Translations under genes and position numbers: made by a program
Part shown: positions 1 through 64,000 of the stretch, one piece after another
Layout: the number at the start of each line of letters is the position of its first letter
Numbering within the stretch: the first letter of the stretch is position 1
The notes under the pieces: model-generated
Databases searched by the model: none
Told to the model about the DNA's origin: nothing
What the model saw: the letters and a program-made list of their open reading frames with translations, nothing else
Assembly (NCBI GenBank): GCA_017523925.1
Contig: JAFWVQ010000064.1
Location: forward strand, 1-64,000
Reading direction: 5' to 3'
Length of the DNA stretch: 64,000 bases
From: Clostridia bacterium
GTDB taxonomy: Bacteria; Bacillota; Clostridia; Christensenellales; CAG-138

Positions 1-385
1 CCCACTCGATACCGTACCGCTCCATCACGGCGGCAAGCTCGCGCTTTTCGTTCGCTACCCATTGTGTCCACTCCGTATCGAATCGAGTGCCGCCCTTGAA
101 GCCTTGCGCTGCAAGTGCCTGTTTGAGTGAAACCCTCGTTTCCAGTCCGCGCTTGCTCCCCGTTGTAAACGGAACGAAGTCAATATGGATATGCGGCGTT
201 GCTTCGTCCATGTGCAGATGCGCGGAGAAAACGCGCAGGTTTGGATTTCGTGCGGAGAAGCTTTTGAAATATTCGTTTAACACCTCCTTTGCCAGCTCGC
301 CGTTTTCCGTTCCGCAAGCCATATTATCCTTATCGCCGATCTGAAGGATCAGCTCATGGAAGATTTTCTCCTGGTTGTATGATAT
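1..385 (-). pseudogene. MobV-type relaxase (plasmid recombination protein) fragment
   Basis: Reading the minus strand gives an open frame that runs off the left edge. It contains the MobV/Pre histidine motif HLHMDEATPHIHIDFVPF, then TGSKRGLETRVSLKQAL and, at the edge, ERYGIEW, all typical of the MobV family that nicks plasmid oriT for mobilisation. The family normally has about 90-100 further residues before this segment. Here the frame is closed by TAA at 386-388, immediately before the residues ISYNQEKIFHELILQIG, and I see no start codon with a ribosome site. The piece therefore looks 5'-truncated or frameshifted, a remnant of a mobilisable element lying 3' of guaA. The rest of the gene is outside the window, so its C-terminal state is unknown. 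Confidence 0.8.
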
Positions 386-720
386 TTAATAACGCTTAAC
401 TTCTCCAAGCACACCGATAGCCTTGCGTGCATATATGAGCGGAACTGTTTCTGCTTATTGAAAAACCGAAGTCTTTATGGTGCTATGATCATACGGTTTA
501 GATTTAATATATGTTATTTAGGATATAAGGGTCGAATGACTTTGCTTATGCCAAAAATCCAAAAACCCTCCGCGCATTCTCGCAGCGAAGGGCTTTATAG
601 TGCTGTTTATTATTTAACAAAGCTGACATTTCAAAAATGGTTTGTTATCATTTTGTTGTCAAAAGCGACCTTGAGTTTTGAAAAAGCCTTATATTTATTG
701 ACTTTTTAAAGATAAACGCA
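386..720. other. Intergenic gap between relaxase remnant and guaA
   Basis: AT-rich, no supported gene. It holds the guaA terminator (553-592) and, at 400-480 on the minus strand, sequence that may be decayed relaxase coding DNA in another frame. An open frame on the plus strand at 458-709 has no ribosome site and no recognisable protein features and was not accepted. Confidence 0.5.
553..592 (-). terminator. Terminator of the xpt-guaA operon
   Basis: On the minus strand CCCTTCGC and GCGGAGGG pair (one G-U) around an 11-nt loop and are followed by GGG-TTTTT. It sits about 130 nt past the guaA stop. Confidence 0.65.
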
Positions 721-2238
721 TCATTCCCACTCGATCGTTCCCGGCGGCTTATCCGTGATATCATAGACAACGCGATTGACTCCCGGCGTTTCGGCAATTA
801 TCCTTGAGCTGATCCTGCGGAGCACCTCGAACGGGATCTCGGAGAACTCGACGGTCATTGCATCGGTGGAGGTGACGGCGCGAACGGCGATCACGTTGTG
901 ATAGGTGCGGTCATCGCCCTGAACGCCGACGGAGCGAACGCCTGTGAACACGGTGAAATACTGCCAGATCGCGCGCTCGAGGCCGGCTTTTTTAATCTCA
1001 TCACGCAGGATGTAATCCGATTTACGCAGGATCTCGAGCTTTTCCTCGGTGATATCGCCCATCACGCGCACGGCGAGACCGGGGCCGGGGAAGGGCTGGC
1101 GCCAAACAAGCTCCGAGGGCATATCGAGCTTTTCGCCAAGCTCGCGCACCTCGTCCTTAAACAGCGAACGAAGGGGCTCCACGAGGCCCTTGAAGCCGAT
1201 ATCCTTGGGCAGACCGCCGACGTTGTGATGGCTCTTGATGACCGCCGCACCGCCCGCGCCGCTCTCGATAACGTCCGGATAGATCGTGCCTTGAAGCAGG
1301 TACTCCGCGCCGATCTTTTTGGCTTCCTCTTCGAAAACGCGGATGAACTCCTCGCCGATGATCTTGCGTTTGGCTTCGGGCTCGGTAACGCCGGCAAGAC
1401 GGTCAAGGAAGCGCTTTTTCGCATCCACTTGGACGACGTTCAGACCGATATTGCGGTAATGCTCCATAACGTCCTCGGCCTCGTTTTCACGAAGCAGGCC
1501 GTGATCCACGAAGATGCAGGTCAACCTGTCGCCTATGGCGCGGTGAACGAGCGTTGCCGCAACGGAGGAATCCACGCCGCCGGAGAGCCCCGCAACGACG
1601 CGGCTTTCGCCGACCTGTGCGCGGACCTGCTCGATGAGCTCGCCCGCAAGGTTTTCCATCGACCAGCCGCCCTTGCAGCCGCAGATATCGTGAACGAAAT
1701 TATCGAAAAGCTTGAGGCGGTACTCGCTGTGCTTCACCTCGGGGTGGAACTGCACGGCGTAGATATCGCGCTCGGGGCAGCTCATTGCACCGTGGGGGCA
1801 GTCGTCCGTTTCGGCAGTGCAGGAAAAGCCCTCGGGAAAGATGCAGACCCAGTCGTTGTGGTTCATCCACATGATGGAATCGGGAATGCCGTTAAAAAGG
1901 CGATCCTCCTTGAAACGAACGAAGGTTCGCCCGAATTCCTTCACGGGGGCGAGCTCGACCTTGCCGCCGAGCTTGTGAGAGATGAGCTGCATTCCGTAGC
2001 AGATGCCGAGTATCGGCACGCCGAGCGAGAAGATATCGTCCGTGCAGGTGCGCGAACCTTCTTCATAAACATGGTCGTAGCTGCCGGAGAGGATGAGGCC
2101 CGAAAGCCCCTCGCCGAGTATCTGCTCCTTCGTGGCGGTGGGCGGCAAAAGCTCGCTGTAAACGCCACATTCGCGCACGGCGCGCGCAATGAGCTGATTA
2201 TACTGCGCGCCGAAGTCCAAAATTACGATCCTTTCCAT
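721..2238 (-). CDS. guaA: GMP synthase (glutamine-hydrolysing)
   Basis: Converts XMP to GMP with glutamine and ATP, the last step of guanine nucleotide synthesis in the cytosol. The 505-residue protein has the full family length: an N-terminal class I glutamine amidotransferase domain (MERIVILDFGAQYNQLI, nucleophile Cys in GICYGMQ, His/Glu in FHPEVKHSE), the ATP-pyrophosphatase P-loop SGGVDSSVAA, and the C-terminal dimerisation domain ending in PPGTIEWE. ATG at 2238 is preceded by AAAGGTGA. Its start directly abuts the TAA of the upstream small gene, so the two are translationally coupled, in an operon behind xpt. The 3' end of guaA is a known insertion site for mobile islands, and a relaxase remnant lies just downstream. 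Confidence 0.98.
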   Translation of the reverse strand: MERIVILDFGAQYNQLIARAVRECGVYSELLPPTATKEQILGEGLSGLILSGSYDHVYEEGSRTCTDDIFSLGVPILGICYGMQLISHKLGGKVELAPVKEFGRTFVRFKEDRLFNGIPDSIMWMNHNDWVCIFPEGFSCTAETDDCPHGAMSCPERDIYAVQFHPEVKHSEYRLKLFDNFVHDICGCKGGWSMENLAGELIEQVRAQVGESRVVAGLSGGVDSSVAATLVHRAIGDRLTCIFVDHGLLRENEAEDVMEHYRNIGLNVVQVDAKKRFLDRLAGVTEPEAKRKIIGEEFIRVFEEEAKKIGAEYLLQGTIYPDVIESGAGGAAVIKSHHNVGGLPKDIGFKGLVEPLRSLFKDEVRELGEKLDMPSELVWRQPFPGPGLAVRVMGDITEEKLEILRKSDYILRDEIKKAGLERAIWQYFTVFTGVRSVGVQGDDRTYHNVIAVRAVTSTDAMTVEFSEIPFEVLRRISSRIIAETPGVNRVVYDITDKPPGTIEWE

Positions 2239-2463
2239 TTATTCACCTTTCGTTTGGTTTTTCCATTCTTTATATTCAGCGGAATACTTGCGGATATCGT
2301 AAACGGTTCGGCCGATCCAAGCAAGCACCGAAATACCGCTCAGAACCGTTAAAAGTTCAAAGCCGTATTTCAAATACCATCTTCTCGTAGTGAGCACCCA
2401 TACAACGATACAGAACAAATTAACTGCGAGACCAAGAATGAATATCCACCTTTTCTTATTCAT
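2239..2463 (-). CDS. Small two-helix membrane protein
   Basis: A 74-residue protein of unknown function. Two hydrophobic stretches, about residues 5-25 and 33-53, predict two membrane helices with a basic loop (TTRRWYLK) between them and a charged C-terminal tail. ATG at 2463 follows AAGGCGAT. It is wedged between xpt and guaA with 6 nt to xpt and 0 nt to guaA, so it is certainly in that purine-salvage operon. I recognise no family; a role linked to purine transport or membrane association of the salvage enzymes would be speculation. Confidence 0.75.
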   Translation of the reverse strand: MNKKRWIFILGLAVNLFCIVVWVLTTRRWYLKYGFELLTVLSGISVLAWIGRTVYDIRKYSAEYKEWKNQTKGE

Positions 2464-2469
2464 ATCGCC

Positions 2470-3042
2470 TTATTTCCTAAAGCGGATGTTCTCGCCGTCC
2501 GATTCCTCGATTATCGCAAGCGAATAGCAGTCGATGCCGTCCTTGCGGAGCCCGTCGCCGCCGCCCTGGTAGCCCTTTTCGATCGCGATGCCGATACCCA
2601 CAAGCTCCGCGCCCGCCTGCTTGATGATGCGCGCAAGACCGCGCATGGCTTCGCCGCTCGCCAAAAAATCATCCACGACGAGAACGCGGTCGCCCTCATG
2701 GAGCCACTCATGGGAAACGATCAGAGTTACCTTTTTATTATAGGTGTAGCTCATTATCTCGCTCGAAAGCAGACCGCCCTCGATATTGTCGCTCTTGGCT
2801 TTTTTGGCAAACAGCATCGGCACGCCAAATTCCTCCGCGCACACGGTGGCAATGGGTATGCCGCTTGCCTCCACCGTCATAATGAGATTTGGCTTTTTTT
2901 CGCCGAAATGCGCCTTGAATTCACGCGCAAGCTCGCGCAGAAAGGCAACATCCACGCGATGGTTGATGAATCCGTCCACCTTCACTATATTGCCTGGCAG
3001 AAGCCTGCCTTCCTTCAAAATGCGTTCCTCAAGAGCCTTCAA
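2470..3042 (-). CDS. xpt: Xanthine phosphoribosyltransferase
   Basis: Makes XMP from xanthine and PRPP, feeding guaA in the same operon. The 190-residue protein matches Xpt throughout: N-terminal KALEERILKEGRLLPGNIVKVD, FINHRVD, and the PRPP-binding loop VLVVDDFLASGEA. The start is TTG at 3042, chosen because GGAGG lies 8 nt upstream and the protein aligns from this point with known Xpt. Many Firmicutes place xpt under a purine riboswitch; the leader here is only about 50 nt and shows none, so control is probably at the promoter (3100-3128). Confidence 0.96.
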   Translation of the reverse strand: MKALEERILKEGRLLPGNIVKVDGFINHRVDVAFLRELAREFKAHFGEKKPNLIMTVEASGIPIATVCAEEFGVPMLFAKKAKSDNIEGGLLSSEIMSYTYNKKVTLIVSHEWLHEGDRVLVVDDFLASGEAMRGLARIIKQAGAELVGIGIAIEKGYQGGGDGLRKDGIDCYSLAIIEESDGENIRFRK

Positions 3043-3099
3043 AATGAATACCTCCGATTTATCGCGCCAAGCTTGATTTGAGCGCGAATTATGGTTGAT

Positions 3100-3128
3100 A
3101 TTATCCTATAAAATGCTAAAACTTGCAA
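3100..3128 (-). promoter_or_regulatory. Sigma-A promoter of xpt-guaA operon
   Basis: TTGCAA (3123-3128), 17-nt spacer, GATAAT (3100-3105) on the minus strand, about 58 nt before the xpt TTG start. Confidence 0.75.
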
Positions 3129-3303
3129 GGGGAAAGAGCTGTGAATAGGGGAGTGTGGAAAGATATATTTCGCGTAAAGCTGATTTGTTAATTTTAAAGT
3201 GATATTCCTTTTTTCGCGCAGCCCGCCGCCGCACTTCCGCTTCGGGCTCGGAATGCTTCGCGACCTCGCCCGAAACTTCCGCGCGGCAGGCTTATTTCGT
3301 CAA

Positions 3304-3553
3304 GCCTTCTCCTTGAGGAGAAGGTGGCTGAGGCGGCGCTAGGCGGCGCGAAGTCGGATGAGGTGGGCTCCTGCACAAATCCCGAAAGGGATTTGAAACA
3401 GATTTTAACAGCACTTTAAACAACGATTTCTAGACAAACTTTCGGTAAAAAGCTGATTGCAAGATCGAATATGATAGAATACGCTGCGGCGTATTCATAA
3501 GGTTTCCACCTCATCCACCGCAAGCGGTCCCCCTTCCCCTCGGAGGGGAAGGC
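3304..3553. repeat. Pair of inverted hairpin repeats flanking about 140 bp
   Basis: At 3304-3328 the hairpin CCTTCTCCTTGAGGAGAAGG is followed by GTGGC and, further on, GATGAGGTGG (3357-3366). At 3506-3553 the same modules recur in reverse order and orientation: CCACCTCATCC, a small ACCGC-AA-GCGGT hairpin, then CCTTCCCCT-CGG-AGGGGAAGG. The two thus form a terminal-inverted-repeat-like pair around an AT-rich core without an ORF. The module type (CTCATCC plus a CCTTCCC/GGGAAGG hairpin) is reminiscent of dispersed intergenic repeats in gut Clostridia. Confidence 0.6.
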
Positions 3554-3559
3554 ATAAAG

Positions 3560-3790
3560 GAAATGCCGCCCGAAAGCGGCATTTCAACCTCAATCGCCAA
3601 AGGCGATTTCACCCGCAAAGCGGATTTCACCTTTGAAAAAGATTTCACCCGGCTTTAGCCGGATTTCATTTGCCGGAAGGCGCAACGCGCCGCAGGCGCA
3701 CATCATTCGGCGCAGCCGCGCATCATTTGCCGTAAGGCAAGCATCATGCGCGAAGAGCGCATCATTTTCCGCAGGCAAGCATCATTCCCT
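3560..3790. repeat. Array of about ten short hairpins with constant tails
   Basis: Successive 4-6 bp hairpins (for example ATCGCC-AAA-GGCGAT, CGGC-TTTA-GCCG, TGCC-GTAA-GGCA, GCGC-GAA-GAGCGC) alternate with two constant tails: GATTTCACC in the first half (about 3595-3670) and GCATCATT in the second (about 3695-3785). The array ends at the stop codon of the CHAP-dockerin gene. Unit length varies, and no unique spacers are present, so it is not a CRISPR array. Confidence 0.65.
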
Positions 3791-5410
3791 TCACGCCAAC
3801 CCCATCGCAATGCGCATCACTCTTAATGCATCGGCAACGGTAATTGTGCCGTTACCATCCATATCCGCAGCCTCTAAATTGGAAATCGGCAAAATGGACA
3901 TCGCCATTCTTAATGCAGTCAGTGCGTCTGTCATGAAAATATTGCCATCACAATCAATATCGCCGGGGATGAAGCCAACATAGAATGAAACCCTTTCGCT
4001 AACGTAAGACCCCTGCCCGTTCCATGTTTGAACAAGCGCTTCATAACGACCCTGCCAGCCGAAAGCTAATTGATAGGACATACCTACATCCTGATAGTAT
4101 GTGCTTGAACCATCGGGAAGGTATAACCAAAGCGTATTCGTAACACCATCAGAGTCAATGTTGAAAGTAACGGTTTCATTAATAGCATACGATGCTTTAT
4201 CTGTGGAAACAGTTGCAAAAGTTGGTGAGCCTATAGAGAAACTTATTCGCTCACTGATGAATGACCCTTGCCCATTCCATGTTTGAACAAGCGCTTCATA
4301 ACGACCCTGCCAGCCGAAAGCCAATTGATAGAACATGCCAACATCCTGATAGTATGTGCTTGAACCATCGGGAAGGTATAACCAAAGCGTATTCGTAACA
4401 CCATCGGAGTCAATGCTGAAAGTAACGGTTTCATTAATAGCATACGATGTTTTATCCGTTGAAACGCTTGCAAAAGTAGGTGCGCCTATAGAGAAGCTTA
4501 TTCTCTCGCTGCAGAATGACCCCTGCCCGTTCCATGTTTGAACAAGCGCTTCATAACGACCCTGCCAGCCGAAAGCTAATTGATAGGACATACCTACATC
4601 CTGATAGTATGTGCTTGAACCATCGGGAAGGTATATCCAAAGAGTATTCGTAACACCATCGGAGTCAATGTTGAAAGTAACGGTTTCATTAATAGCATAC
4701 GATGCTTTATCTGTGGAAACAGTTGCAAATGTAGGCGGCGCAATCGGTGAGGAAGTATAATTCGGTCGAATAATGCATGTAATGACGCCCGAATTCAACG
4801 GGTTATGCTTTACAACCCTGCGCGTATACAAACTTGAATAATCTCCTGAGTTGCCGCCAACGGTCGAAATGCTTGAGCCGTTGGCGCTGTACACCAATTC
4901 AACGTGGTTGTTGTGTCCTCCTCCGTCCCAATCAATAATACATACATCGCCCGGTTGTGCGTTGCTCACCGAAACATAATATCCGCCGGCAGTTTCTATT
5001 CGCTCTCGCAAACCCGGTACGCCGCCATAAAGCGGTATGGCCGCGGTTTCTCCCGCAAGGATAGCGCAATCGCCAATGAAGTCGGCGCACCACTGCTCCG
5101 AATAGCCGAGCTGCGAGCCTGTCATGCCCACTTGAGCAAGCGCGATGGCAACCATATCCGACGCACCGTTGCCGGTAAGGGTATAGTTAGTGTTGAAATT
5201 GTAATAGCGCGATTGAGTAAGCGGCTGAATCGGGGCAATATTGGTATGTTCATTGGGATTTGGCGCTTTTGCGACAAATATATTTTCCTTATCCGTAGAT
5301 ACCGTCGCTTCACTTTCGGAGCTATTTTTCACCGCAAAAGCGGGGAACGCAGTCAGCGCCATGAGCGCCGCAAGGAGCACCGCAAAAGCGGCTTTAAGGT
5401 GTCTTTTCAT
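3791..5410 (-). CDS. Secreted CHAP-domain protein with three repeats and a dockerin
   Basis: A 539-residue exported protein. Residues 1-26 form a signal peptide (KRHLK, hydrophobic run, AFPAFA). Around residues 80-215 is a CHAP-type amidase/peptidase domain with WCADF (Cys108) and GHNNHVELV (His169), a fold that cleaves peptidoglycan peptides. Residues 226-479 are three 85-residue, nearly identical beta-sandwich-like repeats (PTFATVSTDK...SFSIG). The last 57 residues are a type I dockerin with two calcium loops (GDIDCDGNIFMTDAL and ADMDGNGTITVADAL). ATG at 5410 is preferred over TTG at 5416 because AGGAGG is 8 nt before the ATG. A dockerin implies binding to a cohesin scaffold; the CHAP fold suggests a wall or competitor-lysis role rather than polysaccharide breakdown. 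Confidence 0.9.
   Translation of the reverse strand: MKRHLKAAFAVLLAALMALTAFPAFAVKNSSESEATVSTDKENIFVAKAPNPNEHTNIAPIQPLTQSRYYNFNTNYTLTGNGASDMVAIALAQVGMTGSQLGYSEQWCADFIGDCAILAGETAAIPLYGGVPGLRERIETAGGYYVSVSNAQPGDVCIIDWDGGGHNNHVELVYSANGSSISTVGGNSGDYSSLYTRRVVKHNPLNSGVITCIIRPNYTSSPIAPPTFATVSTDKASYAINETVTFNIDSDGVTNTLWIYLPDGSSTYYQDVGMSYQLAFGWQGRYEALVQTWNGQGSFCSERISFSIGAPTFASVSTDKTSYAINETVTFSIDSDGVTNTLWLYLPDGSSTYYQDVGMFYQLAFGWQGRYEALVQTWNGQGSFISERISFSIGSPTFATVSTDKASYAINETVTFNIDSDGVTNTLWLYLPDGSSTYYQDVGMSYQLAFGWQGRYEALVQTWNGQGSYVSERVSFYVGFIPGDIDCDGNIFMTDALTALRMAMSILPISNLEAADMDGNGTITVADALRVMRIAMGLA
3974..4735 (-). repeat. Three tandem 255-bp coding repeats
   Basis: Period 85 codons within the dockerin protein. 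Copies 1 and 3 are almost identical at DNA level and copy 2 is slightly diverged, which points to recent duplication or gene conversion. Confidence 0.9.
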
Positions 5411-5484
5411 CTTCAATTCCTCCTGTAATAAAAATATATTTTATTTGCGTTTTACTGCCTCGGCGAAGCAGAAGGTACGCAAAA

Positions 5485-5638
5485 AGCCTTCCCGAATGTG
5501 GTTCCGTCGGCAGGTTTGGAGCGGTTTTTGCCGCCCCAAGCCGCTTTGGGAAAACAAAAAACGACCGTGTACCTCATACACAGCCGCCGCCTTTGCCGAT
5601 AGTATCGGTAAAAACAATGCACACGTTCGGGAAAGGCT
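5485..5638 (-). promoter_or_regulatory. Long stem in the 5' leader region of the dockerin gene
   Basis: AGCCTTCCCGAATGTG (5485-5500) pairs with CACGTTCGGGAAAGGCT (5622-5638) over about 15 bp with one bulge, closing a 120-nt interior with smaller hairpins. On the minus strand the closing stem is followed by TTTTT, then by another nested hairpin (about 5442-5484, outer TTTGCGT/ACGCAAA, inner CTGCTTC-GCC-GAGGCAG) before the gene's ribosome site. It may be a regulatory leader; it matches no riboswitch I could recall. Confidence 0.45.
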
Positions 5639-5660
5639 CTGTCAAATTTAGGAGTAAACC

Positions 5661-5689
5661 TTGAAAATGAATCGCGTTTCCCTTATAAT
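5661..5689 (+). promoter_or_regulatory. Near-consensus promoter of a probable small RNA
   Basis: TTGAAA (5661-5666), 17-nt spacer, TATAAT (5684-5689), pointing right into a gap with no plus-strand gene. Confidence 0.75.
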
Positions 5690-5695
5690 TGAGCT

Positions 5696-5790
5696 TGCGA
5701 GCATGGGTATTAAACCCGTTGTATATGTGGGCAAGACACATATGCAGGTCGGAGGGGTGGTGCGAACACCCCTTCGCCGCCGCATTTTTT
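5696..5790 (+). ncRNA. Candidate small RNA, about 95 nt
   Basis: The expected transcript from the promoter at 5661-5689 contains three hairpins: GGGT-ATTAA-ACCC, then GTATATGTG-GGCAAGA-CACATATGC (about 5721-5745), then CGGAGGGGTG / CACCCCTTCG (5750-5776), followed after 8 nt by TTTTTT (5785-5790). The last hairpin and T-run act as a plausible terminator. No convincing ORF with a ribosome site lies inside. Both flanking genes are on the other strand, so this is an independent transcript. It shows no SRP, 6S or tmRNA signature. Confidence 0.5.
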
Positions 5791-5893
5791 GTTTTCGTGT
5801 ATATTTTAATGCAAATTCAAGGCTTTGTCAATATGCTAAAAGCGAAAAGCCGATCGATCAAGGCATTTGGATAGCGAGCCGCGCAGCTTCGCC

Positions 5894-6517
5894 TCAGATC
5901 GCACGAAACTTGCTTGCGGAGATCACTCTTTCACAGCCGAAAAGCCCGGCTTCGTCCTCATCATGCGTGATCAGCAATATGGTGTTGAAATGCGCCTTAA
6001 TTCTTGCTGCGATGCGCTTTTTCAGCTCTGCATCCAGCCCCTTGAGCGGCTCATCGAGTATGATGATATCCCCGCCGAAGGCAAGCGCCCTTGCGATCGA
6101 AACGCGGCGCTGCATACCGCCCGAAAGCTCGCGGATGGGCTTATCGGCAGCTTCGACAAGCTCCATTTCCGAAAGCAATTCGAGCGCATTTTTATCGCGC
6201 TCCTTCTTGTCGGTATCTCTCATAACGAGCGCGATATTCTCCTTCGCGCTGTACCACGGAAGAAGCCTGTCCTCCTGGAAAACGACCGAAACGCGCTTTC
6301 CTTCGAGCCCTTCGACAGTTCCGCTGTCCGGCTCGATCAGCCCGAGCAGGAGCTTAACGAGCGTGGTCTTTCCGCTGCCGCTCTCGCCCATGACGGCGAG
6401 GGCTTCGCCTTCCCTAAGCTCCATCGAAAAATCGCCGAAAACACATTCAAGCTTCGGCTCGTGCGTTCCCGTTTCAAAGCTTTTATACGAAAAACAGATA
6501 TTTTTGAGCCTTACCAT
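5894..6517 (-). CDS. ABC transporter ATP-binding protein (SsuB/ThiZ-like)
   Basis: A 207-residue cytosolic ATPase that drives the importer encoded just upstream. Walker A is GESGSGKTT, the signature is LSGGMQRR, Walker B is IIILDEP and the H-loop is LLITHD. The Q-loop region VVFQEDRLLPWYS is typical of the nitrate/sulfonate/taurine (SsuB, TauB) and ThiZ group. Its start overlaps the permease gene by 7 nt, so the two are translationally coupled. Confidence 0.93.
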   Translation of the reverse strand: MVRLKNICFSYKSFETGTHEPKLECVFGDFSMELREGEALAVMGESGSGKTTLVKLLLGLIEPDSGTVEGLEGKRVSVVFQEDRLLPWYSAKENIALVMRDTDKKERDKNALELLSEMELVEAADKPIRELSGGMQRRVSIARALAFGGDIIILDEPLKGLDAELKKRIAARIKAHFNTILLITHDEDEAGLFGCERVISASKFRAI

Positions 6518-7257
6518 TTTTTCAGCCTCCCGATCAGCCGCACCATGACCGCCTCAAGCAGCATGCTGATTATGATTATTGCCGCCGTCCAAGCGAAAAG
6601 CTGCGGCGTTTCGAGATAGAGCTTGCTTTCATAAAGCGCCTTGCCGATGCTCAGCCTGCTCATCGCGATCACCTCAGCCGCAACGCAGCTCTTCCACGCG
6701 AAGCCGAAGCCCGTGGTCGCCGCCGTCAGAAAATGCGGCAGGAGCGAGGGGATATAGACGCTTTTCAGCGTTTTCGCCCTGCCGAGCCTGAACGCCTTTG
6801 CCATCTCGAGAAGCTGCGGATCGGTCTCGGTTATGCCCTTATTTACGTTCGCCCACGCGATCGGCGCGACCATCAGGAAGCTGACCGCGATCGGCGTTGT
6901 GACGGGCGAAAAATACAGGAGCAGCAGCACGATGAACGAGGTGACGGGCGTTGCCTTGATTATGCTGCGGAGCGGCGAGAGGAACGCGGAGAGGAGCTTG
7001 GATGAGGCTGTAAGAGTTCCGAGCAGCGTTCCGGCGATAATGCCGAGCGCGAAGCCCGCAAGCACGCGCAGAAGCGTGTGCAGAAGGCTCTGCCAGAATT
7101 CTGCTGTTTTTATAAGCTCAAAAAGGGTTTTTAAAACAGAAAAAGGAGTCGGGAGCAAAAGCTCGCTCCCGACCGAAACGGCCGCGAGGTGCCAAACGGC
7201 AAGCCAAAACGCGGCCACGATTATTATGATGCTGATTTTTCCGGCGGCTTTCTTCAT
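6511..7257 (-). CDS. ABC transporter permease (SsuC/ThiX-like)
   Basis: A 248-residue polytopic membrane protein, about six helices, of the BPD_transp_1 fold. The EAA-type cytoplasmic loop AKAFRLGRAKTLKSVYIPSLLPHFLTAATTG marks it as the permease that docks on the ATPase. It starts 4 nt inside the substrate-binding-protein gene and overlaps the ATPase gene, as expected of a three-gene importer operon. Confidence 0.93.
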   Translation of the reverse strand: MKKAAGKISIIIIVAAFWLAVWHLAAVSVGSELLLPTPFSVLKTLFELIKTAEFWQSLLHTLLRVLAGFALGIIAGTLLGTLTASSKLLSAFLSPLRSIIKATPVTSFIVLLLLYFSPVTTPIAVSFLMVAPIAWANVNKGITETDPQLLEMAKAFRLGRAKTLKSVYIPSLLPHFLTAATTGFGFAWKSCVAAEVIAMSRLSIGKALYESKLYLETPQLFAWTAAIIIISMLLEAVMVRLIGRLKKW

Positions 7258-8207
7258 GCGCCGAAGTAGAAGTCATCCGCGGGCAGCTTGCCGCCGATGC
7301 TCTGGGGGTTCGCTTCGAAAAGCACGTTCAGCATACCCGAAACGGCCTTTTTCATATCGGCGCCGCCGATGAATTTGATGTTGCAATTCGGGATAGCCTT
7401 CTTTGCAAGACCCTCCTGGGGCAGGATCTCGGCCTCGGCGATCAGCTTCGCTGCCTCGTCCACCTTTTCATTAACGAACTTGGTGCTCGCTTCGTAATCC
7501 TTGATGAAGGTCTCGACAGCGGCTTTATTGGCTTCAACGAAAGCTTTTCTTGCAATAACAACGCCCTGAACGAGCTGCGCATCGGAAACCTTGTTCCACT
7601 CCTCGGTCAGATCGAGCGCAATGCGGAGCTTATCTGACTGATTCATCGCCGCGGTGACATTGGGCTGGGGCAGCATGCCGATATTCGCTTCGCCCGCCGC
7701 CATCATGGTTGCAAGCGCGGCGTGTTCGCCAACGTATTCGATCTCGGCGGTGACGTTGTTCTTCTGCATGAGGTAATTGAAAATGTATTCGGGAGTTGCG
7801 CCCTGGCCTGTGGCGTAAAGCTTCTTGCCGCTAAGATCGGCGAAGGAGTTGATCTCGCTGCCGTCCTCAAGGATGTACAGCACGCCGAGAGTGGCAACGC
7901 CGAGAACCACGACGTCGCCGTTCAGCTTATTGTAGAGGGTGGAGGCAAGATTGATCGGAACTGCCGCAACGTCCACGTCGCCGCTGATAAAGCGGGGCGC
8001 AAGCGCATCGGGCGAGGCCTCGATGGAGACCTTGTAGTGCGGATATTCGTCGCCGATGAGCTTGACCATGCCCATGCCGGTGGGACCCTTGAGCGCGGCG
8101 ATGCGAATATCTGTGTCCTGAGCCTTTTCCTGCTTCTTGCAGGCGGGAGCGGCGAAAACGGCCGCAAGCATCAGAACGGAAAGAACGATCGAAACAATTT
8201 TCTTCAT
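7254..8207 (-). CDS. ABC transporter substrate-binding lipoprotein (NMT1/SsuA-like)
   Basis: A 317-residue extracytoplasmic receptor. The N-terminus is a lipoprotein signal ending in the lipobox AAPAC (Cys about residue 23) followed by KKQEK. The mature part has the two-lobe pattern of NMT1/THI5-like and SsuA proteins: ALKGPTGMGMVKL, ISGDVDVAAVPINLAS, DLSGKKLYATGQGATPEY, AAGEANIGMLPQPNV. The ligand cannot be read from sequence: aliphatic sulfonates, thiamine precursors or another small organic acid are all possible. AAGGAG lies 10 nt before the ATG. It is the first gene of the operon. Confidence 0.9.
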   Translation of the reverse strand: MKKIVSIVLSVLMLAAVFAAPACKKQEKAQDTDIRIAALKGPTGMGMVKLIGDEYPHYKVSIEASPDALAPRFISGDVDVAAVPINLASTLYNKLNGDVVVLGVATLGVLYILEDGSEINSFADLSGKKLYATGQGATPEYIFNYLMQKNNVTAEIEYVGEHAALATMMAAGEANIGMLPQPNVTAAMNQSDKLRIALDLTEEWNKVSDAQLVQGVVIARKAFVEANKAAVETFIKDYEASTKFVNEKVDEAAKLIAEAEILPQEGLAKKAIPNCNIKFIGGADMKKAVSGMLNVLFEANPQSIGGKLPADDFYFGA

Positions 8208-8233
8208 TTTAGTTTTTCTCCTTGCTTTTGCAT

Positions 8234-8271
8234 TTGCGGCGCAAGCAGGCAGAGCACCGACTGCGCCGCAA
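8234..8271 (-). promoter_or_regulatory. 10-bp perfect hairpin in the ABC operon leader
   Basis: TTGCGGCGCA and TGCGCCGCAA pair perfectly around an 18-nt loop, between the promoter and the ribosome site of the binding-protein gene. It could slow or attenuate transcription or bind a regulator. No thiamine-pyrophosphate riboswitch motif is present. Confidence 0.5.
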
Positions 8272-8275
8272 GCAT

Positions 8276-8304
8276 ATTTTAGTCCAACTTATAAAAACTG
8301 TCAA
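8276..8304 (-). promoter_or_regulatory. Sigma-A promoter of the ABC importer operon
   Basis: TTGACA (8299-8304), 17-nt spacer, TAAAAT (8276-8281) on the minus strand. Confidence 0.8.
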
Positions 8305-8366
8305 CGGAGAAAAGGGGCAAATCTTGCGAAAAGCTCAAATATAATCCGCCTGCCCGCGCGAAAGCC

Positions 8367-10400
8367 TCATCGCCGCCCGCCGCGTCCGCTCCTTTTGCCG
8401 CCGGAGGGGCCGCCGCTTGAACGCGCATCTCCCCTGCCCTTCGTGCTTCGGCCGTTCGCCTTTGCGCGATCGGACTTCCTTCCGCGGCCGCTCTCATGCG
8501 CCGAGGCGCCGCGTTCGCGCGGATCGGGCTTTGCTCCCCGCCGCTCCCCGTGCGCTCCGCCGCCATCGCGGTCATCCGGAGGAACGAGGCAGTTTTTGCC
8601 GTAGCCGATCAGGTCGTCGCGGTCGACCATCCTGAGCGCCTCGCGGACGAGGGGACGGTTTTTCGGAATGAAATACTGCATCAGTGCGCGCTGCATCGCT
8701 TTTTCCTTCGGCGAGCGCGGGATATAGACCGGCTTCATCGTGCGCGGATCGAGGCCGGTGTAGAACATGCAGGTGGAAAGCGTTCCCGGAGTCGGGTAAA
8801 AATCCTGCACCTGCTCCGGGCGCTGCCCGCTCGATTTGAGATAGACGGCGAGCGCGATCGCGGAATTGAGCGTGCTGCCCGGGTGGCTGGACATGAAGTA
8901 CGGCACGATGTACTGCTCCATGCCGAGGCTTTTATTGAGCGCCATGTACTTTGCAGCAAACCGTTCGTACAGACCGCCGCCGGGCTTGTTCATGCACTCG
9001 AGCACGCCTTCGTCGATATGCTCCGGCGCTACCTTAAGCTGACCGCTGACATGGTGCTTGATCAGTTCGCGGATGAAGGTATCGTCCTTATCGTACATCA
9101 GATAGTCGTAGCGGATGCCGCTGCGAACGAAGACCTTTTTAACGCCGTCGAGCCTGCGCAGCTTGCGAAGCAGCTCCACGTAGTCGCGGTGGTCGACAGT
9201 CATATTCTTGCAGGGGGTGTAGCCGAGGCAGCTTTTATCCTTGCAAACGCCCTTTGTAAGCTGCTTTTTGCAGGCGGGAAAACGGAAATTCGCGGTCGGC
9301 CCGCCAACGTCGTGGATATAGCCCTTGAAATCTGGCTGGGCGATCAGCGCCTTTGCCTCCTCGATTAGCGAAGCATGGCTCCTCGCCTGAACAACGCGCC
9401 CTTGATGGAAGGTCAGCGCGCAGAACGCGCACTGGCCGTAGCAGCCGCGGCAGCTGACGAGCGAAAACTTCACCTCGTCGAGCGCGGGGATATGCTCCTT
9501 ATAGCTCGGGTGAGGCTGTCTGGTGTAGGGAAGCGCATAGACCTCGTCCAGCTCCTCGGTGGTCAGCGGCGGCGAGGGCGGGTTGACGACGAGGTATCTT
9601 TCGCCGTGCTTTTGAACGAGCCTTTCGCCGCTTATCGCGTCCTGCTCGCGGTACTGCGCCGTGAACGCCTCGCAGTACGCCTTTTTGTCATTCGAAACGC
9701 TTTCAAACGATGGTATCTCGCGGTATTCATACACACGCTCAAGATCGTTTGCAAGATACGCCGTGCCGGGGATATAGGTGATATCGTGAACGTTCAGCCC
9801 GCCGTCGAGCGCCTCGGCAAGATCGACCGTCTGCTTTTCGCCCATGCCGTAAACGAGAAGATCGGCGCCCGAGGAAACGAGCACCGAGGGTAGAACGCGG
9901 TCGCTCCAATAGTCGTAATGAGCGAATCTGCGAAGGCTTGCCTCGATGCCGCCGATCACGATGGGCATCTGAGCGCCGTAGGCCCTTCGAATGAGCGCGC
10001 AGTACGCATTCACGGCACGATCGGGGCGCTTCCCCGCCCTGCCGCCCGGGGTATATGCATCGCTCGTGCGCGGCTTTTTTGCAACGGTGTATTTATTCAC
10101 CATCGAATCCATATTGCCCGCATTCACGAGGAAGGCGAGCCGCGGCCTGCCGAACTCCGAAAGCGAAGCGGGGTTTTTCCAGTCCGGCTGAGCGATGATG
10201 CCCACGCTGTAGCCATGCGAAAGCAGCACGCGGCCGATTATCGCGGTTCCGAAGGAGGGATGATCGATATACGCATCGCCCGTAACTATCACAAAATCCG
10301 GGGTGCGCTTTCCGCATTGGGAATAGAGCTCATCCGCAGTCAGCGGAAGCGGCTCCCTTCCCGTATTCAGTTCGGTGGATACTGTTTTATTCGCCGCCAT
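8367..10400 (-). CDS. YgiQ family radical SAM protein
   Basis: A 677-residue cytosolic protein of the YgiQ (UPF0313) family, whose reaction is not established. It has the N-terminal YgiQ domain (ADELYSQCGKRTPDFVIVTGDAYIDHPSFG), then the radical SAM core with the 4Fe-4S motif CYGQCAFC followed by HQGR, and a C-terminal YgiQ-specific part (FYPTPGTLSTCMFYTGLDPRTM). From about residue 610 the sequence becomes a Gly/Arg/Ser/Lys-rich low-complexity tail (ending SGGKRSGRGGRR), as in other YgiQ members, and may bind RNA. ATG at 10400 follows GGAG. It stands alone between the ABC operon and sbcDC. Confidence 0.95.
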   Translation of the reverse strand: MAANKTVSTELNTGREPLPLTADELYSQCGKRTPDFVIVTGDAYIDHPSFGTAIIGRVLLSHGYSVGIIAQPDWKNPASLSEFGRPRLAFLVNAGNMDSMVNKYTVAKKPRTSDAYTPGGRAGKRPDRAVNAYCALIRRAYGAQMPIVIGGIEASLRRFAHYDYWSDRVLPSVLVSSGADLLVYGMGEKQTVDLAEALDGGLNVHDITYIPGTAYLANDLERVYEYREIPSFESVSNDKKAYCEAFTAQYREQDAISGERLVQKHGERYLVVNPPSPPLTTEELDEVYALPYTRQPHPSYKEHIPALDEVKFSLVSCRGCYGQCAFCALTFHQGRVVQARSHASLIEEAKALIAQPDFKGYIHDVGGPTANFRFPACKKQLTKGVCKDKSCLGYTPCKNMTVDHRDYVELLRKLRRLDGVKKVFVRSGIRYDYLMYDKDDTFIRELIKHHVSGQLKVAPEHIDEGVLECMNKPGGGLYERFAAKYMALNKSLGMEQYIVPYFMSSHPGSTLNSAIALAVYLKSSGQRPEQVQDFYPTPGTLSTCMFYTGLDPRTMKPVYIPRSPKEKAMQRALMQYFIPKNRPLVREALRMVDRDDLIGYGKNCLVPPDDRDGGGAHGERRGAKPDPRERGASAHESGRGRKSDRAKANGRSTKGRGDARSSGGPSGGKRSGRGGRR

Positions 10401-10445
10401 GTAGGCTCCGTTCGTTTTTTATTCCGATTTGGTCGGGTTCTGTAT

Positions 10446-10478
10446 GTTTGGTTCGTTCGGACGGTTTGGTTCGTTCGG
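10446..10478. repeat. Two direct copies of a 15-bp repeat upstream of the YgiQ gene
   Basis: GTTTGGTTCGTTCGG occurs at 10446-10460 and 10464-10478 (18-bp period) in the gap 10401-10590 between sbcC and the YgiQ gene. The gap is otherwise featureless. It may be simple-sequence slippage or a regulator site. Confidence 0.5.
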
Positions 10479-10590
10479 TCGTGTTCTTTGCGGTTCAGTC
10501 CGCTCACGTTCGCGCCTTTTAAAGATGGGTTTCGGTTTTCCTCCCGAAAAAACCCGCACAAGCAGGTTTTTGCGCCTCGGCACGCCCGGA

Positions 10591-13377
10591 TCAGTACTCG
10601 ATCCGGACGCTGCTGCCCTTGCCCCTTGTTTTTGTTACGATGATCTTGCGGTCGATCTGCTGCAGCTCGCTTATATGCGAGATTATACCTACAAGGCGCT
10701 CCGAGCCCGCAAGCTCCTCGAGCGTTCTGATCGCCATTCGAAGCGACTCGTCGTCGAGCGAGCCGAAGCCCTCGTCGACGAAAAGCGTGTCGAGCCTGAT
10801 GCCGCCCGACGAGGATTGGATCGCATCCGAAAAGCCGAGCGCAAGCGCGAGCGCCGCCTTGAACGATTCGCCGCCAGAGAGGGAGCGTGCATCCCATTCC
10901 ACGAATCGGCCGTTCTCATCGAGGCCGCCATCGTGGTCGATAACGTTCAATTCAAGCCCGCTCTTGCCCCGCAGATCATCAGCGGTTTTTTTGCGCACGA
11001 GCTCATACTGACCTCCGCTCATCGCCATCAGCCTTACATTCGCGCGCGCGATGATATGCTCGAAGAAGCGCGTTTGAACGTAGGTTTCAAGCGAGATCTT
11101 TTCCTTGCCCTTGAGCGTTCCGCTCGCGGTTTCGGCAAGCTCGGTCACGAGTATCCGTTTTTCCTCGAGCATTTCAAGCTCGGCGGCGCTGTCGGTGAGT
11201 TCGGCATGGATAAGCCTGTTTGCGGCAATATCAGCGCCAACTTCATCGATGCCGCCGTTCAGCAGATCGATCTCACCATCAAGCGCATCCATGCGAAGCA
11301 GTATCGCCTCGCGGTCCGGCGCCTGCTCGCCGCTGAGCTGATCGGAGAGCTGGTTTATCCTGCCGCATATTTCGGCAAGCTTGGTTCTGTAATCCTCCTG
11401 AGCGCTCGCCGCGCTGTCGATCGCTGCCTTGATGCTCGAAGCCTCTTCCCTGAGGCGGGCGATCTCCTTCTCCGCCGCAAGCTTGCTTTCAAAGCTCAGC
11501 TTGCCCGCGTATTCGGCGATCTGCTTTTCAAGATTTGCGATCGCTTCCGCCGCTGCGGCGCGGTCGGTTTCATTCGACCTCAGCTTCAGCTCGAGTTCGC
11601 CGAGCTCCGCTTCAAGATCGGGCAGTTTTTCGTCTATCTGCTGCTTTCTTTGCTCTCTGCGCTCCTCCTCCGCGATATCCCGTTCGAGCTCGCCGAGCCT
11701 TTCGGCAACGGCGCGGAGCCGCTTTTCGAGCTCCTCGCTCATGCGCTCGGGTTCATCGCTCAAAGAGAGCTCACGAGCGTTCTTTTTCAGCTCCTCGAGC
11801 ATGCTGTCGCGTCGTGCGCCGAGGTTTCCTGCCGTTTGCGCCGCCTGCGAAGCACGCTCCTCCGCCGCATCCGCAGCCGCTTTTGCCTCCTCCAGTGCGG
11901 CCTCGGTCGGTGCGTTTTCCGAGAGCCTTGCAAGCATGCTTTCGTGCACGGCGGAGCCGCACACGGGGCAGATATCGCCCTCCTTGAGGGTGGAGGCGAG
12001 TATGCCCGCCTGCTCCCGAAGGAAGGTCTCGTTCATGGTTTCATACTCTGTATTCGCCGCCTTCGAGCCCGCTATTGCTCTTTCGAACGCTTCGCACGCC
12101 TCGACGCACTGCCTTTCGAGCGCTTCAAGCTCGGCGGTGCGCCTTCTAAGCGAGAGCAGATCGCGCTGCTCCTCCTCGGCGTTTTCAAGCTCGTTTTTCA
12201 GCTTTTCCCTGTTCTCTCCTGCGTTTTCAAGCTGCCTGCGTTCCTCCTTGAGCTCGGCGTTCTCAGCCACGAGCCGCTCATGTGTCCCGCGAAGCGCGGC
12301 CGAGTCCGAGTCAAGCTGCTCGACCGCCCTGCGTTTGGCGGCAAGCTCCGCGCTTTTTGCTTCCTTAGCATCATACTCTGGAAGCAGTGTCTCGACGGAG
12401 GCGGCCTTATTCAGCAGCGTTTCGCCCTCGCTCTCACGCGCTCTTGCAAGCTCGAGCGCACGCGCTGCGGCATCCAGGCTCTGCTGCGCCTGTGCCTTCT
12501 CTTCTTCTGCCTCGCTCAGCCTGCGCGCGGCGTCCTCATAGCTTTCCGCACGGGCGAGCGCCTGCTTTTCGGCATCGAGCGCAGCGCCCTTTTCGGCTCT
12601 TTGCTTCTTCAGCTCGCTGCTGCGTGCTTCGAGCGAATCGATCAGTCGGGAAAGCACCTCTGCGGCCGCAAGCGGACGGTACGGATCCGCCTTCGCCGTT
12701 TCAAGCTCACCGTGCAGCTCATGCTCCTCGGGGCAGGCTATGCGCGAAGCAAGCGAGCCGATGCTCTTCAGCTTTTCATCGTGCTCGGTTTCGGCTTTCT
12801 TGGCGGCCTGCTGAAGTTTTTCCTGAAATGCGTTGTAATACTCGGTTTTAAAGAGCTTGCGGAAGATCTCCTGCCTTGCCTTCGTATCAGCGGAGAGCAG
12901 CTTTCTGAATTCGCCCTGCGCCAGCATCGCAAGCTGCGAAAACTGGTCTCTGTCTATTCCAAGGATGTTCTTTATCTCTGTATTGACGGGTTTTTTGCCC
13001 GAAACGACCCTTCCGTCCGGCATGGTCAGCTCGGATTTATCCGGAAAGCTCTTTTTGACGCTGCCGTCCGCATTATTCAGCGTGCAGGCAGGGCGCCTTG
13101 CAACGGTGTATATCTTGCCGGCATATTCAAAGGTGAACTTCACCTCGGTCGGCACGCTGTCGTCCGCATGCTCACAGCGCAGCATACTCGGCTTGCGCTC
13201 ATTTCCGCTCGGCTCGCCGAACAGCGCGAAGGTTATCGCGTCGAAGAGGGCCGTTTTGCCAGATCCCGTTACGCCGGTTATAAGGAAAAGACCGCTTTTC
13301 CCGAATTTTTCAAAGTCCACCTGTTCGCGCTCCGCGTATGAGATGAAGGCGGACATTTCAAGCTTTATTGGTCTCAT
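10591..13377 (-). CDS. sbcC: Exonuclease SbcC (Rad50-like ATPase)
   Basis: The ATPase partner of SbcD in a nuclease that opens DNA hairpins and processes double-strand ends. At 928 residues it has the expected split ABC head and long coiled-coil. The N-terminal Walker A is GVTGSGKTALFDAI (about residue 35), coiled coil covers about 170-750, a zinc hook CPVCG sits near the middle, and the C-terminal head has the signature LSGGESF and Walker B TLFVDEGFGSLD. ATG at 13377 overlaps the sbcD stop by 4 nt. A 970-codon open frame on the opposite strand is a composition artefact of this gene. Confidence 0.96.
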   Translation of the reverse strand: MRPIKLEMSAFISYAEREQVDFEKFGKSGLFLITGVTGSGKTALFDAITFALFGEPSGNERKPSMLRCEHADDSVPTEVKFTFEYAGKIYTVARRPACTLNNADGSVKKSFPDKSELTMPDGRVVSGKKPVNTEIKNILGIDRDQFSQLAMLAQGEFRKLLSADTKARQEIFRKLFKTEYYNAFQEKLQQAAKKAETEHDEKLKSIGSLASRIACPEEHELHGELETAKADPYRPLAAAEVLSRLIDSLEARSSELKKQRAEKGAALDAEKQALARAESYEDAARRLSEAEEEKAQAQQSLDAAARALELARARESEGETLLNKAASVETLLPEYDAKEAKSAELAAKRRAVEQLDSDSAALRGTHERLVAENAELKEERRQLENAGENREKLKNELENAEEEQRDLLSLRRRTAELEALERQCVEACEAFERAIAGSKAANTEYETMNETFLREQAGILASTLKEGDICPVCGSAVHESMLARLSENAPTEAALEEAKAAADAAEERASQAAQTAGNLGARRDSMLEELKKNARELSLSDEPERMSEELEKRLRAVAERLGELERDIAEEERREQRKQQIDEKLPDLEAELGELELKLRSNETDRAAAAEAIANLEKQIAEYAGKLSFESKLAAEKEIARLREEASSIKAAIDSAASAQEDYRTKLAEICGRINQLSDQLSGEQAPDREAILLRMDALDGEIDLLNGGIDEVGADIAANRLIHAELTDSAAELEMLEEKRILVTELAETASGTLKGKEKISLETYVQTRFFEHIIARANVRLMAMSGGQYELVRKKTADDLRGKSGLELNVIDHDGGLDENGRFVEWDARSLSGGESFKAALALALGFSDAIQSSSGGIRLDTLFVDEGFGSLDDESLRMAIRTLEELAGSERLVGIISHISELQQIDRKIIVTKTRGKGSSVRIEY

Positions 13378-14513
13378 TCCTCTGCCCCCCAGATCCCTTC
13401 GATAATGTTTTGGGCGAATTCCCTCTGCTGTGCGCTCATCGGCCTGTTGAACTGCAATTCAAACAGCTCGGCGAATATCTCGATCGGCGCTTTGCTTTCA
13501 ACGTCCTCGGCGCCGTCTATCTCGGCATTGAGCTTGGTTCGCCTGTTGTCGTAGTCGACCCCCAGTACGTTCGGATAGACAGAGCGCAGCTTTGAGATCA
13601 CATAGGGGGTGAACTCCTCGTCGGTCAGAACGACTTGCAGATAGTCATCCACTTTGGTGGAGGAAACATAGCTTTTTGCCGTCAGCTCCATATAGGTGCC
13701 TGTGATAGTGCGCATATCGCGCAGCGGCACGAGCGGAATCTCCCTAAGCCGCATTTCGCCCTTTTGCGCGAGCTCGAGCACGGTTATGGATTTTTTATGG
13801 TTTTCCTCGGATATCGAGTATTTAAGAGGCGTTCCGCAATAGCGCAGCTTCCCGCCCGGCCCAAGACTCTGGGGCGCGTGCAGATGCCCGAGCGCAACGT
13901 AGTCGAAGGCTTCGAAAGCCTCCGCATCCACGTTCTCGAGGCCGCCCGCCATGCTCTCCTCGGAATCCGAGCGAACGGCGCCGGTTATGTGCTGATGCGC
14001 CACGATCAGGTTGCGTTCGCCCGCATTCAGTTCGATGTTTGAAAGCGCGGCCTTCAGCGCGTCGTTATACGAGTTTATCTCCGTATCGGGGAAGAAGCTA
14101 CGCACGTAGGCGGGTTTTATGAACGGGAGCAGCCAGAAATTGACCGCGCCGAATTCATCATCAAGGCGGATCGGCTCGAGGCTGCCGTCATAGATCCTTG
14201 AGATATGTATCCCGCTTCGCTCGATCAGGCGCGAGGCGAACGAGAGGCGCTCCGCGGAATCATGGTTTCCGCTGACGATGAATACCCTTATGCTTCGCCG
14301 AGCCAATTCGAATAGAAACGAGTCCAGCAGCTGTATCGCTTCGCCGCCGGGAACGGATTTATCATACACGTCCCCCGCTATGATGAGCGCCTGCGGCTTC
14401 TCCTCATCCACCGCGTCGAGAACGCGATCGAGGATATACTGCTGATCCTCGAGCATGCTGTAGCCCTTGATACGCTTTCCAAGATGCAGATCCGAGAGAT
14501 GGAATATCTTCAT
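13374..14513 (-). CDS. sbcD: Exonuclease subunit SbcD (Mre11-like)
   Basis: A metallophosphoesterase nuclease acting with SbcC. The 379-residue protein carries the Mn-binding motifs in order: SDLHLGK, IIAGDVYD, VSGNHDS, and later VAHQH and ALGHLHAPQ. I chose ATG at 14513 because the canonical N-terminus MKIFHLSDLHLG begins there and GGAG lies 5 nt upstream; the frame is open further upstream but without family similarity. It is co-transcribed with sbcC (ATGA overlap). Confidence 0.95.
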   Translation of the reverse strand: MKIFHLSDLHLGKRIKGYSMLEDQQYILDRVLDAVDEEKPQALIIAGDVYDKSVPGGEAIQLLDSFLFELARRSIRVFIVSGNHDSAERLSFASRLIERSGIHISRIYDGSLEPIRLDDEFGAVNFWLLPFIKPAYVRSFFPDTEINSYNDALKAALSNIELNAGERNLIVAHQHITGAVRSDSEESMAGGLENVDAEAFEAFDYVALGHLHAPQSLGPGGKLRYCGTPLKYSISEENHKKSITVLELAQKGEMRLREIPLVPLRDMRTITGTYMELTAKSYVSSTKVDDYLQVVLTDEEFTPYVISKLRSVYPNVLGVDYDNRRTKLNAEIDGAEDVESKAPIEIFAELFELQFNRPMSAQQREFAQNIIEGIWGAEE

Positions 14514-14724
14514 GCCGTCTCCTATAATAAGAATAAAATGTGTTTGTGCGCCGTGGAAGCTTATTTCCCGCGTCATAGATAATGCTTTTTGCAGGCGATC
14601 CCGTTTGCGGGCGAAAGGCTCCGCCGCAGCACAAAGCAGCGGCTGATGCATCATGCCGACCCGCGAACGGTTCGAACGCTTGCGCTGTCGTCCTACGCGC
14701 CTTCGAGCGATTTTTGATAAGCTT

Positions 14725-15957
14725 TCAGCTGTAAACAGCGATGGTCAGCGCGATATAAGTCACTAGGATGCAGGTGAGTATGACCGCCTGCTTCAAACGA
14801 TGCTCCGCGATCAGGCCCACGAACTCTCGCACGGCGGCATTCGGCCAGAAGTACCATTTTGTGGCGGCTCCGACTCCTATGGCGCGGATCTTGACGCGGC
14901 GGGCGCAGATGCCGCTTCTGAAAACGTGGTAATTTGATGTGGCGTAGGCGACCTTCGTTTCATTTGAAAATTTGCCCCTCTCGCTGCGCTCCGCGATCTT
15001 TTCCTTGGAGAAGCGCATATTCTGGATCGTATCGCGCGAGCGGTCCTCCATAACTATGCTGCTCTTGGGTATGCCCTGCTCGATAAGATAGCGCGTCATA
15101 GCGAGGCTTTCGGAATTCGCCTCAACGTCGCCCTTTCCGCCCGAGGTGATGAAGATGAGCTCCTTCCCCGTTTCCGCCTTCTGCTGCTTGTAGAAGGCGA
15201 TCGCGCGGTCGATGCGGCTTTTAAGCAGCGGGGTCGGTGTGCCGTCCTTCCTGAGTCCGCAGCCGAGCACGATAAGATAGTCCCGATCGAGGGGCGCCTT
15301 ATAGCGCACCACGATGATGTTTGCGATGATCGAGCCAATGAGCATGCATTCGAAATAGAGATAGAACGCGGCAAAGACGTTTGCAAAAAGGTCGTGCCTC
15401 ATCACCTCCGTCCGGCTGCCGCTTGCATAGCGATCGTAAAAGTAGAGGAAGAGCTCGCCCGCAACGAGCATCAGCGAAAGGATGATCCCGAGCGCGTTTA
15501 CAAAGCGCTTGCGCTCGTGCATAAGCAGCGAGATATTCGAAACAAAGAGCAGAACGGAGAATACGAGTATGAAGGGTATGGAGAAGAGCATGTAGTTTTT
15601 GGCGGAGTTCACAAGGATATGCGGTATCTCATTCACAGTGTAAACGCCCGGGAAGCGGATAACGCGCACGAGGACCACGACGCACGTCAGAAGGACCGAA
15701 GAAAGAAACAGCGCAAAGCCTATGTAGTATATCGTGTTGTAGGAATACGGATTGTATCGAAGCTGCTCCACGAAAGCCCAGATCAGCGAAGCGACCACGA
15801 CCGCAAGCAGTGCGATGGTCAGAATAAACAGCGGCACGATGTTATTTTCCGCGCCGCCGATATGCAAAAGCCCCGCTGCCGCTGCGGCAGCGAGCACGAC
15901 GGGTATCAGAAACAGAAGCTTCGGTTTTTTATCCCTTGAATCAAATTCTATCCTCAT
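14725..15957 (-). CDS. DUF218 (YdcF/SanA-like) membrane protein
   Basis: A 410-residue integral membrane protein. The first about 215 residues hold roughly six hydrophobic segments. They are followed by a DUF218 domain of the YdcF/SanA/ElyC type (YLIVLGCGLRKDGTPTPLLKSRIDRA, FITSGGKG, ESLAMTRYLIEQGI, EDRSRDTIQNM, ATSNYHVFRSG) and a last C-terminal helix. DUF218 proteins act in envelope processes, but their chemistry is unclear. The same multi-helix plus DUF218 layout is common in Gram-positives. It overlaps the HD-hydrolase gene by 17 nt, so they are probably coupled. Confidence 0.88.
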   Translation of the reverse strand: MRIEFDSRDKKPKLLFLIPVVLAAAAAAGLLHIGGAENNIVPLFILTIALLAVVVASLIWAFVEQLRYNPYSYNTIYYIGFALFLSSVLLTCVVVLVRVIRFPGVYTVNEIPHILVNSAKNYMLFSIPFILVFSVLLFVSNISLLMHERKRFVNALGIILSLMLVAGELFLYFYDRYASGSRTEVMRHDLFANVFAAFYLYFECMLIGSIIANIIVVRYKAPLDRDYLIVLGCGLRKDGTPTPLLKSRIDRAIAFYKQQKAETGKELIFITSGGKGDVEANSESLAMTRYLIEQGIPKSSIVMEDRSRDTIQNMRFSKEKIAERSERGKFSNETKVAYATSNYHVFRSGICARRVKIRAIGVGAATKWYFWPNAAVREFVGLIAEHRLKQAVILTCILVTYIALTIAVYS

Positions 15958-16546
15958 TTGGTTTCGTTTGATCCTCCCCGAAGATATCGTCGATGAGCGC
16001 GCTGAACTCCTTCCATGCGTCGTATCCGCTCAGCTCCGAAAGCAGCTCGCGGATCGAGCGATAGTACCACGCATGCTGCTTGGGGTCGCGCTGGTTGAAA
16101 TTATTGAATACCTCCGTGCCGCAGCGGCAAAAAGCTCGGTGTATGCCGCGCAGATTGGAGAGCTTATCGCCGAGCCAAACGTACTTAACGCCGATATCAC
16201 CTGCGTTTTTGAGCTCCTCGAGCGATTCCTCCTTGCGGATGCGCCAGCTCTCGGCCTTTGGCACGTCCGGCCTTTTGTTTTCGGTTTCGGACGCAACGAG
16301 CGCGGCTGTGCGCTCGCCGAAAAGCGCGCTTATCTCTTCCTGCGTGGCCGTGGTGTCCTCAACGGTATCATGCAGAAGCGCCGCTGCAAGCACCTCCTCA
16401 TCCGAAGTCATGGTTGAAACTATCAGCGCGACCTCGATCGGATGAAGAATGTATGGGGCGGAATCGATCTTGCGCACTGCGCCGCAGTGCTTTTCAAGGG
16501 CGAACGCAAGCGCCTTTTCAAACAGACTCATTTCAGCTTGTTTCAT
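15941..16546 (-). CDS. HD-domain hydrolase, (p)ppGpp hydrolase-like
   Basis: A 201-residue cytosolic protein resembling the hydrolase half of RelA/SpoT and stand-alone Mesh1-type enzymes. The HD pattern is visible: ILHPIEVALI, AAALLHDTVEDT (His-Asp pair), and GDKLSNLRGI near residue 130. Synthetase sequences are absent. ATG at 16546 is chosen because GGAGG precedes it by 5 nt; a TTG at 16558 lies inside that ribosome site. It may degrade alarmone or another 3'-pyrophosphorylated nucleotide; the substrate is inferred only from family resemblance. Confidence 0.85.
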   Translation of the reverse strand: MKQAEMSLFEKALAFALEKHCGAVRKIDSAPYILHPIEVALIVSTMTSDEEVLAAALLHDTVEDTTATQEEISALFGERTAALVASETENKRPDVPKAESWRIRKEESLEELKNAGDIGVKYVWLGDKLSNLRGIHRAFCRCGTEVFNNFNQRDPKQHAWYYRSIRELLSELSGYDAWKEFSALIDDIFGEDQTKPNEDRI

Positions 16547-16656
16547 TTCGGCCTCCAAAGCTATGGTTGATCTTAACTTCTATTCAATGCCGTTCAATAC
16601 CGTCCGTCAGCGTGATGCCTTACAAGGATCGGCTTAAATGCCCGCTGCTTTCGGCA

Positions 16657-18282
16657 TTATTTCGGCTCGCCGCCTGCGGGAAGCTTCAGCTCAAGCGTGA
16701 GGATATTCTTCCCGTCCCTGTATTCGTATGAGATATCGTCCGCAAGCTTCTTGGTCATGAATATGCCGAGCCCGCCGACCCGACGTTCGCTTGCGGGCAG
16801 ATCAAGATCCGGGTCCGGCTTGGCGAGCGGATCGTAGCGGATGCCGCTGTCGATGAAAACCACCTTTGCGGATTCGTTTTCGAAGCGCGTGCGCACCTTC
16901 ACCGTTCCGCTGCCGTTAGGATAGGCATAATCCGCTATGTTCACGAAGATCTCCTCCACGGCGATCGAGAAGCGCATCACGAGCTTCGGCGGAAAGCCCG
17001 CCGCCACGAGGCGCTCCGAAACGAAGTCCATCACTTTTTCAAGCGAGTTTCGCTCGGCCTCGACCTCGAGCGCGTTTGCATCCTGCCCTCCGGAAAGAAC
17101 GGCGCCTGCATCGAAGTCAAGCTCCGTCAGCCCGTCGAGCAGCTCGCAAAGCTCCTTCTTCCAAAGCTCGACCGTTGCTCTGTCCTCGTCGGTATCGAGC
17201 CCCATGTGCCGAATGCGCCAATCTATCATATCGGAATACGCGATACAGCGCGCCTTCGCCTCTACCTCGGCGATGAATGCCTCGTCGTCCGTATTCAGAT
17301 ACGCCCTCAGGCTCCTCTGCCAGAACTCCTTCGCAGTATCGGCATCGAAGCCCTGAAACTTGAGCACGATGGCGGGATCGTATTCGGAGAAGCCGACGTA
17401 TGCCCGATAGATGCGCGCAAGCTCGAAAACGGGATGCCCGACGCAGAGCGTGTCCATATCAATGAGCAGCACCTCGCCGTCCGCAAGCACGATATTCTGC
17501 GTGTGGTAATCCCCGTGGAGCATATTGTCCGTATCCGCAACGGCGTTCACCAGGTGCATCAGCTTTTCCGCGTGCTCCGGATCGAGAAGATGCTTCATCC
17601 TTTGAACGTCGCCTATCGCTTCCTCCTTGACCGGCGGAAGCTTGCCCTCGGGAACGGAGATGGCGTGGATGACGTGCAGCATATCGACGTACTCCTTAAC
17701 GCACCACGACATCCGCTCGGGTTCCTCGGCGATTATCTTTGAAAACGAGCGTGCGTTCAGAAGCTCAAACACCGAGCCGAAGCTGTTTCCGACCTTTACA
17801 ACGTCGTAGGAAATAGCGGTCGGAACGCCGAGTATCAGCGCAAGACGCGCCGTTTCGCGCTCGCGCTTTATCTCCTCGAGCCCCTCGCCGTGCTTATAGA
17901 CCTTAACCACGGTGTCGCTGTCGATACGGTAGACAGCGGCATTGAAGCCTTCGCCGATGATCTCGCAGTTTTCGACCGAGATCCTGCGAAACGCCTTTTC
18001 AACGCCGATCATCTCCGTGAAGCCCGTCATTTCGAGTATCTCATATACGTCCGAACTGACGTTGACCATCCGCAAATCGGAGCATTCCTTGCGCAGGCGC
18101 AGCAGGATGCGCAGACCTGCGCTTGAGATATAATCCAGCTTTTCGGCATCGAGAACAAGCCCTTTGGGCGCGCTCGGGCCGATCAGGCTGCGGATCCGCT
18201 CCTCCTCGGAAGAAGCATTGTTTGAATCTATCCTGCCCGAAAGCGGGATCGTGATCGTGTTTTGATTGTTCGGATCGTTCAT
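16657..18282 (-). CDS. STAS-kinase-ATPase fusion protein (partner-switching regulator)
   Basis: A 541-residue protein with three fused signalling domains. Residues about 10-100 are a STAS anti-sigma-antagonist domain with the phosphorylatable motif LDYISSAGLRIL (Ser53/54). Residues about 105-390 are a kinase of the aminoglycoside-phosphotransferase fold: Gly-rich loop IGEGFNAAVYRI, Lys in VVKVYK, catalytic loop MLHGDYHTQNIVL (Asp258, Asn263) and metal-binding LLIDMDTL (Asp275). Residues about 405-535 are an RsbW-type HATPase domain with N-box VEEIFVNIADYAY, G1 DSGIRYDP and G2 GGLGIFM. STAS and RsbW domains are usually separate partners, so their fusion through a kinase is unusual. GGAGG lies 7 nt before the ATG. 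A lone STAS gene and an ATPase-like gene lie immediately upstream. Confidence 0.9.
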   Translation of the reverse strand: MNDPNNQNTITIPLSGRIDSNNASSEEERIRSLIGPSAPKGLVLDAEKLDYISSAGLRILLRLRKECSDLRMVNVSSDVYEILEMTGFTEMIGVEKAFRRISVENCEIIGEGFNAAVYRIDSDTVVKVYKHGEGLEEIKRERETARLALILGVPTAISYDVVKVGNSFGSVFELLNARSFSKIIAEEPERMSWCVKEYVDMLHVIHAISVPEGKLPPVKEEAIGDVQRMKHLLDPEHAEKLMHLVNAVADTDNMLHGDYHTQNIVLADGEVLLIDMDTLCVGHPVFELARIYRAYVGFSEYDPAIVLKFQGFDADTAKEFWQRSLRAYLNTDDEAFIAEVEAKARCIAYSDMIDWRIRHMGLDTDEDRATVELWKKELCELLDGLTELDFDAGAVLSGGQDANALEVEAERNSLEKVMDFVSERLVAAGFPPKLVMRFSIAVEEIFVNIADYAYPNGSGTVKVRTRFENESAKVVFIDSGIRYDPLAKPDPDLDLPASERRVGGLGIFMTKKLADDISYEYRDGKNILTLELKLPAGGEPK

Positions 18283-18543
18283 CGAACGGCCTCCTGTTTG
18301 TTCCGCCGCAAGCCCGGCACGGTACCGAGCCGCATGCGTTTCGGTTTGGCTCCCTGTCTGGCGGCAGCGGGCCTTTCGGGATCGTGTCAGCCCAATGGTT
18401 TCAAAGCCGCTTATAAAAGCGAATGCGCCGCGATAAGGCGTGATGCATATGCGAAATCACCCCCGATCCTTCGATCAGCGGCGAAAAGTATGCGCGGCTT
18501 CAAGCGGAGAAAGCGCGGGCCTTGCGCCTTCAACGCAGCAGGA

Positions 18544-18840
18544 TCATTCTATGCTCAGAATATCGCAGAAGCCGGTGATCTCGAAGATCTCGCCGACCAT
18601 TTCGTTCACGTTCGTGACCTTCATCGAGCCCTTTTCGTTCATCTTCTTTTGAGCGGAAAGCAGCACCCTGAGGCCTGCCGAGGAGATGTATTCGAGATAG
18701 CTGCAGTCGATGGTGAGCTCCTGCACGCCGTCCAGCTCCGTGTTGATCACCGCCTCGAGCGTGGGCGAGGTTATGGTGTCCAGCCTGCCCCGAAGCTCAA
18801 GGGTAAGCGCGCTGCCGTTTTCTTTTTTGATGATCTCCAT
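18544..18840 (-). CDS. STAS-domain anti-sigma factor antagonist
   Basis: A 98-residue single STAS domain of the SpoIIAA/RsbV type. Key features are LRGRLDTITSPTLE, the phospho-serine loop CSYLEYISSAGLRVLL and the C-terminal EIFEITGFCDIL. Such proteins bind an RsbW-type ATPase when unphosphorylated and release the ATPase's target. ATG at 18840 follows GGAGG. It lies between the fusion gene (262 nt downstream) and the ATPase-like gene (70 nt upstream), suggesting all three work together. Confidence 0.93.
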   Translation of the reverse strand: MEIIKKENGSALTLELRGRLDTITSPTLEAVINTELDGVQELTIDCSYLEYISSAGLRVLLSAQKKMNEKGSMKVTNVNEMVGEIFEITGFCDILSIE

Positions 18841-18909
18841 TGATAATTCCTCCTTCTTGATTTGCATAAAGCGGTTTTATGAATCCGCATCCAATGAAAT
18901 ACTGTCCGA

Positions 18910-19527
18910 TCAGCGATCGAACTTTTTGATTATCGTCATTTCAACGCTCGAGCCGGAGATGCCGATCTGAACGTCGTCCGCAAGCTTGGCAACGACCGAT
19001 TTTTCAAGCTCGTCCCAGGCCTCCTTGGGCGTTTTGCCATCCTCTGCGGCCGCTTTATAGCTGCGAAGCGACCACTGCTCCGCTCCGGACATGGGCAGCA
19101 TGCCGAATTCCGCGTTTGCGAAGCTGTGATCCATCAGCGTGATCAGCTCGAAATCACCGCCTTCTGCGGCGGGCTCCATCATGCGCTCGAAAAGGTCGCG
19201 CAGCTTGCCGGTAACGCCCCTCGCGGCAGAGTTTCTGCCGCTTGAGGATACCTCGAGCAGGCTGCTTCTCAGAGCCGCGTTCATTCGGGTCTTCGATAAA
19301 AGATGCAGCTCGAATGCGCCGCTGTCATCGTTGTCCTCGAGCCAGAACACGGCCTCTCTATCGCCCGTCAGAGCGCGCATCATGCCCATCATTTCCTCGG
19401 TAAGCAGGCGCAGATGCAGCCTGTTCTTTTCGCCGAGCTCCTTATAGGCCGCCACCTTCTCCACCTGCGCAAGCGCCTCGGAAAAGCCGTCGCCCTTGTT
19501 GGTTACAGTTATTCTGTCAGATCTCAT
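18910..19527 (-). CDS. ATPase-like partner protein of the STAS module
   Basis: A 205-residue cytosolic protein. The segment KNRLHLRLLTEEMMGMMRAL sits where an RsbW/SpoIIAB-type ATPase has its N-box, and WLEDNDDSGAFELHLLSKTRM resembles a following strand pair, but the nucleotide-binding Asn and glycine boxes are not convincing. I therefore call it a possible degenerate HATPase relative of unknown function. ATG at 19527 follows AAGGAG at 8 nt; the frame is open upstream without a ribosome site. It is the first gene of the STAS module and reads away from the lipoprotein gene at 19876. Confidence 0.6.
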   Translation of the reverse strand: MRSDRITVTNKGDGFSEALAQVEKVAAYKELGEKNRLHLRLLTEEMMGMMRALTGDREAVFWLEDNDDSGAFELHLLSKTRMNAALRSSLLEVSSSGRNSAARGVTGKLRDLFERMMEPAAEGGDFELITLMDHSFANAEFGMLPMSGAEQWSLRSYKAAAEDGKTPKEAWDELEKSVVAKLADDVQIGISGSSVEMTIIKKFDR

Positions 19528-19767
19528 TCCTATCACTCCTTGCCGTCTGCTTTGTATGCCGCCCGCCGAAGCCCGCCCGCACCACTTTGAAGCGGATGGA
19601 CGGTGCTGATTCGTTTGCGTTTCGGCGCGGCGATCCTTGCTGATATATTTTATCAAATTCCGCGCACGATTTCAAGCGTTTTGGCCATATTGCCGCATCG
19701 AAGCCGCAGCAGATGAGTTTTCCTGTTGTATTTCACGGAAAACCTAATGAAAAAGCATTCTGCGGTT

Positions 19768-19797
19768 TTGACAACGGAGGGGCAAATGCGGTATAAT
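19768..19797 (+). promoter_or_regulatory. Sigma-A promoter of the lipoprotein gene
   Basis: TTGACA (19768-19773), 18-nt spacer, TATAAT (19792-19797); start of transcription expected near 19804. Confidence 0.85.
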
Positions 19798-19875
19798 TGA
19801 GTATTGCGTAGCATTTCGGATGCGTTCCGCTCCCGGCTGCGCAAGGGTTCAAACGATCAGGAAGGAAAGTTCCAA

Positions 19876-21330
19876 ATGAAAAAGTTCCTCAAACCGGCTT
19901 TGGCGGCGCTGCTTGCGGCCGCGCTCATGTTCTTGGTTTCATGCTCGATCAAGCAGGAATCGCCGAAGCTCGAGCACAATCTGCTGTTTTTCTTCAACGA
20001 ATCCGAGAATGCGACCTCGTTCTATGCCGACGATAAGAGGCTTGACGAGCGCATCGGCGGCTCAATCTCCAACCTCGCCTCCGTGGACGGCACCGAGGGC
20101 TTGGTGCTCGCGTCAAGCTCGCTGTACCGCATCAATACCGACGGGCTTTTGAAGATCTACCCCGCTGCGGTCACAAACGCCGTGCCTGCTCTTTTTGGCG
20201 GCAAGATACTCTTCGCCACCGCCACGATGGTGCATCTTTACGACGAAGCGGCGAAGGATTACGTTAAGCTCGAGGGCATCGAGGCGGACAGCATCGTTGA
20301 TCTTGCGCTCTCACCGAGCGGCAGCAGCGCGGGCATCACCGTTCTCAAGGGCGAGAGCATGGTCGGCTATATCTATTCGAACGGAAGCGTTCGCGAGTAC
20401 GGCAATAAATGCATCGTTGCCGTATCCGACGATGCGAAGACCGTTTATTACCTCGACACGTTGGATAAGGAGCTGACGGGCGTTCTGCACAGGGAGAAGG
20501 ACGGCAATGACAGCGTTATTTCAAATGAAGCTTCGCCCTATTTCGAGCTCAACCGCGACCTTACAGAGATCACCTTCGACGTTAAGGGCAAGACCCATAT
20601 CAGCAGAAACGGCGAAGCGGCGCGCAAGCTCGTGGATTCATCCGTATTCTCGTTTGCTGGCGCGCAGCGCTCTGCGATGGGCGGCAAGGCCTGCACCACG
20701 CTTCTGAAAAACACGAACACGCTGCTGAACGGCATCTTCTACTCCAACACGGTCGGCGAGGACAGCAGCGGCAACAAGTACGATATGTACGATATTTATC
20801 ATATCAACGGTTCCCTGAGTGCAATCGCGCTCGCACTCGGCGCGACCCAGTTCAGCGTTTCCTCGGATTCAAAGCGCATCCTCACGTTAGTGGACGACGC
20901 GCTTTACACGGTCAGCGCGTATAATCCGAGATCCCCGGAGCTGATCGCGAACAACATCTACACCTTCTGCTGCGCAGACGATCTTTCGGACGTTCACTGC
21001 CTCGACCTTGGGGGCAACGTGCGCAAGCTTGAGGGCAGCTCGCTTTCGACGGTGCTCGTGACGGGTATCGACATGATCAAGCGCATGGCGGACGGCAGCG
21101 TGCTCTGCTACGCTTCGCTTGAGAGCGGAGGAACGCTCTTCCGCCTCAAGGATGATCGCGCCGAGCCGGTTGCCGTGGGCGTTCAGTACTTCGAGATCTA
21201 CGAGCACGTTGTGACCTATCTTACTAATTACGACGAGACCGCGCATACCTACGACCTTTACATCAGCCCGAACGGCATAGATTTCAGCCTCGCAGAAAAG
21301 AACGTGCTTATGGCAAGGCAGGTCGGCTGA
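19876..21330 (+). CDS. Lipoprotein of unknown function, propeller-like
   Basis: A 484-residue exported protein with a lipoprotein signal (MKKFLKPALAALLAAALMFLVSC, lipobox Cys about residue 23). The rest is repetitive beta-rich sequence with recurring patterns such as SSLYRINTDG, MVHLYDEAAK, KTVYYLDTLD and DALYTVSAYN, spaced about 40-60 residues apart, suggesting a beta-propeller. I recognise no family or catalytic motif. ATG at 19876 is preferred over an upstream in-frame ATG at 19804, which coincides with the expected transcription start. uppP follows 84 nt downstream on the same strand. Confidence 0.8.
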   Translation: MKKFLKPALAALLAAALMFLVSCSIKQESPKLEHNLLFFFNESENATSFYADDKRLDERIGGSISNLASVDGTEGLVLASSSLYRINTDGLLKIYPAAVTNAVPALFGGKILFATATMVHLYDEAAKDYVKLEGIEADSIVDLALSPSGSSAGITVLKGESMVGYIYSNGSVREYGNKCIVAVSDDAKTVYYLDTLDKELTGVLHREKDGNDSVISNEASPYFELNRDLTEITFDVKGKTHISRNGEAARKLVDSSVFSFAGAQRSAMGGKACTTLLKNTNTLLNGIFYSNTVGEDSSGNKYDMYDIYHINGSLSAIALALGATQFSVSSDSKRILTLVDDALYTVSAYNPRSPELIANNIYTFCCADDLSDVHCLDLGGNVRKLEGSSLSTVLVTGIDMIKRMADGSVLCYASLESGGTLFRLKDDRAEPVAVGVQYFEIYEHVVTYLTNYDETAHTYDLYISPNGIDFSLAEKNVLMARQVG

Positions 21331-21414
21331 GGTATTTTGATCAAAGCCGCAGTATAATTTGAACGTATAAAACCAATCTCCCGATCCGGCGGATCGGAGC
21401 AAAGGAGTTTTAAA

Positions 21415-22221
21415 ATGAGTATTCTTGAATCCATCATCCTCGGTCTCGTGCAGGGACTGACCGAGTTCCTGCCCGTTTCCTCGAGCGGCCATCTGCTGCT
21501 GCTTCACAAGGCATTCGGCATAGAGACGGACCAAATGTTTTTCACGGTGCTGCTGCATCTCGGCACGCTTGCGGCGGTGCTCGTCGTTTACAGAAAGCGC
21601 ATCATCAAGATGCTTACGAAGCCGCTTGAGCAGAAGTTCCACTGGATCTGGCTGATCACAGCAACGCTCGTGACGGTCGGCGTTTATCTCGTGCTCAAAA
21701 AGCTCGACATCGTGGACGCTGCGGAGGACGGCTCCGCGCTCGGCTACTGCTTCATCATAACTTCGATCCTGCTCGTTATCTGCGATCTTCTCAGAAAGCG
21801 GCTCGACGGCAAGCGCAGCATCCCCGAGATGAAATGGTATCATGCGGCGTTCATCGGCTTCATGCAGGGCATCGCTCCCCTTCCCGGCATCTCCCGCTCC
21901 GGCGCGACCATCACCGGCGCGACCGCCTGCGGCATGGCGCGCGAGGAGGCGGCGGAATTCAGCTTCCTGCTCTCCATACCCGCGATACTCGGCGGCGCTG
22001 TGCTCGAGATCCCCGATGCGATCAGGGAAGGCACGCACGGCATCGGCGCGCTCCCCTGCATCATCGGCGTTATCGTTGCTGCTGTGTCCGGCTATTTCGC
22101 CGTTAAGTTCATGATCAGGCTGATCACGAAGCGCTCTCTCACGGTCTTCGCGGTCTACACCGCGCTGCTCGGAGTGTTCGTGTTTCTCGATCAGTACGCT
22201 CTGCATCTCATCAAATGGTGA
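21415..22221 (+). CDS. uppP: Undecaprenyl-diphosphatase
   Basis: Removes a phosphate from undecaprenyl diphosphate to recycle the lipid carrier for peptidoglycan; overproduction gives bacitracin resistance (BacA). The 268-residue membrane protein shows both family signatures: LVQGLTEFLPVSSSGHLLL near the N-terminus and MQGIAPLPGISRSGATI in the second half, with about eight helices. AAGGAG lies 7 nt before the ATG. A strong bidirectional terminator follows. Confidence 0.97.
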   Translation: MSILESIILGLVQGLTEFLPVSSSGHLLLLHKAFGIETDQMFFTVLLHLGTLAAVLVVYRKRIIKMLTKPLEQKFHWIWLITATLVTVGVYLVLKKLDIVDAAEDGSALGYCFIITSILLVICDLLRKRLDGKRSIPEMKWYHAAFIGFMQGIAPLPGISRSGATITGATACGMAREEAAEFSFLLSIPAILGGAVLEIPDAIREGTHGIGALPCIIGVIVAAVSGYFAVKFMIRLITKRSLTVFAVYTALLGVFVFLDQYALHLIKW

Positions 22222-22311
22222 GCGCGTGGTGAGCGCGAAAAGCGGAAGCATTCTTTCGATCCGGCATTCGCTTTGATTAAGCGTCTGCCGCGATCGAGCA
22301 TTTACTGTAAA

Positions 22312-22350
22312 AAGGGACCGGTGCGCGAAAAATGCGCATCGGTCCTTTTG
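22312..22350. terminator. Bidirectional terminator between uppP and the VanW gene
   Basis: GGACCGGTGCGC and GCGCATCGGTCC pair around GAAAAAT, with TTTT on the plus side and CTTTTT on the minus side. Confidence 0.85.
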
Positions 22351-22423
22351 CATATATCCTTATTAATATAAACGATTTCGTTTTTACCGTTCCTTCACCC
22401 GCTGTCGGCGGGCAAGCTCAAGC

Positions 22424-24166
22424 TCACTCCTGGGGCTTTGGCAGCGAGTCCGGTCCGGTGCCGACGTGGATCTCGGCGCGGACGGGCAGGTATTTATCCT
22501 GATACAGCTTTTCGGGCTCGCCCACGGCGTTGCCCTCGGCATCGTATTTCTGCCTGAACACGTCCACGTTGTAGCCTGTGCGTGCGGAGATGGTTTGATG
22601 CGAGTACCAGGAGGGCCAGGAAGGCTCCTCGATCTCGAGGGGCTCCTCGGGCGCGACCTCCTCAACCGTTTCGGACCATATCTGATAGGTGCAGCCGTCC
22701 GCGGGCGGAGCGCCGTAGATGATGGCGTACACGGTGCGGCGGCTCATATCGGCATAGGTGAACAGCAGCATCGGCGTATCGGTCACGTTTTTCCAAACGA
22801 GGTCGGGGCCGCCGTAGGAAACGGTTGCATCAAGACCCATCGCAACGTAGCTGCCGGGGATCGAGTGGTGGTAGCGGCGGATAATGTTTATATCCGGACC
22901 GAGCTTCAGCAGCGCATTGTAGAGGGTGGAGCTGACCTGGCAGATGCCGCCGCCGGGGCTGTCGATGTATTCCTTGCCGCCGGAGATGCCGGGCGCAGGC
23001 AGCCAGCCGTCCTTTTCATAGCGCGGACCGAGCAGGTCGTTATAGCCGTATTCCTCATCGGGCTGCATTACAACGCAGTGCAGCAGGCCCGCCGCCTTCT
23101 GGACGTTGCGCGCGCGGTAATCGCTGCTTGACGAAAACTTGGTCGAGAACCTCGAAAGCTCGTTGAAAGAGGCCGCAAGCTCCTCGGCGGTGTGCGCGGG
23201 CTCGGTCTCCGTGAGCTCGAGCGTCAGCTCGGTGTCGTGATCGCCCGAATAAAACGCATCGCAGATCTTTCGGAGCATATCCTCCTGATCGAGCACGTAG
23301 CCGTTCCTGCCGTAATGGAACTGGATATCGGCCATCGCCGTGCCGTCCGGAGCGTTCACGGTTTTGACGGAAGCAAGATCGTCCGACCTGCCGCCGATGC
23401 CTACGCCGGGCTTGCCGCCGCCGACGAGGTTCAGAAGGGTCACATACGGCTCCTCGGGGGCCTTATCCACGATAGCTGCGATCTGCGCTACTATCGGGCG
23501 CATACTGTCCTCATCCATCGTGAGCTCGTAATCGCCGAGATCCACTCCCTCCCTTGCAAGCTTTTCGCGCGTAAGGTAGTTTGCGTAAAGATCGGTGCCG
23601 TCGTTTTCCCTGCCTATTGTGAAGGCACGGTGCAGAAGCGGGTTCACGTCGCAGGAAACATTGAAATCGGCAGCGGTGAGCAGGAAGGTGGTGTTGTCCA
23701 CGTTTGCGCAGATATTGATATCCTCGATGCGCTTTTGAACGTCCTCAAGCAGCGCCGCACGCGCCTCGGCGTAATCCATGCCGCCGAGGTCTATGCCGGC
23801 GACCGAAACGCCGTTGAGGATCCTTCCGTCCTCAACGTATTCATAAGCAACGCCGTTTTTCATGCCCCTGACGAGCCTTGCGCCGCCTTCAAGCGCGGTG
23901 ACGGTCCAACTGTTGTTTTCTTCGTATTCGCGCTCCGCTTCAACGTAGCGCTCCCGAAGATCGTTCGCAGCGCCGCGTATCAGCATGAACGCTGCGGCGG
24001 CCGCAACAAAATACGCGAGCAGACGAAGCATCGTGCAGGACGGCTTCCTGCCCTTGAGCTTTCCGAGCGTTTCGCTGAAAGCATTCGATCCGGTTTTCTC
24101 GGCTACATGGTTTTCCAATTCAAATATCCTCGCAAAACAGCTTTCATACATGCCGAAAATCGGCAT
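22424..24166 (-). CDS. VanW-domain membrane-anchored protein
   Basis: A 580-residue protein with a single N-terminal membrane helix (about residues 46-64) and a large extracellular part. After the anchor come a peptidoglycan-binding-like domain of the type often found before VanW (GVSVAGIDLGGMDYAEARAAL, about 120-330) and a VanW domain (VVMQPDEEYGYNDLLGP, GGGICQVSSTLYNALL, RYHHSIPGSYVAMGLDATV). Such proteins are common in spore-forming Clostridia; their role in the wall is not known. The start is uncertain: the annotated ATG lies only 8-9 nt after the expected transcription start, lacks a ribosome site and sits in an inverted repeat. Later ATGs at 24151 and 24031 are alternatives. Confidence 0.85.
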   Translation of the reverse strand: MPIFGMYESCFARIFELENHVAEKTGSNAFSETLGKLKGRKPSCTMLRLLAYFVAAAAAFMLIRGAANDLRERYVEAEREYEENNSWTVTALEGGARLVRGMKNGVAYEYVEDGRILNGVSVAGIDLGGMDYAEARAALLEDVQKRIEDINICANVDNTTFLLTAADFNVSCDVNPLLHRAFTIGRENDGTDLYANYLTREKLAREGVDLGDYELTMDEDSMRPIVAQIAAIVDKAPEEPYVTLLNLVGGGKPGVGIGGRSDDLASVKTVNAPDGTAMADIQFHYGRNGYVLDQEDMLRKICDAFYSGDHDTELTLELTETEPAHTAEELAASFNELSRFSTKFSSSSDYRARNVQKAAGLLHCVVMQPDEEYGYNDLLGPRYEKDGWLPAPGISGGKEYIDSPGGGICQVSSTLYNALLKLGPDINIIRRYHHSIPGSYVAMGLDATVSYGGPDLVWKNVTDTPMLLFTYADMSRRTVYAIIYGAPPADGCTYQIWSETVEEVAPEEPLEIEEPSWPSWYSHQTISARTGYNVDVFRQKYDAEGNAVGEPEKLYQDKYLPVRAEIHVGTGPDSLPKPQE

Positions 24167-24180
24167 AATGATACAAGTAC

Positions 24181-24209
24181 ATTATAGTTCAAACGATTCG
24201 TTTTTTCAA
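24181..24209 (-). promoter_or_regulatory. Sigma-A promoter of the VanW gene
   Basis: TTGAAA (24204-24209), 17-nt spacer, TATAAT (24181-24186) on the minus strand. The predicted transcription start (about 24174) is almost at the first ATG. Confidence 0.75.
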
Positions 24210-24275
24210 GGCATTATGTGTCGGTTTATCAACAAAATTATTAAATCCTTGTGTATAAGCGCGCTGCGCGGCGCA

Positions 24276-24316
24276 AAATGAGCACACGGGACCGGCGATG
24301 GCGCCGACCCCGTGCA
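24276..24316 (-). terminator. Terminator of the M18 aminopeptidase gene
   Basis: Minus strand CACGGGGTCGGCG and CGCCGGTCCCGTG form a 13-bp stem (two G-U pairs) with a 4-nt loop, followed by TGCTCATTTTG. Confidence 0.65.
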
Positions 24317-24373
24317 GGATCCGATATTTTTCGCTGCCTGCGAGCCTTACGCCCGCATTGCTCTCAGCCTATA

Positions 24374-25765
24374 TCATGCATTGACAAGAAACGCGCGATA
24401 GGCCTTAACGGCCTCATACAGATCGGCCTTGGAGATGATCTCCCAGGGAGCGTGCATCGAGAGCACGGCAACGCCGCTGTCGATGACGTTCATGCCGTAA
24501 GCGGCGCAGATGTAGGCGATGGTTCCGCCGCCGCCCTGATCGACCTTGCCGAGCTCGGCGGTCTGGAAGTTGACTTTCGCATCTTCCATCAGCTTGCGCA
24601 GCGCGCCCATATATTCGGCGTTCGCATCGTTGGAGCCGCCCTTGCCGCCGCGGCCGGTGTATTTATTGAAGCAGACGCCCCTGCCGAGGTAGGCGGAGTT
24701 CTTGCGCTCGAAAACGCCCGCAAACAGCGGATCGAAGCCGGCGCTGACGTCGCAGGAGAGCATGCGGCTCGCGGCGAGGGTGCGGCGGAGCTTCAGATCG
24801 CAGTAATCGCCGGTGGCGTTGATGAGCTCGGCGACCGCGTTCTCGAAATATTTCGCGCTCATGCCGGTCGCGCCGACGGAGCCGATCTCTTCCTTATCGG
24901 CAAGAATGCAGCAGATCGTGTATTCGGGGATATCGCTTATATCGAAGAGCGCCTCGAGCTGAGCGTAGGCGCAGACGCGGTCGTCGTGGCCGTAGCCGAT
25001 GATCATGCTGCGGTCGAGACCGAATTCACGGGCGCCGCCCGCGGGCACGATCTCGATCTCGGCGGAGAGGAAATCCTCCTCCTCGATATCGTATTTTTCC
25101 TTGAGGATGGCGAGAACGGCGTTCTTTACGGCATCCTTATCCTTATCGTCGTCGGTCTTGGCGGGCTTGGAGCCGATTATGACGTCCAGCGCTTCGCCTT
25201 CGATGATCAGCGAGCCCTTCTTGCCCATCTGATCGGCTGCAAGGTGGGGAAGCAGATCGGAGATGCCGATGACGGGATCCTTGGGATCCTCACCGATGAC
25301 GATGTTCACAAGGGTGCCGTCCTTCTTGGCGACGACGCCGTGCATTGCAAGGGGCATCGCGACCCACTGATACTTCTTGATGCCGCCGTAATAATGCGTG
25401 TCGAGATACGCAAGGCCGGCTTCCTCATACATGGGGTTCTGCTTGAGGTCGATGCGGGGGGAATCGATATGCGCGCCAACGATGTTCATGCCCTTTTCAA
25501 TGGGCTGCCTGCCGACCTTGAAGAACATGATCGCCTTGCCCATGCAGTTTGAATAGACGCAGTCGCCCGCCTTGAGCTTGCCGCCCTCTGCGATGACCTC
25601 GGCAAAGTCGCGGTAGCCGTGCTTCTCGGAAAGCCTGATCGCTTCCGTTACGCATTCGCGCTCGGTCTTGCCGCTGTCGAGGAACTTGATGTAATTCTTG
25701 GATATGGTCTCAAGCTTTTTGAGATCCTTGTCGGTGTAAGTGGTCCATGCAACATTTCTTTCCAT
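24374..25765 (-). CDS. M18 family zinc aminopeptidase
   Basis: A cytosolic metalloaminopeptidase that removes N-terminal, often acidic, residues. The 463-residue protein shows the two-zinc ligands of family M18: GAHIDSPR (His99), GYGHDDR, the catalytic ADKEEIGS, SCDVSAGFDP and the last His in LSMHAPWE. Length fits the family (430-480). ATG at 25765 follows AGAGG. It has its own promoter and terminator and is monocistronic. Confidence 0.96.
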   Translation of the reverse strand: MERNVAWTTYTDKDLKKLETISKNYIKFLDSGKTERECVTEAIRLSEKHGYRDFAEVIAEGGKLKAGDCVYSNCMGKAIMFFKVGRQPIEKGMNIVGAHIDSPRIDLKQNPMYEEAGLAYLDTHYYGGIKKYQWVAMPLAMHGVVAKKDGTLVNIVIGEDPKDPVIGISDLLPHLAADQMGKKGSLIIEGEALDVIIGSKPAKTDDDKDKDAVKNAVLAILKEKYDIEEEDFLSAEIEIVPAGGAREFGLDRSMIIGYGHDDRVCAYAQLEALFDISDIPEYTICCILADKEEIGSVGATGMSAKYFENAVAELINATGDYCDLKLRRTLAASRMLSCDVSAGFDPLFAGVFERKNSAYLGRGVCFNKYTGRGGKGGSNDANAEYMGALRKLMEDAKVNFQTAELGKVDQGGGGTIAYICAAYGMNVIDSGVAVLSMHAPWEIISKADLYEAVKAYRAFLVNA

Positions 25766-25836
25766 ACTGAAACAACCTCTCGTTTGAAAAACTCTTTGAA
25801 TTTCGGCTTATCCGAGCCGATGAGCATTTCCAAATT

Positions 25837-25865
25837 ATTATACCATTTTCTTTACACGGATTCAA
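25837..25865 (-). promoter_or_regulatory. Sigma-A promoter of the M18 aminopeptidase gene
   Basis: TTGAAT (25860-25865), 17-nt spacer, TATAAT (25837-25842), minus strand. Confidence 0.75.
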
Positions 25866-25945
25866 CCGTTATTTTCGCTTCCGAGCGGAATGGAGGCAGT
25901 TTTTTTATATAAAATCGATATATTTATTATTATATGAAAAAACGC

Positions 25946-25975
25946 TTGTGAAAACGCATGCGGGCATGATATAAT
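25946..25975 (+). promoter_or_regulatory. Promoter of the structured RNA and zinc-ribbon gene
   Basis: TTGTGA (25946-25951), 18-nt spacer, TATAAT (25970-25975). Confidence 0.65.
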
Positions 25976-25981
25976 GATTCT

Positions 25982-26200
25982 CGGCTAAATCGGGTCTGTG
26001 GTTGAAAGTCGATGCCAGTCGCAGGCGAAGCGATCCACGTAAGCGGAGCAAAGCCTCCGTGAGCATGGTGCGGTTTAGATGTAAGTCCTGTCGAGGCGAA
26101 AGCTTCGAGAGAGGCAGTAGTGGGCGGCGCAAAGCTTAGTAGCGAACCCTCCAACAGGCGAGTGTGGGGTCAAAGACCAGGTCAGCCGGTTTAAGCCAAA
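25982..26200 (+). ncRNA. Structured RNA of about 220 nt upstream of a zinc-ribbon gene
   Basis: The transcript is closed by a long stem: GGCTAAATCGG (25983-25993) pairs with CCGGTTTAAGCC (26187-26198) over 11 bp with one bulged A. Inside are CGGAG-CAAAGC-CTCCG (about 26044-26059), TCGAGGC-GAAA-GCTTCGA (about 26091-26108) and GGGTC-AAA-GACC (about 26167-26178), among others. There is no ORF with a ribosome site in it. The zinc-ribbon ATG follows the closing stem by only 24 nt, so the element is either the 5' part of that mRNA or a processed separate RNA. Size, closing stem and position remind me of raiA-motif RNAs of Clostridia, but I cannot confirm the class. Confidence 0.65.
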
Positions 26201-26222
26201 AAACTCTAAGAGGTAAAGATCC

Positions 26223-26498
26223 ATGTTTGAAGACAAGACTCTGGTATGCAAGGATTGCGGCAGCGAATTCGTATTCACCGCAGGCGAGCAGGAATTCTAC
26301 GCCGAAAAGGGCTTCCAGAACGAGCCCTCCCGCTGCAAGGCCTGCAGGTCCAGCCACAAGGCGGCCCGCCGCAGCGGCGAGAGGATCGAGCATCCTGCGG
26401 TTTGCTCCGAGTGCGGCGCAGAATGTACCCTTCCCTTCGTCCCCAAGGACGATCGCCCCGTTTATTGCAGCGACTGCCTGAAGAAGCGCAGGTCGTGA
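26223..26498 (+). CDS. Zinc-ribbon domain protein (zf-trcl-like)
   Basis: A 91-residue protein with two zinc knuckle pairs: CKDCGSEF ... CKACRSSHKAARR in the first half and CSECGAEC ... CSDCLKKRRS in the second. The first part (EDKTLVCKDCGSEFVFTAGEQEFYAEKGF) is the pattern of the small probable-zinc-ribbon family PF13451 found widely in Firmicutes. Function is unknown; nucleic-acid or ribosome binding is plausible from the basic C-terminus. AAGAGGT lies about 8 nt before the ATG, just after the structured RNA. Confidence 0.88.
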   Translation: MFEDKTLVCKDCGSEFVFTAGEQEFYAEKGFQNEPSRCKACRSSHKAARRSGERIEHPAVCSECGAECTLPFVPKDDRPVYCSDCLKKRRS

Positions 26499-26553
26499 CC
26501 CCCCGTTTTCCGCAATCTTGATATAGGAAAATTCCCTGCCGCTCAGCGGCAAA

Positions 26554-26594
26554 AATATCCGCCGTTTCCGATCCGAAGCGGCGGATATTATTTT
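26554..26594 (+). terminator. Terminator of the zinc-ribbon transcript
   Basis: AATATCCGCCG and CGGCGGATATT form an 11-bp perfect stem, followed by ATTTTCC. Confidence 0.8.
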
Positions 26595-26687
26595 CCCGTA
26601 TTCAGGTTTCACGCCCGAAGCTATCGTCGGGTTTCAGCGCGGGTTTCGGTGCGCTGCGCCTGCACCTGCGCTATAAGCGGTAGGATC

Positions 26688-27080
26688 TTACAGTTCGATC
26701 ACGACCGGTGGCTCCGTGAAGGAGGAGAAAACGGCCGTGCCATGAGAAAAGTACAGCACCTCGGTGTTGGAGTCGTTTTCATCGTACATGGCGCGGAGCT
26801 GTGGATAATGATCGAGCATATCCTTTTTCGCTTCAACGCGCTCATCGCGCACAAGCTCGCCCGAAAGGCGCAGCCATTTGCCGTCCTTGAATGCGCAGAT
26901 CTCCACCTTGGGGTTTTTCTCGATCTGCTTGGAAACGCTCTTGACCTTGCCCATCTGGATATAGAGCTTATCCTCGAAGATATTCACCGTTCCGAACGGG
27001 CGTACACGCGGCTGATCGCCTTCGACGGTCGCAAGGTAATACACGCCGCAGTCCTTCAAAAATTCAAACACTTTTTCCAT
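26688..27080 (-). CDS. Pyridoxamine 5'-phosphate oxidase family flavin-binding protein
   Basis: A 130-residue split-barrel protein. The N-terminus FEFLKDCGVYYLATVEGDQPRVRPFGTVNIFEDKLYIQMGKVKSVSKQIEKNP is typical of small FMN-binding PNPOx-like proteins of anaerobes. True PdxH signatures are missing, so it is more likely an FMN- or F420-type reductase or a flavin store than a vitamin B6 enzyme. ATG at 27080 follows AAAGGA; the 14 codons upstream have no family similarity. Confidence 0.88.
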   Translation of the reverse strand: MEKVFEFLKDCGVYYLATVEGDQPRVRPFGTVNIFEDKLYIQMGKVKSVSKQIEKNPKVEICAFKDGKWLRLSGELVRDERVEAKKDMLDHYPQLRAMYDENDSNTEVLYFSHGTAVFSSFTEPPVVIEL

Positions 27081-27213
27081 TTTTCGTCCTTTCCGGCAGC
27101 GAAGCGGGCGGCTCCGCACCATTTTCTTTGGTATGAGCCGATTATATCAGCATATTCGCCTTTCGTCAAATGAAAAAGGCGCAAAATAATTATGACTGTT
27201 TTCCAAAAAGGGC

Positions 27214-27242
27214 TTGAAAAAACGTTCGATTTACGGCATAAT
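27214..27242 (+). promoter_or_regulatory. Promoter of the divIC-ppx operon
   Basis: TTGAAA (27214-27219), 17-nt spacer, CATAAT (27237-27242). Confidence 0.65.
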
Positions 27243-27275
27243 ATAAATACTCGATGCAGTTCGGAGGAAAACGCG

Positions 27276-27653
27276 ATGAGCATTCGGTTTTTCAATAAGC
27301 TTCATAAGCTGGCGCACGACGATCGCGGCAGGCTGAGATCCTCGGCGATCATCACCATAGGCGTATGCGCGGTGCTGTTTGCAGCCGCCATCGCCGTTTT
27401 GGTCGTTTTCCCCGGTCAGAACGAAAGGCGCAGGCAGCTTGAAGCCGAACGCGCCAAAAAGGAAGAGGAGCTCGACGCGCTCATGCTCCAAAAGGAGTTT
27501 TTGCAGGAACTTTCCTCGCTCGATGAAAGCAGGGAGTATCTTATCAGATATCTTCGCGAAACGCAGGGCTACATCATGAACGGCGATATCCGCGTTGATC
27601 TTGCGGATCCCGACCTTGTGATACCCACGCCCGAACCCGCTGCCGAGAATTGA
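27276..27653 (+). CDS. DivIC/FtsB-like septum formation protein
   Basis: A 125-residue single-pass membrane protein: cytosolic N-terminus, one helix at about residues 24-46 (SAIITIGVCAVLFAAAIAVLVVF), then an extracellular coiled coil (NERRRQLEAERAKKEEELDALMLQKEFLQEL) and a short conserved-looking end (YLIRYLRETQGYI). This layout is that of DivIC/FtsB, which joins FtsL and FtsQ in the divisome. GGAGG lies 7 nt before ATG 27276. It opens an operon with a Ppx/GppA gene, as DivIC often does in Firmicutes. Confidence 0.82.
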   Translation: MSIRFFNKLHKLAHDDRGRLRSSAIITIGVCAVLFAAAIAVLVVFPGQNERRRQLEAERAKKEEELDALMLQKEFLQELSSLDESREYLIRYLRETQGYIMNGDIRVDLADPDLVIPTPEPAAEN

Positions 27654-27675
27654 TCCACGGCCTTCGGATATTGGT

Positions 27676-28575
27676 ATGGAAAGCAGCAGAAGATTTGCGG
27701 TAATCGACATCGGCTCAAACTCCGTTCGCATGATGCTTCAGGGCGCGGCCGAAAAATACAGTGTCACCACGCGGCTCGGCACAGGGCTTGCGCAAAGCGG
27801 CAGGCTCGAGCCTGCGCGCGCCAAGCACAGCGCGATCGTGACGGCAAGATTTGCTAGCGAGGCTCGCAAGCTGGGCTTCATCCCCCTTGCGTATGCAACG
27901 AGCGCTGTTCGCGACGCAGAGAACAGGAGCGAGTTCCTCGAGCTTGTAAAGCTCACGAGCGGCATCGATATCGACGTTCTAAGCGGCGAGCGCGAAGCAA
28001 AGTACGCTCATCAAGCCGTTTGCGGCGACAGGGGCGGCGGGCTCATAGATATCGGCGGCGCCTCGATGCAGTTCGTTTCGGATAATTTTGCGAGGAGCTT
28101 CCCCGTTGGCTGCGTTCGCGGCAAGGATATCGCGGCGGAGCTCACGGCGCACCTCGATCAGCCCGATAACTACCCCGCGCAGCGCGAGGCACTCTGCGGC
28201 TATATCGACAAGCTTGTTAAGCCGTATATCGAAACGCTCAAAAGCGAATGCTTTGCGCCATGCTTCGGCGTTGGCGGCACGATAACTACGCTTTGTGCGC
28301 TCAATGTTGACAGGGAGGCGCAGAGCAAGCTCATCGGCGACGGCAAGTCCATGAGCCGCGCCGAGCTTGAGAAGCTTATTAACCATCTCCACGCACTTGG
28401 CGGCCTTCGCGCGAGGGTGGGCGTGCTTTCAGTACGGCACGACGTTATCCTCTACGGTGCTGCGCTGCTTTCAAAGGCCATGGAGCTGCTCGGGCTCGAT
28501 TCGATAACCGCAAGCCTGCGCGACGGGCTGGACGGCTATCTTGAGGCCGCGATCCGCGGCGAGCTCGGCGAGTGA
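27676..28575 (+). CDS. Ppx/GppA family phosphatase
   Basis: A 299-residue member of the exopolyphosphatase / guanosine pentaphosphatase family (actin-like ATPase fold). Motifs: VIDIGSNSVRMML at the N-terminus, YATSAVRDAENR, the second phosphate loop GLIDIGGASMQF and GVGGTITTL. It is a short, single-domain form like those of Gram-positives, without the C-terminal HD-like domain of E. coli Ppx. Substrate could be polyphosphate or pppGpp. Second gene of the operon. Confidence 0.92.
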   Translation: MESSRRFAVIDIGSNSVRMMLQGAAEKYSVTTRLGTGLAQSGRLEPARAKHSAIVTARFASEARKLGFIPLAYATSAVRDAENRSEFLELVKLTSGIDIDVLSGEREAKYAHQAVCGDRGGGLIDIGGASMQFVSDNFARSFPVGCVRGKDIAAELTAHLDQPDNYPAQREALCGYIDKLVKPYIETLKSECFAPCFGVGGTITTLCALNVDREAQSKLIGDGKSMSRAELEKLINHLHALGGLRARVGVLSVRHDVILYGAALLSKAMELLGLDSITASLRDGLDGYLEAAIRGELGE

Positions 28576-28687
28576 AGCTGAGCATCTCCGACGCAGGGCG
28601 CTGCAAGGGACTCCCGCTCGGGAGCCATGTTAATCGGAGCAGGATAAAACAGTTTTTTTCAGCAATAAAACCGTTCGGAGAAAGAAT

Positions 28688-29278
28688 ATGAAACTGATCA
28701 TCGCATCAAACAACAAGCATAAGCTGGCCGAGATCGAGCAGATACTCGGCGACTAATTCAGCACCATCCTCTCCATGAGCGAGGCGGGCATCGAGCTCGA
28801 CACCGTTGAGGATCAGCCGAGCTTTCTTGGAAACGCAAAGAAAAAGGCGCTTGAGGCGCTGGCGCTGATGCCCGGCGCTGCGGTGCTTGCGGACGACTCC
28901 GGTCTGTGCGTGGACGCGCTTGACGGCGCTCCGGGCATTTACTCCGCAAGGTATGCGGGCGAAGGGCATGACGACGCTCAAAACAGGCGCAAGCTGCTCG
29001 AGGAGCTCAAGGACGTTCCCGAGGGCGAGCGCGGCGCACATTTTGCCTGCGCGATGGTGCTTGCGCAGAGCGGCAGGCCGATCGTTCAGGCTGTTGGCAA
29101 GGTCCACGGCAGCATCCTCTTTGAGGAGCGCGGCGAGAACGGGTTTGGGTACGATTCGCTGTTTTACTACGAGCCGGACGGCTGCAGCTTCGCCGAGCTT
29201 TCCGCCGAGCGCAAGAACGAGGTCAGCCACCGCCGCAACGCGCTCAAGATGCTTCTTGCCGCCCTTGATACGGAGTGA
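28688..29278 (+). pseudogene. rdgB: XTP/dITP diphosphatase interrupted by an in-frame stop
   Basis: The enzyme hydrolyses non-canonical purine triphosphates (XTP, dITP). The frame begins at ATG 28688 with GGAG 7 nt upstream and reads MKLIIASNNKHKLAEIEQILGD, the correct RdgB start including the substrate-binding SNNKHK. Codon 23 is TAA (28754-28756), then the same frame continues FSTILSMSEAGIELDTVEDQPSF and on to the normal end, with LADDSGLCVDALDGAPGIYSARYAG, GFGYDSLFYYEP and SHRRNAL all intact. One base change (TAC or TAT to TAA) explains it. Re-initiation at ATG 28775 would give a 167-residue protein without the SNNKHK loop. Sequencing error is possible. Confidence 0.9.
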
Positions 29279-29283
29279 GCGGC

Positions 29284-29775
29284 ATGATCAAGCTCGGAGT
29301 TTTGAGCGATACTCACGGCAACTCCCCCGCTGCGGACGCCGCATTGAAGCTGATCGGCCCCGTTGACGGCTACCTACACCTTGGCGACGTGGTCACCGAT
29401 GCCGACAGGATCGCGTCCGTGACCGGCAAGCCCGTGTATTCGGTGCGCGGCAACTGCGACAGCATCCTCGGTCCGGCCGCCGAGAGGCCGACAGAGCTTG
29501 CGGTCGAGTTCGAGGGAGTGAAGCTGCTGCTCGTGCACGGACACAAGCACGGTATAGATGCATATTCGACCTTTACCGCAAGAGAGCGCGCTATTGAGCT
29601 CGGCTGTTCGGCGCTTGTGTACGGGCATACGCATATCCCGCAGCTCGTTCAGCGCGACGGCATAATCGTGCTGAATCCCGGCAGCCCCTCCATCCCGCGG
29701 GGCGGTTACAAGCCCTCCTGCGCCGTGATCGAGATCGAGAACGGCAAGCTGCGCGGAAGGATACTGACGCTGTGA
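29284..29775 (+). CDS. YfcE/MJ0936-type metallophosphoesterase
   Basis: A 163-residue calcineurin-like phosphodiesterase of the small YfcE group. Metal-binding motifs in order: LSDTHGN, HLGDVVTD, VRGNCD, LVHGHKHG and YGHTHIPQL, then LNPGSPSIPRGG. ATG at 29284 is chosen over an upstream GTG because GGAG lies 8 nt before it; the gene follows rdgB by 5 nt. rdgB and yfcE-like genes are neighbours in many Firmicutes. Confidence 0.93.
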   Translation: MIKLGVLSDTHGNSPAADAALKLIGPVDGYLHLGDVVTDADRIASVTGKPVYSVRGNCDSILGPAAERPTELAVEFEGVKLLLVHGHKHGIDAYSTFTARERAIELGCSALVYGHTHIPQLVQRDGIIVLNPGSPSIPRGGYKPSCAVIEIENGKLRGRILTL

Positions 29776-29814
29776 GCTGGCTTGACGCAAAGCGATAATA
29801 AGCAAATACGCTAT

Positions 29815-29846
29815 CAAAAAAGCAGAGCTTGCGGGCTCTGCTTTTG
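29815..29846. terminator. Bidirectional terminator
   Basis: AAAAGCAGAGC and GCTCTGCTTTT pair around TTGCGG. It ends the plus-strand operon and the minus-strand membrane-protein gene. Confidence 0.85.
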
Positions 29847-29899
29847 AATTTATGCTGTTATTCGATTTGGAAGAGATCCCTTCGGGATCCCTTCCACAA

Positions 29900-29928
29900 C
29901 TATTCACTATTCATTATTCACTATTTAG
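29900..29928. repeat. Short direct repeats of TATTCACT/TATTCATT
   Basis: Three near-identical 8-9 bp units follow one another just past the end of the gene at 29940. Such runs are common in AT-rich intergenic DNA and have no assigned role. Confidence 0.4.
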
Positions 29929-29939
29929 TATCCACCGGA

Positions 29940-30551
29940 TCAATAATGCGGAATATCCGTTTCAAGCTGCGAGTAGTCCGGCGTTGCACCGGGTTCGATC
30001 TCGGGATCCTTCTGCTGCACGCTCAACATCGTGATGAACCACCGCCCGTCGATCTTCTCGAGGCGGATCTCCATGCGCGAATCCTCCCACTGCGGAACAT
30101 TGTCCTTATTGCTGTCGTTATTTGCATTGGCCTGGATGTTCACGACCTGCTCGAGCACGCGCACCGTGGCCTCGGTGGACCAGGGGTAGACCTTGATCTT
30201 CTCGATGGAGAGACGGTAGTCGTAGGAGTCCACGCGGAAGGCATCGTACCTGCCGCTGTCTATCGCGTCGTCTCGAACGAGCCAATCCTTGAAGAAATAT
30301 TCCTGAAGCTCCGATGACGGTCTTATGCCGAGGATGCAGTCCGCACGGCGCTCAAGGCCTTCGGTCACGATGATATAGATGTTGCTGACGCTCATCATCT
30401 CCACAAGCGCGAAGAAGCAGAGCGCGACCACGAGCGTAATGATCAGCATGATCTTGAGAACGTACCAAAGCGAACGCCTCGTGATGCCGAGCGCGCTTCT
30501 CTTCTCCTGCTGCTCCGGGTCCTTATTCTGTTTTATATTCGTTTCGCCCAT
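29940..30551 (-). CDS. Single-pass membrane protein of unknown function
   Basis: A 203-residue protein: a charged cytosolic N-terminus (about 25 residues), one helix at about residues 30-52 (YVLKIMLIITLVVALCFFALVEMM) and an extracellular domain of about 150 residues. The latter alternates strands and ends in a pattern (EATVRVLEQVVNIQ ... EIRLEKIDGRWFITML) like NTF2-type domains that carry a helper role in lipid or wall export. No catalytic motif is seen. It has its own promoter and follows the large membrane protein. Confidence 0.7.
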   Translation of the reverse strand: MGETNIKQNKDPEQQEKRSALGITRRSLWYVLKIMLIITLVVALCFFALVEMMSVSNIYIIVTEGLERRADCILGIRPSSELQEYFFKDWLVRDDAIDSGRYDAFRVDSYDYRLSIEKIKVYPWSTEATVRVLEQVVNIQANANNDSNKDNVPQWEDSRMEIRLEKIDGRWFITMLSVQQKDPEIEPGATPDYSQLETDIPHY

Positions 30552-30597
30552 TTAAGCTGTACCTTTCACATATCGCGGCAAGCCGCTGTATCTCATT

Positions 30598-30626
30598 ATT
30601 TTACCACAAATCCGCTTCAGTATCAA
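30598..30626 (-). promoter_or_regulatory. Sigma-A promoter of the single-pass membrane protein gene
   Basis: TTGATA (30621-30626), 17-nt spacer, TAAAAT (30598-30603), minus strand. Confidence 0.75.
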
Positions 30627-30711
30627 GTGCGATCAAGCCGCATCATACGGCTGGCAAGTCGATGAAAGAGGGATTTTTCCGAGCAAGGGGCTCAACTCTC
30701 CCCCGTTCGGC

Positions 30712-33150
30712 CTATCTGCCGATCTTGAACAGCGAAACGCCGCCGCTTGAATACACCTTTTCAAGATTTGCATTGAACCAAGCCGAGTCCACCTGATATC
30801 TGCCGGTTTCATTGGAGCTGATCAGCACGTAGTCTATGCCGTACTGCTCGGCGTAACGCATAAGGTTCTGCGCGGGGTCGGTGTACATGCCCGCTATCAG
30901 CTTCTGGCGGGAGCCGTAGTCCACGCCGTGCCAATGCAGGAAGGTGCCGGAGCCGCAGAAGAGGTTCCTGCCCGTCAGCATCGCTATCGCGTTGTTGTGG
31001 TTGTTGTGAGTCAGGAAGGTGGCGTCCGACTCGGTGTTTTCCTTTATCCAATCGGTGAGCTTGACGAGGCTTGCGGGGGTCACCTCATAGCCGGATTCGA
31101 CGTAGGTGAGGCTGCGCCTGCCGTTTGCATCCGCCGTGATATCGTAGTGGTCGCCCGAAACATATTCACGGGCAAGCGTCATCACGCCCGAAAGCATGAT
31201 GGTCAGCAGCGCAAAAGCAAGCAGCATATACCTTGCGGCTGTGCGCGGGATATCCGTCACGCGCTTTGCCTCCGCATCCGCTTCACCCTCCTTGAACGCC
31301 CGCTCGGCAAGCCTTGAAGCGAGCAGCTCCGAAACTATGCCGCAGCTCAGAGCGAACCATACGAACAGCAGCTTGTTGTTGTCGTAGGGGTTCGGCTGGA
31401 AGAGCAGGATCTCGCAGACGGCCCAGATGACGAGCGAACCCGCGTAGAAGCGGCGATGTTCCTTTTTAAGAAGGATGAAGGCGATCGGCATCAGGATGAA
31501 GATGAGGCCGAGATTCTTAATATAGAACCACAGCCAGGAATCGCTGTCGTTGTCCCAGTTGAAATTCCAGCGCAGGAAGGACTCGCTGTCCGCCGACTGC
31601 TTGAAGGTGAAGCCGAAGAGCTGGGGCGCGGCGAGCAGCAGGGCTATCGCGCCGAAGAGCACGAAGAAAAGCATGTGCTTGTTGCCGCTTTTGATCTCGT
31701 CCAACGTTATCTCGGCGCCCTCACCGCGTTTTGAGAGCCAGATCAGCACGAAGGATATGCCGAGCCCGACGAGCGGAGCTATCACCGCGAGCACCGAGCC
31801 CTTGTTTGCGCCGAATGCGCCGGCGGTGCCGATGACGGCGGCCATCAGCATGAGCCCGACGATGAGCGCGGGCTGTCTGCTTTGCTTGAGCGCTTTATAG
31901 AGCTCTATGGCGAGGATGGCCAGCGCGATAAGCGTGAGCGCGGCGAAGGCGACGGTGGTTATGGTTGCCGCAACGCCTTTGGGATTCTCGGCAAGCTTGA
32001 GCATCCTCAGCGCGCCGAGTATAAGCATGATCAGGAAAACGCCGATGCATTTTATGAGCACGCGGGTATTTTCGCCCGGATGGCGTTCAAGTATGCGCTC
32101 AAAGAGAGCCGTTACGAAGAGATAGGCGGAGATGATGCCGAGCGCTACGAAGGAATGCGTATGCACGAGCGGCATGGCGCCCGCAAGGATGCCGAGCGGG
32201 ATGAAGAGCCTGTTCTCCTTCTCGATAGCGGCGCGGTAGAGCAGCGTCAGCGACGGGAACAGCAGCGCCCAGCCGAAGAGCGTCGCCCTCTGGGGCACGA
32301 GCATATCTGCGATCGCATTGACCCACCTGAGCCCCTGCGCGGGGATGTTCGTGGGCGCCTGATAGAAGCCCTGCATCATGTCCTTGAGCCTATCCACGCC
32401 CTCGGAGGCGAGCAGGAGCTTGTTGTTGAAGATGTATGCAAAGCCGAGACCGCCGCCTATAAAGAACATGTACGTTGCGATGACGGTGGTCTTGGTGCGC
32501 TTGAACCAGGTGTCGAAGAGGCAGTAAACGCCGAGCGTGACCACGACGCAGGCATAGAGCGCCGGAAGCAGCGCGGAGAGCCTCAGCGAAGCGCCGAGCG
32601 TGTAGAAGGTGGAGCTCACGCTGTCGCACAGGAAGGGGTAGCCGAGCGGCGTGCCGGGAAGCAGCGAATACTCGGGCGGGAAGGTCTGCTGCACGCTGAT
32701 CGAAGTGATGAACCCGAGATGCATGCAAAGATCGCCGTAGGTGCACTGGCCAACGTGCAGCGAGCCGTTGGACGCCTCGACGATGGTGTGGTTCAGATGC
32801 AGTATGAATAGAATGAGCGTGATCGGAACGACGGTGAGCAGTATCGGCGCAAGGCGGAGCTTTTCATGCCCGGGCGGCACCTGCTCGGCGCCGCTCTTTG
32901 CGCGCCGAAACGCCTTGATGCGGAAGGCGGCCGTGATCACGATCGCGGCGGCGAGCGCAAGAAGCTGAGCCGTTAGGGTGAATTTCAGGATGAATGCAAA
33001 GAGCGTCGGCAGCCAAATGAGCATCACAAGCCCTATCGTAAGGCCGAAGGTGAGCTTTCGCAGCATATCGTCGCGCCTGAACACCTCGAGCGCGATCAGC
33101 ACTCCGCAGGCGGCGAAGGCAAGCATATACAATACAGATATTATACCCAT
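30712..33150 (-). CDS. Large polytopic membrane protein, GT-C-like
   Basis: An 812-residue protein with about 14-16 hydrophobic helices and a C-terminal extracellular domain (LTDWIKENTESDATFLTHNNHNN ... RYAEQYGIDYVLISSNE ... VYSSGGVSLFKIGR). Helix bundle first, soluble domain with an IDYVLIS-type strand last, is the arrangement of GT-C glycosyltransferases and related polyprenol-sugar transferases. An acidic loop after the first helices (YGDLCMHLGFITSI) fits a GT-C site. Substrate unknown. ATG at 33150 follows AAAGGA; the upstream extension of the frame lacks a ribosome site. It lies next to the signal peptidase cluster. Confidence 0.72.
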   Translation of the reverse strand: MGIISVLYMLAFAACGVLIALEVFRRDDMLRKLTFGLTIGLVMLIWLPTLFAFILKFTLTAQLLALAAAIVITAAFRIKAFRRAKSGAEQVPPGHEKLRLAPILLTVVPITLILFILHLNHTIVEASNGSLHVGQCTYGDLCMHLGFITSISVQQTFPPEYSLLPGTPLGYPFLCDSVSSTFYTLGASLRLSALLPALYACVVVTLGVYCLFDTWFKRTKTTVIATYMFFIGGGLGFAYIFNNKLLLASEGVDRLKDMMQGFYQAPTNIPAQGLRWVNAIADMLVPQRATLFGWALLFPSLTLLYRAAIEKENRLFIPLGILAGAMPLVHTHSFVALGIISAYLFVTALFERILERHPGENTRVLIKCIGVFLIMLILGALRMLKLAENPKGVAATITTVAFAALTLIALAILAIELYKALKQSRQPALIVGLMLMAAVIGTAGAFGANKGSVLAVIAPLVGLGISFVLIWLSKRGEGAEITLDEIKSGNKHMLFFVLFGAIALLLAAPQLFGFTFKQSADSESFLRWNFNWDNDSDSWLWFYIKNLGLIFILMPIAFILLKKEHRRFYAGSLVIWAVCEILLFQPNPYDNNKLLFVWFALSCGIVSELLASRLAERAFKEGEADAEAKRVTDIPRTAARYMLLAFALLTIMLSGVMTLAREYVSGDHYDITADANGRRSLTYVESGYEVTPASLVKLTDWIKENTESDATFLTHNNHNNAIAMLTGRNLFCGSGTFLHWHGVDYGSRQKLIAGMYTDPAQNLMRYAEQYGIDYVLISSNETGRYQVDSAWFNANLEKVYSSGGVSLFKIGR

Positions 33151-33237
33151 GGTTACTGTTCCTTTAGCTTGATTTTTGAAGGCCGATAAAAACCGCAAAG
33201 GCCGAACAGCGGAAACGGGGCTGCTCGGCACGGGGCA

Positions 33238-33807
33238 TCATTTGAAGGTTTGGAATCGCTCGAACGGGAATGCGATGAAGCGCACCTCGCCGAGGATATC
33301 GGTTATTTGGACGGTCAGCTCCTTGATGCTGTCCTTCGAGACCATCATGCGGTCGTCCGGAAGGACGAAAACACAGCCGGTCGGAACGATGAACTCCTCG
33401 CGGATGCCATCGTACATTTCGTAGGTATAGGCGGACTCATCCAGATACGCGCCGTCGATATAGACCCGCCCCTCGGCGATCGTGACCTTCTCGCCCGCAA
33501 AGGCAATGGCGCGAACGAGCCTTCTGCCGCTCGCATCGCCGCCGACGGTGATCTTCTTGAGCACGACCACGTCGCCGCGATCCAGACCGAAGATATACTT
33601 GGAAAACCTGTCCGCAAACACGAGATCGCCGTCATCGAAGCCGCCCACGCCCGTGTCGCTCACGCTGAGCGGGCTGAACACCACAAACAGCAGTATTGCG
33701 GCGAGGCTGAGGCTGATAACGGCTATCGTGAGCCAGTCGAGAAGCTTATAGCCGATGTTTCTTCTCTGACCGCTCCTTGGCCGCAGTGCCGAGTTTTTTC
33801 CGTTCAT
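33238..33807 (-). CDS. Signal-peptidase-I-like protein lacking the catalytic pair
   Basis: A 189-residue protein with one N-terminal helix (about 24-44) and a type I signal peptidase fold: DRGDVVVLKK, GRRLVRAIAFAGEKVTIAEGRVYIDGAYLDESAY and a C-terminal LPDDRMMVSKDS. The Ser-Met-x-Pro box expected near residue 55 reads DTGVGGFDDGD, so the nucleophilic Ser is gone. The general-base Lys of VKRxIGLPG is replaced (LVRAIAFAG), and the GDNRxxSxDSR box is degraded. It overlaps the intact peptidase gene upstream by 4 nt (ATGA), so the two are made together. It is probably an inactive paralogue with an accessory role. Confidence 0.85.
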   Translation of the reverse strand: MNGKNSALRPRSGQRRNIGYKLLDWLTIAVISLSLAAILLFVVFSPLSVSDTGVGGFDDGDLVFADRFSKYIFGLDRGDVVVLKKITVGGDASGRRLVRAIAFAGEKVTIAEGRVYIDGAYLDESAYTYEMYDGIREEFIVPTGCVFVLPDDRMMVSKDSIKELTVQITDILGEVRFIAFPFERFQTFK

Positions 33808-34496
33808 TTGCTCACACTCCTGATCTTATTCAAGGGCCACACAACGGCTCTGACCCTGCCGAGCACGTTCTCCGCGGCGATCGGGCCGACGTCCTCATCG
33901 CGGCTGTCGTGGGATTTGTTTCGGTTATCGCCGATCACGAAATAGTATCCCTCCGGCACGGTATAGCTGCCGTTCTCGCTGCCGACGGTGTTTATAAGCT
34001 TATAGATATTGCCAATCCAATACGCGCTTTCATCGATCTGCTCGTCGTTTATCAGAACGCAGCCCTTGCTGATCGTGATCTTCTCGCCCGGCAAGGCGAT
34101 GACGCGCTTTACGAAGCGCTCGGTCCTGTTGGGGTAGCGTACTATGACGATGTCGCCGCGCTGAGGCTCACGGAACCAGTAGCTGACCTTTTCAACGAGC
34201 ACGCGCTCGCCGTCCATCAGGGTGGTCTGCATCGAGGGGCCGTCCACAACGGTCGGCTCGGCGATGAACTGGCGTATCGCGAACGCCGCCGCCATCACGC
34301 ACAGCAGCACGAGCAGGAACGGGAGCGTAAAGGTCCTGTTCAGCGCAGAATGATCCTTATGCAGCTTTTCCGCCGCCTTTGAGAAGGCGCCGTTCGTTTT
34401 TCGGTCCACCTCAACGGGCCGATCGGCAAACGCCGAGGCGGTCGAGCCTATATCAAGTTCTTCGTTAATATCTTGGGAATGGTCGTTTCTTTCCAT
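33804..34496 (-). CDS. Type I signal peptidase (first copy)
   Basis: Cleaves signal peptides from exported proteins at the outer face of the membrane. The 230-residue protein has an about 55-residue cytosolic N-terminus, one helix (about 57-76), then the catalytic boxes: VVDGPSMQTTLMDGE (Ser88), RGDIVIVRYP, RFVKRVIALPGEKI (Lys130) and FVIGDNRNKSHDSR. All conserved residues are present. It shares high similarity with the second copy at 35026-35697 and overlaps the degenerate copy by 4 nt. Confidence 0.96.
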   Translation of the reverse strand: MERNDHSQDINEELDIGSTASAFADRPVEVDRKTNGAFSKAAEKLHKDHSALNRTFTLPFLLVLLCVMAAAFAIRQFIAEPTVVDGPSMQTTLMDGERVLVEKVSYWFREPQRGDIVIVRYPNRTERFVKRVIALPGEKITISKGCVLINDEQIDESAYWIGNIYKLINTVGSENGSYTVPEGYYFVIGDNRNKSHDSRDEDVGPIAAENVLGRVRAVVWPLNKIRSVSK

Positions 34497-34563
34497 ATTT
34501 CACCGATCCGCAGTCGTTTTTTGATTTATTATTTTCATTATTTTCGTTTCATCGCAATCGGGA

Positions 34564-34827
34564 TCAGGCGTCCTCCGCCGAGTTCCCTGCGTTCGTTTCG
34601 TCCGCTTCGGCCTTGCCCCCTTCGGGCTCGGGCGAGCTTGCGGCGACATGGATCCGCTTCTTGGCGGCGCGCATAAAAACGAGCCTGTCGAGCATCACGC
34701 TGCGGCCGCAGACCACGCATTTTATGCGGATATCCGCGCCCGTCCGCGTTATCACCCATTCGTTGCCGCCGCAGGCATGCTTTTTGCGCATCTGCACGCG
34801 GTCGCCAAGCTCGAATTGCGTTAGCAT
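34564..34827 (-). CDS. DUF951 family protein
   Basis: An 87-residue small cytosolic protein. Residues 1-60 match the DUF951 pattern common in Firmicutes: FELGDRVQMRKKHACGGNEWVITRTGADIRIKCVVCGRSVMLDR, with an H-x-C-G and C-x-x-C arrangement that could bind zinc. A nonconserved acidic and Gly/Ala-rich tail follows. Function unknown. GGAGG precedes the ATG closely. The promoter has an unusual palindrome centred on the -10 box. Confidence 0.9.
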   Translation of the reverse strand: MLTQFELGDRVQMRKKHACGGNEWVITRTGADIRIKCVVCGRSVMLDRLVFMRAAKKRIHVAASSPEPEGGKAEADETNAGNSAEDA

Positions 34828-34853
34828 AAGACCTCCGAAGCGGATATACCCGC

Positions 34854-34873
34854 AGTATGCATTATAGCATACT
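34854..34873 (-). promoter_or_regulatory. Palindrome exactly flanking the -10 box of the DUF951 gene
   Basis: AGTATGC-TATAAT-GCATACT: seven-base arms on both sides of a perfect -10 hexamer (34861-34866). The -35 is weak (TTCCAT). A dimeric repressor bound here would block RNA polymerase. Confidence 0.6.
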
Positions 34874-34892
34874 TCTAAATGAAATGGAATAC

Positions 34893-34922
34893 AAAAAAGC
34901 GCCTTGAATCGCTTCTTGGCGC
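34893..34922 (-). terminator. Terminator of the second signal peptidase gene
   Basis: Minus strand AGCGCC ... GGCGCT stem around a 14-nt loop, followed by TTTTTT. Confidence 0.7.
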
Positions 34923-35025
34923 TGTTTTCGCTTTTATATAATGTTTTTACGGTGCTTTTGCGCTCGCCCGGCCTATGGGCCGCCGCAAGACTCCTTTACG
35001 GCTCATGCCCCGATCGCGCCCGGCT

Positions 35026-35697
35026 CTATACGCCGCGCATCCTGCTGAACGGGAAGATCACGGCGCGCACCCTTCCGAGCACCTGTTCGAATGGGATCGC
35101 GCCGACCTCGTCACTGCGGCTGTCCTTGGACTCGTTGCGATTATCGCCGATCACGAAATAATGCCCCTCCGGCACGGTGTATCTGCCGTCTACGCTGCCG
35201 ACGGTCTGCACGATAGAATTGATCCTTCCGTACCAATCTCCCGCATAGGCGCTCTCATCGAGCTGTTCGTCGTTTATATAGACGAAGCCGTGCTTTATCT
35301 CGATGCTTTCGCCCGGCATGGCGATGATGCGCTTGACGTAGCGCGAAGAGCTGTTCGGGTAATGCACGATCACGATATCCCCGCGCTGCGGCTCACCGAA
35401 CCACAGGCTGACCTTCTCAACGAACAGGCGCTCGCGGTCCATGAGCGTGGTCTCCATTGATTCGCCGTCCACCAGCGTGGGCTCCGCGATGAATTGGCGC
35501 ACTGCAAACGCGGCGACAATCACACAGAGGATCATCAGAACGAAAGGCAGGTTGAAGGTCCTGTTCAATTCGGAATGATGCTTATGCAGCTTTTCCGAGG
35601 CTTTTTCAAACGCCCTTTCGGTTTTGGCGTTTACGGCGATCTGCTCTGAAGCGGAGGCTTTGAGCGAGTCTTGGTATGATTTATCGTTGTTTTCCAT
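35026..35697 (-). CDS. Type I signal peptidase (second copy)
   Basis: A 223-residue membrane protease with all active-site boxes: LVDGESMETTLMDRE (Ser80), RGDIVIVHYP, RYVKRIIAMPGESI (Lys122) and FVIGDNRNESKDSR. It is very like the copy at 33804-34496, including the cytosolic N-terminus with KASEKLHKHHSELNRTF, so the pair arose by local duplication. ATG at 35697 is preferred since the frame upstream encodes nothing conserved. Together with the degenerate third copy it suggests a heavy or specialised secretion load. Confidence 0.95.
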   Translation of the reverse strand: MENNDKSYQDSLKASASEQIAVNAKTERAFEKASEKLHKHHSELNRTFNLPFVLMILCVIVAAFAVRQFIAEPTLVDGESMETTLMDRERLFVEKVSLWFGEPQRGDIVIVHYPNSSSRYVKRIIAMPGESIEIKHGFVYINDEQLDESAYAGDWYGRINSIVQTVGSVDGRYTVPEGHYFVIGDNRNESKDSRSDEVGAIPFEQVLGRVRAVIFPFSRMRGV

Positions 35698-35912
35698 GAT
35701 ACCTGTGTCCTTTTCCTTTGGGTGACTCCTTTTTCTTCGCATTCAATTATAACATATATATGTGCAAAACGGAACGGTTTCATCATTTGGTTTTTTTATC
35801 GCGTTCAAATATATCTGTCATCAAGGACGAGTTTGCATCAGCAGTGCCGAACAGCGTGCTCTCGATGTTTGGGCGTATGAAACGGTTTGCTTTCTGCCAA
35901 TTGGGTTTGGGG

Positions 35913-35941
35913 TTTACCGTTTTGCGCCGATGCTGTATAAT
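35913..35941 (+). promoter_or_regulatory. Promoter of the FlK-like thioesterase gene
   Basis: TTTACC (35913-35918), 17-nt spacer, TATAAT (35936-35941). Confidence 0.6.
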
Positions 35942-35994
35942 ATGATTACAGTGCCGGAAGCATTGACTACATTAAACGAAACGGAGCATTCACA

Positions 35995-36405
35995 ATGATA
36001 CAGATCGGGATCAAAGGCAAAAAGGTCGCAAAGGTGAGCGAGGAATACACAGCGGAGCATCTTCTCAGCGGTCTGCTGCCCGTTTTTGCAACGCCTGCGC
36101 TCGTTGCGCTGATGGAGTACACCTGTTCCGACAGCGTGCAGGGCGAGCTTGACGAGGGCCTCGGCACCGTCGGCAGTTCGATAAACTGCAGCCATATCAG
36201 CCCCTCCCCCATCGGCAGCACCATCACCTGCGAAAGCGAGCTGATCGAGGTCGACAGGCGCAGGCTCGTTTTCCGCGTTCGCGCCTTCGATGATTTCGGC
36301 GAGATCGGCGGCGGCGAACACGAGCGCTTCATCATCGACAACGCGCGCTTCATGCTCAAGGTCAACGAGAAGCGGGCTGCGCTCGGAAGTGCCGACGGCG
36401 AGTAA
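35995..36405 (+). CDS. Hotdog-fold thioesterase, FlK-like
   Basis: A 136-residue cytosolic protein of the hotdog fold. The pattern SGLLPVFATPALVALMEYTCSDSVQGELDEGLGTVGSSINCSHISPSPIGSTITCESELIEVDRRRLVFRV... follows small thioesterases annotated as fluoroacetyl-CoA-thioesterase (FlK)-like, of unknown natural substrate in gut Firmicutes. The ATP and helix signature TPALVALME is retained. GGAG lies 8 nt upstream of the ATG. It stands alone. Confidence 0.88.
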   Translation: MIQIGIKGKKVAKVSEEYTAEHLLSGLLPVFATPALVALMEYTCSDSVQGELDEGLGTVGSSINCSHISPSPIGSTITCESELIEVDRRRLVFRVRAFDDFGEIGGGEHERFIIDNARFMLKVNEKRAALGSADGE

Positions 36406-36565
36406 AGCGCGTTCGTTATTTGTTTGTTATTTGTTTACTTGTTTGTCCGTTTGTTCCTTCGTTTGCTCAAGGAAGCCGCGCCTCGGCCGAGCAGCGCACC
36501 TGCTTTGCGGCAGTACTGCAAGCCTTTTATCGTGGCAAACGAGCTTATCTGATTGATCTCAGGAT

Positions 36566-36607
36566 CAAAACGGGATCCCGCTCCCTGTTTCGGGGAACGG
36601 GATCCGC
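36566..36607 (-). terminator. Strong hairpin, probable terminator of the spore-protein gene
   Basis: GGATCCCGCTCCC (36573-36585) pairs with GGGGAACGGGATCC (36592-36605) with one mismatch. On the minus strand it is followed by CGTTTTG. The gap 36406-36700 otherwise holds only T/G-rich low-complexity DNA (36412-36466). Confidence 0.55.
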
Positions 36608-36700
36608 TCAGGAGGATCGGGGCAGGCTGCCTCGCTTTTGCGGCCTATCCTCGGCCGCGTGTGCCCGGCTTTCCCCTGCCCCCAAATATAGAAGTCTCGC

Positions 36701-36964
36701 TTACTTCATCATGCTGCCGCCGTTCATATTGCGCTCGGCGTATTCGATCATACGCTTGACCATCTGACCTCCGATGCGGCCCGCATCACGGGCGCTGATA
36801 TCGCCGTTGTAGCCCTGCTGAAGATCGATGTTCATCGAGGAAGCGACCTCGTTCTTGAAGCCGGAAAGCCTCTTCTTCATCTCGCGGGAGCTGCCGCTTG
36901 TGCTGCTCGCGCTGCCTTCATTGCTGGAATTATAGCCGTTGTAGCCGTAATTGCCGGTATTCAT
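36701..36964 (-). CDS. Alpha/beta-type small acid-soluble spore protein
   Basis: An 87-residue DNA-coating protein made in the forespore. After a Tyr/Gly/Ser-rich N-terminus (MNTGNYGYNGYNSS) it has the SASP core FKNEVASSMNIDLQQGYNGDISARDAGRIGGQMVKRMIEYAE, with the conserved NEVA germination-protease site. AAGGAG lies 8 nt before the ATG. Expression should be under a forespore sigma factor; I saw no convincing sigma-G promoter. It lies 79 nt from a second SASP gene. Confidence 0.95.
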   Translation of the reverse strand: MNTGNYGYNGYNSSNEGSASSTSGSSREMKKRLSGFKNEVASSMNIDLQQGYNGDISARDAGRIGGQMVKRMIEYAERNMNGGSMMK

Positions 36965-37042
36965 TTCCTTTTCTCCTTAAAAATCAACTTTTGTATGTAT
37001 TCCCGAAGGAAGCTCACTCATCGCGGTGCCTGTCGCGCAGGT

Positions 37043-37243
37043 TTATTTCTGCATATTGCTTTCGGCGTATTCGATCATGCGCTTCACCATCTGACCGCCG
37101 ATGCGGCCTGCGTCGCGAGCGCTGATATCGCCGTTGTAGCCCTGCTGAAGATTGATATTCATAGAGGACGCAACCTCATTCTTGAACTGCTCCAGAGCGC
37201 CACGGGCTTCGGGTACCGTAAGCCTGCTGTTTCTTGATGCCAT
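37043..37243 (-). CDS. Alpha/beta-type small acid-soluble spore protein
   Basis: A 66-residue SASP. ATG at 37243 is chosen because GGAGGTG lies 6 nt upstream and the protein then starts MASRNSRLTVPEARGALEQF, a normal SASP N-terminus; the open frame extends upstream to 37372 without support. The core from KNEVASSMNI to GGQMVKRMIEYAE is almost identical to the neighbouring SASP, so these are tandem paralogues. Confidence 0.95.
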   Translation of the reverse strand: MASRNSRLTVPEARGALEQFKNEVASSMNINLQQGYNGDISARDAGRIGGQMVKRMIEYAESNMQK

Positions 37244-37511
37244 CGTTTTCACCTCCGTTCTTTTTGCCCGCGCTCCTAAAAGCAAGCCCGCTTCAAGGAA
37301 GCGCGGGGTATCTTTACCGGCAAGAAGCGCACAGCCCGATCGGGCGTTTCCGAATAGTTTCTCTCGCTGCAAGTCAACATAACTCCGTGAAGACCTTCAG
37401 CTCAAGCGCAAGCGCGTTTTTTGCCGTGCAAGCTTAATTTGTCCGAAATTGTTGAATGTATGAGAGGTATTTTTTTGAATTTGTATAATTTCAAAAGTCG
37501 GCGCAAACGAG

Positions 37512-37540
37512 TTGTGTTCTTTATAAGAGTGTGCTAAAAT
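37512..37540 (+). promoter_or_regulatory. Promoter of the metallopeptidase-like lipoprotein gene
   Basis: TTGTGT (37512-37517), 17-nt spacer, TAAAAT (37535-37540). A 15-bp inverted repeat ATGTCT-CTA-AGACAT lies at 37561-37575, about 14 nt after the predicted start, and may be an operator. The gap 37244-37618 has no gene. Confidence 0.6.
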
Positions 37541-37618
37541 AATTTGATGAATATAACAAGATGTCTCTAAGACATTCGATAATATAACGGCCGATATGCC
37601 GGCATAGAAAGGAGTTTC

Positions 37619-39670
37619 ATGAAAAAGAGTATCTTCATCTGTTTGATCGCGCTTGTTCTGACTCTGTTTGCCGCCTGCAACAAGCAGCCCGAACCCGCAG
37701 ATCCGGCGGGGACCGCGCCGCCCGAGCATACTTTCGAGCCAATGGCCGACCCCTCAGACTCATCCTCCGCCGCACCCGCTCCCACGGCCGCACCGACCAC
37801 CGAGCCGTCCCTGTACGAAGTGCTGAGCTGCCTTAGCGACGTCGACGTTGACGGGCTTCTCTATGAAGGGGACGGCTTGCTTATCGCGCTTTGCAGCGAA
37901 AAGGAGCATGAACAAGCCAATGCCTATGCAGACGGCGAAACGGGCTTTGACGGTGAAGGCGATGCCGAAGAATACGGTGAAACGCATGGATTCGAGCTTA
38001 GGCGCGTGAATATCCGCACGAACAGCATTGAGGCGGCCTACCGTGGGCTCGGCTATCCGAAACTGCAGCTTATCTGCAAAAGCGGCGAGATACTGATGCA
38101 GCTTGAGGATGAGCTGCTTGTGTTTTCGAGCGGACTGGAGCTTATCCGAAGCGAGCCCATGCTAGGCCTCGAGCAAAACCTGCTGCAGCTCGATCGGGCG
38201 AACGAACGCTTCATCAGCGAAGGCTTCATCGATGAGGGAAGCCGGGACAGAGGAATCGTTGCGTTTGAGCCGAACGGAAGCAAGGACGTGCTTCTGCCCG
38301 CAACGGATCTTACGCTTGCGAGCGTTGATAAGGACAGCGGCATGCTGCTTTTATGCAGCACGAATTTCAACGATGAAGAGAGTGCCTTCGCGCTGTACGA
38401 TCCCGAGGCTTCCGAGGTCGTTCTGAGCGGCTTATGCCCGTTCGGAGACCGAGTTTTCGCGCTTGCGGGCGATAGCTGCCTGCTTGGAGGCTATGATCTC
38501 GTCAGCACTCTCGACAGCTCCGACCCGCTCACGGTTTTCGAGCTTTCGAGCGGCGAACGAACGGCATACGCCTTTTCCGGTGAAATGCTGCGCGCCTTCG
38601 GCTCGATAAAAACCCCCTACGCCATTATCGCAGGCCAATACACCGAGGAAGAATACAGCGGCAGGCACGACGCAAGCTTCGTTTTCGACACGCGAAGCGG
38701 CGCAGTTTTCGACATGGAGAAAGTGCTTGGCGAAGGCTTTTCGGTGGTATGCGCGGAGTATGCCGAGGACATGGCGCGCTGGGTGATCGCTTGCTCGAGC
38801 TATGATGAGCAGGGGCATCGGGAAAGCAAAACGCTGCTTATCGACCCCCAAGGCCTTGAGTATTCAAAAAAGCTTCCGCTTTTCGAAGGCGGCGAGCCTG
38901 CGCCGGAGCTTCCGGAGTATCTTCTCGCTGCGCGCGCGATTGCGGACGGCATCGAGAAAAAATGCGGCGTTCGCCTCATGTTCGGCAACGAGCTTAACGA
39001 GTGGAAGGTTGAAACGGGAATGCTCCGCAAGGATTTTACCGAAGATGAAGCACCCTATCTTGAGGACACGCTCACATCGTTTAACGCTGCACTTTCATTA
39101 TACCCCGAGGACTTTTTCGAAAGGTTCAAGAGCCTGGGCTTGGGCGGCATGCGTTTTATCCTGCTCCCCGATCTCGCTCCGCTCGACGAGATCTCAGACA
39201 TCTCGGGCGACGCCGAGAGATCAACGGTGTACTACACCGTGAATCTGCAGGTGAATGAATGGACGGCTTCGTCCATCGGCAAAACCGCCCATCACGAGAT
39301 ATGGCACTGCGTGGAGCTCCTTCTCGAGAGCAGGACCGGGAGCGGTTTTTACGACGAGGATTGGGCGAAGCTGAATCCGCAAGGCTTTGTTTACGCGCTC
39401 GATGAATGGAACGGCCCCGATGGATACGAAAAGTTCGCTCGCTACCTCCGCGATGGGGAGGACCCGTATTTCATCCGAATATACAGCACCCGAAACGAGC
39501 GAGAGGATCGCGCAACGCTTATAGAGGTGCTTCTTGGCGAGCCGATGCAGGCAAATATGGATTCGCTCTATTCCCGCCCGCATCTCAAAGCGAAGTACGA
39601 TCAAATGGCGGAGCGGGCAGAGGAATTTTTCGGCTATGTTTACTGGGAGAAGATCATCATGGAAGATTAA
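37619..39670 (+). CDS. Lipoprotein with C-terminal zincin-type peptidase motif
   Basis: A 683-residue exported lipoprotein. Lipobox AAC (Cys20) is followed by a Pro/Ala/Ser/Thr-rich linker (about 22-65), a beta-rich middle (about 70-430) of propeller-like repeats, and a C-terminal domain. The latter has a zinc-protease motif TAHHEIWHCVE (His559, Glu560, His563) and, about 65 residues later, Glu627/Glu629 in NEREDRATL as a likely third ligand region. This spacing resembles gluzincin-like enzymes, but I know no named family for the whole protein. AAAGGAG precedes the ATG by 4 nt. A strong terminator follows. Confidence 0.8.
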   Translation: MKKSIFICLIALVLTLFAACNKQPEPADPAGTAPPEHTFEPMADPSDSSSAAPAPTAAPTTEPSLYEVLSCLSDVDVDGLLYEGDGLLIALCSEKEHEQANAYADGETGFDGEGDAEEYGETHGFELRRVNIRTNSIEAAYRGLGYPKLQLICKSGEILMQLEDELLVFSSGLELIRSEPMLGLEQNLLQLDRANERFISEGFIDEGSRDRGIVAFEPNGSKDVLLPATDLTLASVDKDSGMLLLCSTNFNDEESAFALYDPEASEVVLSGLCPFGDRVFALAGDSCLLGGYDLVSTLDSSDPLTVFELSSGERTAYAFSGEMLRAFGSIKTPYAIIAGQYTEEEYSGRHDASFVFDTRSGAVFDMEKVLGEGFSVVCAEYAEDMARWVIACSSYDEQGHRESKTLLIDPQGLEYSKKLPLFEGGEPAPELPEYLLAARAIADGIEKKCGVRLMFGNELNEWKVETGMLRKDFTEDEAPYLEDTLTSFNAALSLYPEDFFERFKSLGLGGMRFILLPDLAPLDEISDISGDAERSTVYYTVNLQVNEWTASSIGKTAHHEIWHCVELLLESRTGSGFYDEDWAKLNPQGFVYALDEWNGPDGYEKFARYLRDGEDPYFIRIYSTRNEREDRATLIEVLLGEPMQANMDSLYSRPHLKAKYDQMAERAEEFFGYVYWEKIIMED

Positions 39671-39721
39671 GAGGCGCGATCGGAAGCGGATATCCAAGGA
39701 AGAAAGCTTCCGCCGCTAAAT

Positions 39722-39757
39722 AGAAGGGGCTGCGCAAAACCGCAGCCCCTTTTGAGT
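39722..39757. terminator. Bidirectional terminator between the lipoprotein gene and recG
   Basis: AAGGGGCTGCG and CGCAGCCCCTT pair around CAAAAC, with TTTT following on the plus strand. Confidence 0.85.
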
Positions 39758-39799
39758 TTACATTCGTTATGTCGATCTGTCGATGCTTCTCTATAATCG

Positions 39800-41815
39800 T
39801 CAGTTTATAACTACATCCTCGAGCGAACTGTTGTATTTGAGCATCGCCTTTTCCATGAGCCTTTCGCTCTTTTCGGGAGACATGGACAGCAGCTTTCTTG
39901 CGCAGTCCCGCGCCTGTTTGAGCGTTTCGATATCCGAAGCGAGCGCCGCCGCGCCGAATTCGCTTATGCCGTGCTGGCGCATGCCGATCAATTCGCCCGG
40001 ACCGCGCGTTTCAAGATCCCTTTCGGCGATCTTGAAGCCGTCGTTCGTTTCGCAGAGCAGCCTCAGCCGCGAGATCGCGGTTTTGGAGCGGCTCTCGGTC
40101 AAAAGCCAGCATTCGCTCTGCTTATCGCCGCGCCCCACCCTGCCGCGAAGCTGATGGAGCTGAGCAAGCCCGAATCTTTCGGCGGACTCGATGACCATGG
40201 TGCAGGCGTTCGGCACGTCCACGCCGACCTCGATCACGGTGGTCGAAACGAGCAGGTCTATCGCGCCGCTGCGAAAGCTTTCCATTATCGCGTCCTTCTC
40301 CGCGCTCTTGAGCTTGCCGTGAACGAGGGCTGTGTGGATGGAGAGATTCGCCTTCAGCTCATCAAACACCGTCTCCGCCGAGCGCACGCGCTCCAGATCC
40401 TCGTTTTCCTCGATCATCGGGCAAACGACGTAGGCCTGTGTGCGCTCTTTATTTATGCGCTGCTCGATATAGCGGTACATCGCGATGCGCTTTTCACTGG
40501 GCACGAGCTGCGTTTTGACCGGTTTTCTGCCCGGCGGCATGCCCTTGACGAGCGAGATATCCAGGTCTCCGTACAGTATCAGCGAAAGCGTTCTTGGTAT
40601 CGGCGTTGCGCTCATAATGATGGTATCGGGCGATTCCGCCTTTTTGCCGATCTGCGCGCGCTGGCGAACGCCGAAGCGGTGCTGCTCGTCGGTTATCACG
40701 AGCCCGAGCCTGCTGAACTCGACCTTGCCCTCGATCAGAGCATGGGTGCCGGTGACTGCGATGATGCTGCCATCCGCGATGCCCCTGAGCACCTCGCGCT
40801 TGACGGGCGCGCTCATATGCCCCTTTAGTATTGCGGCGCGATCGCCGAAAAAGCGTTTAAGAAGCGTAAAATGCTGCTCGGCAAGTATCTCGGTCGGCGC
40901 CATCAGCACGGATTGGGCGCCGTTCTTCGCGGCGATGAACATTGCGTAGAGTGCGAGCGCTGTTTTGCCCGAGCCCACGTCGCCCTGAATGAGCCTGCTC
41001 ATGGGCTGCGGCGAGGCCATGTCCAGCGCGATCTCGTTCATCACGGAGAACTGCGCCGGCGTTGGCTCGAACGGCAGCAGCTCAAGGAATTCCCCGAGGA
41101 TGCCCGAGGTTTCAAACGCTATGCCCTTCTGAGATTTTTTATTCTGCCGCAGCTTCTCGAGCACGATCGTCAGCACGGCCGCATCCTCGAAAGCAAGCCT
41201 GCGGCGGGCCGAAGCAAGCTCGTCGGTATCTTTGGGAAAATGCACTGTTTCGATCGCTTTTTTGAGCGGGATCAGGCCGTACTGCTCGCGTATCTCCTCG
41301 GGAAGCGTTTCCTGCGTGCCTTCTAGGCAGAGGTCGAGCGCGCCGCGAACCGCCATGCGCATAACGCTTTGCGTAAGGCCGCTCGTAAGCGGGTAGACCG
41401 GGATTATGCCCGGAAGCTCCTTTGAGAAGCCCGCGCGCAGAAGCCGAGCCCCCGTTCGTTTATCAACCGTGCCGAGCGCGTAGCCGCCGGGCTCCTTCGG
41501 GATTGAGCGCGCGATATAGGGCTGATTGAACCATGCCGCGGTGATGTTGCCCGTTTCATCTGCGATCGAGACCGTGGTTATGCTCAGCCCCGATTTGGCG
41601 CGGAAGGTCTTGGGCGTTCCGATGAACTTCACCTCGATGGCGGCGGGCTCGCCGTCCTCGGCTTGAGCAACGCTGACGGGCTTTGAATAATCCAGATAGC
41701 TTCTTGGGAGGAAGGAGACGAGATCCTGCAACGAAAAAAGCCCCAGGCGGGCAAAATGCTTGATGCGCCCGGGGCCGATGCCTTTGATTTTAGTCAGTTC
41801 AGATGCTTTTTCCAC
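39800..41815 (-). CDS. recG: ATP-dependent DNA helicase RecG
   Basis: A 671-residue branch-migration helicase for stalled forks and recombination intermediates. It has the N-terminal helix-hairpin wedge region (KIKGIGPGRIKHFARLGLFSLQDLVSFLPRSYLDYS), OB-like wedge, Walker A GDVGSGKTALAL, TDEQHRFGVRQR (DEQH box), SATPIPRTL and helicase motifs V-VI (STTVIEVGVDVPNA, QLRGRVGRG). Start is GTG at 41815, 6 nt past the fakA stop. In this operon order asp23-fakA-recG is the common Firmicutes arrangement. Confidence 0.96.
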   Translation of the reverse strand: MEKASELTKIKGIGPGRIKHFARLGLFSLQDLVSFLPRSYLDYSKPVSVAQAEDGEPAAIEVKFIGTPKTFRAKSGLSITTVSIADETGNITAAWFNQPYIARSIPKEPGGYALGTVDKRTGARLLRAGFSKELPGIIPVYPLTSGLTQSVMRMAVRGALDLCLEGTQETLPEEIREQYGLIPLKKAIETVHFPKDTDELASARRRLAFEDAAVLTIVLEKLRQNKKSQKGIAFETSGILGEFLELLPFEPTPAQFSVMNEIALDMASPQPMSRLIQGDVGSGKTALALYAMFIAAKNGAQSVLMAPTEILAEQHFTLLKRFFGDRAAILKGHMSAPVKREVLRGIADGSIIAVTGTHALIEGKVEFSRLGLVITDEQHRFGVRQRAQIGKKAESPDTIIMSATPIPRTLSLILYGDLDISLVKGMPPGRKPVKTQLVPSEKRIAMYRYIEQRINKERTQAYVVCPMIEENEDLERVRSAETVFDELKANLSIHTALVHGKLKSAEKDAIMESFRSGAIDLLVSTTVIEVGVDVPNACTMVIESAERFGLAQLHQLRGRVGRGDKQSECWLLTESRSKTAISRLRLLCETNDGFKIAERDLETRGPGELIGMRQHGISEFGAAALASDIETLKQARDCARKLLSMSPEKSERLMEKAMLKYNSSLEDVVIN

Positions 41816-41821
41816 TTGGGA

Positions 41822-43465
41822 TCACTCGACGGCGATGTAGTAGTAGTAGAGCGGCTGACCGCCGTGCTGCACCACGAACTCCGCTTCCGGATACTTTTCG
41901 CCGAGCCTGTCGCTGAGCGCCTGCGCATCCTCCGCGGGCGTGTCCGCGCCGTAGAAGATGGAAACGATCGCGTCGTCCCCGCGCTTTCCGAGCATGGCTT
42001 CAACGAGCTTTTCGGCGGCCTCGTCCACGCTCTTTTCAACGATCTCGATCCTGTTGTCGATCAGGCCGATGACGTCGTTTTCCTTTATTTGCTTGCCCTC
42101 GAACATAGTGTCGCGCACGGCGTAGGTAACGGAGCCGGAGAGCACGTTGTCAAGCAGCGCGGTCATCGCGTCGCAATTTGTTTCGGCGTCGCTGTCGGGA
42201 TCGAAGCCGATCATCGCGCTGATGCCGGCAACGATGGTCTTTGAAGGCACGACGAGCACCTTGCACTCGGCGCTCTGCGCGGCGCTCTGGGCTGCAAGGA
42301 TGATATTGGGGTTGTTGGGAAGCACGAGCACATTGCGCGCGTTTGCGTTTTTGACGGCGCGAAGGATGACGTCCACGCTGGGGTTCATGGTCTGCCCGCC
42401 GGGGATGATCACGTCCACACCGAGGCTGGTGAGCACCTCGTCGATGCCGTCGCCCGCGCTGACCGCCACGATGCCGAGCTCCTTTTCATTCGCCTTGCGC
42501 TGCTCGGCAAGGGCGCGGTTCTGCTCGCGCATATTCTCGATCTTGATCCTGTCGATCTCGCCGAGGCGGAGCGCATGCTGAAGCACCTTGCCGGGATCGT
42601 TTGTATGCACATGCACCTTGATCATGCCGTCGTCATGCACAACGACCACGGAATCGCCGATGCTCATGAGCTTGCCGCGGAATTTTGCGACCTCGCCCTC
42701 GGTGGCGTTCCTGGTGAGCCTTGTGACGAAAAACTCGGTGCAATAACCGAAAACTATATCCTCCGCCGCGCCGGAGATGATGGCGCGGTTTTCGTTTTCG
42801 GGCTCCTCGGTATTGAACATGAGCGCGAAATCCTCGCTCGGCTCCTCGCCGTCGAGCGCCATCTTGAAACCGCGGTATATTGTCAGAAGGCCCATGCCGC
42901 CCGAATCGAGCACGCCCGCTTCCTTCAAAACGGGAAGCAGCTCGGGCGTTTTCTTGAGCGCGGCCTCGCCGCTCTCTAGCATGACCTCGACCACCTTATA
43001 TGCATCGGCACCGGCTTCAACAGCCTTTGCGACGCTCTCGCTCATCAGCCTTGCGACCGTGAGCATGGTGCCCTCCTTTGGCTTCATAACGGCCTTATAC
43101 GCAGCCTCTGTGCCGGCTGCGAGCGCCTCCGAGAGCATTTCGGCGGTTATATCGCCCTCGGCGCCCTTGAGCGCCTTGGCAAAGCCGCGGAAGATCTGCG
43201 AGAGGATGACGCCCGAGTTGCCGCGCGCGCCCTTGAGCGCACCGGTCGCAAGCGCCGAAGCGAGCGCGTCTACGGAGTCGGTCTTAACGCCAGAAAGCTC
43301 CTGAACGGCGCGCTGCATGGTCATGGACATATTGGTTCCGGTATCGCCGTCCGGCACCGGAAAAACGTTCATCGCGTCTATGGTTTGCTTATTCTTCTCA
43401 AGGCACATCGCGCCCATCATAAGCATATCGCGAAAAAGAGACCCATCTATACTGCGAACTAACAA
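41822..43465 (-). CDS. fakA: Fatty acid kinase catalytic subunit (DAK2/DegV-like, YloV)
   Basis: Phosphorylates fatty acids presented by FakB proteins, supplying acyl-phosphate for phospholipid synthesis. The 547-residue protein has an N-terminal DAK2 kinase domain (NVFPVPDGDTGTNMSMTM, KGARGNSGVILSQIFRGFAK, LDSGGMGLLTIY), a middle domain, and a C-terminal domain (GGQTMNPSVDVILRAV). Start is TTG at 43465: GGAGG lies 8 nt before it, and the open frame upstream runs into asp23. It is 28 nt after the asp23 stop. Confidence 0.93.
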   Translation of the reverse strand: MLVRSIDGSLFRDMLMMGAMCLEKNKQTIDAMNVFPVPDGDTGTNMSMTMQRAVQELSGVKTDSVDALASALATGALKGARGNSGVILSQIFRGFAKALKGAEGDITAEMLSEALAAGTEAAYKAVMKPKEGTMLTVARLMSESVAKAVEAGADAYKVVEVMLESGEAALKKTPELLPVLKEAGVLDSGGMGLLTIYRGFKMALDGEEPSEDFALMFNTEEPENENRAIISGAAEDIVFGYCTEFFVTRLTRNATEGEVAKFRGKLMSIGDSVVVVHDDGMIKVHVHTNDPGKVLQHALRLGEIDRIKIENMREQNRALAEQRKANEKELGIVAVSAGDGIDEVLTSLGVDVIIPGGQTMNPSVDVILRAVKNANARNVLVLPNNPNIILAAQSAAQSAECKVLVVPSKTIVAGISAMIGFDPDSDAETNCDAMTALLDNVLSGSVTYAVRDTMFEGKQIKENDVIGLIDNRIEIVEKSVDEAAEKLVEAMLGKRGDDAIVSIFYGADTPAEDAQALSDRLGEKYPEAEFVVQHGGQPLYYYYIAVE

Positions 43466-43493
43466 TTCCTTTTCCTCCAAATGCGAAGCGGCG

Positions 43494-43847
43494 TCAGACG
43501 CGGATCGCCTCAACAAAGATATTGACCTTGCGCACCTTGATGCCGGTCTGATCCTCCACCCTGTACTTAACGTTGCTCATCGCGTTCTCGGCAACAGCGG
43601 GGAACGAGATGCCGTAAAGCAGAGTGACGAACAGGTCGATATCCACGCTGTCGTCCTCGAGGGTGGTTATTTTAACGCCGCGGCGGATATTCTCGCCGCC
43701 TATCGCCTGCAGGATGGAGTCTCCCGCCGTTTTGCTGTTCATTGCGACTATTCCGTAATTCTCGCAGGCGGCATAGCCCGCGATGCTTGCTAACACTTCT
43801 TCATCAAACGAAATGATTCCGAGATCGTTTTTTATCGTGGCAGTCAT
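43494..43847 (-). CDS. Asp23/Gls24 family envelope stress protein
   Basis: A 117-residue Asp23/YloU homologue: GIISFDEEVLASIAGYAACENYGIVAM at the start and VDIDLFVTLLYGISFPAVAENAMSNVKYRVEDQTGI in the second half. Such proteins attach to the membrane and respond to wall stress; YloU is always upstream of fakA. ATG at 43847 follows GGAGGTG. First gene of the asp23-fakA-recG operon. Confidence 0.95.
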   Translation of the reverse strand: MTATIKNDLGIISFDEEVLASIAGYAACENYGIVAMNSKTAGDSILQAIGGENIRRGVKITTLEDDSVDIDLFVTLLYGISFPAVAENAMSNVKYRVEDQTGIKVRKVNIFVEAIRV

Positions 43848-43876
43848 GGTAACACCTCCGGTATTATTTTGGTTTC

Positions 43877-43892
43877 CACCGACTTCGGTGGT
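43877..43892 (-). promoter_or_regulatory. Perfect hairpin at the start of the asp23 transcript
   Basis: CCACCG-ACTT-CGGTGG lies within about 1-16 nt after the -10 box of the asp23 promoter, so it covers the predicted transcription start. It could be a 5' stabilising hairpin or an operator. Confidence 0.5.
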
Positions 43893-43921
43893 ATTTTATA
43901 GCATTTGCCGCATTTTTTCAA
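43893..43921 (-). promoter_or_regulatory. Sigma-A promoter of asp23-fakA-recG
   Basis: TTGAAA (43916-43921), 17-nt spacer, TAAAAT (43893-43898), minus strand. Confidence 0.75.
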
Positions 43922-44041
43922 GTGTTGTATCCTATATTCAACCGAAATGCCTTAATCTGCGCCCATTATATCCCAAATGAGGCCGTATTGAGGCGAAAAA
44001 CCGACCGTCTGGCCGTTTCGGCGGGCAAGGAGCGCGTTTTA

Positions 44042-44587
44042 TCAAACGACGCTTATCTCCTCAGGCTCGGGTTCATCCGCGCCGGGCATTGGCGGCAGCT
44101 CGTCAAGCGAGTGCAGCGCGAACTTGCGAAGGAAGGCGTCGGTCGTGCCGAAAAGCATGGGTCTTCCAACGCAGTCCTTCCTGCCGAGCTCGCAGATCAG
44201 CCCCTGTTTTAGAAGCTGCGCGACCGAGTATTCGCAGCGCACGCCGCGCACGGCCTCGATATCCGCCCTCGTTACGGGCTGGCGGTAGGCGATGACCGAG
44301 AGCGTTTCCATCATGGAATCGCTCATGCTGCGCTCCTCGGGCGGGGCAAGCAGCTTGACGATCTGCGCGTTGTACACGGGGTTCGTCACGAGCTGCACGG
44401 TTTTATCGGTTATGAAGGGGATCACCCCCCGCCCCTCGGCCGTCATGCTTTCGAGCATTTCGCCGAGAAGCTGCCTGACCTCGGCTTCGGTAAGATCGAA
44501 CACCCTTTGAAGCTCGGCAAAGCCCACGGGCTCGCCCGAAACGTACATGATGCTCTCTATCGCGCCGAGGATCTCTTTTTTCTCCAT
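44042..44587 (-). CDS. scpB: Segregation and condensation protein B
   Basis: A 181-residue winged-helix protein that joins ScpA and Smc in the bacterial condensin. Features: KKEILGAIESIMYVSGEPV, LVTNPVYNAQIVKL, and the family core LSVIAYRQPVTRADIEAVRGV ... GRPMLFGTTDAFLRKFALHSLDELPP. It starts 7 nt after scpA, in the normal order. Confidence 0.96.
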   Translation of the reverse strand: MEKKEILGAIESIMYVSGEPVGFAELQRVFDLTEAEVRQLLGEMLESMTAEGRGVIPFITDKTVQLVTNPVYNAQIVKLLAPPEERSMSDSMMETLSVIAYRQPVTRADIEAVRGVRCEYSVAQLLKQGLICELGRKDCVGRPMLFGTTDAFLRKFALHSLDELPPMPGADEPEPEEISVV

Positions 44588-44594
44588 AGGTTTA

Positions 44595-45359
44595 TCAGTC
44601 CTGTTCGTCCATATAGCTGCGGTTTGCGTCGTCCCGCATGAGCTTTTGCTCGAATATCTCGATCTCGCCGCAGTAGCGGCTCTGCTCGACCCTTATCTCG
44701 CCCGTGGACATCATCTCAAGAAGGGACATGAAGGTGACGATTATCTCCATCCTGCCCGCGCCCTCGATTATCTCAGTGAAGGTGGTTTTGCCCCGGTTTG
44801 CCCGAAGCCTGGTCCTTATCCTGCCGGCGCAGTAGCGGATCGTGAAATCGTCCCTGCGCACGGCGTGTATGCGCTCCTTCTTTTCGGGCTCGCTTGCGCG
44901 CTCGAGCGCGGCGAGCATCGCTTCAAAGAGACGCTCCACGGTGGTATCGCGAAGGATTATCTCCTTTGGCGGAAGCGGAAACTCCTCGGGCTGCTTTGTG
45001 CGCATCAGCGCGGCATCGGCGGCCAGCTCGCGCATCATTCCCGCCGCTTCCTTGAACGCCTTGTACTCGCGAAGCCTTCGAACGAGCAGCTCGGCGGGGT
45101 CCTCCTCCTCTTCCTCCTCGTTCTTCGGTTCGGGCGGGAAGAGGGAGTGCGATTTAGCGTAAACGAGCGTTGCCGCAACGGTCAGAAACTCGCTGGTCTG
45201 ATCGGGGTCCGGCTCGTCGAGATGCTTCACGTACTCAAGAAATTCGTTCGTTATTTCGGAGATGAAGATATCCCTTATATCGACCTCCGCCTTTTCCACA
45301 AGGTGCAGCAGAAGGTCGAGCGGGCCTTCAAACTGTTTTATGCTGACACGGTAATCCAA
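44595..45359 (-). CDS. scpA: Segregation and condensation protein A
   Basis: The 254-residue kleisin subunit of Smc-ScpAB. The N-terminal helical part begins RVSIKQFEGPLDLLLHLVEKAEVDI, an acidic Glu-run follows (EEEEEEDP), and the C-terminal winged helix contains EIIEGAGRMEIIVTFMSLLEMM. The start is TTG at 45359, supported by protein alignment rather than by a strong ribosome site (only AAAGG-like sequence upstream). Confidence 0.95.
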   Translation of the reverse strand: MDYRVSIKQFEGPLDLLLHLVEKAEVDIRDIFISEITNEFLEYVKHLDEPDPDQTSEFLTVAATLVYAKSHSLFPPEPKNEEEEEEDPAELLVRRLREYKAFKEAAGMMRELAADAALMRTKQPEEFPLPPKEIILRDTTVERLFEAMLAALERASEPEKKERIHAVRRDDFTIRYCAGRIRTRLRANRGKTTFTEIIEGAGRMEIIVTFMSLLEMMSTGEIRVEQSRYCGEIEIFEQKLMRDDANRSYMDEQD

Positions 45360-45459
45360 GCAGCCGCCGCCTTTCCCTTTTCCTTTCGCTCGGTTCGACG
45401 ATCCAAGCGGACCGATCGGAAGCAGCGCTCATATCGCGCCGGATCGGGCCAAAACATAT

Positions 45460-46197
45460 TCAAGCGCTTGCAAGCGGCATTCCGAACAGCAGCAGCACGA
45501 GCTTCAAAAGCCCTTTGAAGATGCCGCCCGTGACCGGCGAGATGAAGGATATCCCGAATCGGCCGAGAAGCAGTATGCCGATGAGGATGAACTGCCCGTA
45601 GTTTCGAAGGAACATGAAGGGCTTGGGGCCGGTCAGCTTGGAGAGGGTGACCTCCGCAACGTGGAACCCGTCCAGCGGGAACACAGGGATGAGGTTGAAC
45701 ACCATCAGCGCGAGGTTGAAGGTTACGAAATTGCCGATTATGCCGAGCGCAGTAAGCGCCGCGCCGCTCGTTCCGGGAAGGTATCTGAAGCTGATAAAGC
45801 CCTCGTTTGCAACGAAGCCGATACCGCTTAGCTTTGCGGTGAGCACGAGCGCTATCGTGCCGATTAGCGCGAGGATGAGGTTCATGGTCACGCCCGCAAG
45901 CGAGACCACGAGCTCGCCGACGCGGTAGTTTCGGTAGTTGTTCGGATTGACCGGAACGGGCTTTGCCCAGCCGAAGCCGACGATGACCATCATCAAAAAG
46001 CCGATCGGGTCGATATGCGCGAGGGGGTTGAGCGTCATCCTGCCCAAATTGCGCGCAGTGGGATCGCCCATCTTATAGGCGGCAAAGGCATGCCCCCATT
46101 CATGGAAGCTGAAGGCTATTATGATGCCGGGAACGGCCTTAAGCATCGACAGCAAGGAAGTCATATTCAAGCCCATAGAAACATTTACATCCCTCAT
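45460..46197 (-). CDS. Site-2-protease family (M50) membrane metalloprotease
   Basis: A 245-residue polytopic protein of the small YwhC-like M50 group. Zinc-binding HEWGH lies in FSFHEWGHAFAAYKMGD and the second motif, with Asp ligand, is NLIPVFPLDGFHV. About six helices, no PDZ domain. The start must be downstream of the promoter at 46267-46295, so the longer frame to 46278 is excluded; ATG at 46197 or 46176 are the candidates. It stands upstream of scpA, as in many Firmicutes. Confidence 0.9.
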   Translation of the reverse strand: MRDVNVSMGLNMTSLLSMLKAVPGIIIAFSFHEWGHAFAAYKMGDPTARNLGRMTLNPLAHIDPIGFLMMVIVGFGWAKPVPVNPNNYRNYRVGELVVSLAGVTMNLILALIGTIALVLTAKLSGIGFVANEGFISFRYLPGTSGAALTALGIIGNFVTFNLALMVFNLIPVFPLDGFHVAEVTLSKLTGPKPFMFLRNYGQFILIGILLLGRFGISFISPVTGGIFKGLLKLVLLLFGMPLASA

Positions 46198-46266
46198 TGA
46201 ATCTGCGGCCGAAACGGCGCCCGGCCGCGGAGCCGCCGCACTATGCGCACGGTAAGCTCCGATTAT

Positions 46267-46295
46267 ATTGTACCACATTTGACATTGGGATGCAA
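46267..46295 (-). promoter_or_regulatory. Sigma-A promoter of the M50 protease gene
   Basis: TTGCAT (46290-46295), 17-nt spacer, TACAAT (46267-46272), minus strand. Confidence 0.7.
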
Positions 46296-46323
46296 CACAA
46301 AGCCGTTTTATTGAGCGGGAATG

Positions 46324-47514
46324 CTATTCTTCGCCGCCCTCCTCGGTTTCCAGGCCAATGAAGCGGCGCATGATAAGGCGCGCGCAGTCCAAAAAGCCCG
46401 ATTCGGGCGCGTCCCTGTCCGAAACGAGCACGGTTTCCGCAAGCACCTCGCCGTCCGCGCCGCGAACGGTCAGCATTCCGACCGCATCGCCCCTTTTGAT
46501 CGGGGCTTCGAGCAGCTCCGCAAGCGCGGGCTCGAGCGTGTACTCCTTTTTTACGGTGCTGATCAGCAAGAAGGTGTCGTCCCCCGCCTCCGCGCCGATC
46601 TGCCGAACGAGCGAGCCCTTTACGGGGATGCTTCCGAAGCCCTCGCCCGCCGCGCTGACGCGGATGCTCCTGTACGCGGAGAAGCCGTGATCGAGCAGAT
46701 CCCTGCCCGTTTCAAAGCGCTCCGCGCCGCTCCCCGCGCCGAGCACCGTTGCGATATAGCCGCTTTCGCCGCGCCTTGCCGCGAACACGCCGCAATAGCC
46801 GGCCTCCGAGGATGAGCCCGTGCCAACGCCCAGGCAGCCGGAATACTGCTTGATCAGCTTATTCGGATTCGCAAGCTCGGTCTCCCCCGCGTTTTCATGC
46901 GGAAGATGCTCATAGTATTTCGTTCCGTACTTTAAATATGTTTGACTTTTTATTAGTTCTCCTGCGATCGCCGCAAGCTCCACCGCCGAAAAGCGCTGAC
47001 CCGAACCGCAGATATCGGAATAGACCGCATCCACGCCAAGCCCCGCAAGGCGTGCGTTTATCGCGGCAACCGCGTTTGACTCCCCGCCGAAAGCCGCGCA
47101 TGCCAGCGCGTGTGTGGCATCGCCTGCGTTTATCATCGCGGCGGCAAGCAGGAGGGCGGAAGCTTCGATCTGCTCGCCCGAGCGAAGGAAAGCGGTCGTG
47201 CCGCCGATGCGCGAGGCCGTATCGTCCACGGTGACTTGCGCCGAGCCGTCGATCAGGCCGCCGTCGAACGCATCGCAGATGACCAGCAGCGCCGCCAGCC
47301 TTGTGAGCCCCGCGGCGGGCAGCTTTTCGGCAGCGTTCAGTTCGTAAAGGAGCTTGCCGCTCGCTTCATCGATCAGCAGCACAGCCTTAGCGGAGCGCGT
47401 ATCCACCGAAGCGGGCGCGGCGGTCTCCGCGAATGAGACACCGCCAAGGGCGAGGCTTGCAAAGAGCAGGAAGCAGCAGAACAGCGCGATCGGTCTTCTT
47501 ATATCGCAGGGCAT
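46324..47514 (-). CDS. PBP5/DacF-like protein without active-site motifs
   Basis: A 396-residue secreted protein with a signal peptide ending near VSFAETA. It aligns end to end with D-Ala-D-Ala carboxypeptidases of the DacF/PBP5 family (SAKAVLLIDEASGKLLYELNAAEKLP ... AGYCGVFAARRGESGYIATVLGA ... C-terminal beta domain). The three catalytic motifs are all altered: S-x-x-K reads GLTR (Gly69, Arg72), S-x-N reads NAG (129-131) and K-T-G reads GTG (231-233). It cannot act by the usual serine mechanism and is probably a binding or scaffold protein. ATG at 47514 follows AAGGATG. The frame itself is intact, so loss of activity looks tolerated rather than recent decay. Confidence 0.88.
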   Translation of the reverse strand: MPCDIRRPIALFCCFLLFASLALGGVSFAETAAPASVDTRSAKAVLLIDEASGKLLYELNAAEKLPAAGLTRLAALLVICDAFDGGLIDGSAQVTVDDTASRIGGTTAFLRSGEQIEASALLLAAAMINAGDATHALACAAFGGESNAVAAINARLAGLGVDAVYSDICGSGQRFSAVELAAIAGELIKSQTYLKYGTKYYEHLPHENAGETELANPNKLIKQYSGCLGVGTGSSSEAGYCGVFAARRGESGYIATVLGAGSGAERFETGRDLLDHGFSAYRSIRVSAAGEGFGSIPVKGSLVRQIGAEAGDDTFLLISTVKKEYTLEPALAELLEAPIKRGDAVGMLTVRGADGEVLAETVLVSDRDAPESGFLDCARLIMRRFIGLETEEGGEE

Positions 47515-47676
47515 AATGGGATCATCCTTTCGGCATTTTTTATACAGCATATGCCGGGTTTGAAAAGAAATATGCTCTTTTATACGGTTTTTTGCAGGGG
47601 GGGATCGAGTATGCAGTCTTGAAGATCAAACAGGCACACACCATAGCATATACAGGATTCTTTTCCGCCGCCAAGC

Positions 47677-47710
47677 AAAAAAAGCGCCGTGCCAGCGGAG
47701 CGCACGACGC
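47677..47710 (-). terminator. Terminator of deoB
   Basis: Minus strand GCGTCGTGC ... GCACGGCGC stem (one G-U), followed by TTTTTTT. Confidence 0.75.
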
Positions 47711-47739
47711 CTCTGATTTAAGTTGTGACGAGCGGATCT

Positions 47740-48909
47740 TCAGTCTTTCTCCATTATCCTTTCAATAAACGATTCTCCAAACGGGAAGCGTTCCCCGAGC
47801 AGATAATCCACGACGCTTGCGCCGATATCCGCGAAGGTGGGCAGGGTCCCGAGCGGAACGGGCTTCACCTTCCTGCCCCAGACGAGCACCGGGATGTACT
47901 CGCGGCTGTGGTCGGTGCTTGGCGTGGTCGGGTCGCAGCCATGGTCGGCGGTGATGATCAGAACGTCGTCATCGCTCATCGCATCCATGATCTCGGGCAG
48001 CTTTCTGTCGAAGTATTCAAGCGCCTCGGCGTAGCCCTCGGCATTGTTTCTATGCCCGTAGAGCGCGTCGAAATCCACCAGATTTGTGAAGATAAAGTCA
48101 CCGCTGCCCTTCTTCAAGAAGCTTATCGTCGACTCTATGCCTGTCACGTTGTTTTTCGTGTGGTCAACGGTGGTTATGCCCCTATGGCAGAAGATATCCT
48201 CGATCTTGCCGATCGCCGTCACGTCCTTGCCGCGCGCCGTCAGCCTGTCGAGTATCGTTTCGCCGACGGGCTCGACCGCGAAGTCGCGGCGGTTCTCGGT
48301 GCGCTTATAGTCGCCGTTCGCGCCGAGGAAGGGGCGCGCGATGACCCTGCCCACGAGGTTTTCGCCCATGAGCAGCTCCCTTGCGATCTCGCACATCTTA
48401 TAGAGCTTATCAAGCGGGATGACCTCCTCATGCGCCGCGATCTGGAACACGCTGTCCGCAGAGGTGTAGATGATGGGCTTGCCGGTGCGCACGTGCTCAT
48501 CGCCGAGCTCGTTTATGATGACGGTGCCGGAGGCGACGCAGTTGCCGAGCGTGCCCCTGTGGATACGCATCTCAAAATCATTCATGATCGAGCGAGGGAA
48601 GCCGGTCGGGTAGGTTTTGAAGGGGACCTCCATAGGAAGCCCCGCCATCTCCCAGTGGCCGCTCGTGGTGTCCTTGGCATGGGTGAGCTCCGCCGCTCTG
48701 CCGTATGCGGCGCGCGGACGCTCCGAAGCGGGAAGGCGGGAATCCTCGATATTGCCGAGCCCGAGCGCAAGCAGGTTTTTGATATTCATTTTGCATTGCG
48801 CGTAGGTGTTGCCGAGGGTATGGGAGCCCTCGTCGCCGAAATCGGCCGCATCGGGCAGCTCGCCTATACCCACGCTGTCCAAAACTATGATTATTGCACG
48901 CTTTTTCAT
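47740..48909 (-). CDS. deoB: Phosphopentomutase
   Basis: Interconverts ribose-1- and ribose-5-phosphate (and the deoxy forms) in nucleoside breakdown. The 389-residue alkaline-phosphatase-fold enzyme has the Mn ligands and motifs of DeoB: IIIVLDSVGIGELPDA (metal Asp), the phospho-Thr region DTTSGHWEMAG and the C-terminal ITADHGCDPTTPSTDHSREYIP. ATG at 48909 follows AAGGAG at 11 nt; the frame extends upstream without support. It is transcribed alone. Confidence 0.96.
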   Translation of the reverse strand: MKKRAIIIVLDSVGIGELPDAADFGDEGSHTLGNTYAQCKMNIKNLLALGLGNIEDSRLPASERPRAAYGRAAELTHAKDTTSGHWEMAGLPMEVPFKTYPTGFPRSIMNDFEMRIHRGTLGNCVASGTVIINELGDEHVRTGKPIIYTSADSVFQIAAHEEVIPLDKLYKMCEIARELLMGENLVGRVIARPFLGANGDYKRTENRRDFAVEPVGETILDRLTARGKDVTAIGKIEDIFCHRGITTVDHTKNNVTGIESTISFLKKGSGDFIFTNLVDFDALYGHRNNAEGYAEALEYFDRKLPEIMDAMSDDDVLIITADHGCDPTTPSTDHSREYIPVLVWGRKVKPVPLGTLPTFADIGASVVDYLLGERFPFGESFIERIMEKD

Positions 48910-48993
48910 AAAAACAAACACTCCTTCGATCGAAAGCTGTTTCCGGCGCTGCACTGCCGCAGCGTCGCCAAGCCGCACGCTTTCACTTTTTAT

Positions 48994-49023
48994 ATTATAT
49001 CACCAACGGCACGGATAAATCAA
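48994..49023 (-). promoter_or_regulatory. Sigma-A promoter of deoB
   Basis: TTGATT (49018-49023), 18-nt spacer, TATAAT (48994-48999), minus strand. It overlaps the bioY stop codon. Confidence 0.7.
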
Positions 49024-49595
49024 TCACCGCACGCATTGCTCCGCTTCAGCCGTTTTTTGAGCTGAGGGCCGAGCACCGCCGCCGTCACAAGTTTTACGGC
49101 ATCGAGCGGCAGAAACGGCAGCACGGCAGCACCGAGCGCGGCTGAAAGGTCTATGCGCATTTGAAGCGCAAGCCAAACGGTGCCGAGCGCATAACAGGCG
49201 AAGAGCCCGAGCGCAAGGCCGAGAAGCTGAGCGGGCATGCGATCGCTCTTATCGACGAACAGCCCCGCGATCAAGGCGAGCGGGATATAGCCGACAAGGA
49301 AGCCGCCCGTGGGGCCGACGAGCTTTTGCACGCCGCCCTCGAAGCCGGAGAACACGGGAAGCCCGAGCGCGCCGAGCGCAAGATACAGCACCACGGCGAG
49401 CACCGAAAGCCGCATTCCCGAAAGGTATGGCATGAGCATAATCGCGAGCACCGAAAGCGTTATCGGCACGGGTCCGATAGGTATGGACAGCGGCGCAAGT
49501 ATGCAGAGCGCCGCCGCCATAAGCGCGGAAAGCGCCATTGCTTGAACGGCGCTTTTTCCGGCTGTTTTCGGTTTGGGATTTTGTTTTTCTCTCAC
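49020..49595 (-). CDS. bioY: Biotin ECF transporter S component
   Basis: A 191-residue membrane protein that captures biotin and couples to the shared ECF energising module. About six helices; family signatures SIPIGPVPITLSVLAIML near the N-terminus and KLVGPTGGFLVGYIPLALIAG in the middle. The ECF ATPases and EcfT are not in the window, which is normal for group II S components. It starts 4 nt past the M16 peptidase stop, so the two are co-transcribed. Confidence 0.95.
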   Translation of the reverse strand: MREKQNPKPKTAGKSAVQAMALSALMAAALCILAPLSIPIGPVPITLSVLAIMLMPYLSGMRLSVLAVVLYLALGALGLPVFSGFEGGVQKLVGPTGGFLVGYIPLALIAGLFVDKSDRMPAQLLGLALGLFACYALGTVWLALQMRIDLSAALGAAVLPFLPLDAVKLVTAAVLGPQLKKRLKRSNACGD

Positions 49596-49599
49596 TTTA

Positions 49600-52458
49600 T
49601 CAAAGCTCGATAACGCTCAGGTCGGGGATCTCCGCAAGCGCGGCCTCGTTTCCGACGACGCACACCGCGCCGTCCTTGGCGCAGCGGTCGAAGGTGTCGC
49701 AAAGCTTGAGGAGGCTTTCACGGGTCACGGCGAGCATCTCGGCGCGCCTTTGGCGCTTATGCTCCGCAGTGATGCCGTTCATAAGCTCGAGATCGGCCAT
49801 TGCCGCCATCTGCTCGGGAGCGACAAGGGGCTCGGTCCTTCCGATAGCGGCGATGATGAACTTATCCAGCTCTTCCCCGCCCTCGCAGAATTCGCGGATG
49901 AATGCGGATACCTCGTCGTAGATGCCGAGCGTCCTTGCGGGAGAGGGATCGCGGTAGGAATAGTGGCAGATGAGGCCGCTCTCACCGGTTTTAAGACCGC
50001 AGCCGTATGCGCCGCCCTGAACGCGGACCTTCGTCCAAAGATAGCTGAGGCGGATGATAACTGCCGCAACGACCATATCGCCCGTGAGCTTTTCGATATC
50101 AATGCCCTTCTCCGCAAACGCGACCTGCGCAGGTATGCGAATTCCGAGGCGCATGGGCAGCTTGGTTTCATAATGCGCGTTTTCGGGTGCGGCTTCGCCG
50201 TGGGGAAGCAGCGCTGCGAGTTTTGCTGCGTCGATCTCGCTCTGCGCGGCTGCGCCGATCATCAGCCTTTCGCGGCAGAAGGTACGGGAGCAGATCGCCG
50301 TGAAGCATTCGGCAAGCTCTGCGGAATTCGCTTCGGCATCGGAAGCGAGCTGCTTTATGAACATACGGAAGCCGACGCCCTCCGCCTGATCTTCGCAGGC
50401 GGCGCTCGAAGTGTACTGCGCTCTTACCGCGCTCAAGCCGAGATCGTCGCCTTCCATGACGGCGCGCTGCTTGGTAGCCTCGTCGATCTGGATAACGTTT
50501 TCGCGGATGCGCTGCGCATCGGAAAAATCGGTTTCAAGGAGTATCTCCGCAACTATCTCGGCCGCCTTCTCGGCGTTTTCATCGAGAGCGGAGAAGCTTG
50601 CGGCGATATGGGAAACGCTGGCTTTGGGGTTTAAATCCGCCGAGATAACGGAGAATTTAAGCCTTCCGATATAGGTTTTGATAAGCTTATCGAGCTCCTG
50701 CGCCGTGTGCTTTTTAGTGGGAAGCTTGGAGAGAAGCTTTGCAAGCAGGCTCGCCTTGGGGATATCGTCGAAGCCGAGGTCGGATGCGTTGAAATAGAGG
50801 GTGATATGCGTAATGCCGTTCGTTCTCAGCGGGTGGAACATAAGCTTAACGCCGTTTTCCTCGCGGATCTCGGTGGGTATCAGCATGGGCTCCTTGCCGA
50901 CCTCGGAGAGCGGCAGAACGGGCAGCATCGCGGTGTGCTCCTCACTGTCCGGCTCCTGCTGCCATGCGTGCAGACGGGTGTTCTTGCGATCGAGCTCAAC
51001 AAGGGAGCTTTCATCGAGCCATTCGTACATCTCCTTAGCCCAATCCGCCGCCTTCTTGGCAAGCTCCTCGCCTCGGGTCTTGCTCGGCAGCACGGTGAGG
51101 GTGCTCATTTTACCGAAGTCGAACAGCTCCTTTGCAAGCGCCTCGAATTCGCCGGTGGGTATGCATGCGCGAACCGCCTCGATATCGGCGTCGTTTTCCA
51201 TATAGAGCATGGGGTCTCCGCCGTATAGAGAGCTCATCGAGCTGCTTATGCAGCGCACGAGGCCAGCGGGCTCCCACATATTTTTGAGGTTGAACGCAAA
51301 ACGGTTGAGCTGCGCGGTGAGCATCTCCTTATCAAAGCCGCCGTTCACGAGCTCCGCGATCACCTTTTCGACCGTTTCGCGGATCGCGGGAAGCTTGTCG
51401 CGCTCAGTATTCTTAACGGTCAAAACGAGCTTGGACTGCTGGATATCGTGGGTAACGTACAGCGAAACGTCCTCGCAGAGCCCCGCATCGAGCAGGGCGC
51501 GGGTGATGGGAGAATCGTTCGTGCCGGCAAGGTAGCTGCAGAGCACCACGCTCATCATGTTGCGGCGCTTTTGCTCAAAAGAAGCGATGATCCTGCCGAA
51601 GCTGAGGACGGTTTTATTCGCCTCATCCTCATTGGGCGCGATCTCGTAGTAAACAGTTTTTTCGGCAACGACCGGCTTCTGCATCGGGATATCGTGCGAA
51701 GCGTCCTGCTTTTCGATGTTTCCGATATACTCCTCAATCAGCGCTATCGTTTTCTCAAGCGGCACGGCGCCGTCGAGATAGAACCTCGCGTTTGAGGGGT
51801 GATAGTATTTATGATACATCGTGCAGTACATCCCGTAGGTAAGCTCCGGGATGTGCTCGGGATCGCCGCCGGAATTGAAGCCGTAGCAGTTGTCGGGGAA
51901 AAGCAGCGCGTTCATGCCCTCTTCGAGTATCTCATCAAGACCCGCCATCGCGCCCTTCATCTCGTTGTAAACAACGCCGTTGAAATAGGGCTCCGCGCCC
52001 TCGTCCTTTTCGAGATGCCAACCCTCCTGACGGAAGGGATTCTCGTCGCGCACGCTCAAGGGGGCGAAAACGGCGTCGAGATAAACCGAGGTGAGGTTCA
52101 AGAAATCGCGCTCGTTTCGGCTCGAGATCGGATACATGGTCTTATCCTGGAAGGTCATTGCGTTTAAGAAGGTGTTCATCGAGCTCTTCATAAGATCGAC
52201 GAACGGCTCCTTGACCGGGTATTTCTCCGAACCGCAGAGCACGGAATGCTCGAGGATGTGGAAAACGCCGGTGTGATCCTCGGGAAGAGTTTTGAAGGCG
52301 ACGGAGAAAAGCTTGTTGCTGTCGCCGTTATCCATCCACAGAAGCTGCGCGCCGCAGCCGGTATGACGCATCTCGACGAGCCTGCCGCTGAGCTCCTTTG
52401 ATTCGCGAACGCGCTCGACGATAAAGCCGCCGAGCTTAGTGCCGATGTTAAGATTCAT
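49600..52458 (-). CDS. M16C zinc peptidase (PreP/falcilysin-like)
   Basis: A 952-residue cytosolic metalloprotease that degrades peptides inside a closed chamber. The inverted zinc motif HILEH (His67, Glu70, His71) lies in GVFHILEHSVLCGSEKYPVKEPF, with the downstream Glu in GAMAGLDEILEEGMN. Two homologous halves and an M16C-associated middle domain fit family M16C. GGAGG lies 5 nt before the ATG. bioY follows at 4 nt. Confidence 0.95.
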   Translation of the reverse strand: MNLNIGTKLGGFIVERVRESKELSGRLVEMRHTGCGAQLLWMDNGDSNKLFSVAFKTLPEDHTGVFHILEHSVLCGSEKYPVKEPFVDLMKSSMNTFLNAMTFQDKTMYPISSRNERDFLNLTSVYLDAVFAPLSVRDENPFRQEGWHLEKDEGAEPYFNGVVYNEMKGAMAGLDEILEEGMNALLFPDNCYGFNSGGDPEHIPELTYGMYCTMYHKYYHPSNARFYLDGAVPLEKTIALIEEYIGNIEKQDASHDIPMQKPVVAEKTVYYEIAPNEDEANKTVLSFGRIIASFEQKRRNMMSVVLCSYLAGTNDSPITRALLDAGLCEDVSLYVTHDIQQSKLVLTVKNTERDKLPAIRETVEKVIAELVNGGFDKEMLTAQLNRFAFNLKNMWEPAGLVRCISSSMSSLYGGDPMLYMENDADIEAVRACIPTGEFEALAKELFDFGKMSTLTVLPSKTRGEELAKKAADWAKEMYEWLDESSLVELDRKNTRLHAWQQEPDSEEHTAMLPVLPLSEVGKEPMLIPTEIREENGVKLMFHPLRTNGITHITLYFNASDLGFDDIPKASLLAKLLSKLPTKKHTAQELDKLIKTYIGRLKFSVISADLNPKASVSHIAASFSALDENAEKAAEIVAEILLETDFSDAQRIRENVIQIDEATKQRAVMEGDDLGLSAVRAQYTSSAACEDQAEGVGFRMFIKQLASDAEANSAELAECFTAICSRTFCRERLMIGAAAQSEIDAAKLAALLPHGEAAPENAHYETKLPMRLGIRIPAQVAFAEKGIDIEKLTGDMVVAAVIIRLSYLWTKVRVQGGAYGCGLKTGESGLICHYSYRDPSPARTLGIYDEVSAFIREFCEGGEELDKFIIAAIGRTEPLVAPEQMAAMADLELMNGITAEHKRQRRAEMLAVTRESLLKLCDTFDRCAKDGAVCVVGNEAALAEIPDLSVIEL

Positions 52459-52489
52459 GGTTGCCTCCGAACAATATTAATTCATTATA

Positions 52490-52518
52490 ATGATATTACT
52501 TTTTTGCTTAATTGTCAA
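52490..52518 (-). promoter_or_regulatory. Sigma-A promoter of the M16C peptidase-bioY operon
   Basis: TTGACA (52513-52518), 17-nt spacer, TATCAT (52490-52495), minus strand; a second TATAAT lies 6 nt further on. Confidence 0.7.
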
Positions 52519-52574
52519 GGTTTGGCAGCCGAATGGCTTCCGTTTTCAGCGTGCGGGGCGCTGAGTCAATATAT

Positions 52575-52639
52575 TTGCAAAGCCTGCTTGACATCACTTG
52601 CAAAGCTTGCTATACTAAGTTTGCAAAGCAAGCTTTGCA
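52575..52639 (+). promoter_or_regulatory. XRE gene promoter with three operators at 23-bp period
   Basis: The promoter is TTGACA (52588-52593), 17-nt spacer, TATACT (52611-52616). The motif TTGCAAAGCNTGC/AGC occurs at 52575, 52598 and 52621, exactly 23 bp apart: just upstream of the -35, filling the -35/-10 spacer, and just after the -10. The last copy extends to the perfect palindrome TGCAAAGC-AA-GCTTTGCA (52622-52639). This is a strong candidate for autorepression by the encoded XRE protein. Confidence 0.8.
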
Positions 52640-52655
52640 TCAGGAGGTGAGCTTT

Positions 52656-52865
52656 TTGAAAACGAACATACCGGAGCTTCGCAAAAAGCGCAAGCTTTCC
52701 CAGGAGGAGCTGGCGCAGGCGGTGGGCGTTACAAGGCAGACGATAACCTCGATCGAGGTTGGTAAATACGTCGCTTCCCTTCCGCTTGCGTACAAGATCG
52801 CGCGGTTCTTCGAGATGCCGATCGAGGAGGTTTTTGATTTTTCGGATATAGATAAGGAGGAATAA
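52656..52865 (+). CDS. Small XRE-family transcriptional regulator
   Basis: A 69-residue helix-turn-helix protein of the Cro/YozG type: MKTNIPELRKKRKLSQEELAQAVGVTRQTITSIEVGKYVASLPLAYKIARFFEMPIEEVFDF. Start is TTG at 52656, with AGGAGG 8 nt upstream; a longer frame exists but crosses the promoter. It ends 1 nt before the next gene's ATG. Such YozG-like regulators often pair with a small membrane protein. Confidence 0.93.
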   Translation: MKTNIPELRKKRKLSQEELAQAVGVTRQTITSIEVGKYVASLPLAYKIARFFEMPIEEVFDFSDIDKEE

Positions 52866-52866
52866 A

Positions 52867-53301
52867 ATGGAAGATTTCAAGAAAAAGCTGAGAATCAGGA
52901 TCGGGCTGCTGCTTATGCTGAACGGGCTGATGCTCTTTGCCGGGATCCTGTTCAGGATGCTGGTTCCCGCAAATGAAAACGCGCTTAACGGCAATTTTGT
53001 CTCGGGCGTTTTCGTTGGCATCCAGGCGGTCTGCATCTCTTTGATCATTATCACCGCCGGCAAGCTGCGCAGCGAAGCGGAGCTTAACAAGGCCTATATC
53101 GTTGAAAACGACGAGCGCAAAAAGGCTGTTCGGCTGAGCGCCGCGAGAACAAGCCAGATCATCATTCTGTCCGTGCTCGCGCTCGCGTTTTTGATCGCAA
53201 GCTGCTTTAATAAAACCGTTGCGCTGACGCTGCTCTGCGTTCAGCTGTTCGTGGATGCGGTCTCGATCATATCGCTGCTTTGCCACAGCAAGCTGATGTA
53301 A
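52867..53301 (+). CDS. Four-helix membrane protein paired with the XRE regulator
   Basis: A 144-residue membrane protein with two hydrophobic hairpins, about residues 11-32 and 45-65, then 95-113 and 117-138, separated by a charged cytosolic loop (RSEAELNKAYIVENDERKKAVRLSAARTSQ). Proteins of this shape follow small XRE regulators in many Firmicutes, where regulation may sense the membrane; no defined function. It is co-transcribed with the regulator gene (ATG after 1 nt). Confidence 0.85.
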   Translation: MEDFKKKLRIRIGLLLMLNGLMLFAGILFRMLVPANENALNGNFVSGVFVGIQAVCISLIIITAGKLRSEAELNKAYIVENDERKKAVRLSAARTSQIIILSVLALAFLIASCFNKTVALTLLCVQLFVDAVSIISLLCHSKLM

Positions 53302-53398
53302 GCACCCTCGCCCGCTTGATTTGTGCGAATTCCCGTTTGACAGGAGTTCGCGCTTTTCGCACAGTTCGAGGCAGTATAGTGAAAAACGGTAAAGTAAA

Positions 53399-53440
53399 AC
53401 AAGCTGAAAGGGCGAAAGCCTTCTCAGCTTGTTGGTTTTA
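53399..53440. terminator. Bidirectional terminator between the XRE operon and asnS
   Basis: AACAAGCTGA ... CAGCTTGTT stem with an inner AAGG-GCGAAAG-CCTT hairpin, then GGTTTTA on the plus strand and TTTTAC on the minus strand. Confidence 0.8.
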
Positions 53441-53455
53441 AGCTTCAGATTCGGA

Positions 53456-54838
<1,383 letters not shown>

Positions 54839-54869
54839 ATTACACCTCTTACAAGGAAATTATTCGCTC

Positions 54870-54898
54870 ATTTTAGCACAGTTATCCCCAATATGCAA
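54870..54898 (-). promoter_or_regulatory. Sigma-A promoter of asnS
   Basis: TTGCAT (54893-54898), 17-nt spacer, TAAAAT (54870-54875), minus strand. Confidence 0.75.
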
Positions 54899-54963
54899 GC
54901 TTATTTTCCGATATATATTTCAATTCTTCCGAGAGTCCGCGAAGCGCCCTCGGACAGCTCCTC

Positions 54964-55102
54964 GAATAAAAAGCCCCTCCCCGCTCGAGCTGATCGGGCG
55001 GGGAGGCATAGGAGGTATGGACCGGAGGAGAAAAAACAAAAACAACCTCCGGAAAAGATGGGGGCAAAACAACGGATGCTGTCCTGAGCAGAACCCTTCC
55101 AT
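54964..55102 (-). ncRNA. Candidate small RNA, about 138 nt, C-rich
   Basis: Promoter and terminator define an independent minus-strand transcript upstream of asnS. It contains CCGGAGG paired with CCTCCGG around a U-rich 17-nt loop, then CATACCTCC and TATGCCTCC, and ends in the hairpin CCTCCCCGC ... GCGGGGAGG followed by CTTTTTAT. The repeated CCTCC motifs are complementary to Shine-Dalgarno sequences, a pattern seen in C-rich regulatory sRNAs of Firmicutes. No SRP-RNA core (GGAAG ... AGCA) and no 6S-like long bulged stem are present. No ORF is supported. Confidence 0.6.
54966..55007 (-). terminator. Terminator of the C-rich small RNA
   Basis: Minus strand GCCTCCCCGC and GCGGGGAGGGGC form a 10-bp stem followed by TTTTT. 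Confidence 0.75.
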
Positions 55103-55108
55103 GCATCA

Positions 55109-55137
55109 ATTCTATCAGTTGATCGCGCTTTTGTAAA
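55109..55137 (-). promoter_or_regulatory. Promoter of the C-rich small RNA
   Basis: TTTACA (55132-55137), 17-nt spacer, TAGAAT (55109-55114), minus strand. Confidence 0.7.
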
Positions 55138-55242
55138 CAGGTTTTCGGCCCAAAAAGCAAAGTTAATAAAAAAGTCACAATTCATTCATGTAATACACGC
55201 CCGATCTGTCATGCTTTTTCCTTTTTCGGCATAGCTTTCCGT

Positions 55243-56631
55243 ATGGAAATGATCTCGGGCTTCTTCTCGGTAATGATGCTTGCGGCGGCTCTTGCGCAGA
55301 CACTCGCCCTGCGCGCATTCCCCATCAAGCATTTGGCACGCTCGATAAGCACCGCCATGGGCTTCGGGCGGCGGGGCGCGGGCGGCACTTCGCGCAGCGT
55401 CAAAAAGGACGGCAGCGGCACAACGCCGTTTCAGGCGATGGCGACGGCGCTCGGCGGCTCGATTGGCACCGCGAACATCGCAGGCACCGCAAGCGCGATC
55501 GCGATCGGCGGCGCGGGCGCTGTTTTCTATATGTGGCTTGCGGGCATTTTCGGCATGGCGCTGAAGTTTTCGGAGGTGCTGCTCGCCGTCAAGCACCGCG
55601 AAAAGCGCGGCGGCGAATACACCGGCGGTCCGATGAGCTATATGAGGCTTGCGCTCGGCGGGTCAAGGCATTCCTCCCCCGCCCTGTCCAAGCTTGCGGC
55701 GCCGCTTGCCGCTGCCTACGCCGTGTTCACGCTGCTTGCTTCCGCTCTCGGAACTCCGCTCGTTCAGGCAAACACAGTCGCGGGAAGCGCCGCCGAGATG
55801 CTTCGCGCCTTCGGTTCGGGCGCCGAGGGAAGCACGGTGTTCGCCGTTTCCGGGATGGTGTGCGCCGCGCTGACCGGGATAGTTGTGATCGGAGGCGCAA
55901 AGCGCATAGGAAGGATATCCGCGCTGCTCGTGCCCTTCATGGCGCTTATCTATGCGCTGGTTTGCATGATTGTGCTGATAAGGTTTCGAGCGAACGTGCT
56001 GCCGAGCCTTGCGCGGATCTTCCGTGAAGCGCTCGGCCTTCGCGCAGCGGGCGGCGGGCTCGCGGGCGCCTGCGTTTCAAGATGCATGCGCGTCGGCATC
56101 TCAAGGGGCGTTTATTCAAACGAAGCCGGCGTTGGTTCATCGGCTATGGCGCATGCCTGCGCGGATGCGAGCTCACCGATCGAGCAGGGGCTTTACGGCG
56201 TGTTCGAAGTGTTCGCGGATACGCTCGTCATGTGCACGCTCACTGCGCTCACGGTGCTCGCAAGCGGCGTACCGCTCGACGGCGGAACGCAGGTTTCGGG
56301 CGCCTCGATCGCGCTTTCGGCGTTTTCAAGCGTGCTCGGCGAAAGAGCGGCAAGCGTGTTTCTTTCGGTTTCGCTGCTGCTTTTTGCCTACACCTCGCTT
56401 ATCGGCTGGTCGGCCTACGGGCTTTCGGCGGCAAAGTATCTTTTCGGCGAAAAAGCGAAAACGCCGTTCTGCGTTGCGTTTACGCTGCTGACGGCGCTCG
56501 GTGCATTCGTTCGCGTGGATATCGCGTGGAAATGCGGCGAAATATTCAATTATCTGATGGCGGCGCCGAATGTTTTCGCGCTCTTGCTGCTGTCGAAGGA
56601 GGTGAAAAAAGAGATAGGGTTTTATGAGTAG
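55243..56631 (+). CDS. AGCS family amino acid:sodium symporter
   Basis: A 462-residue membrane transporter of the alanine/glycine:cation symporter family (AlsT/GlyP). Markers: TPFQAMATALGGSIGTANIAGTASAIAIGGAGAVFYMW, GGEYTGGPMSYM and RGVYSNEAGVGSSAMAHACADASSPIEQGL. The beginning is odd: the ATG at 55243 has no ribosome site, and the usual first helix (before RLGF/IRHF) seems shortened, so translation may be weak or start elsewhere. Likely substrate is alanine or glycine, taken up with sodium. Confidence 0.9.
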   Translation: MEMISGFFSVMMLAAALAQTLALRAFPIKHLARSISTAMGFGRRGAGGTSRSVKKDGSGTTPFQAMATALGGSIGTANIAGTASAIAIGGAGAVFYMWLAGIFGMALKFSEVLLAVKHREKRGGEYTGGPMSYMRLALGGSRHSSPALSKLAAPLAAAYAVFTLLASALGTPLVQANTVAGSAAEMLRAFGSGAEGSTVFAVSGMVCAALTGIVVIGGAKRIGRISALLVPFMALIYALVCMIVLIRFRANVLPSLARIFREALGLRAAGGGLAGACVSRCMRVGISRGVYSNEAGVGSSAMAHACADASSPIEQGLYGVFEVFADTLVMCTLTALTVLASGVPLDGGTQVSGASIALSAFSSVLGERAASVFLSVSLLLFAYTSLIGWSAYGLSAAKYLFGEKAKTPFCVAFTLLTALGAFVRVDIAWKCGEIFNYLMAAPNVFALLLLSKEVKKEIGFYE

Positions 56632-56640
56632 CTTGGTTAT

Positions 56641-57492
56641 TTACAGTGTTGCGGCATAAGAGCTCAGCCATGCACCGGCAAACGCGCAGTATTCTTGATC
56701 GTCCGCGCTGAACTCAAGGAAATGGATATAGCATTGCGCCATATAGCGGCGAACCGCGCGCTCATCGAATTCACCGATTTCGGAATAACCGCGCAGGAAC
56801 TCGCTTATCTCCGCATCCCTTTTCATAAACCTCTGCCCGGGGCGGCGGAAGATCGCCCAAGCGATATCGAAATCGCGTTCGCCGATGCCGGAAAGCTCGA
56901 AATCGAGGATGCCGCTTATATGACCGTTTTGCCAAAGGATATTCGCGTAATGAAAATCGCCGTGACAGAAGCATTTTGAAGTGCTATTGGGTTCGTTTTC
57001 AAAGAGCGCTTGTAAACGCGAAAGTGCGAGCTTTGAAAGCAGCTCCGCGCTCGGTGCGTGAAAGAAACGCCTGTCGGCAACCCGCTTTGCTTCGTTGATT
57101 TTCATGCCGTGCAGCTTCGCAAGGGTTCGACCGTACTCCGCAAGGAAGCTGATCGAGCTCATATCGGCATTGTCTCCCACAATGGTCGAGAGCCTTTCGC
57201 CCACAAGCTCGAGCGTTACAGAAAAAGGCATGCCAGCAAAGCAGAAGTCTATCACCTTTGGGAAGATCGGGGAATCGAGCCGGGATAGTATGGAAACCTC
57301 GTTTTCGATATTCGCGCCGCTCTGCCGCGCCGCCTTGATATAGGCGCGGACGGTTTCGCCGCGATAGATGCCCTCGGCATGGAACACATCGTTTCCGGCG
57401 TGCGGGTATCCAAGGATACGCTTTAGCTCGAATTGCTTATAAGGAAGCGAAAACGGATCGACCGTTTCGCGCCATTTTTCGGGATGCTGCAT
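56641..57492 (-). CDS. Aminoglycoside phosphotransferase family kinase
   Basis: A 283-residue cytosolic small-molecule kinase of the APH/choline-kinase fold. Catalytic loop KCFCHGDFHYANILW and metal-binding GILDFELSGIGERDFDIAW are complete; the N-terminal lobe has VRAYIKAARQSGANIENEVSIL. This is not a close match to known resistance enzymes; the substrate may be a sugar, amino alcohol or nucleoside. GGAG lies 5 nt before the ATG, 10 nt past malQ, so it is in the malQ operon, which may hint at a sugar-related substrate. Confidence 0.88.
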   Translation of the reverse strand: MQHPEKWRETVDPFSLPYKQFELKRILGYPHAGNDVFHAEGIYRGETVRAYIKAARQSGANIENEVSILSRLDSPIFPKVIDFCFAGMPFSVTLELVGERLSTIVGDNADMSSISFLAEYGRTLAKLHGMKINEAKRVADRRFFHAPSAELLSKLALSRLQALFENEPNSTSKCFCHGDFHYANILWQNGHISGILDFELSGIGERDFDIAWAIFRRPGQRFMKRDAEISEFLRGYSEIGEFDERAVRRYMAQCYIHFLEFSADDQEYCAFAGAWLSSYAATL

Positions 57493-57502
57493 AGTTTCTC
57501 CG

Positions 57503-59020
57503 TTACCTGCCGTAAAGCTCGGTCAGCTCGTGAATGCGCGCGGCAAGCTTTTCGCTTGCTTCGCCGCGCTTCATACGCCATTGCCAGTTGCCATCGCTCG
57601 TTCCGGGCATATTTATGCGCGAGCCTTCCGAAAGGTTCAGCCAATCCTGCATCTGTGCAATAAAGAGGTTTGCTGTCGAAGCCAGCCCCGCACGAAGTAT
57701 GGCTTCGGCAAGCCGATTTGCATTTTTGGTTTTTATACCGAGGTATTTTGCGATAAATGCCCGCTCGGCTTCGCCTGCCTGCTCAAGATAGAGCAAAAGC
57801 GGCGCGTTGTCGTGCGTTCCGGTGTAACAGGTGCAGTTTTTATCGTAGTTATGCGGCAGATAATCGCTCTTGCCCGAAGGATCGAACGCAAATTCAAGCA
57901 CCTTCATACCGGGCCAGCCAGATTCGCGGCGCAGCGCGTGGACTTCTTCGGTCAAAAAGCCGAGATCCTCGGCGATGAACGGGAGATTCGTGAAACGCTT
58001 TTTTATTGCATCAATAAAGCCGATGCCCGGGCCCTTCACCCAATGCCCGTTTCGCGCTGTATCATCCGAAGCAGGCACCGCCCAATAGCTTTCAAGCGCA
58101 CGGAAATGGTCGATGCGAACCGCGTCATAGAGCTTTTCGGCGTTCTCTATGCGGCGCGTCCACCAAGCATAGCCGCTTTTCTTCATCCTTTCCCAATCGT
58201 ATAAGGGGTTGCCCCAAAGCTGGCCGTCCTCGGTGAACGCATCCGGCGGCACGCCCGCAACGAGCGTTGGTCTGCCGTCCTTATCAAGCTGAAACTGCGC
58301 CTTGTTTGCCCAGCAATCCGCCGAATCGAGCGCACAGTAGATCGGCAGATCGCCGATGATGCCGATACCGCGCGAATTGGCGTATGACTTGACCTTTTCC
58401 CATTGGGAATAGAAAAGATGCTGCAAAAACTTATGAAACTCGATCTCAGTGTGGAGCTTTGATCCGTATTTTTCAAGCACTGACGGTCGGCGCAGCCTTG
58501 CGCCCGCATCGTCCCAAGCCTGCCAAGGCTTCATATCAAAATGTGATTTAAGCGCCATAAACAGCGCGTAGTCCGAAAGCCACGCTTCATTTTCGGAAAC
58601 AAAGCGCGAATAAGCGGAATCGTTTTGAAGCTCCGCACGCTCAAAAGCAAGGCGCAGAAGCTTAAAACGGCCGTTATAGAGCTTTTCATAATCGATTTTG
58701 CGGTTATCCGAGCCAAAGTCGAACGCTCTCAGCTCTCGCTTTTTCAAAAGCCCATCGGCCGCAAGTGTATCGAGATCTATAAAATACGGGTTGCCGGCGA
58801 AGACCGAACAGCTTGAATACGGAGAATCGCCGAAGCCCGTCGGGTTCAGCGGCAAAACCTGCCAATACCGCTGCCCCGCTGCCGCCAAAAAGTCGATGAA
58901 ATCAAAAGCTGCCTTGCCAAGCGTGCCTATCCCGTGCGCCGACGGAAGGGAAAAAACCGGCAGAAGTATGCCGGCTGCGCGTGAAAAATCGGTATTAGTA
59001 TTCAAACAAACGGATCGCAT
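57503..59020 (-). CDS. malQ: 4-alpha-glucanotransferase
   Basis: A 505-residue GH77 amylomaltase that transfers maltodextrin segments. N-terminal RAAGILLPVFSLPSAHGIGTLGKAAFDFIDFLAAAGQRYWQVLPLNPTGFGDSPYSSCSVFAGNPYFIDL, nucleophile Asp in YDAVRIDHFRALESYWAVP, acid Glu in FIAEDLGFLT and the third Asp in TGTHDNAPL. AAGGAAT precedes the ATG; 11 nt after the topoisomerase gene. Confidence 0.96.
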   Translation of the reverse strand: MRSVCLNTNTDFSRAAGILLPVFSLPSAHGIGTLGKAAFDFIDFLAAAGQRYWQVLPLNPTGFGDSPYSSCSVFAGNPYFIDLDTLAADGLLKKRELRAFDFGSDNRKIDYEKLYNGRFKLLRLAFERAELQNDSAYSRFVSENEAWLSDYALFMALKSHFDMKPWQAWDDAGARLRRPSVLEKYGSKLHTEIEFHKFLQHLFYSQWEKVKSYANSRGIGIIGDLPIYCALDSADCWANKAQFQLDKDGRPTLVAGVPPDAFTEDGQLWGNPLYDWERMKKSGYAWWTRRIENAEKLYDAVRIDHFRALESYWAVPASDDTARNGHWVKGPGIGFIDAIKKRFTNLPFIAEDLGFLTEEVHALRRESGWPGMKVLEFAFDPSGKSDYLPHNYDKNCTCYTGTHDNAPLLLYLEQAGEAERAFIAKYLGIKTKNANRLAEAILRAGLASTANLFIAQMQDWLNLSEGSRINMPGTSDGNWQWRMKRGEASEKLAARIHELTELYGR

Positions 59021-59031
59021 TTAGTATTCCT

Positions 59032-61017
<1,986 letters not shown>

Positions 61018-61084
61018 TCAAGGGATTTTTTATCCGATACGGATGCGGTATCCGTCCTGTTCTCTTTTTCACGGCGCAGGCGCG

Positions 61085-64000
61085 TCAGATCATGCCGAGC
61101 TGCCTGTTCACCTTATGAAGCTCGCGCCGCAGGCCGGCAATGACCTCGTCAAGCTCGGATTCACGCGCCGCCGCGTCCGCAAGCTCCTTCTCCTCGCTGC
61201 CGAGGCGCTCAAGCTCCGTTCGCGTGTTTTCAAGCCTTGCTCCAAGCCCCGAGAGCACGTTGTCCATCCTCGTTACGATGCCCACCGCGCTGTCGCTCAG
61301 CTCGCTTTGATAGCTGCCCCTGCCCTTGAGAAGGATCACCCTTTTCGCGCCGGAAGCATCGTTTGCAAGGTAGACCTCGAAGCCGCGATAGCTGCCCACG
61401 AGCTTTTCGGTGCGGATGAACGCATGCTCCGCGATCAGCTCTATGAGCCTCTCGCCCGCCTCCCTGCGCTTGGTGAACTCCTCGTTCCAGAGCATCATGG
61501 TGAAGTTCGGGCTTGCGTACTTCTCCGCGCGGGCGGCATCGAGCTCGAGTATGCTTATTATGCGCTTGAGCTCCTCCCTTCTGCCCGGTATCTGCATCAG
61601 AAGCTGCTTCGCCTCGAGCTTTGCACGCTCCTGCTTGGTTTTGAGCATCTGCTTGCGCTGAAGCTCGGTTTCAAGCTCTATCTTGCGCTTAATAAGCGGA
61701 TCGCCGACGGCGAAGGCCTTTACCTCGCTGTACGTCAGCACGATCTCGTCCACCTCGTCGCCGCTGCGGTTCACGTAGTCGCCGTTCACGATCTGGGAGA
61801 TGAAGCGCTGCTTGTTTTCAAGAAGCTGCCACGAATACGCATCGAAGCTGCCGCTGGTGATGTAGCGATAGATCATGACCTTCTCGTTGCGGTTGCCGCG
61901 CCTGAGCATTCGTCCCTCGCGCTGGGTAACGTCCGAAGGGCGCCAGGGTATGTCCAGATGATGCACGGCGAGCAGATGCTTCTGCACGTTTGCGCCAAGT
62001 CCGAGCTTGAAGGTGGAGCCGATCAGCACCCTCACCCTGCCCTTGCGGACCTTGTTGAAAAGCGCGGTGCGCATCGCGTCGTTCAGCGCATCGTGCACGA
62101 AGGCGATCTCCTCCTGGGGCATGCCGAGCGCGATCAGCTTTTTTTTGATATCGTCGTAGATGTTGAAGCGATCCTTGGGCGTGCTCTGATCGAGGAAAAC
62201 GAGCTGAGTCAGCTTTTCATGCTCGCTCCAGATCTTGAAAACGTTTTTGACGCAGGAATTGAGCTTGGAATCCGGATCGTCCTCCGCGTCCGGATCGACA
62301 AGGCGCATATCCAGCGCGGCCTTTCGTCCGTCCGTGGTGATCTTGAGCATATTGTCCTCGGTGCGCGGCACTGCGCCCTGCTTGACGATCTCCGCGCGAT
62401 TTGCAAGCTCCTCGATGTATTTTCGCAGGCTCTCGCTCGCCGGCACGATGCAGTTAATGCAGTCCACGGATTGCGGAAGCTTCTTCGCCTCATCCTCCGA
62501 GTTGAAGTAGAGATCGGCGATATCCGAAAACAGCAGTGAAAGCTCGGGCAGATTGTAGTATTTGCTGAGCCTTCTGCGCAGGCGGTAGCCAACGCCGTTC
62601 GCCTCGACCTCGAATTCCTCGGTCACCTCGGAGAACATCTTGACCCAGTTGTCGAACTCCAGCAGATTCAGCTCGTCCATATGCTCATAGCCGAGATAGC
62701 GCTGAAGCGTGTACATATCGGAAACGGAGTTGGTTATCGGCGTGCCTGTTGCGAAAACCGCGCCCCTGCCGCCGTGCGTGCGCTGGATGAAGCGTATCTT
62801 CGCCATAAGATCGTCGCAGCGGCGCGAACCCTTGGTATTGAGTCCGGGGAGCGAGCCGTGCTTGGTCTCGATGCTGATATTCTTGAAGTTATGCGCCTCG
62901 TCCACGAAGATGGTGTCGATGCCGAGATCGTCGAAGAATACGGCGTCCGCCGGTATCTGCGCCTCCTCCTCCCAAAGCTTCTGGAGCCTGCGCTCGATGC
63001 GCGAGGCGTAGCGGTTCAGCACGGTGTAGGCATCGTTGTAAACGGCGTTTTTCATGCTCTCCGATATGTCGGAAAGCGCGCCGATAAGCTCCCTTTCGCG
63101 CTCATCCTTTGAAAGCGGTATCAGCGAGAAGCTGCCGTAGCCCATGAGGATGGCGTCGTAGTCGGTATTCTTGATATGATTCAGGATGCGGTTCCTTCCG
63201 GCGGGAACGAAGCTTCTGGGCTCCACCATCAGAACGTTTGCATCGGGATAAAGCTGCAGGAATTCGTAATGCCACTGCTCGAGGATATTGTTCGGAACGA
63301 CGATCAGGTTGCGCTTGGAGATGCCGAGCCTGCGAAGCTCCATCGCGGCGGCGGCGAGGACGTAGGTCTTGCCTGCGCCGACCTGGTGCGCGATCAAAAC
63401 GTTTTTCGAATGCACGATCCTGTTCACCGCGTCGAGCTGATGCTTTTGAAGCTTGATCTCGGGATTTTTGCCCGGAAGCAGCATCCGCGCTCCGTCGAAG
63501 CGGCGCGGCCTGATCGCGCAGAAGGCTTCGTTGTACAGATCGAGCAGCTTCGTTCTGCGCGGCTCGTCCTTGAAAAGCCAGTACGAAAAGCGCTCGGAGA
63601 TCTCCCTTGCGCGCTCCTGAGCAAGCAGGGTCTCCTCCTTGTTGACTCTGCGGACCTGGCTGTCCCTCCCGACGGGGATATCGTTGTCGTACACGGCGAT
63701 ATCGCGCGAATTGAGCATTCTTTCGATTATCTCGAATGCGTCCATTCGCTCCGTGCCGTATTTGAATTTTGCGCGGGTGAACTCACGGAACTGCTTTTTG
63801 CCGTGGATAATGTAGTGGTTCGCTTCGCGAATGTATTCAACGTTCAGCGGGATCCTGCCCGAATTGGACTTTATGCCGATGAGCGCGATTATGAAATCAC
63901 GGTAGACCCAAGTGGGGATCCACGGACTGCCGATGGAGGCCTTGATCTGATTCGGCATAATGCGCTCCGGGAGCACGGCCTCGAGCGCGGCGATATTGCC
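61085..64000 (-). CDS. DarB/SNF2-like helicase, 3' part (N-terminus outside window)
   Basis: 971 residues of a larger protein; the frame is open to the right edge (NIAALEAVLPERIMPNQIKASIGSPWIPTWVYRDFI). This stretch is the helicase half of giant DNA-methylase/helicase proteins (DarB, N6-methylase-SNF2) found in conjugative elements and phages. Motifs: HQVGAGKTYVLAAAAM (Walker A), TIFVDEAHNFKN (DEAH), FATGTPITNSVSDM, and helicase C motifs GSTFKLGLGANVQKHLLAVHHLDIPWRPSDVTQREGRMLRRGN. The last 250 residues are a coiled coil. A methylase domain would be expected upstream. Its presence suggests a mobile element beginning at this edge. Confidence 0.88.
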   Translation of the reverse strand, partial: GNIAALEAVLPERIMPNQIKASIGSPWIPTWVYRDFIIALIGIKSNSGRIPLNVEYIREANHYIIHGKKQFREFTRAKFKYGTERMDAFEIIERMLNSRDIAVYDNDIPVGRDSQVRRVNKEETLLAQERAREISERFSYWLFKDEPRRTKLLDLYNEAFCAIRPRRFDGARMLLPGKNPEIKLQKHQLDAVNRIVHSKNVLIAHQVGAGKTYVLAAAAMELRRLGISKRNLIVVPNNILEQWHYEFLQLYPDANVLMVEPRSFVPAGRNRILNHIKNTDYDAILMGYGSFSLIPLSKDERERELIGALSDISESMKNAVYNDAYTVLNRYASRIERRLQKLWEEEAQIPADAVFFDDLGIDTIFVDEAHNFKNISIETKHGSLPGLNTKGSRRCDDLMAKIRFIQRTHGGRGAVFATGTPITNSVSDMYTLQRYLGYEHMDELNLLEFDNWVKMFSEVTEEFEVEANGVGYRLRRRLSKYYNLPELSLLFSDIADLYFNSEDEAKKLPQSVDCINCIVPASESLRKYIEELANRAEIVKQGAVPRTEDNMLKITTDGRKAALDMRLVDPDAEDDPDSKLNSCVKNVFKIWSEHEKLTQLVFLDQSTPKDRFNIYDDIKKKLIALGMPQEEIAFVHDALNDAMRTALFNKVRKGRVRVLIGSTFKLGLGANVQKHLLAVHHLDIPWRPSDVTQREGRMLRRGNRNEKVMIYRYITSGSFDAYSWQLLENKQRFISQIVNGDYVNRSGDEVDEIVLTYSEVKAFAVGDPLIKRKIELETELQRKQMLKTKQERAKLEAKQLLMQIPGRREELKRIISILELDAARAEKYASPNFTMMLWNEEFTKRREAGERLIELIAEHAFIRTEKLVGSYRGFEVYLANDASGAKRVILLKGRGSYQSELSDSAVGIVTRMDNVLSGLGARLENTRTELERLGSEEKELADAAARESELDEVIAGLRRELHKVNRQLGMI

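Follow-up and report, generated by a model that had tools for sequence, protein, structure and literature searches.

A gut-bacterial partner-switching module whose output is probably a small-molecule kinase

Results

A 64,000-nucleotide stretch of Clostridia bacterium DNA (assembly GCA_017523925.1, contig JAFWVQ010000064.1; the window) carries a gene group that probably forms a partner switch acting on a STAS-gated APH small-molecule kinase, rather than on a sigma factor, with a phosphohydrolase paired to that kinase. At its center is a single 541-residue protein that joins a STAS domain, an APH-fold kinase domain and an RsbW-type ATPase domain. The features of the locus are as follows.

14725-15957, minus strand: membrane protein of the DUF218/YdcF type (a homologue, L068_9, matches DUF218 at 3e-24)
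15941-16546, minus strand: HD_4 hydrolase, MESH1/SpoT-hydrolase-like, the next gene after the fusion (Pfam 1.4e-22)
16657-18282, minus strand: STAS-APH-HATPase_c_2 fusion protein, 541 aa (open reading frame and Pfam)
16693-17061, minus strand: RsbW/SpoIIAB-type ATPase domain of the fusion, residues 408-530 (Pfam 2.5e-21; N-box, G1 and G2 intact)
17299-17982, minus strand: APH-fold kinase domain of the fusion, residues 101-328 on the TIGR02172 model (Pfam, TIGR02172 and AlphaFold2 fold)
17998-18270, minus strand: STAS domain of the fusion, residues 5-95 (Pfam 6.4e-15)
18544-18840, minus strand: stand-alone STAS protein, 98 aa from the ATG at 18840 (Pfam 1.4e-15)
18910-19527, minus strand: P0003, degenerate protein of predicted RsbW/SpoIIAB fold, 205 aa (alignment and AlphaFold2 model)
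19647-19675, minus strand: promoter-like site upstream of P0003, TTGAAA-17-TAAAAT, TG-extended (a weak indication, as the number of such matches equals the shuffled expectation)

Domains and catalytic residues of the fusion protein

The three domains that the first-pass annotation had read in this one frame were all recovered by Pfam search above their curated cut-offs (APH at residues 107–305, 1.2e-13; the others as listed). The predicted phospho-acceptor of the STAS domain is S53/S54, within YISSAGLR, and the catalytic set of an APH-fold kinase (PF01636) is complete, comprising HGDxHxxN, DxD, the P-loop Lys and the Glu. Ser53/Ser54, Asp258, Asn263 and Asp275 lie where that annotation had placed them, and S53, S54, K127, E141, D258, N263 and D275 are present in 106 of 106 distinct homologues; the N-box residues E444/N448 and the G1 residues D478/G480 are likewise kept in all 85 homologues that have the ATPase domain. 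Such conservation in all three domains argues against the fusion being a neutral passenger. An assembly error joining two frames, raised earlier as a concern, is ruled out by many independent full-length orthologues: fusions of 52–64% identity occur in eight related genomes, one of them from a different family, and the full fusion is kept in 86 distinct loci of the annotated set, from gut and rumen Bacillota.

The APH domain covers the whole of the NCBIfam model TIGR02172 (3.7e-31) but scores 108.7 bits against a curated cut-off of 228.2. Its AlphaFold2 model (pLDDT 90.3) adopts the APH/choline kinase fold (Z up to 16.0; Foldseek E 2e-8), with structural matches to aminoglycoside, choline and related kinases, mainly small-molecule kinases, and also to LxmK, a lanthipeptide-modification kinase. 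The domain is probably a small-molecule kinase; a protein or peptide could also serve as its substrate. That it is a protein kinase, acting on its own or the stand-alone STAS domain or on P0003 as a second phosphorylation input, is quite unlikely. In favor of it are the fold common to APH-like and protein kinases, the role of at least one PDB relative of APH fold (LxmK) in peptide modification, and the position of the domains in cis. Against it, small-molecule kinases give the best matches in structure and sequence, the fusion already has a dedicated STAS kinase, and APH domains are found with HD_4 in proteins that lack any STAS.

The stand-alone STAS protein and P0003

Two partner genes upstream of the fusion had been noticed at the outset, a lone STAS gene, now supported by Pfam, and the gene for P0003. 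The true start of the STAS gene is probably the ATG at 18840, and the alternative reading from the ATG at 18867 (107 aa) too long, because an AGGAGG precedes the former and the protein has 98 aa in most relatives. S-S is present at the phosphorylation site of 81 of 85 stand-alone STAS proteins. The gap of about 260 nt between this gene and the fusion (18283–18543) has no promoter-like match. In three loci (L090 518–1189, L103 and L106) a 223-aa protein is encoded between the two; a family search with the L090 copy returned no match. No Rfam family was found within 15000–21500.

P0003 matched no model in Pfam or NCBIfam, and a sequence search of the PDB gave no relevant match. Its link to RsbW by sequence profile is weak (hhalign probability 11%), so the relationship is settled by the predicted fold alone. 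The AlphaFold2 model, with a mean pLDDT of 67.6 and residues 117–176 mostly unresolved, matches RsbW (6m36_G) with Z 14.4 and rmsd 2.6 over 104 aligned residues, SpoIIAB with Z 13 and SiaB with Z 11.6, while the remaining list stays at Z 7 or below. The comparison with SpoIIAB, suggested as a check in the first-pass annotation, bears out the N-box-like segment described there. An alignment of 16 members shows that the N-box retains its invariant EE but not the Asn, and that the G1 and G2 boxes (DxGxG, GGLG) are missing from all 16. Judged from model and alignment, P0003 reads as a catalytically dead RsbW-fold partner, and it may serve as a non-catalytic STAS-binding protein, a decoy or titrator. 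The usual neighbor of P0003-type genes is a stand-alone STAS gene, and the two often form a separate pair in relatives.

A PP2C phosphatase and an ATPase carried by either partner

Genes in relatives were called with a custom codon-usage script, and the relatives were annotated by phmmer against few queries, with Pfam applied to representatives. Many relatives have a PP2C (SpoIIE) gene directly upstream: 40 of 75 loci carry it at position −1 or −2 and one at −3, none has it at a greater upstream distance, and the median gap is 7 nt. Representative SpoIIE matches in Pfam reach 2.7e-48 and 8e-51, and the phosphatase is membrane-bound wherever its sequence was inspected, in one case with a dCache sensor and HAMP. 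A phosphatase near orthologues, absent from the first-pass annotation, which had only proposed a search for one, is therefore found in relatives but is unlinked in the window's genome: 41 of 90 full-fusion loci, the window among them, have no PP2C within three genes, and the sole PP2C of fusion-partner type in this genome is an orphan on contig C53 (548 aa; PP2C 1e-106), without an ATPase. The predicted switch circuit of this genome is thus complete but split. With a STAS domain bearing the conserved Ser and an RsbW-type ATPase with N-box, G1 and G2 in the fusion itself, and a PP2C beside it in relatives, the affiliation with partner switching of the RsbV/RsbW/RsbU type proposed earlier stands. 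Elsewhere in the window's genome, another APH-like gene stands three genes ahead of a gene of PP2C type (L062 4867–8740; G000 contig C1), in a cluster that resembles a redox or hydrogenase cluster and follows an AdhE-like gene.

The ATPase domain is distributed between the two partners in a nearly exclusive manner. Of 49 PP2Cs that adjoin a full fusion, 48 have no ATPase, whereas beside a STAS-APH protein that has no ATPase the PP2C carries one in 11 of 11 (48:1 against 0:11; Fisher 3.5e-11, a value that is overstated since the loci share ancestry and the rows and other neighbor counts are phylogenetically non-independent). ATPases from fusions and from PP2Cs form one subfamily in the tree. 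The tree shows four label changes, of which starred branches force two, and has too few columns to decide for or against a single origin of the fusion. STAS-APH is the constant part, and the ATPase is carried by either partner. This exchange fits the kinase as the regulated target and the ATPase as the kinase of its STAS domain. The earlier proposal that the APH domain adds a third input by phosphorylation, or senses a small molecule, is not supported, as the pattern of domain shuffling fits a kinase that is itself regulated. Across genomes the APH domain occurs with HD_4 only, with STAS only, with HD_4 and STAS, and with STAS and the ATPase.

Phosphohydrolases beside and fused to the kinase

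The first-pass annotation was right about the STAS and P0003 partners and missed the neighboring phosphohydrolase at 15941–16546. Against the PDB this HD_4 protein matches Lmo0812 (3e-26) and MESH1 (2e-15), and it has the residues expected of a predicted small alarmone hydrolase (R, H, HDxxED, D and N). The DUF218/YdcF-type gene overlaps it by 17 nt and recurs downstream, being found close to the fusion at 19 loci. Most relatives from the rumen have a PHP enzyme in place of HD_4; its nearest families are 3′,5′-nucleoside bisphosphate phosphatase (1.7e-31) and RNase RNM (1.5e-29), with neither match reaching its cut-off. Among 119 STAS-APH loci, HD_4 is found in 17, PHP in 49 and both in none; roughly half of these loci lack either enzyme within three genes. 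Active-site residues are kept in both enzymes. HD_4 is also fused to the kinase, as HD_4-STAS-APH at L196 and as HD_4-APH, without STAS or ATPase, at L200 (5583–7061, minus strand) and L201 (5977–7461, minus strand); the latter two are apparent bifunctional kinase/hydrolases.

That the kinase is repeatedly fused with a phosphohydrolase points to one metabolite for both. Known relatives of the HD_4- and PHP-type hydrolase families act on 3′-phosphorylated nucleotides, and by analogy such nucleotides are a lead as the type of substrate shared here. A more specific version, in which the APH kinase would make a phosphorylated nucleotide-type signal that is destroyed by the MESH1-like HD_4 or by the 3′,5′-bisphosphate-phosphatase-like PHP enzyme, is tentative and rather unlikely. 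If it were true, the module would be a second-messenger synthase under partner-switch control, and transporters with RsbW-like docking domains would be further STAS targets.

Sigma factors and other ATPases of the genome

A search with the sigma factors of the genome itself placed sigma genes near three of 78 loci, at three different positions; the remaining 75 show no such linkage. The locus studied here has no linked sigma gene either, in agreement with the first-pass observation of no sigma factor in the window. An ordinary anti-sigma switch, in which the ATPase would sequester a sigma factor encoded elsewhere until STAS domains release it, with the APH domain as an accessory, would account for an ATPase of the RsbW/SpoIIAB family with all motifs intact, and the 24 Sigma70_r2 matches in the genome leave room for a distant target. 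This reading is unlikely, set against the missing linkage, against the dispensability of an ATPase domain without which STAS-APH stays joined, and against HD_4-APH fusions that do without switch domains. The four HATPase_c_2 matches in the genome are SpoIIAB, the fusion and two on contig C44, the C44 pair sitting in a redox-type cluster with one of the two below cut-off. The SpoIIAB-like protein pairs with a SpoIIAA-like one on contig C22, separate from the fusion.

Transporter-linked relatives

MATE transporters with a C-terminal HATPase_c_2 domain lie near 15 loci (among them L064, at 11597–13372, and L068, L075, L085, L100, L117, L120, L123, L128, L134 and L138). Their RsbW-type ATPase domains form one well-supported clade, apart from those of fusions and PP2Cs at 100/100, and the domain make-up of the MATE-HATPase_c_2 protein suggests a transporter that a partner switch controls. 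An SDF (dicarboxylate) symporter is found at −1 in four loci; in the three inspected (L099 8302–9939, L112 8295–9941 and L114 8331–9971) its N-terminal domain looks like a degenerate, RsbW-like ATPase and its gene directly precedes the STAS-APH-HATPase gene. The match of this domain to the active ATPase family is weak to moderate and comes from three sequences only (E 4.8e-5, 68%); comparison with P0003 gave no support for a relationship. An MscS-type channel with a C-terminal P0003-like domain occurs at one locus (L096 13778–15151).

STAS proteins of the fusion's kind may, to judge from these architectures, also dock on transporters as a side branch. A module that chiefly controls membrane transport, with STAS switching transporters that bear (pseudo-)ATPase domains and the kinase making their regulator or substrate, would draw on the MATE, SDF and MscS cases alike. 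It is very unlikely, as these are a minority of loci and a search of the window's own genome found no MATE, SDF or MscS-type ATPase-domain fusion, only the four HATPase_c_2 matches and one P0003 match.

Distribution

With an alignment as query, a scan of 84,980 species genomes found at least 569 relatives, and the best 80 of these are Bacillota metagenome-assembled genomes whose source, where recorded, is mostly gut or rumen. Of 396 genomes sampled evenly from the window's order, 31 have a match, which includes the ATPase in 13 and is STAS-APH in the others; of 398 sampled from the phylum, five match, some by the APH part alone. Matches are thus frequent in some gut Clostridia and scattered in other groups. 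A search for plasmid carriage of the locus found no match.

Discussion

The reading preferred here, of a switch with the APH kinase as output, can be set out as a sequence of steps. A sensor PP2C of the SpoIIE type and the RsbW-type ATPase would oppose each other on STAS serines, their substrates being the kinase-fused domain and the stand-alone protein. Depending on how its own, fused STAS domain is phosphorylated or docked, the APH kinase would then become more or less active. It is predicted to phosphorylate a small molecule, and the product would be removed or recycled by the phosphohydrolase next to it (HD_4 at this locus, PHP in most relatives from the rumen). Taken together, the gene arrangements suggest that in these gut bacteria the switch acts directly on a kinase and not on a gene-expression factor.

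The textbook role of partner switches is to regulate sigma factors. The module has in common with the Bacillus systems SpoIIAA-SpoIIAB-SpoIIE and RsbV-RsbW-RsbU a STAS acceptor, an RsbW-type serine kinase and a PP2C, with motifs intact. It differs from them in that no sigma factor is linked, that one protein joins STAS and ATPase with an APH kinase, and that a degenerate RsbW-like protein and a phosphohydrolase neighbor are added. No description of STAS with APH, of HATPase_c_2 with APH and STAS, or of MATE with RsbW was found in the open-access literature searched, nor of the exact gene set, in keeping with the first-pass impression; a paper outside that literature is possible. The TIGR02172 family, which the APH domain matches over its full length below the cut-off, is named in no paper of the same literature. 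If the proposed reading holds, an enzyme-wired partner switch is an undescribed use of a well-known device, in which an RsbW-type ATPase is seen hopping between phosphatase and target. An uncharacterized kinase family would come under testable control, and its substrate would be traceable, since kinase and hydrolase, whether HD_4 or PHP, would be expected to share one molecule.

The neighboring HD_4 protein has the HDxxED motif in common with small alarmone hydrolases and MESH1. Here HD_4 lies beside an APH kinase or is joined to it in one protein, unlike the reported small RSH fusions, which involve Nudix and phosphomethylpyrimidine kinase domains (PMC3153485). A partner switch that acts on an enzyme has a precedent in SiaABC of Pseudomonas aeruginosa, which acts on SiaD (PMC7647112). 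The likeness to SiaABCD extends to a PP2C (SiaA), a kinase of RsbW fold (SiaB), an acceptor (SiaC) and an enzyme output without a sigma factor; in contrast, the output there is a diguanylate cyclase, SiaC is phosphorylated on threonine and no fusion is involved (PMC7647112). Should the present reading prove true, the small set of enzyme-output switches exemplified by SiaABCD would grow by a widespread gut-bacterial version that acts on a metabolic kinase.
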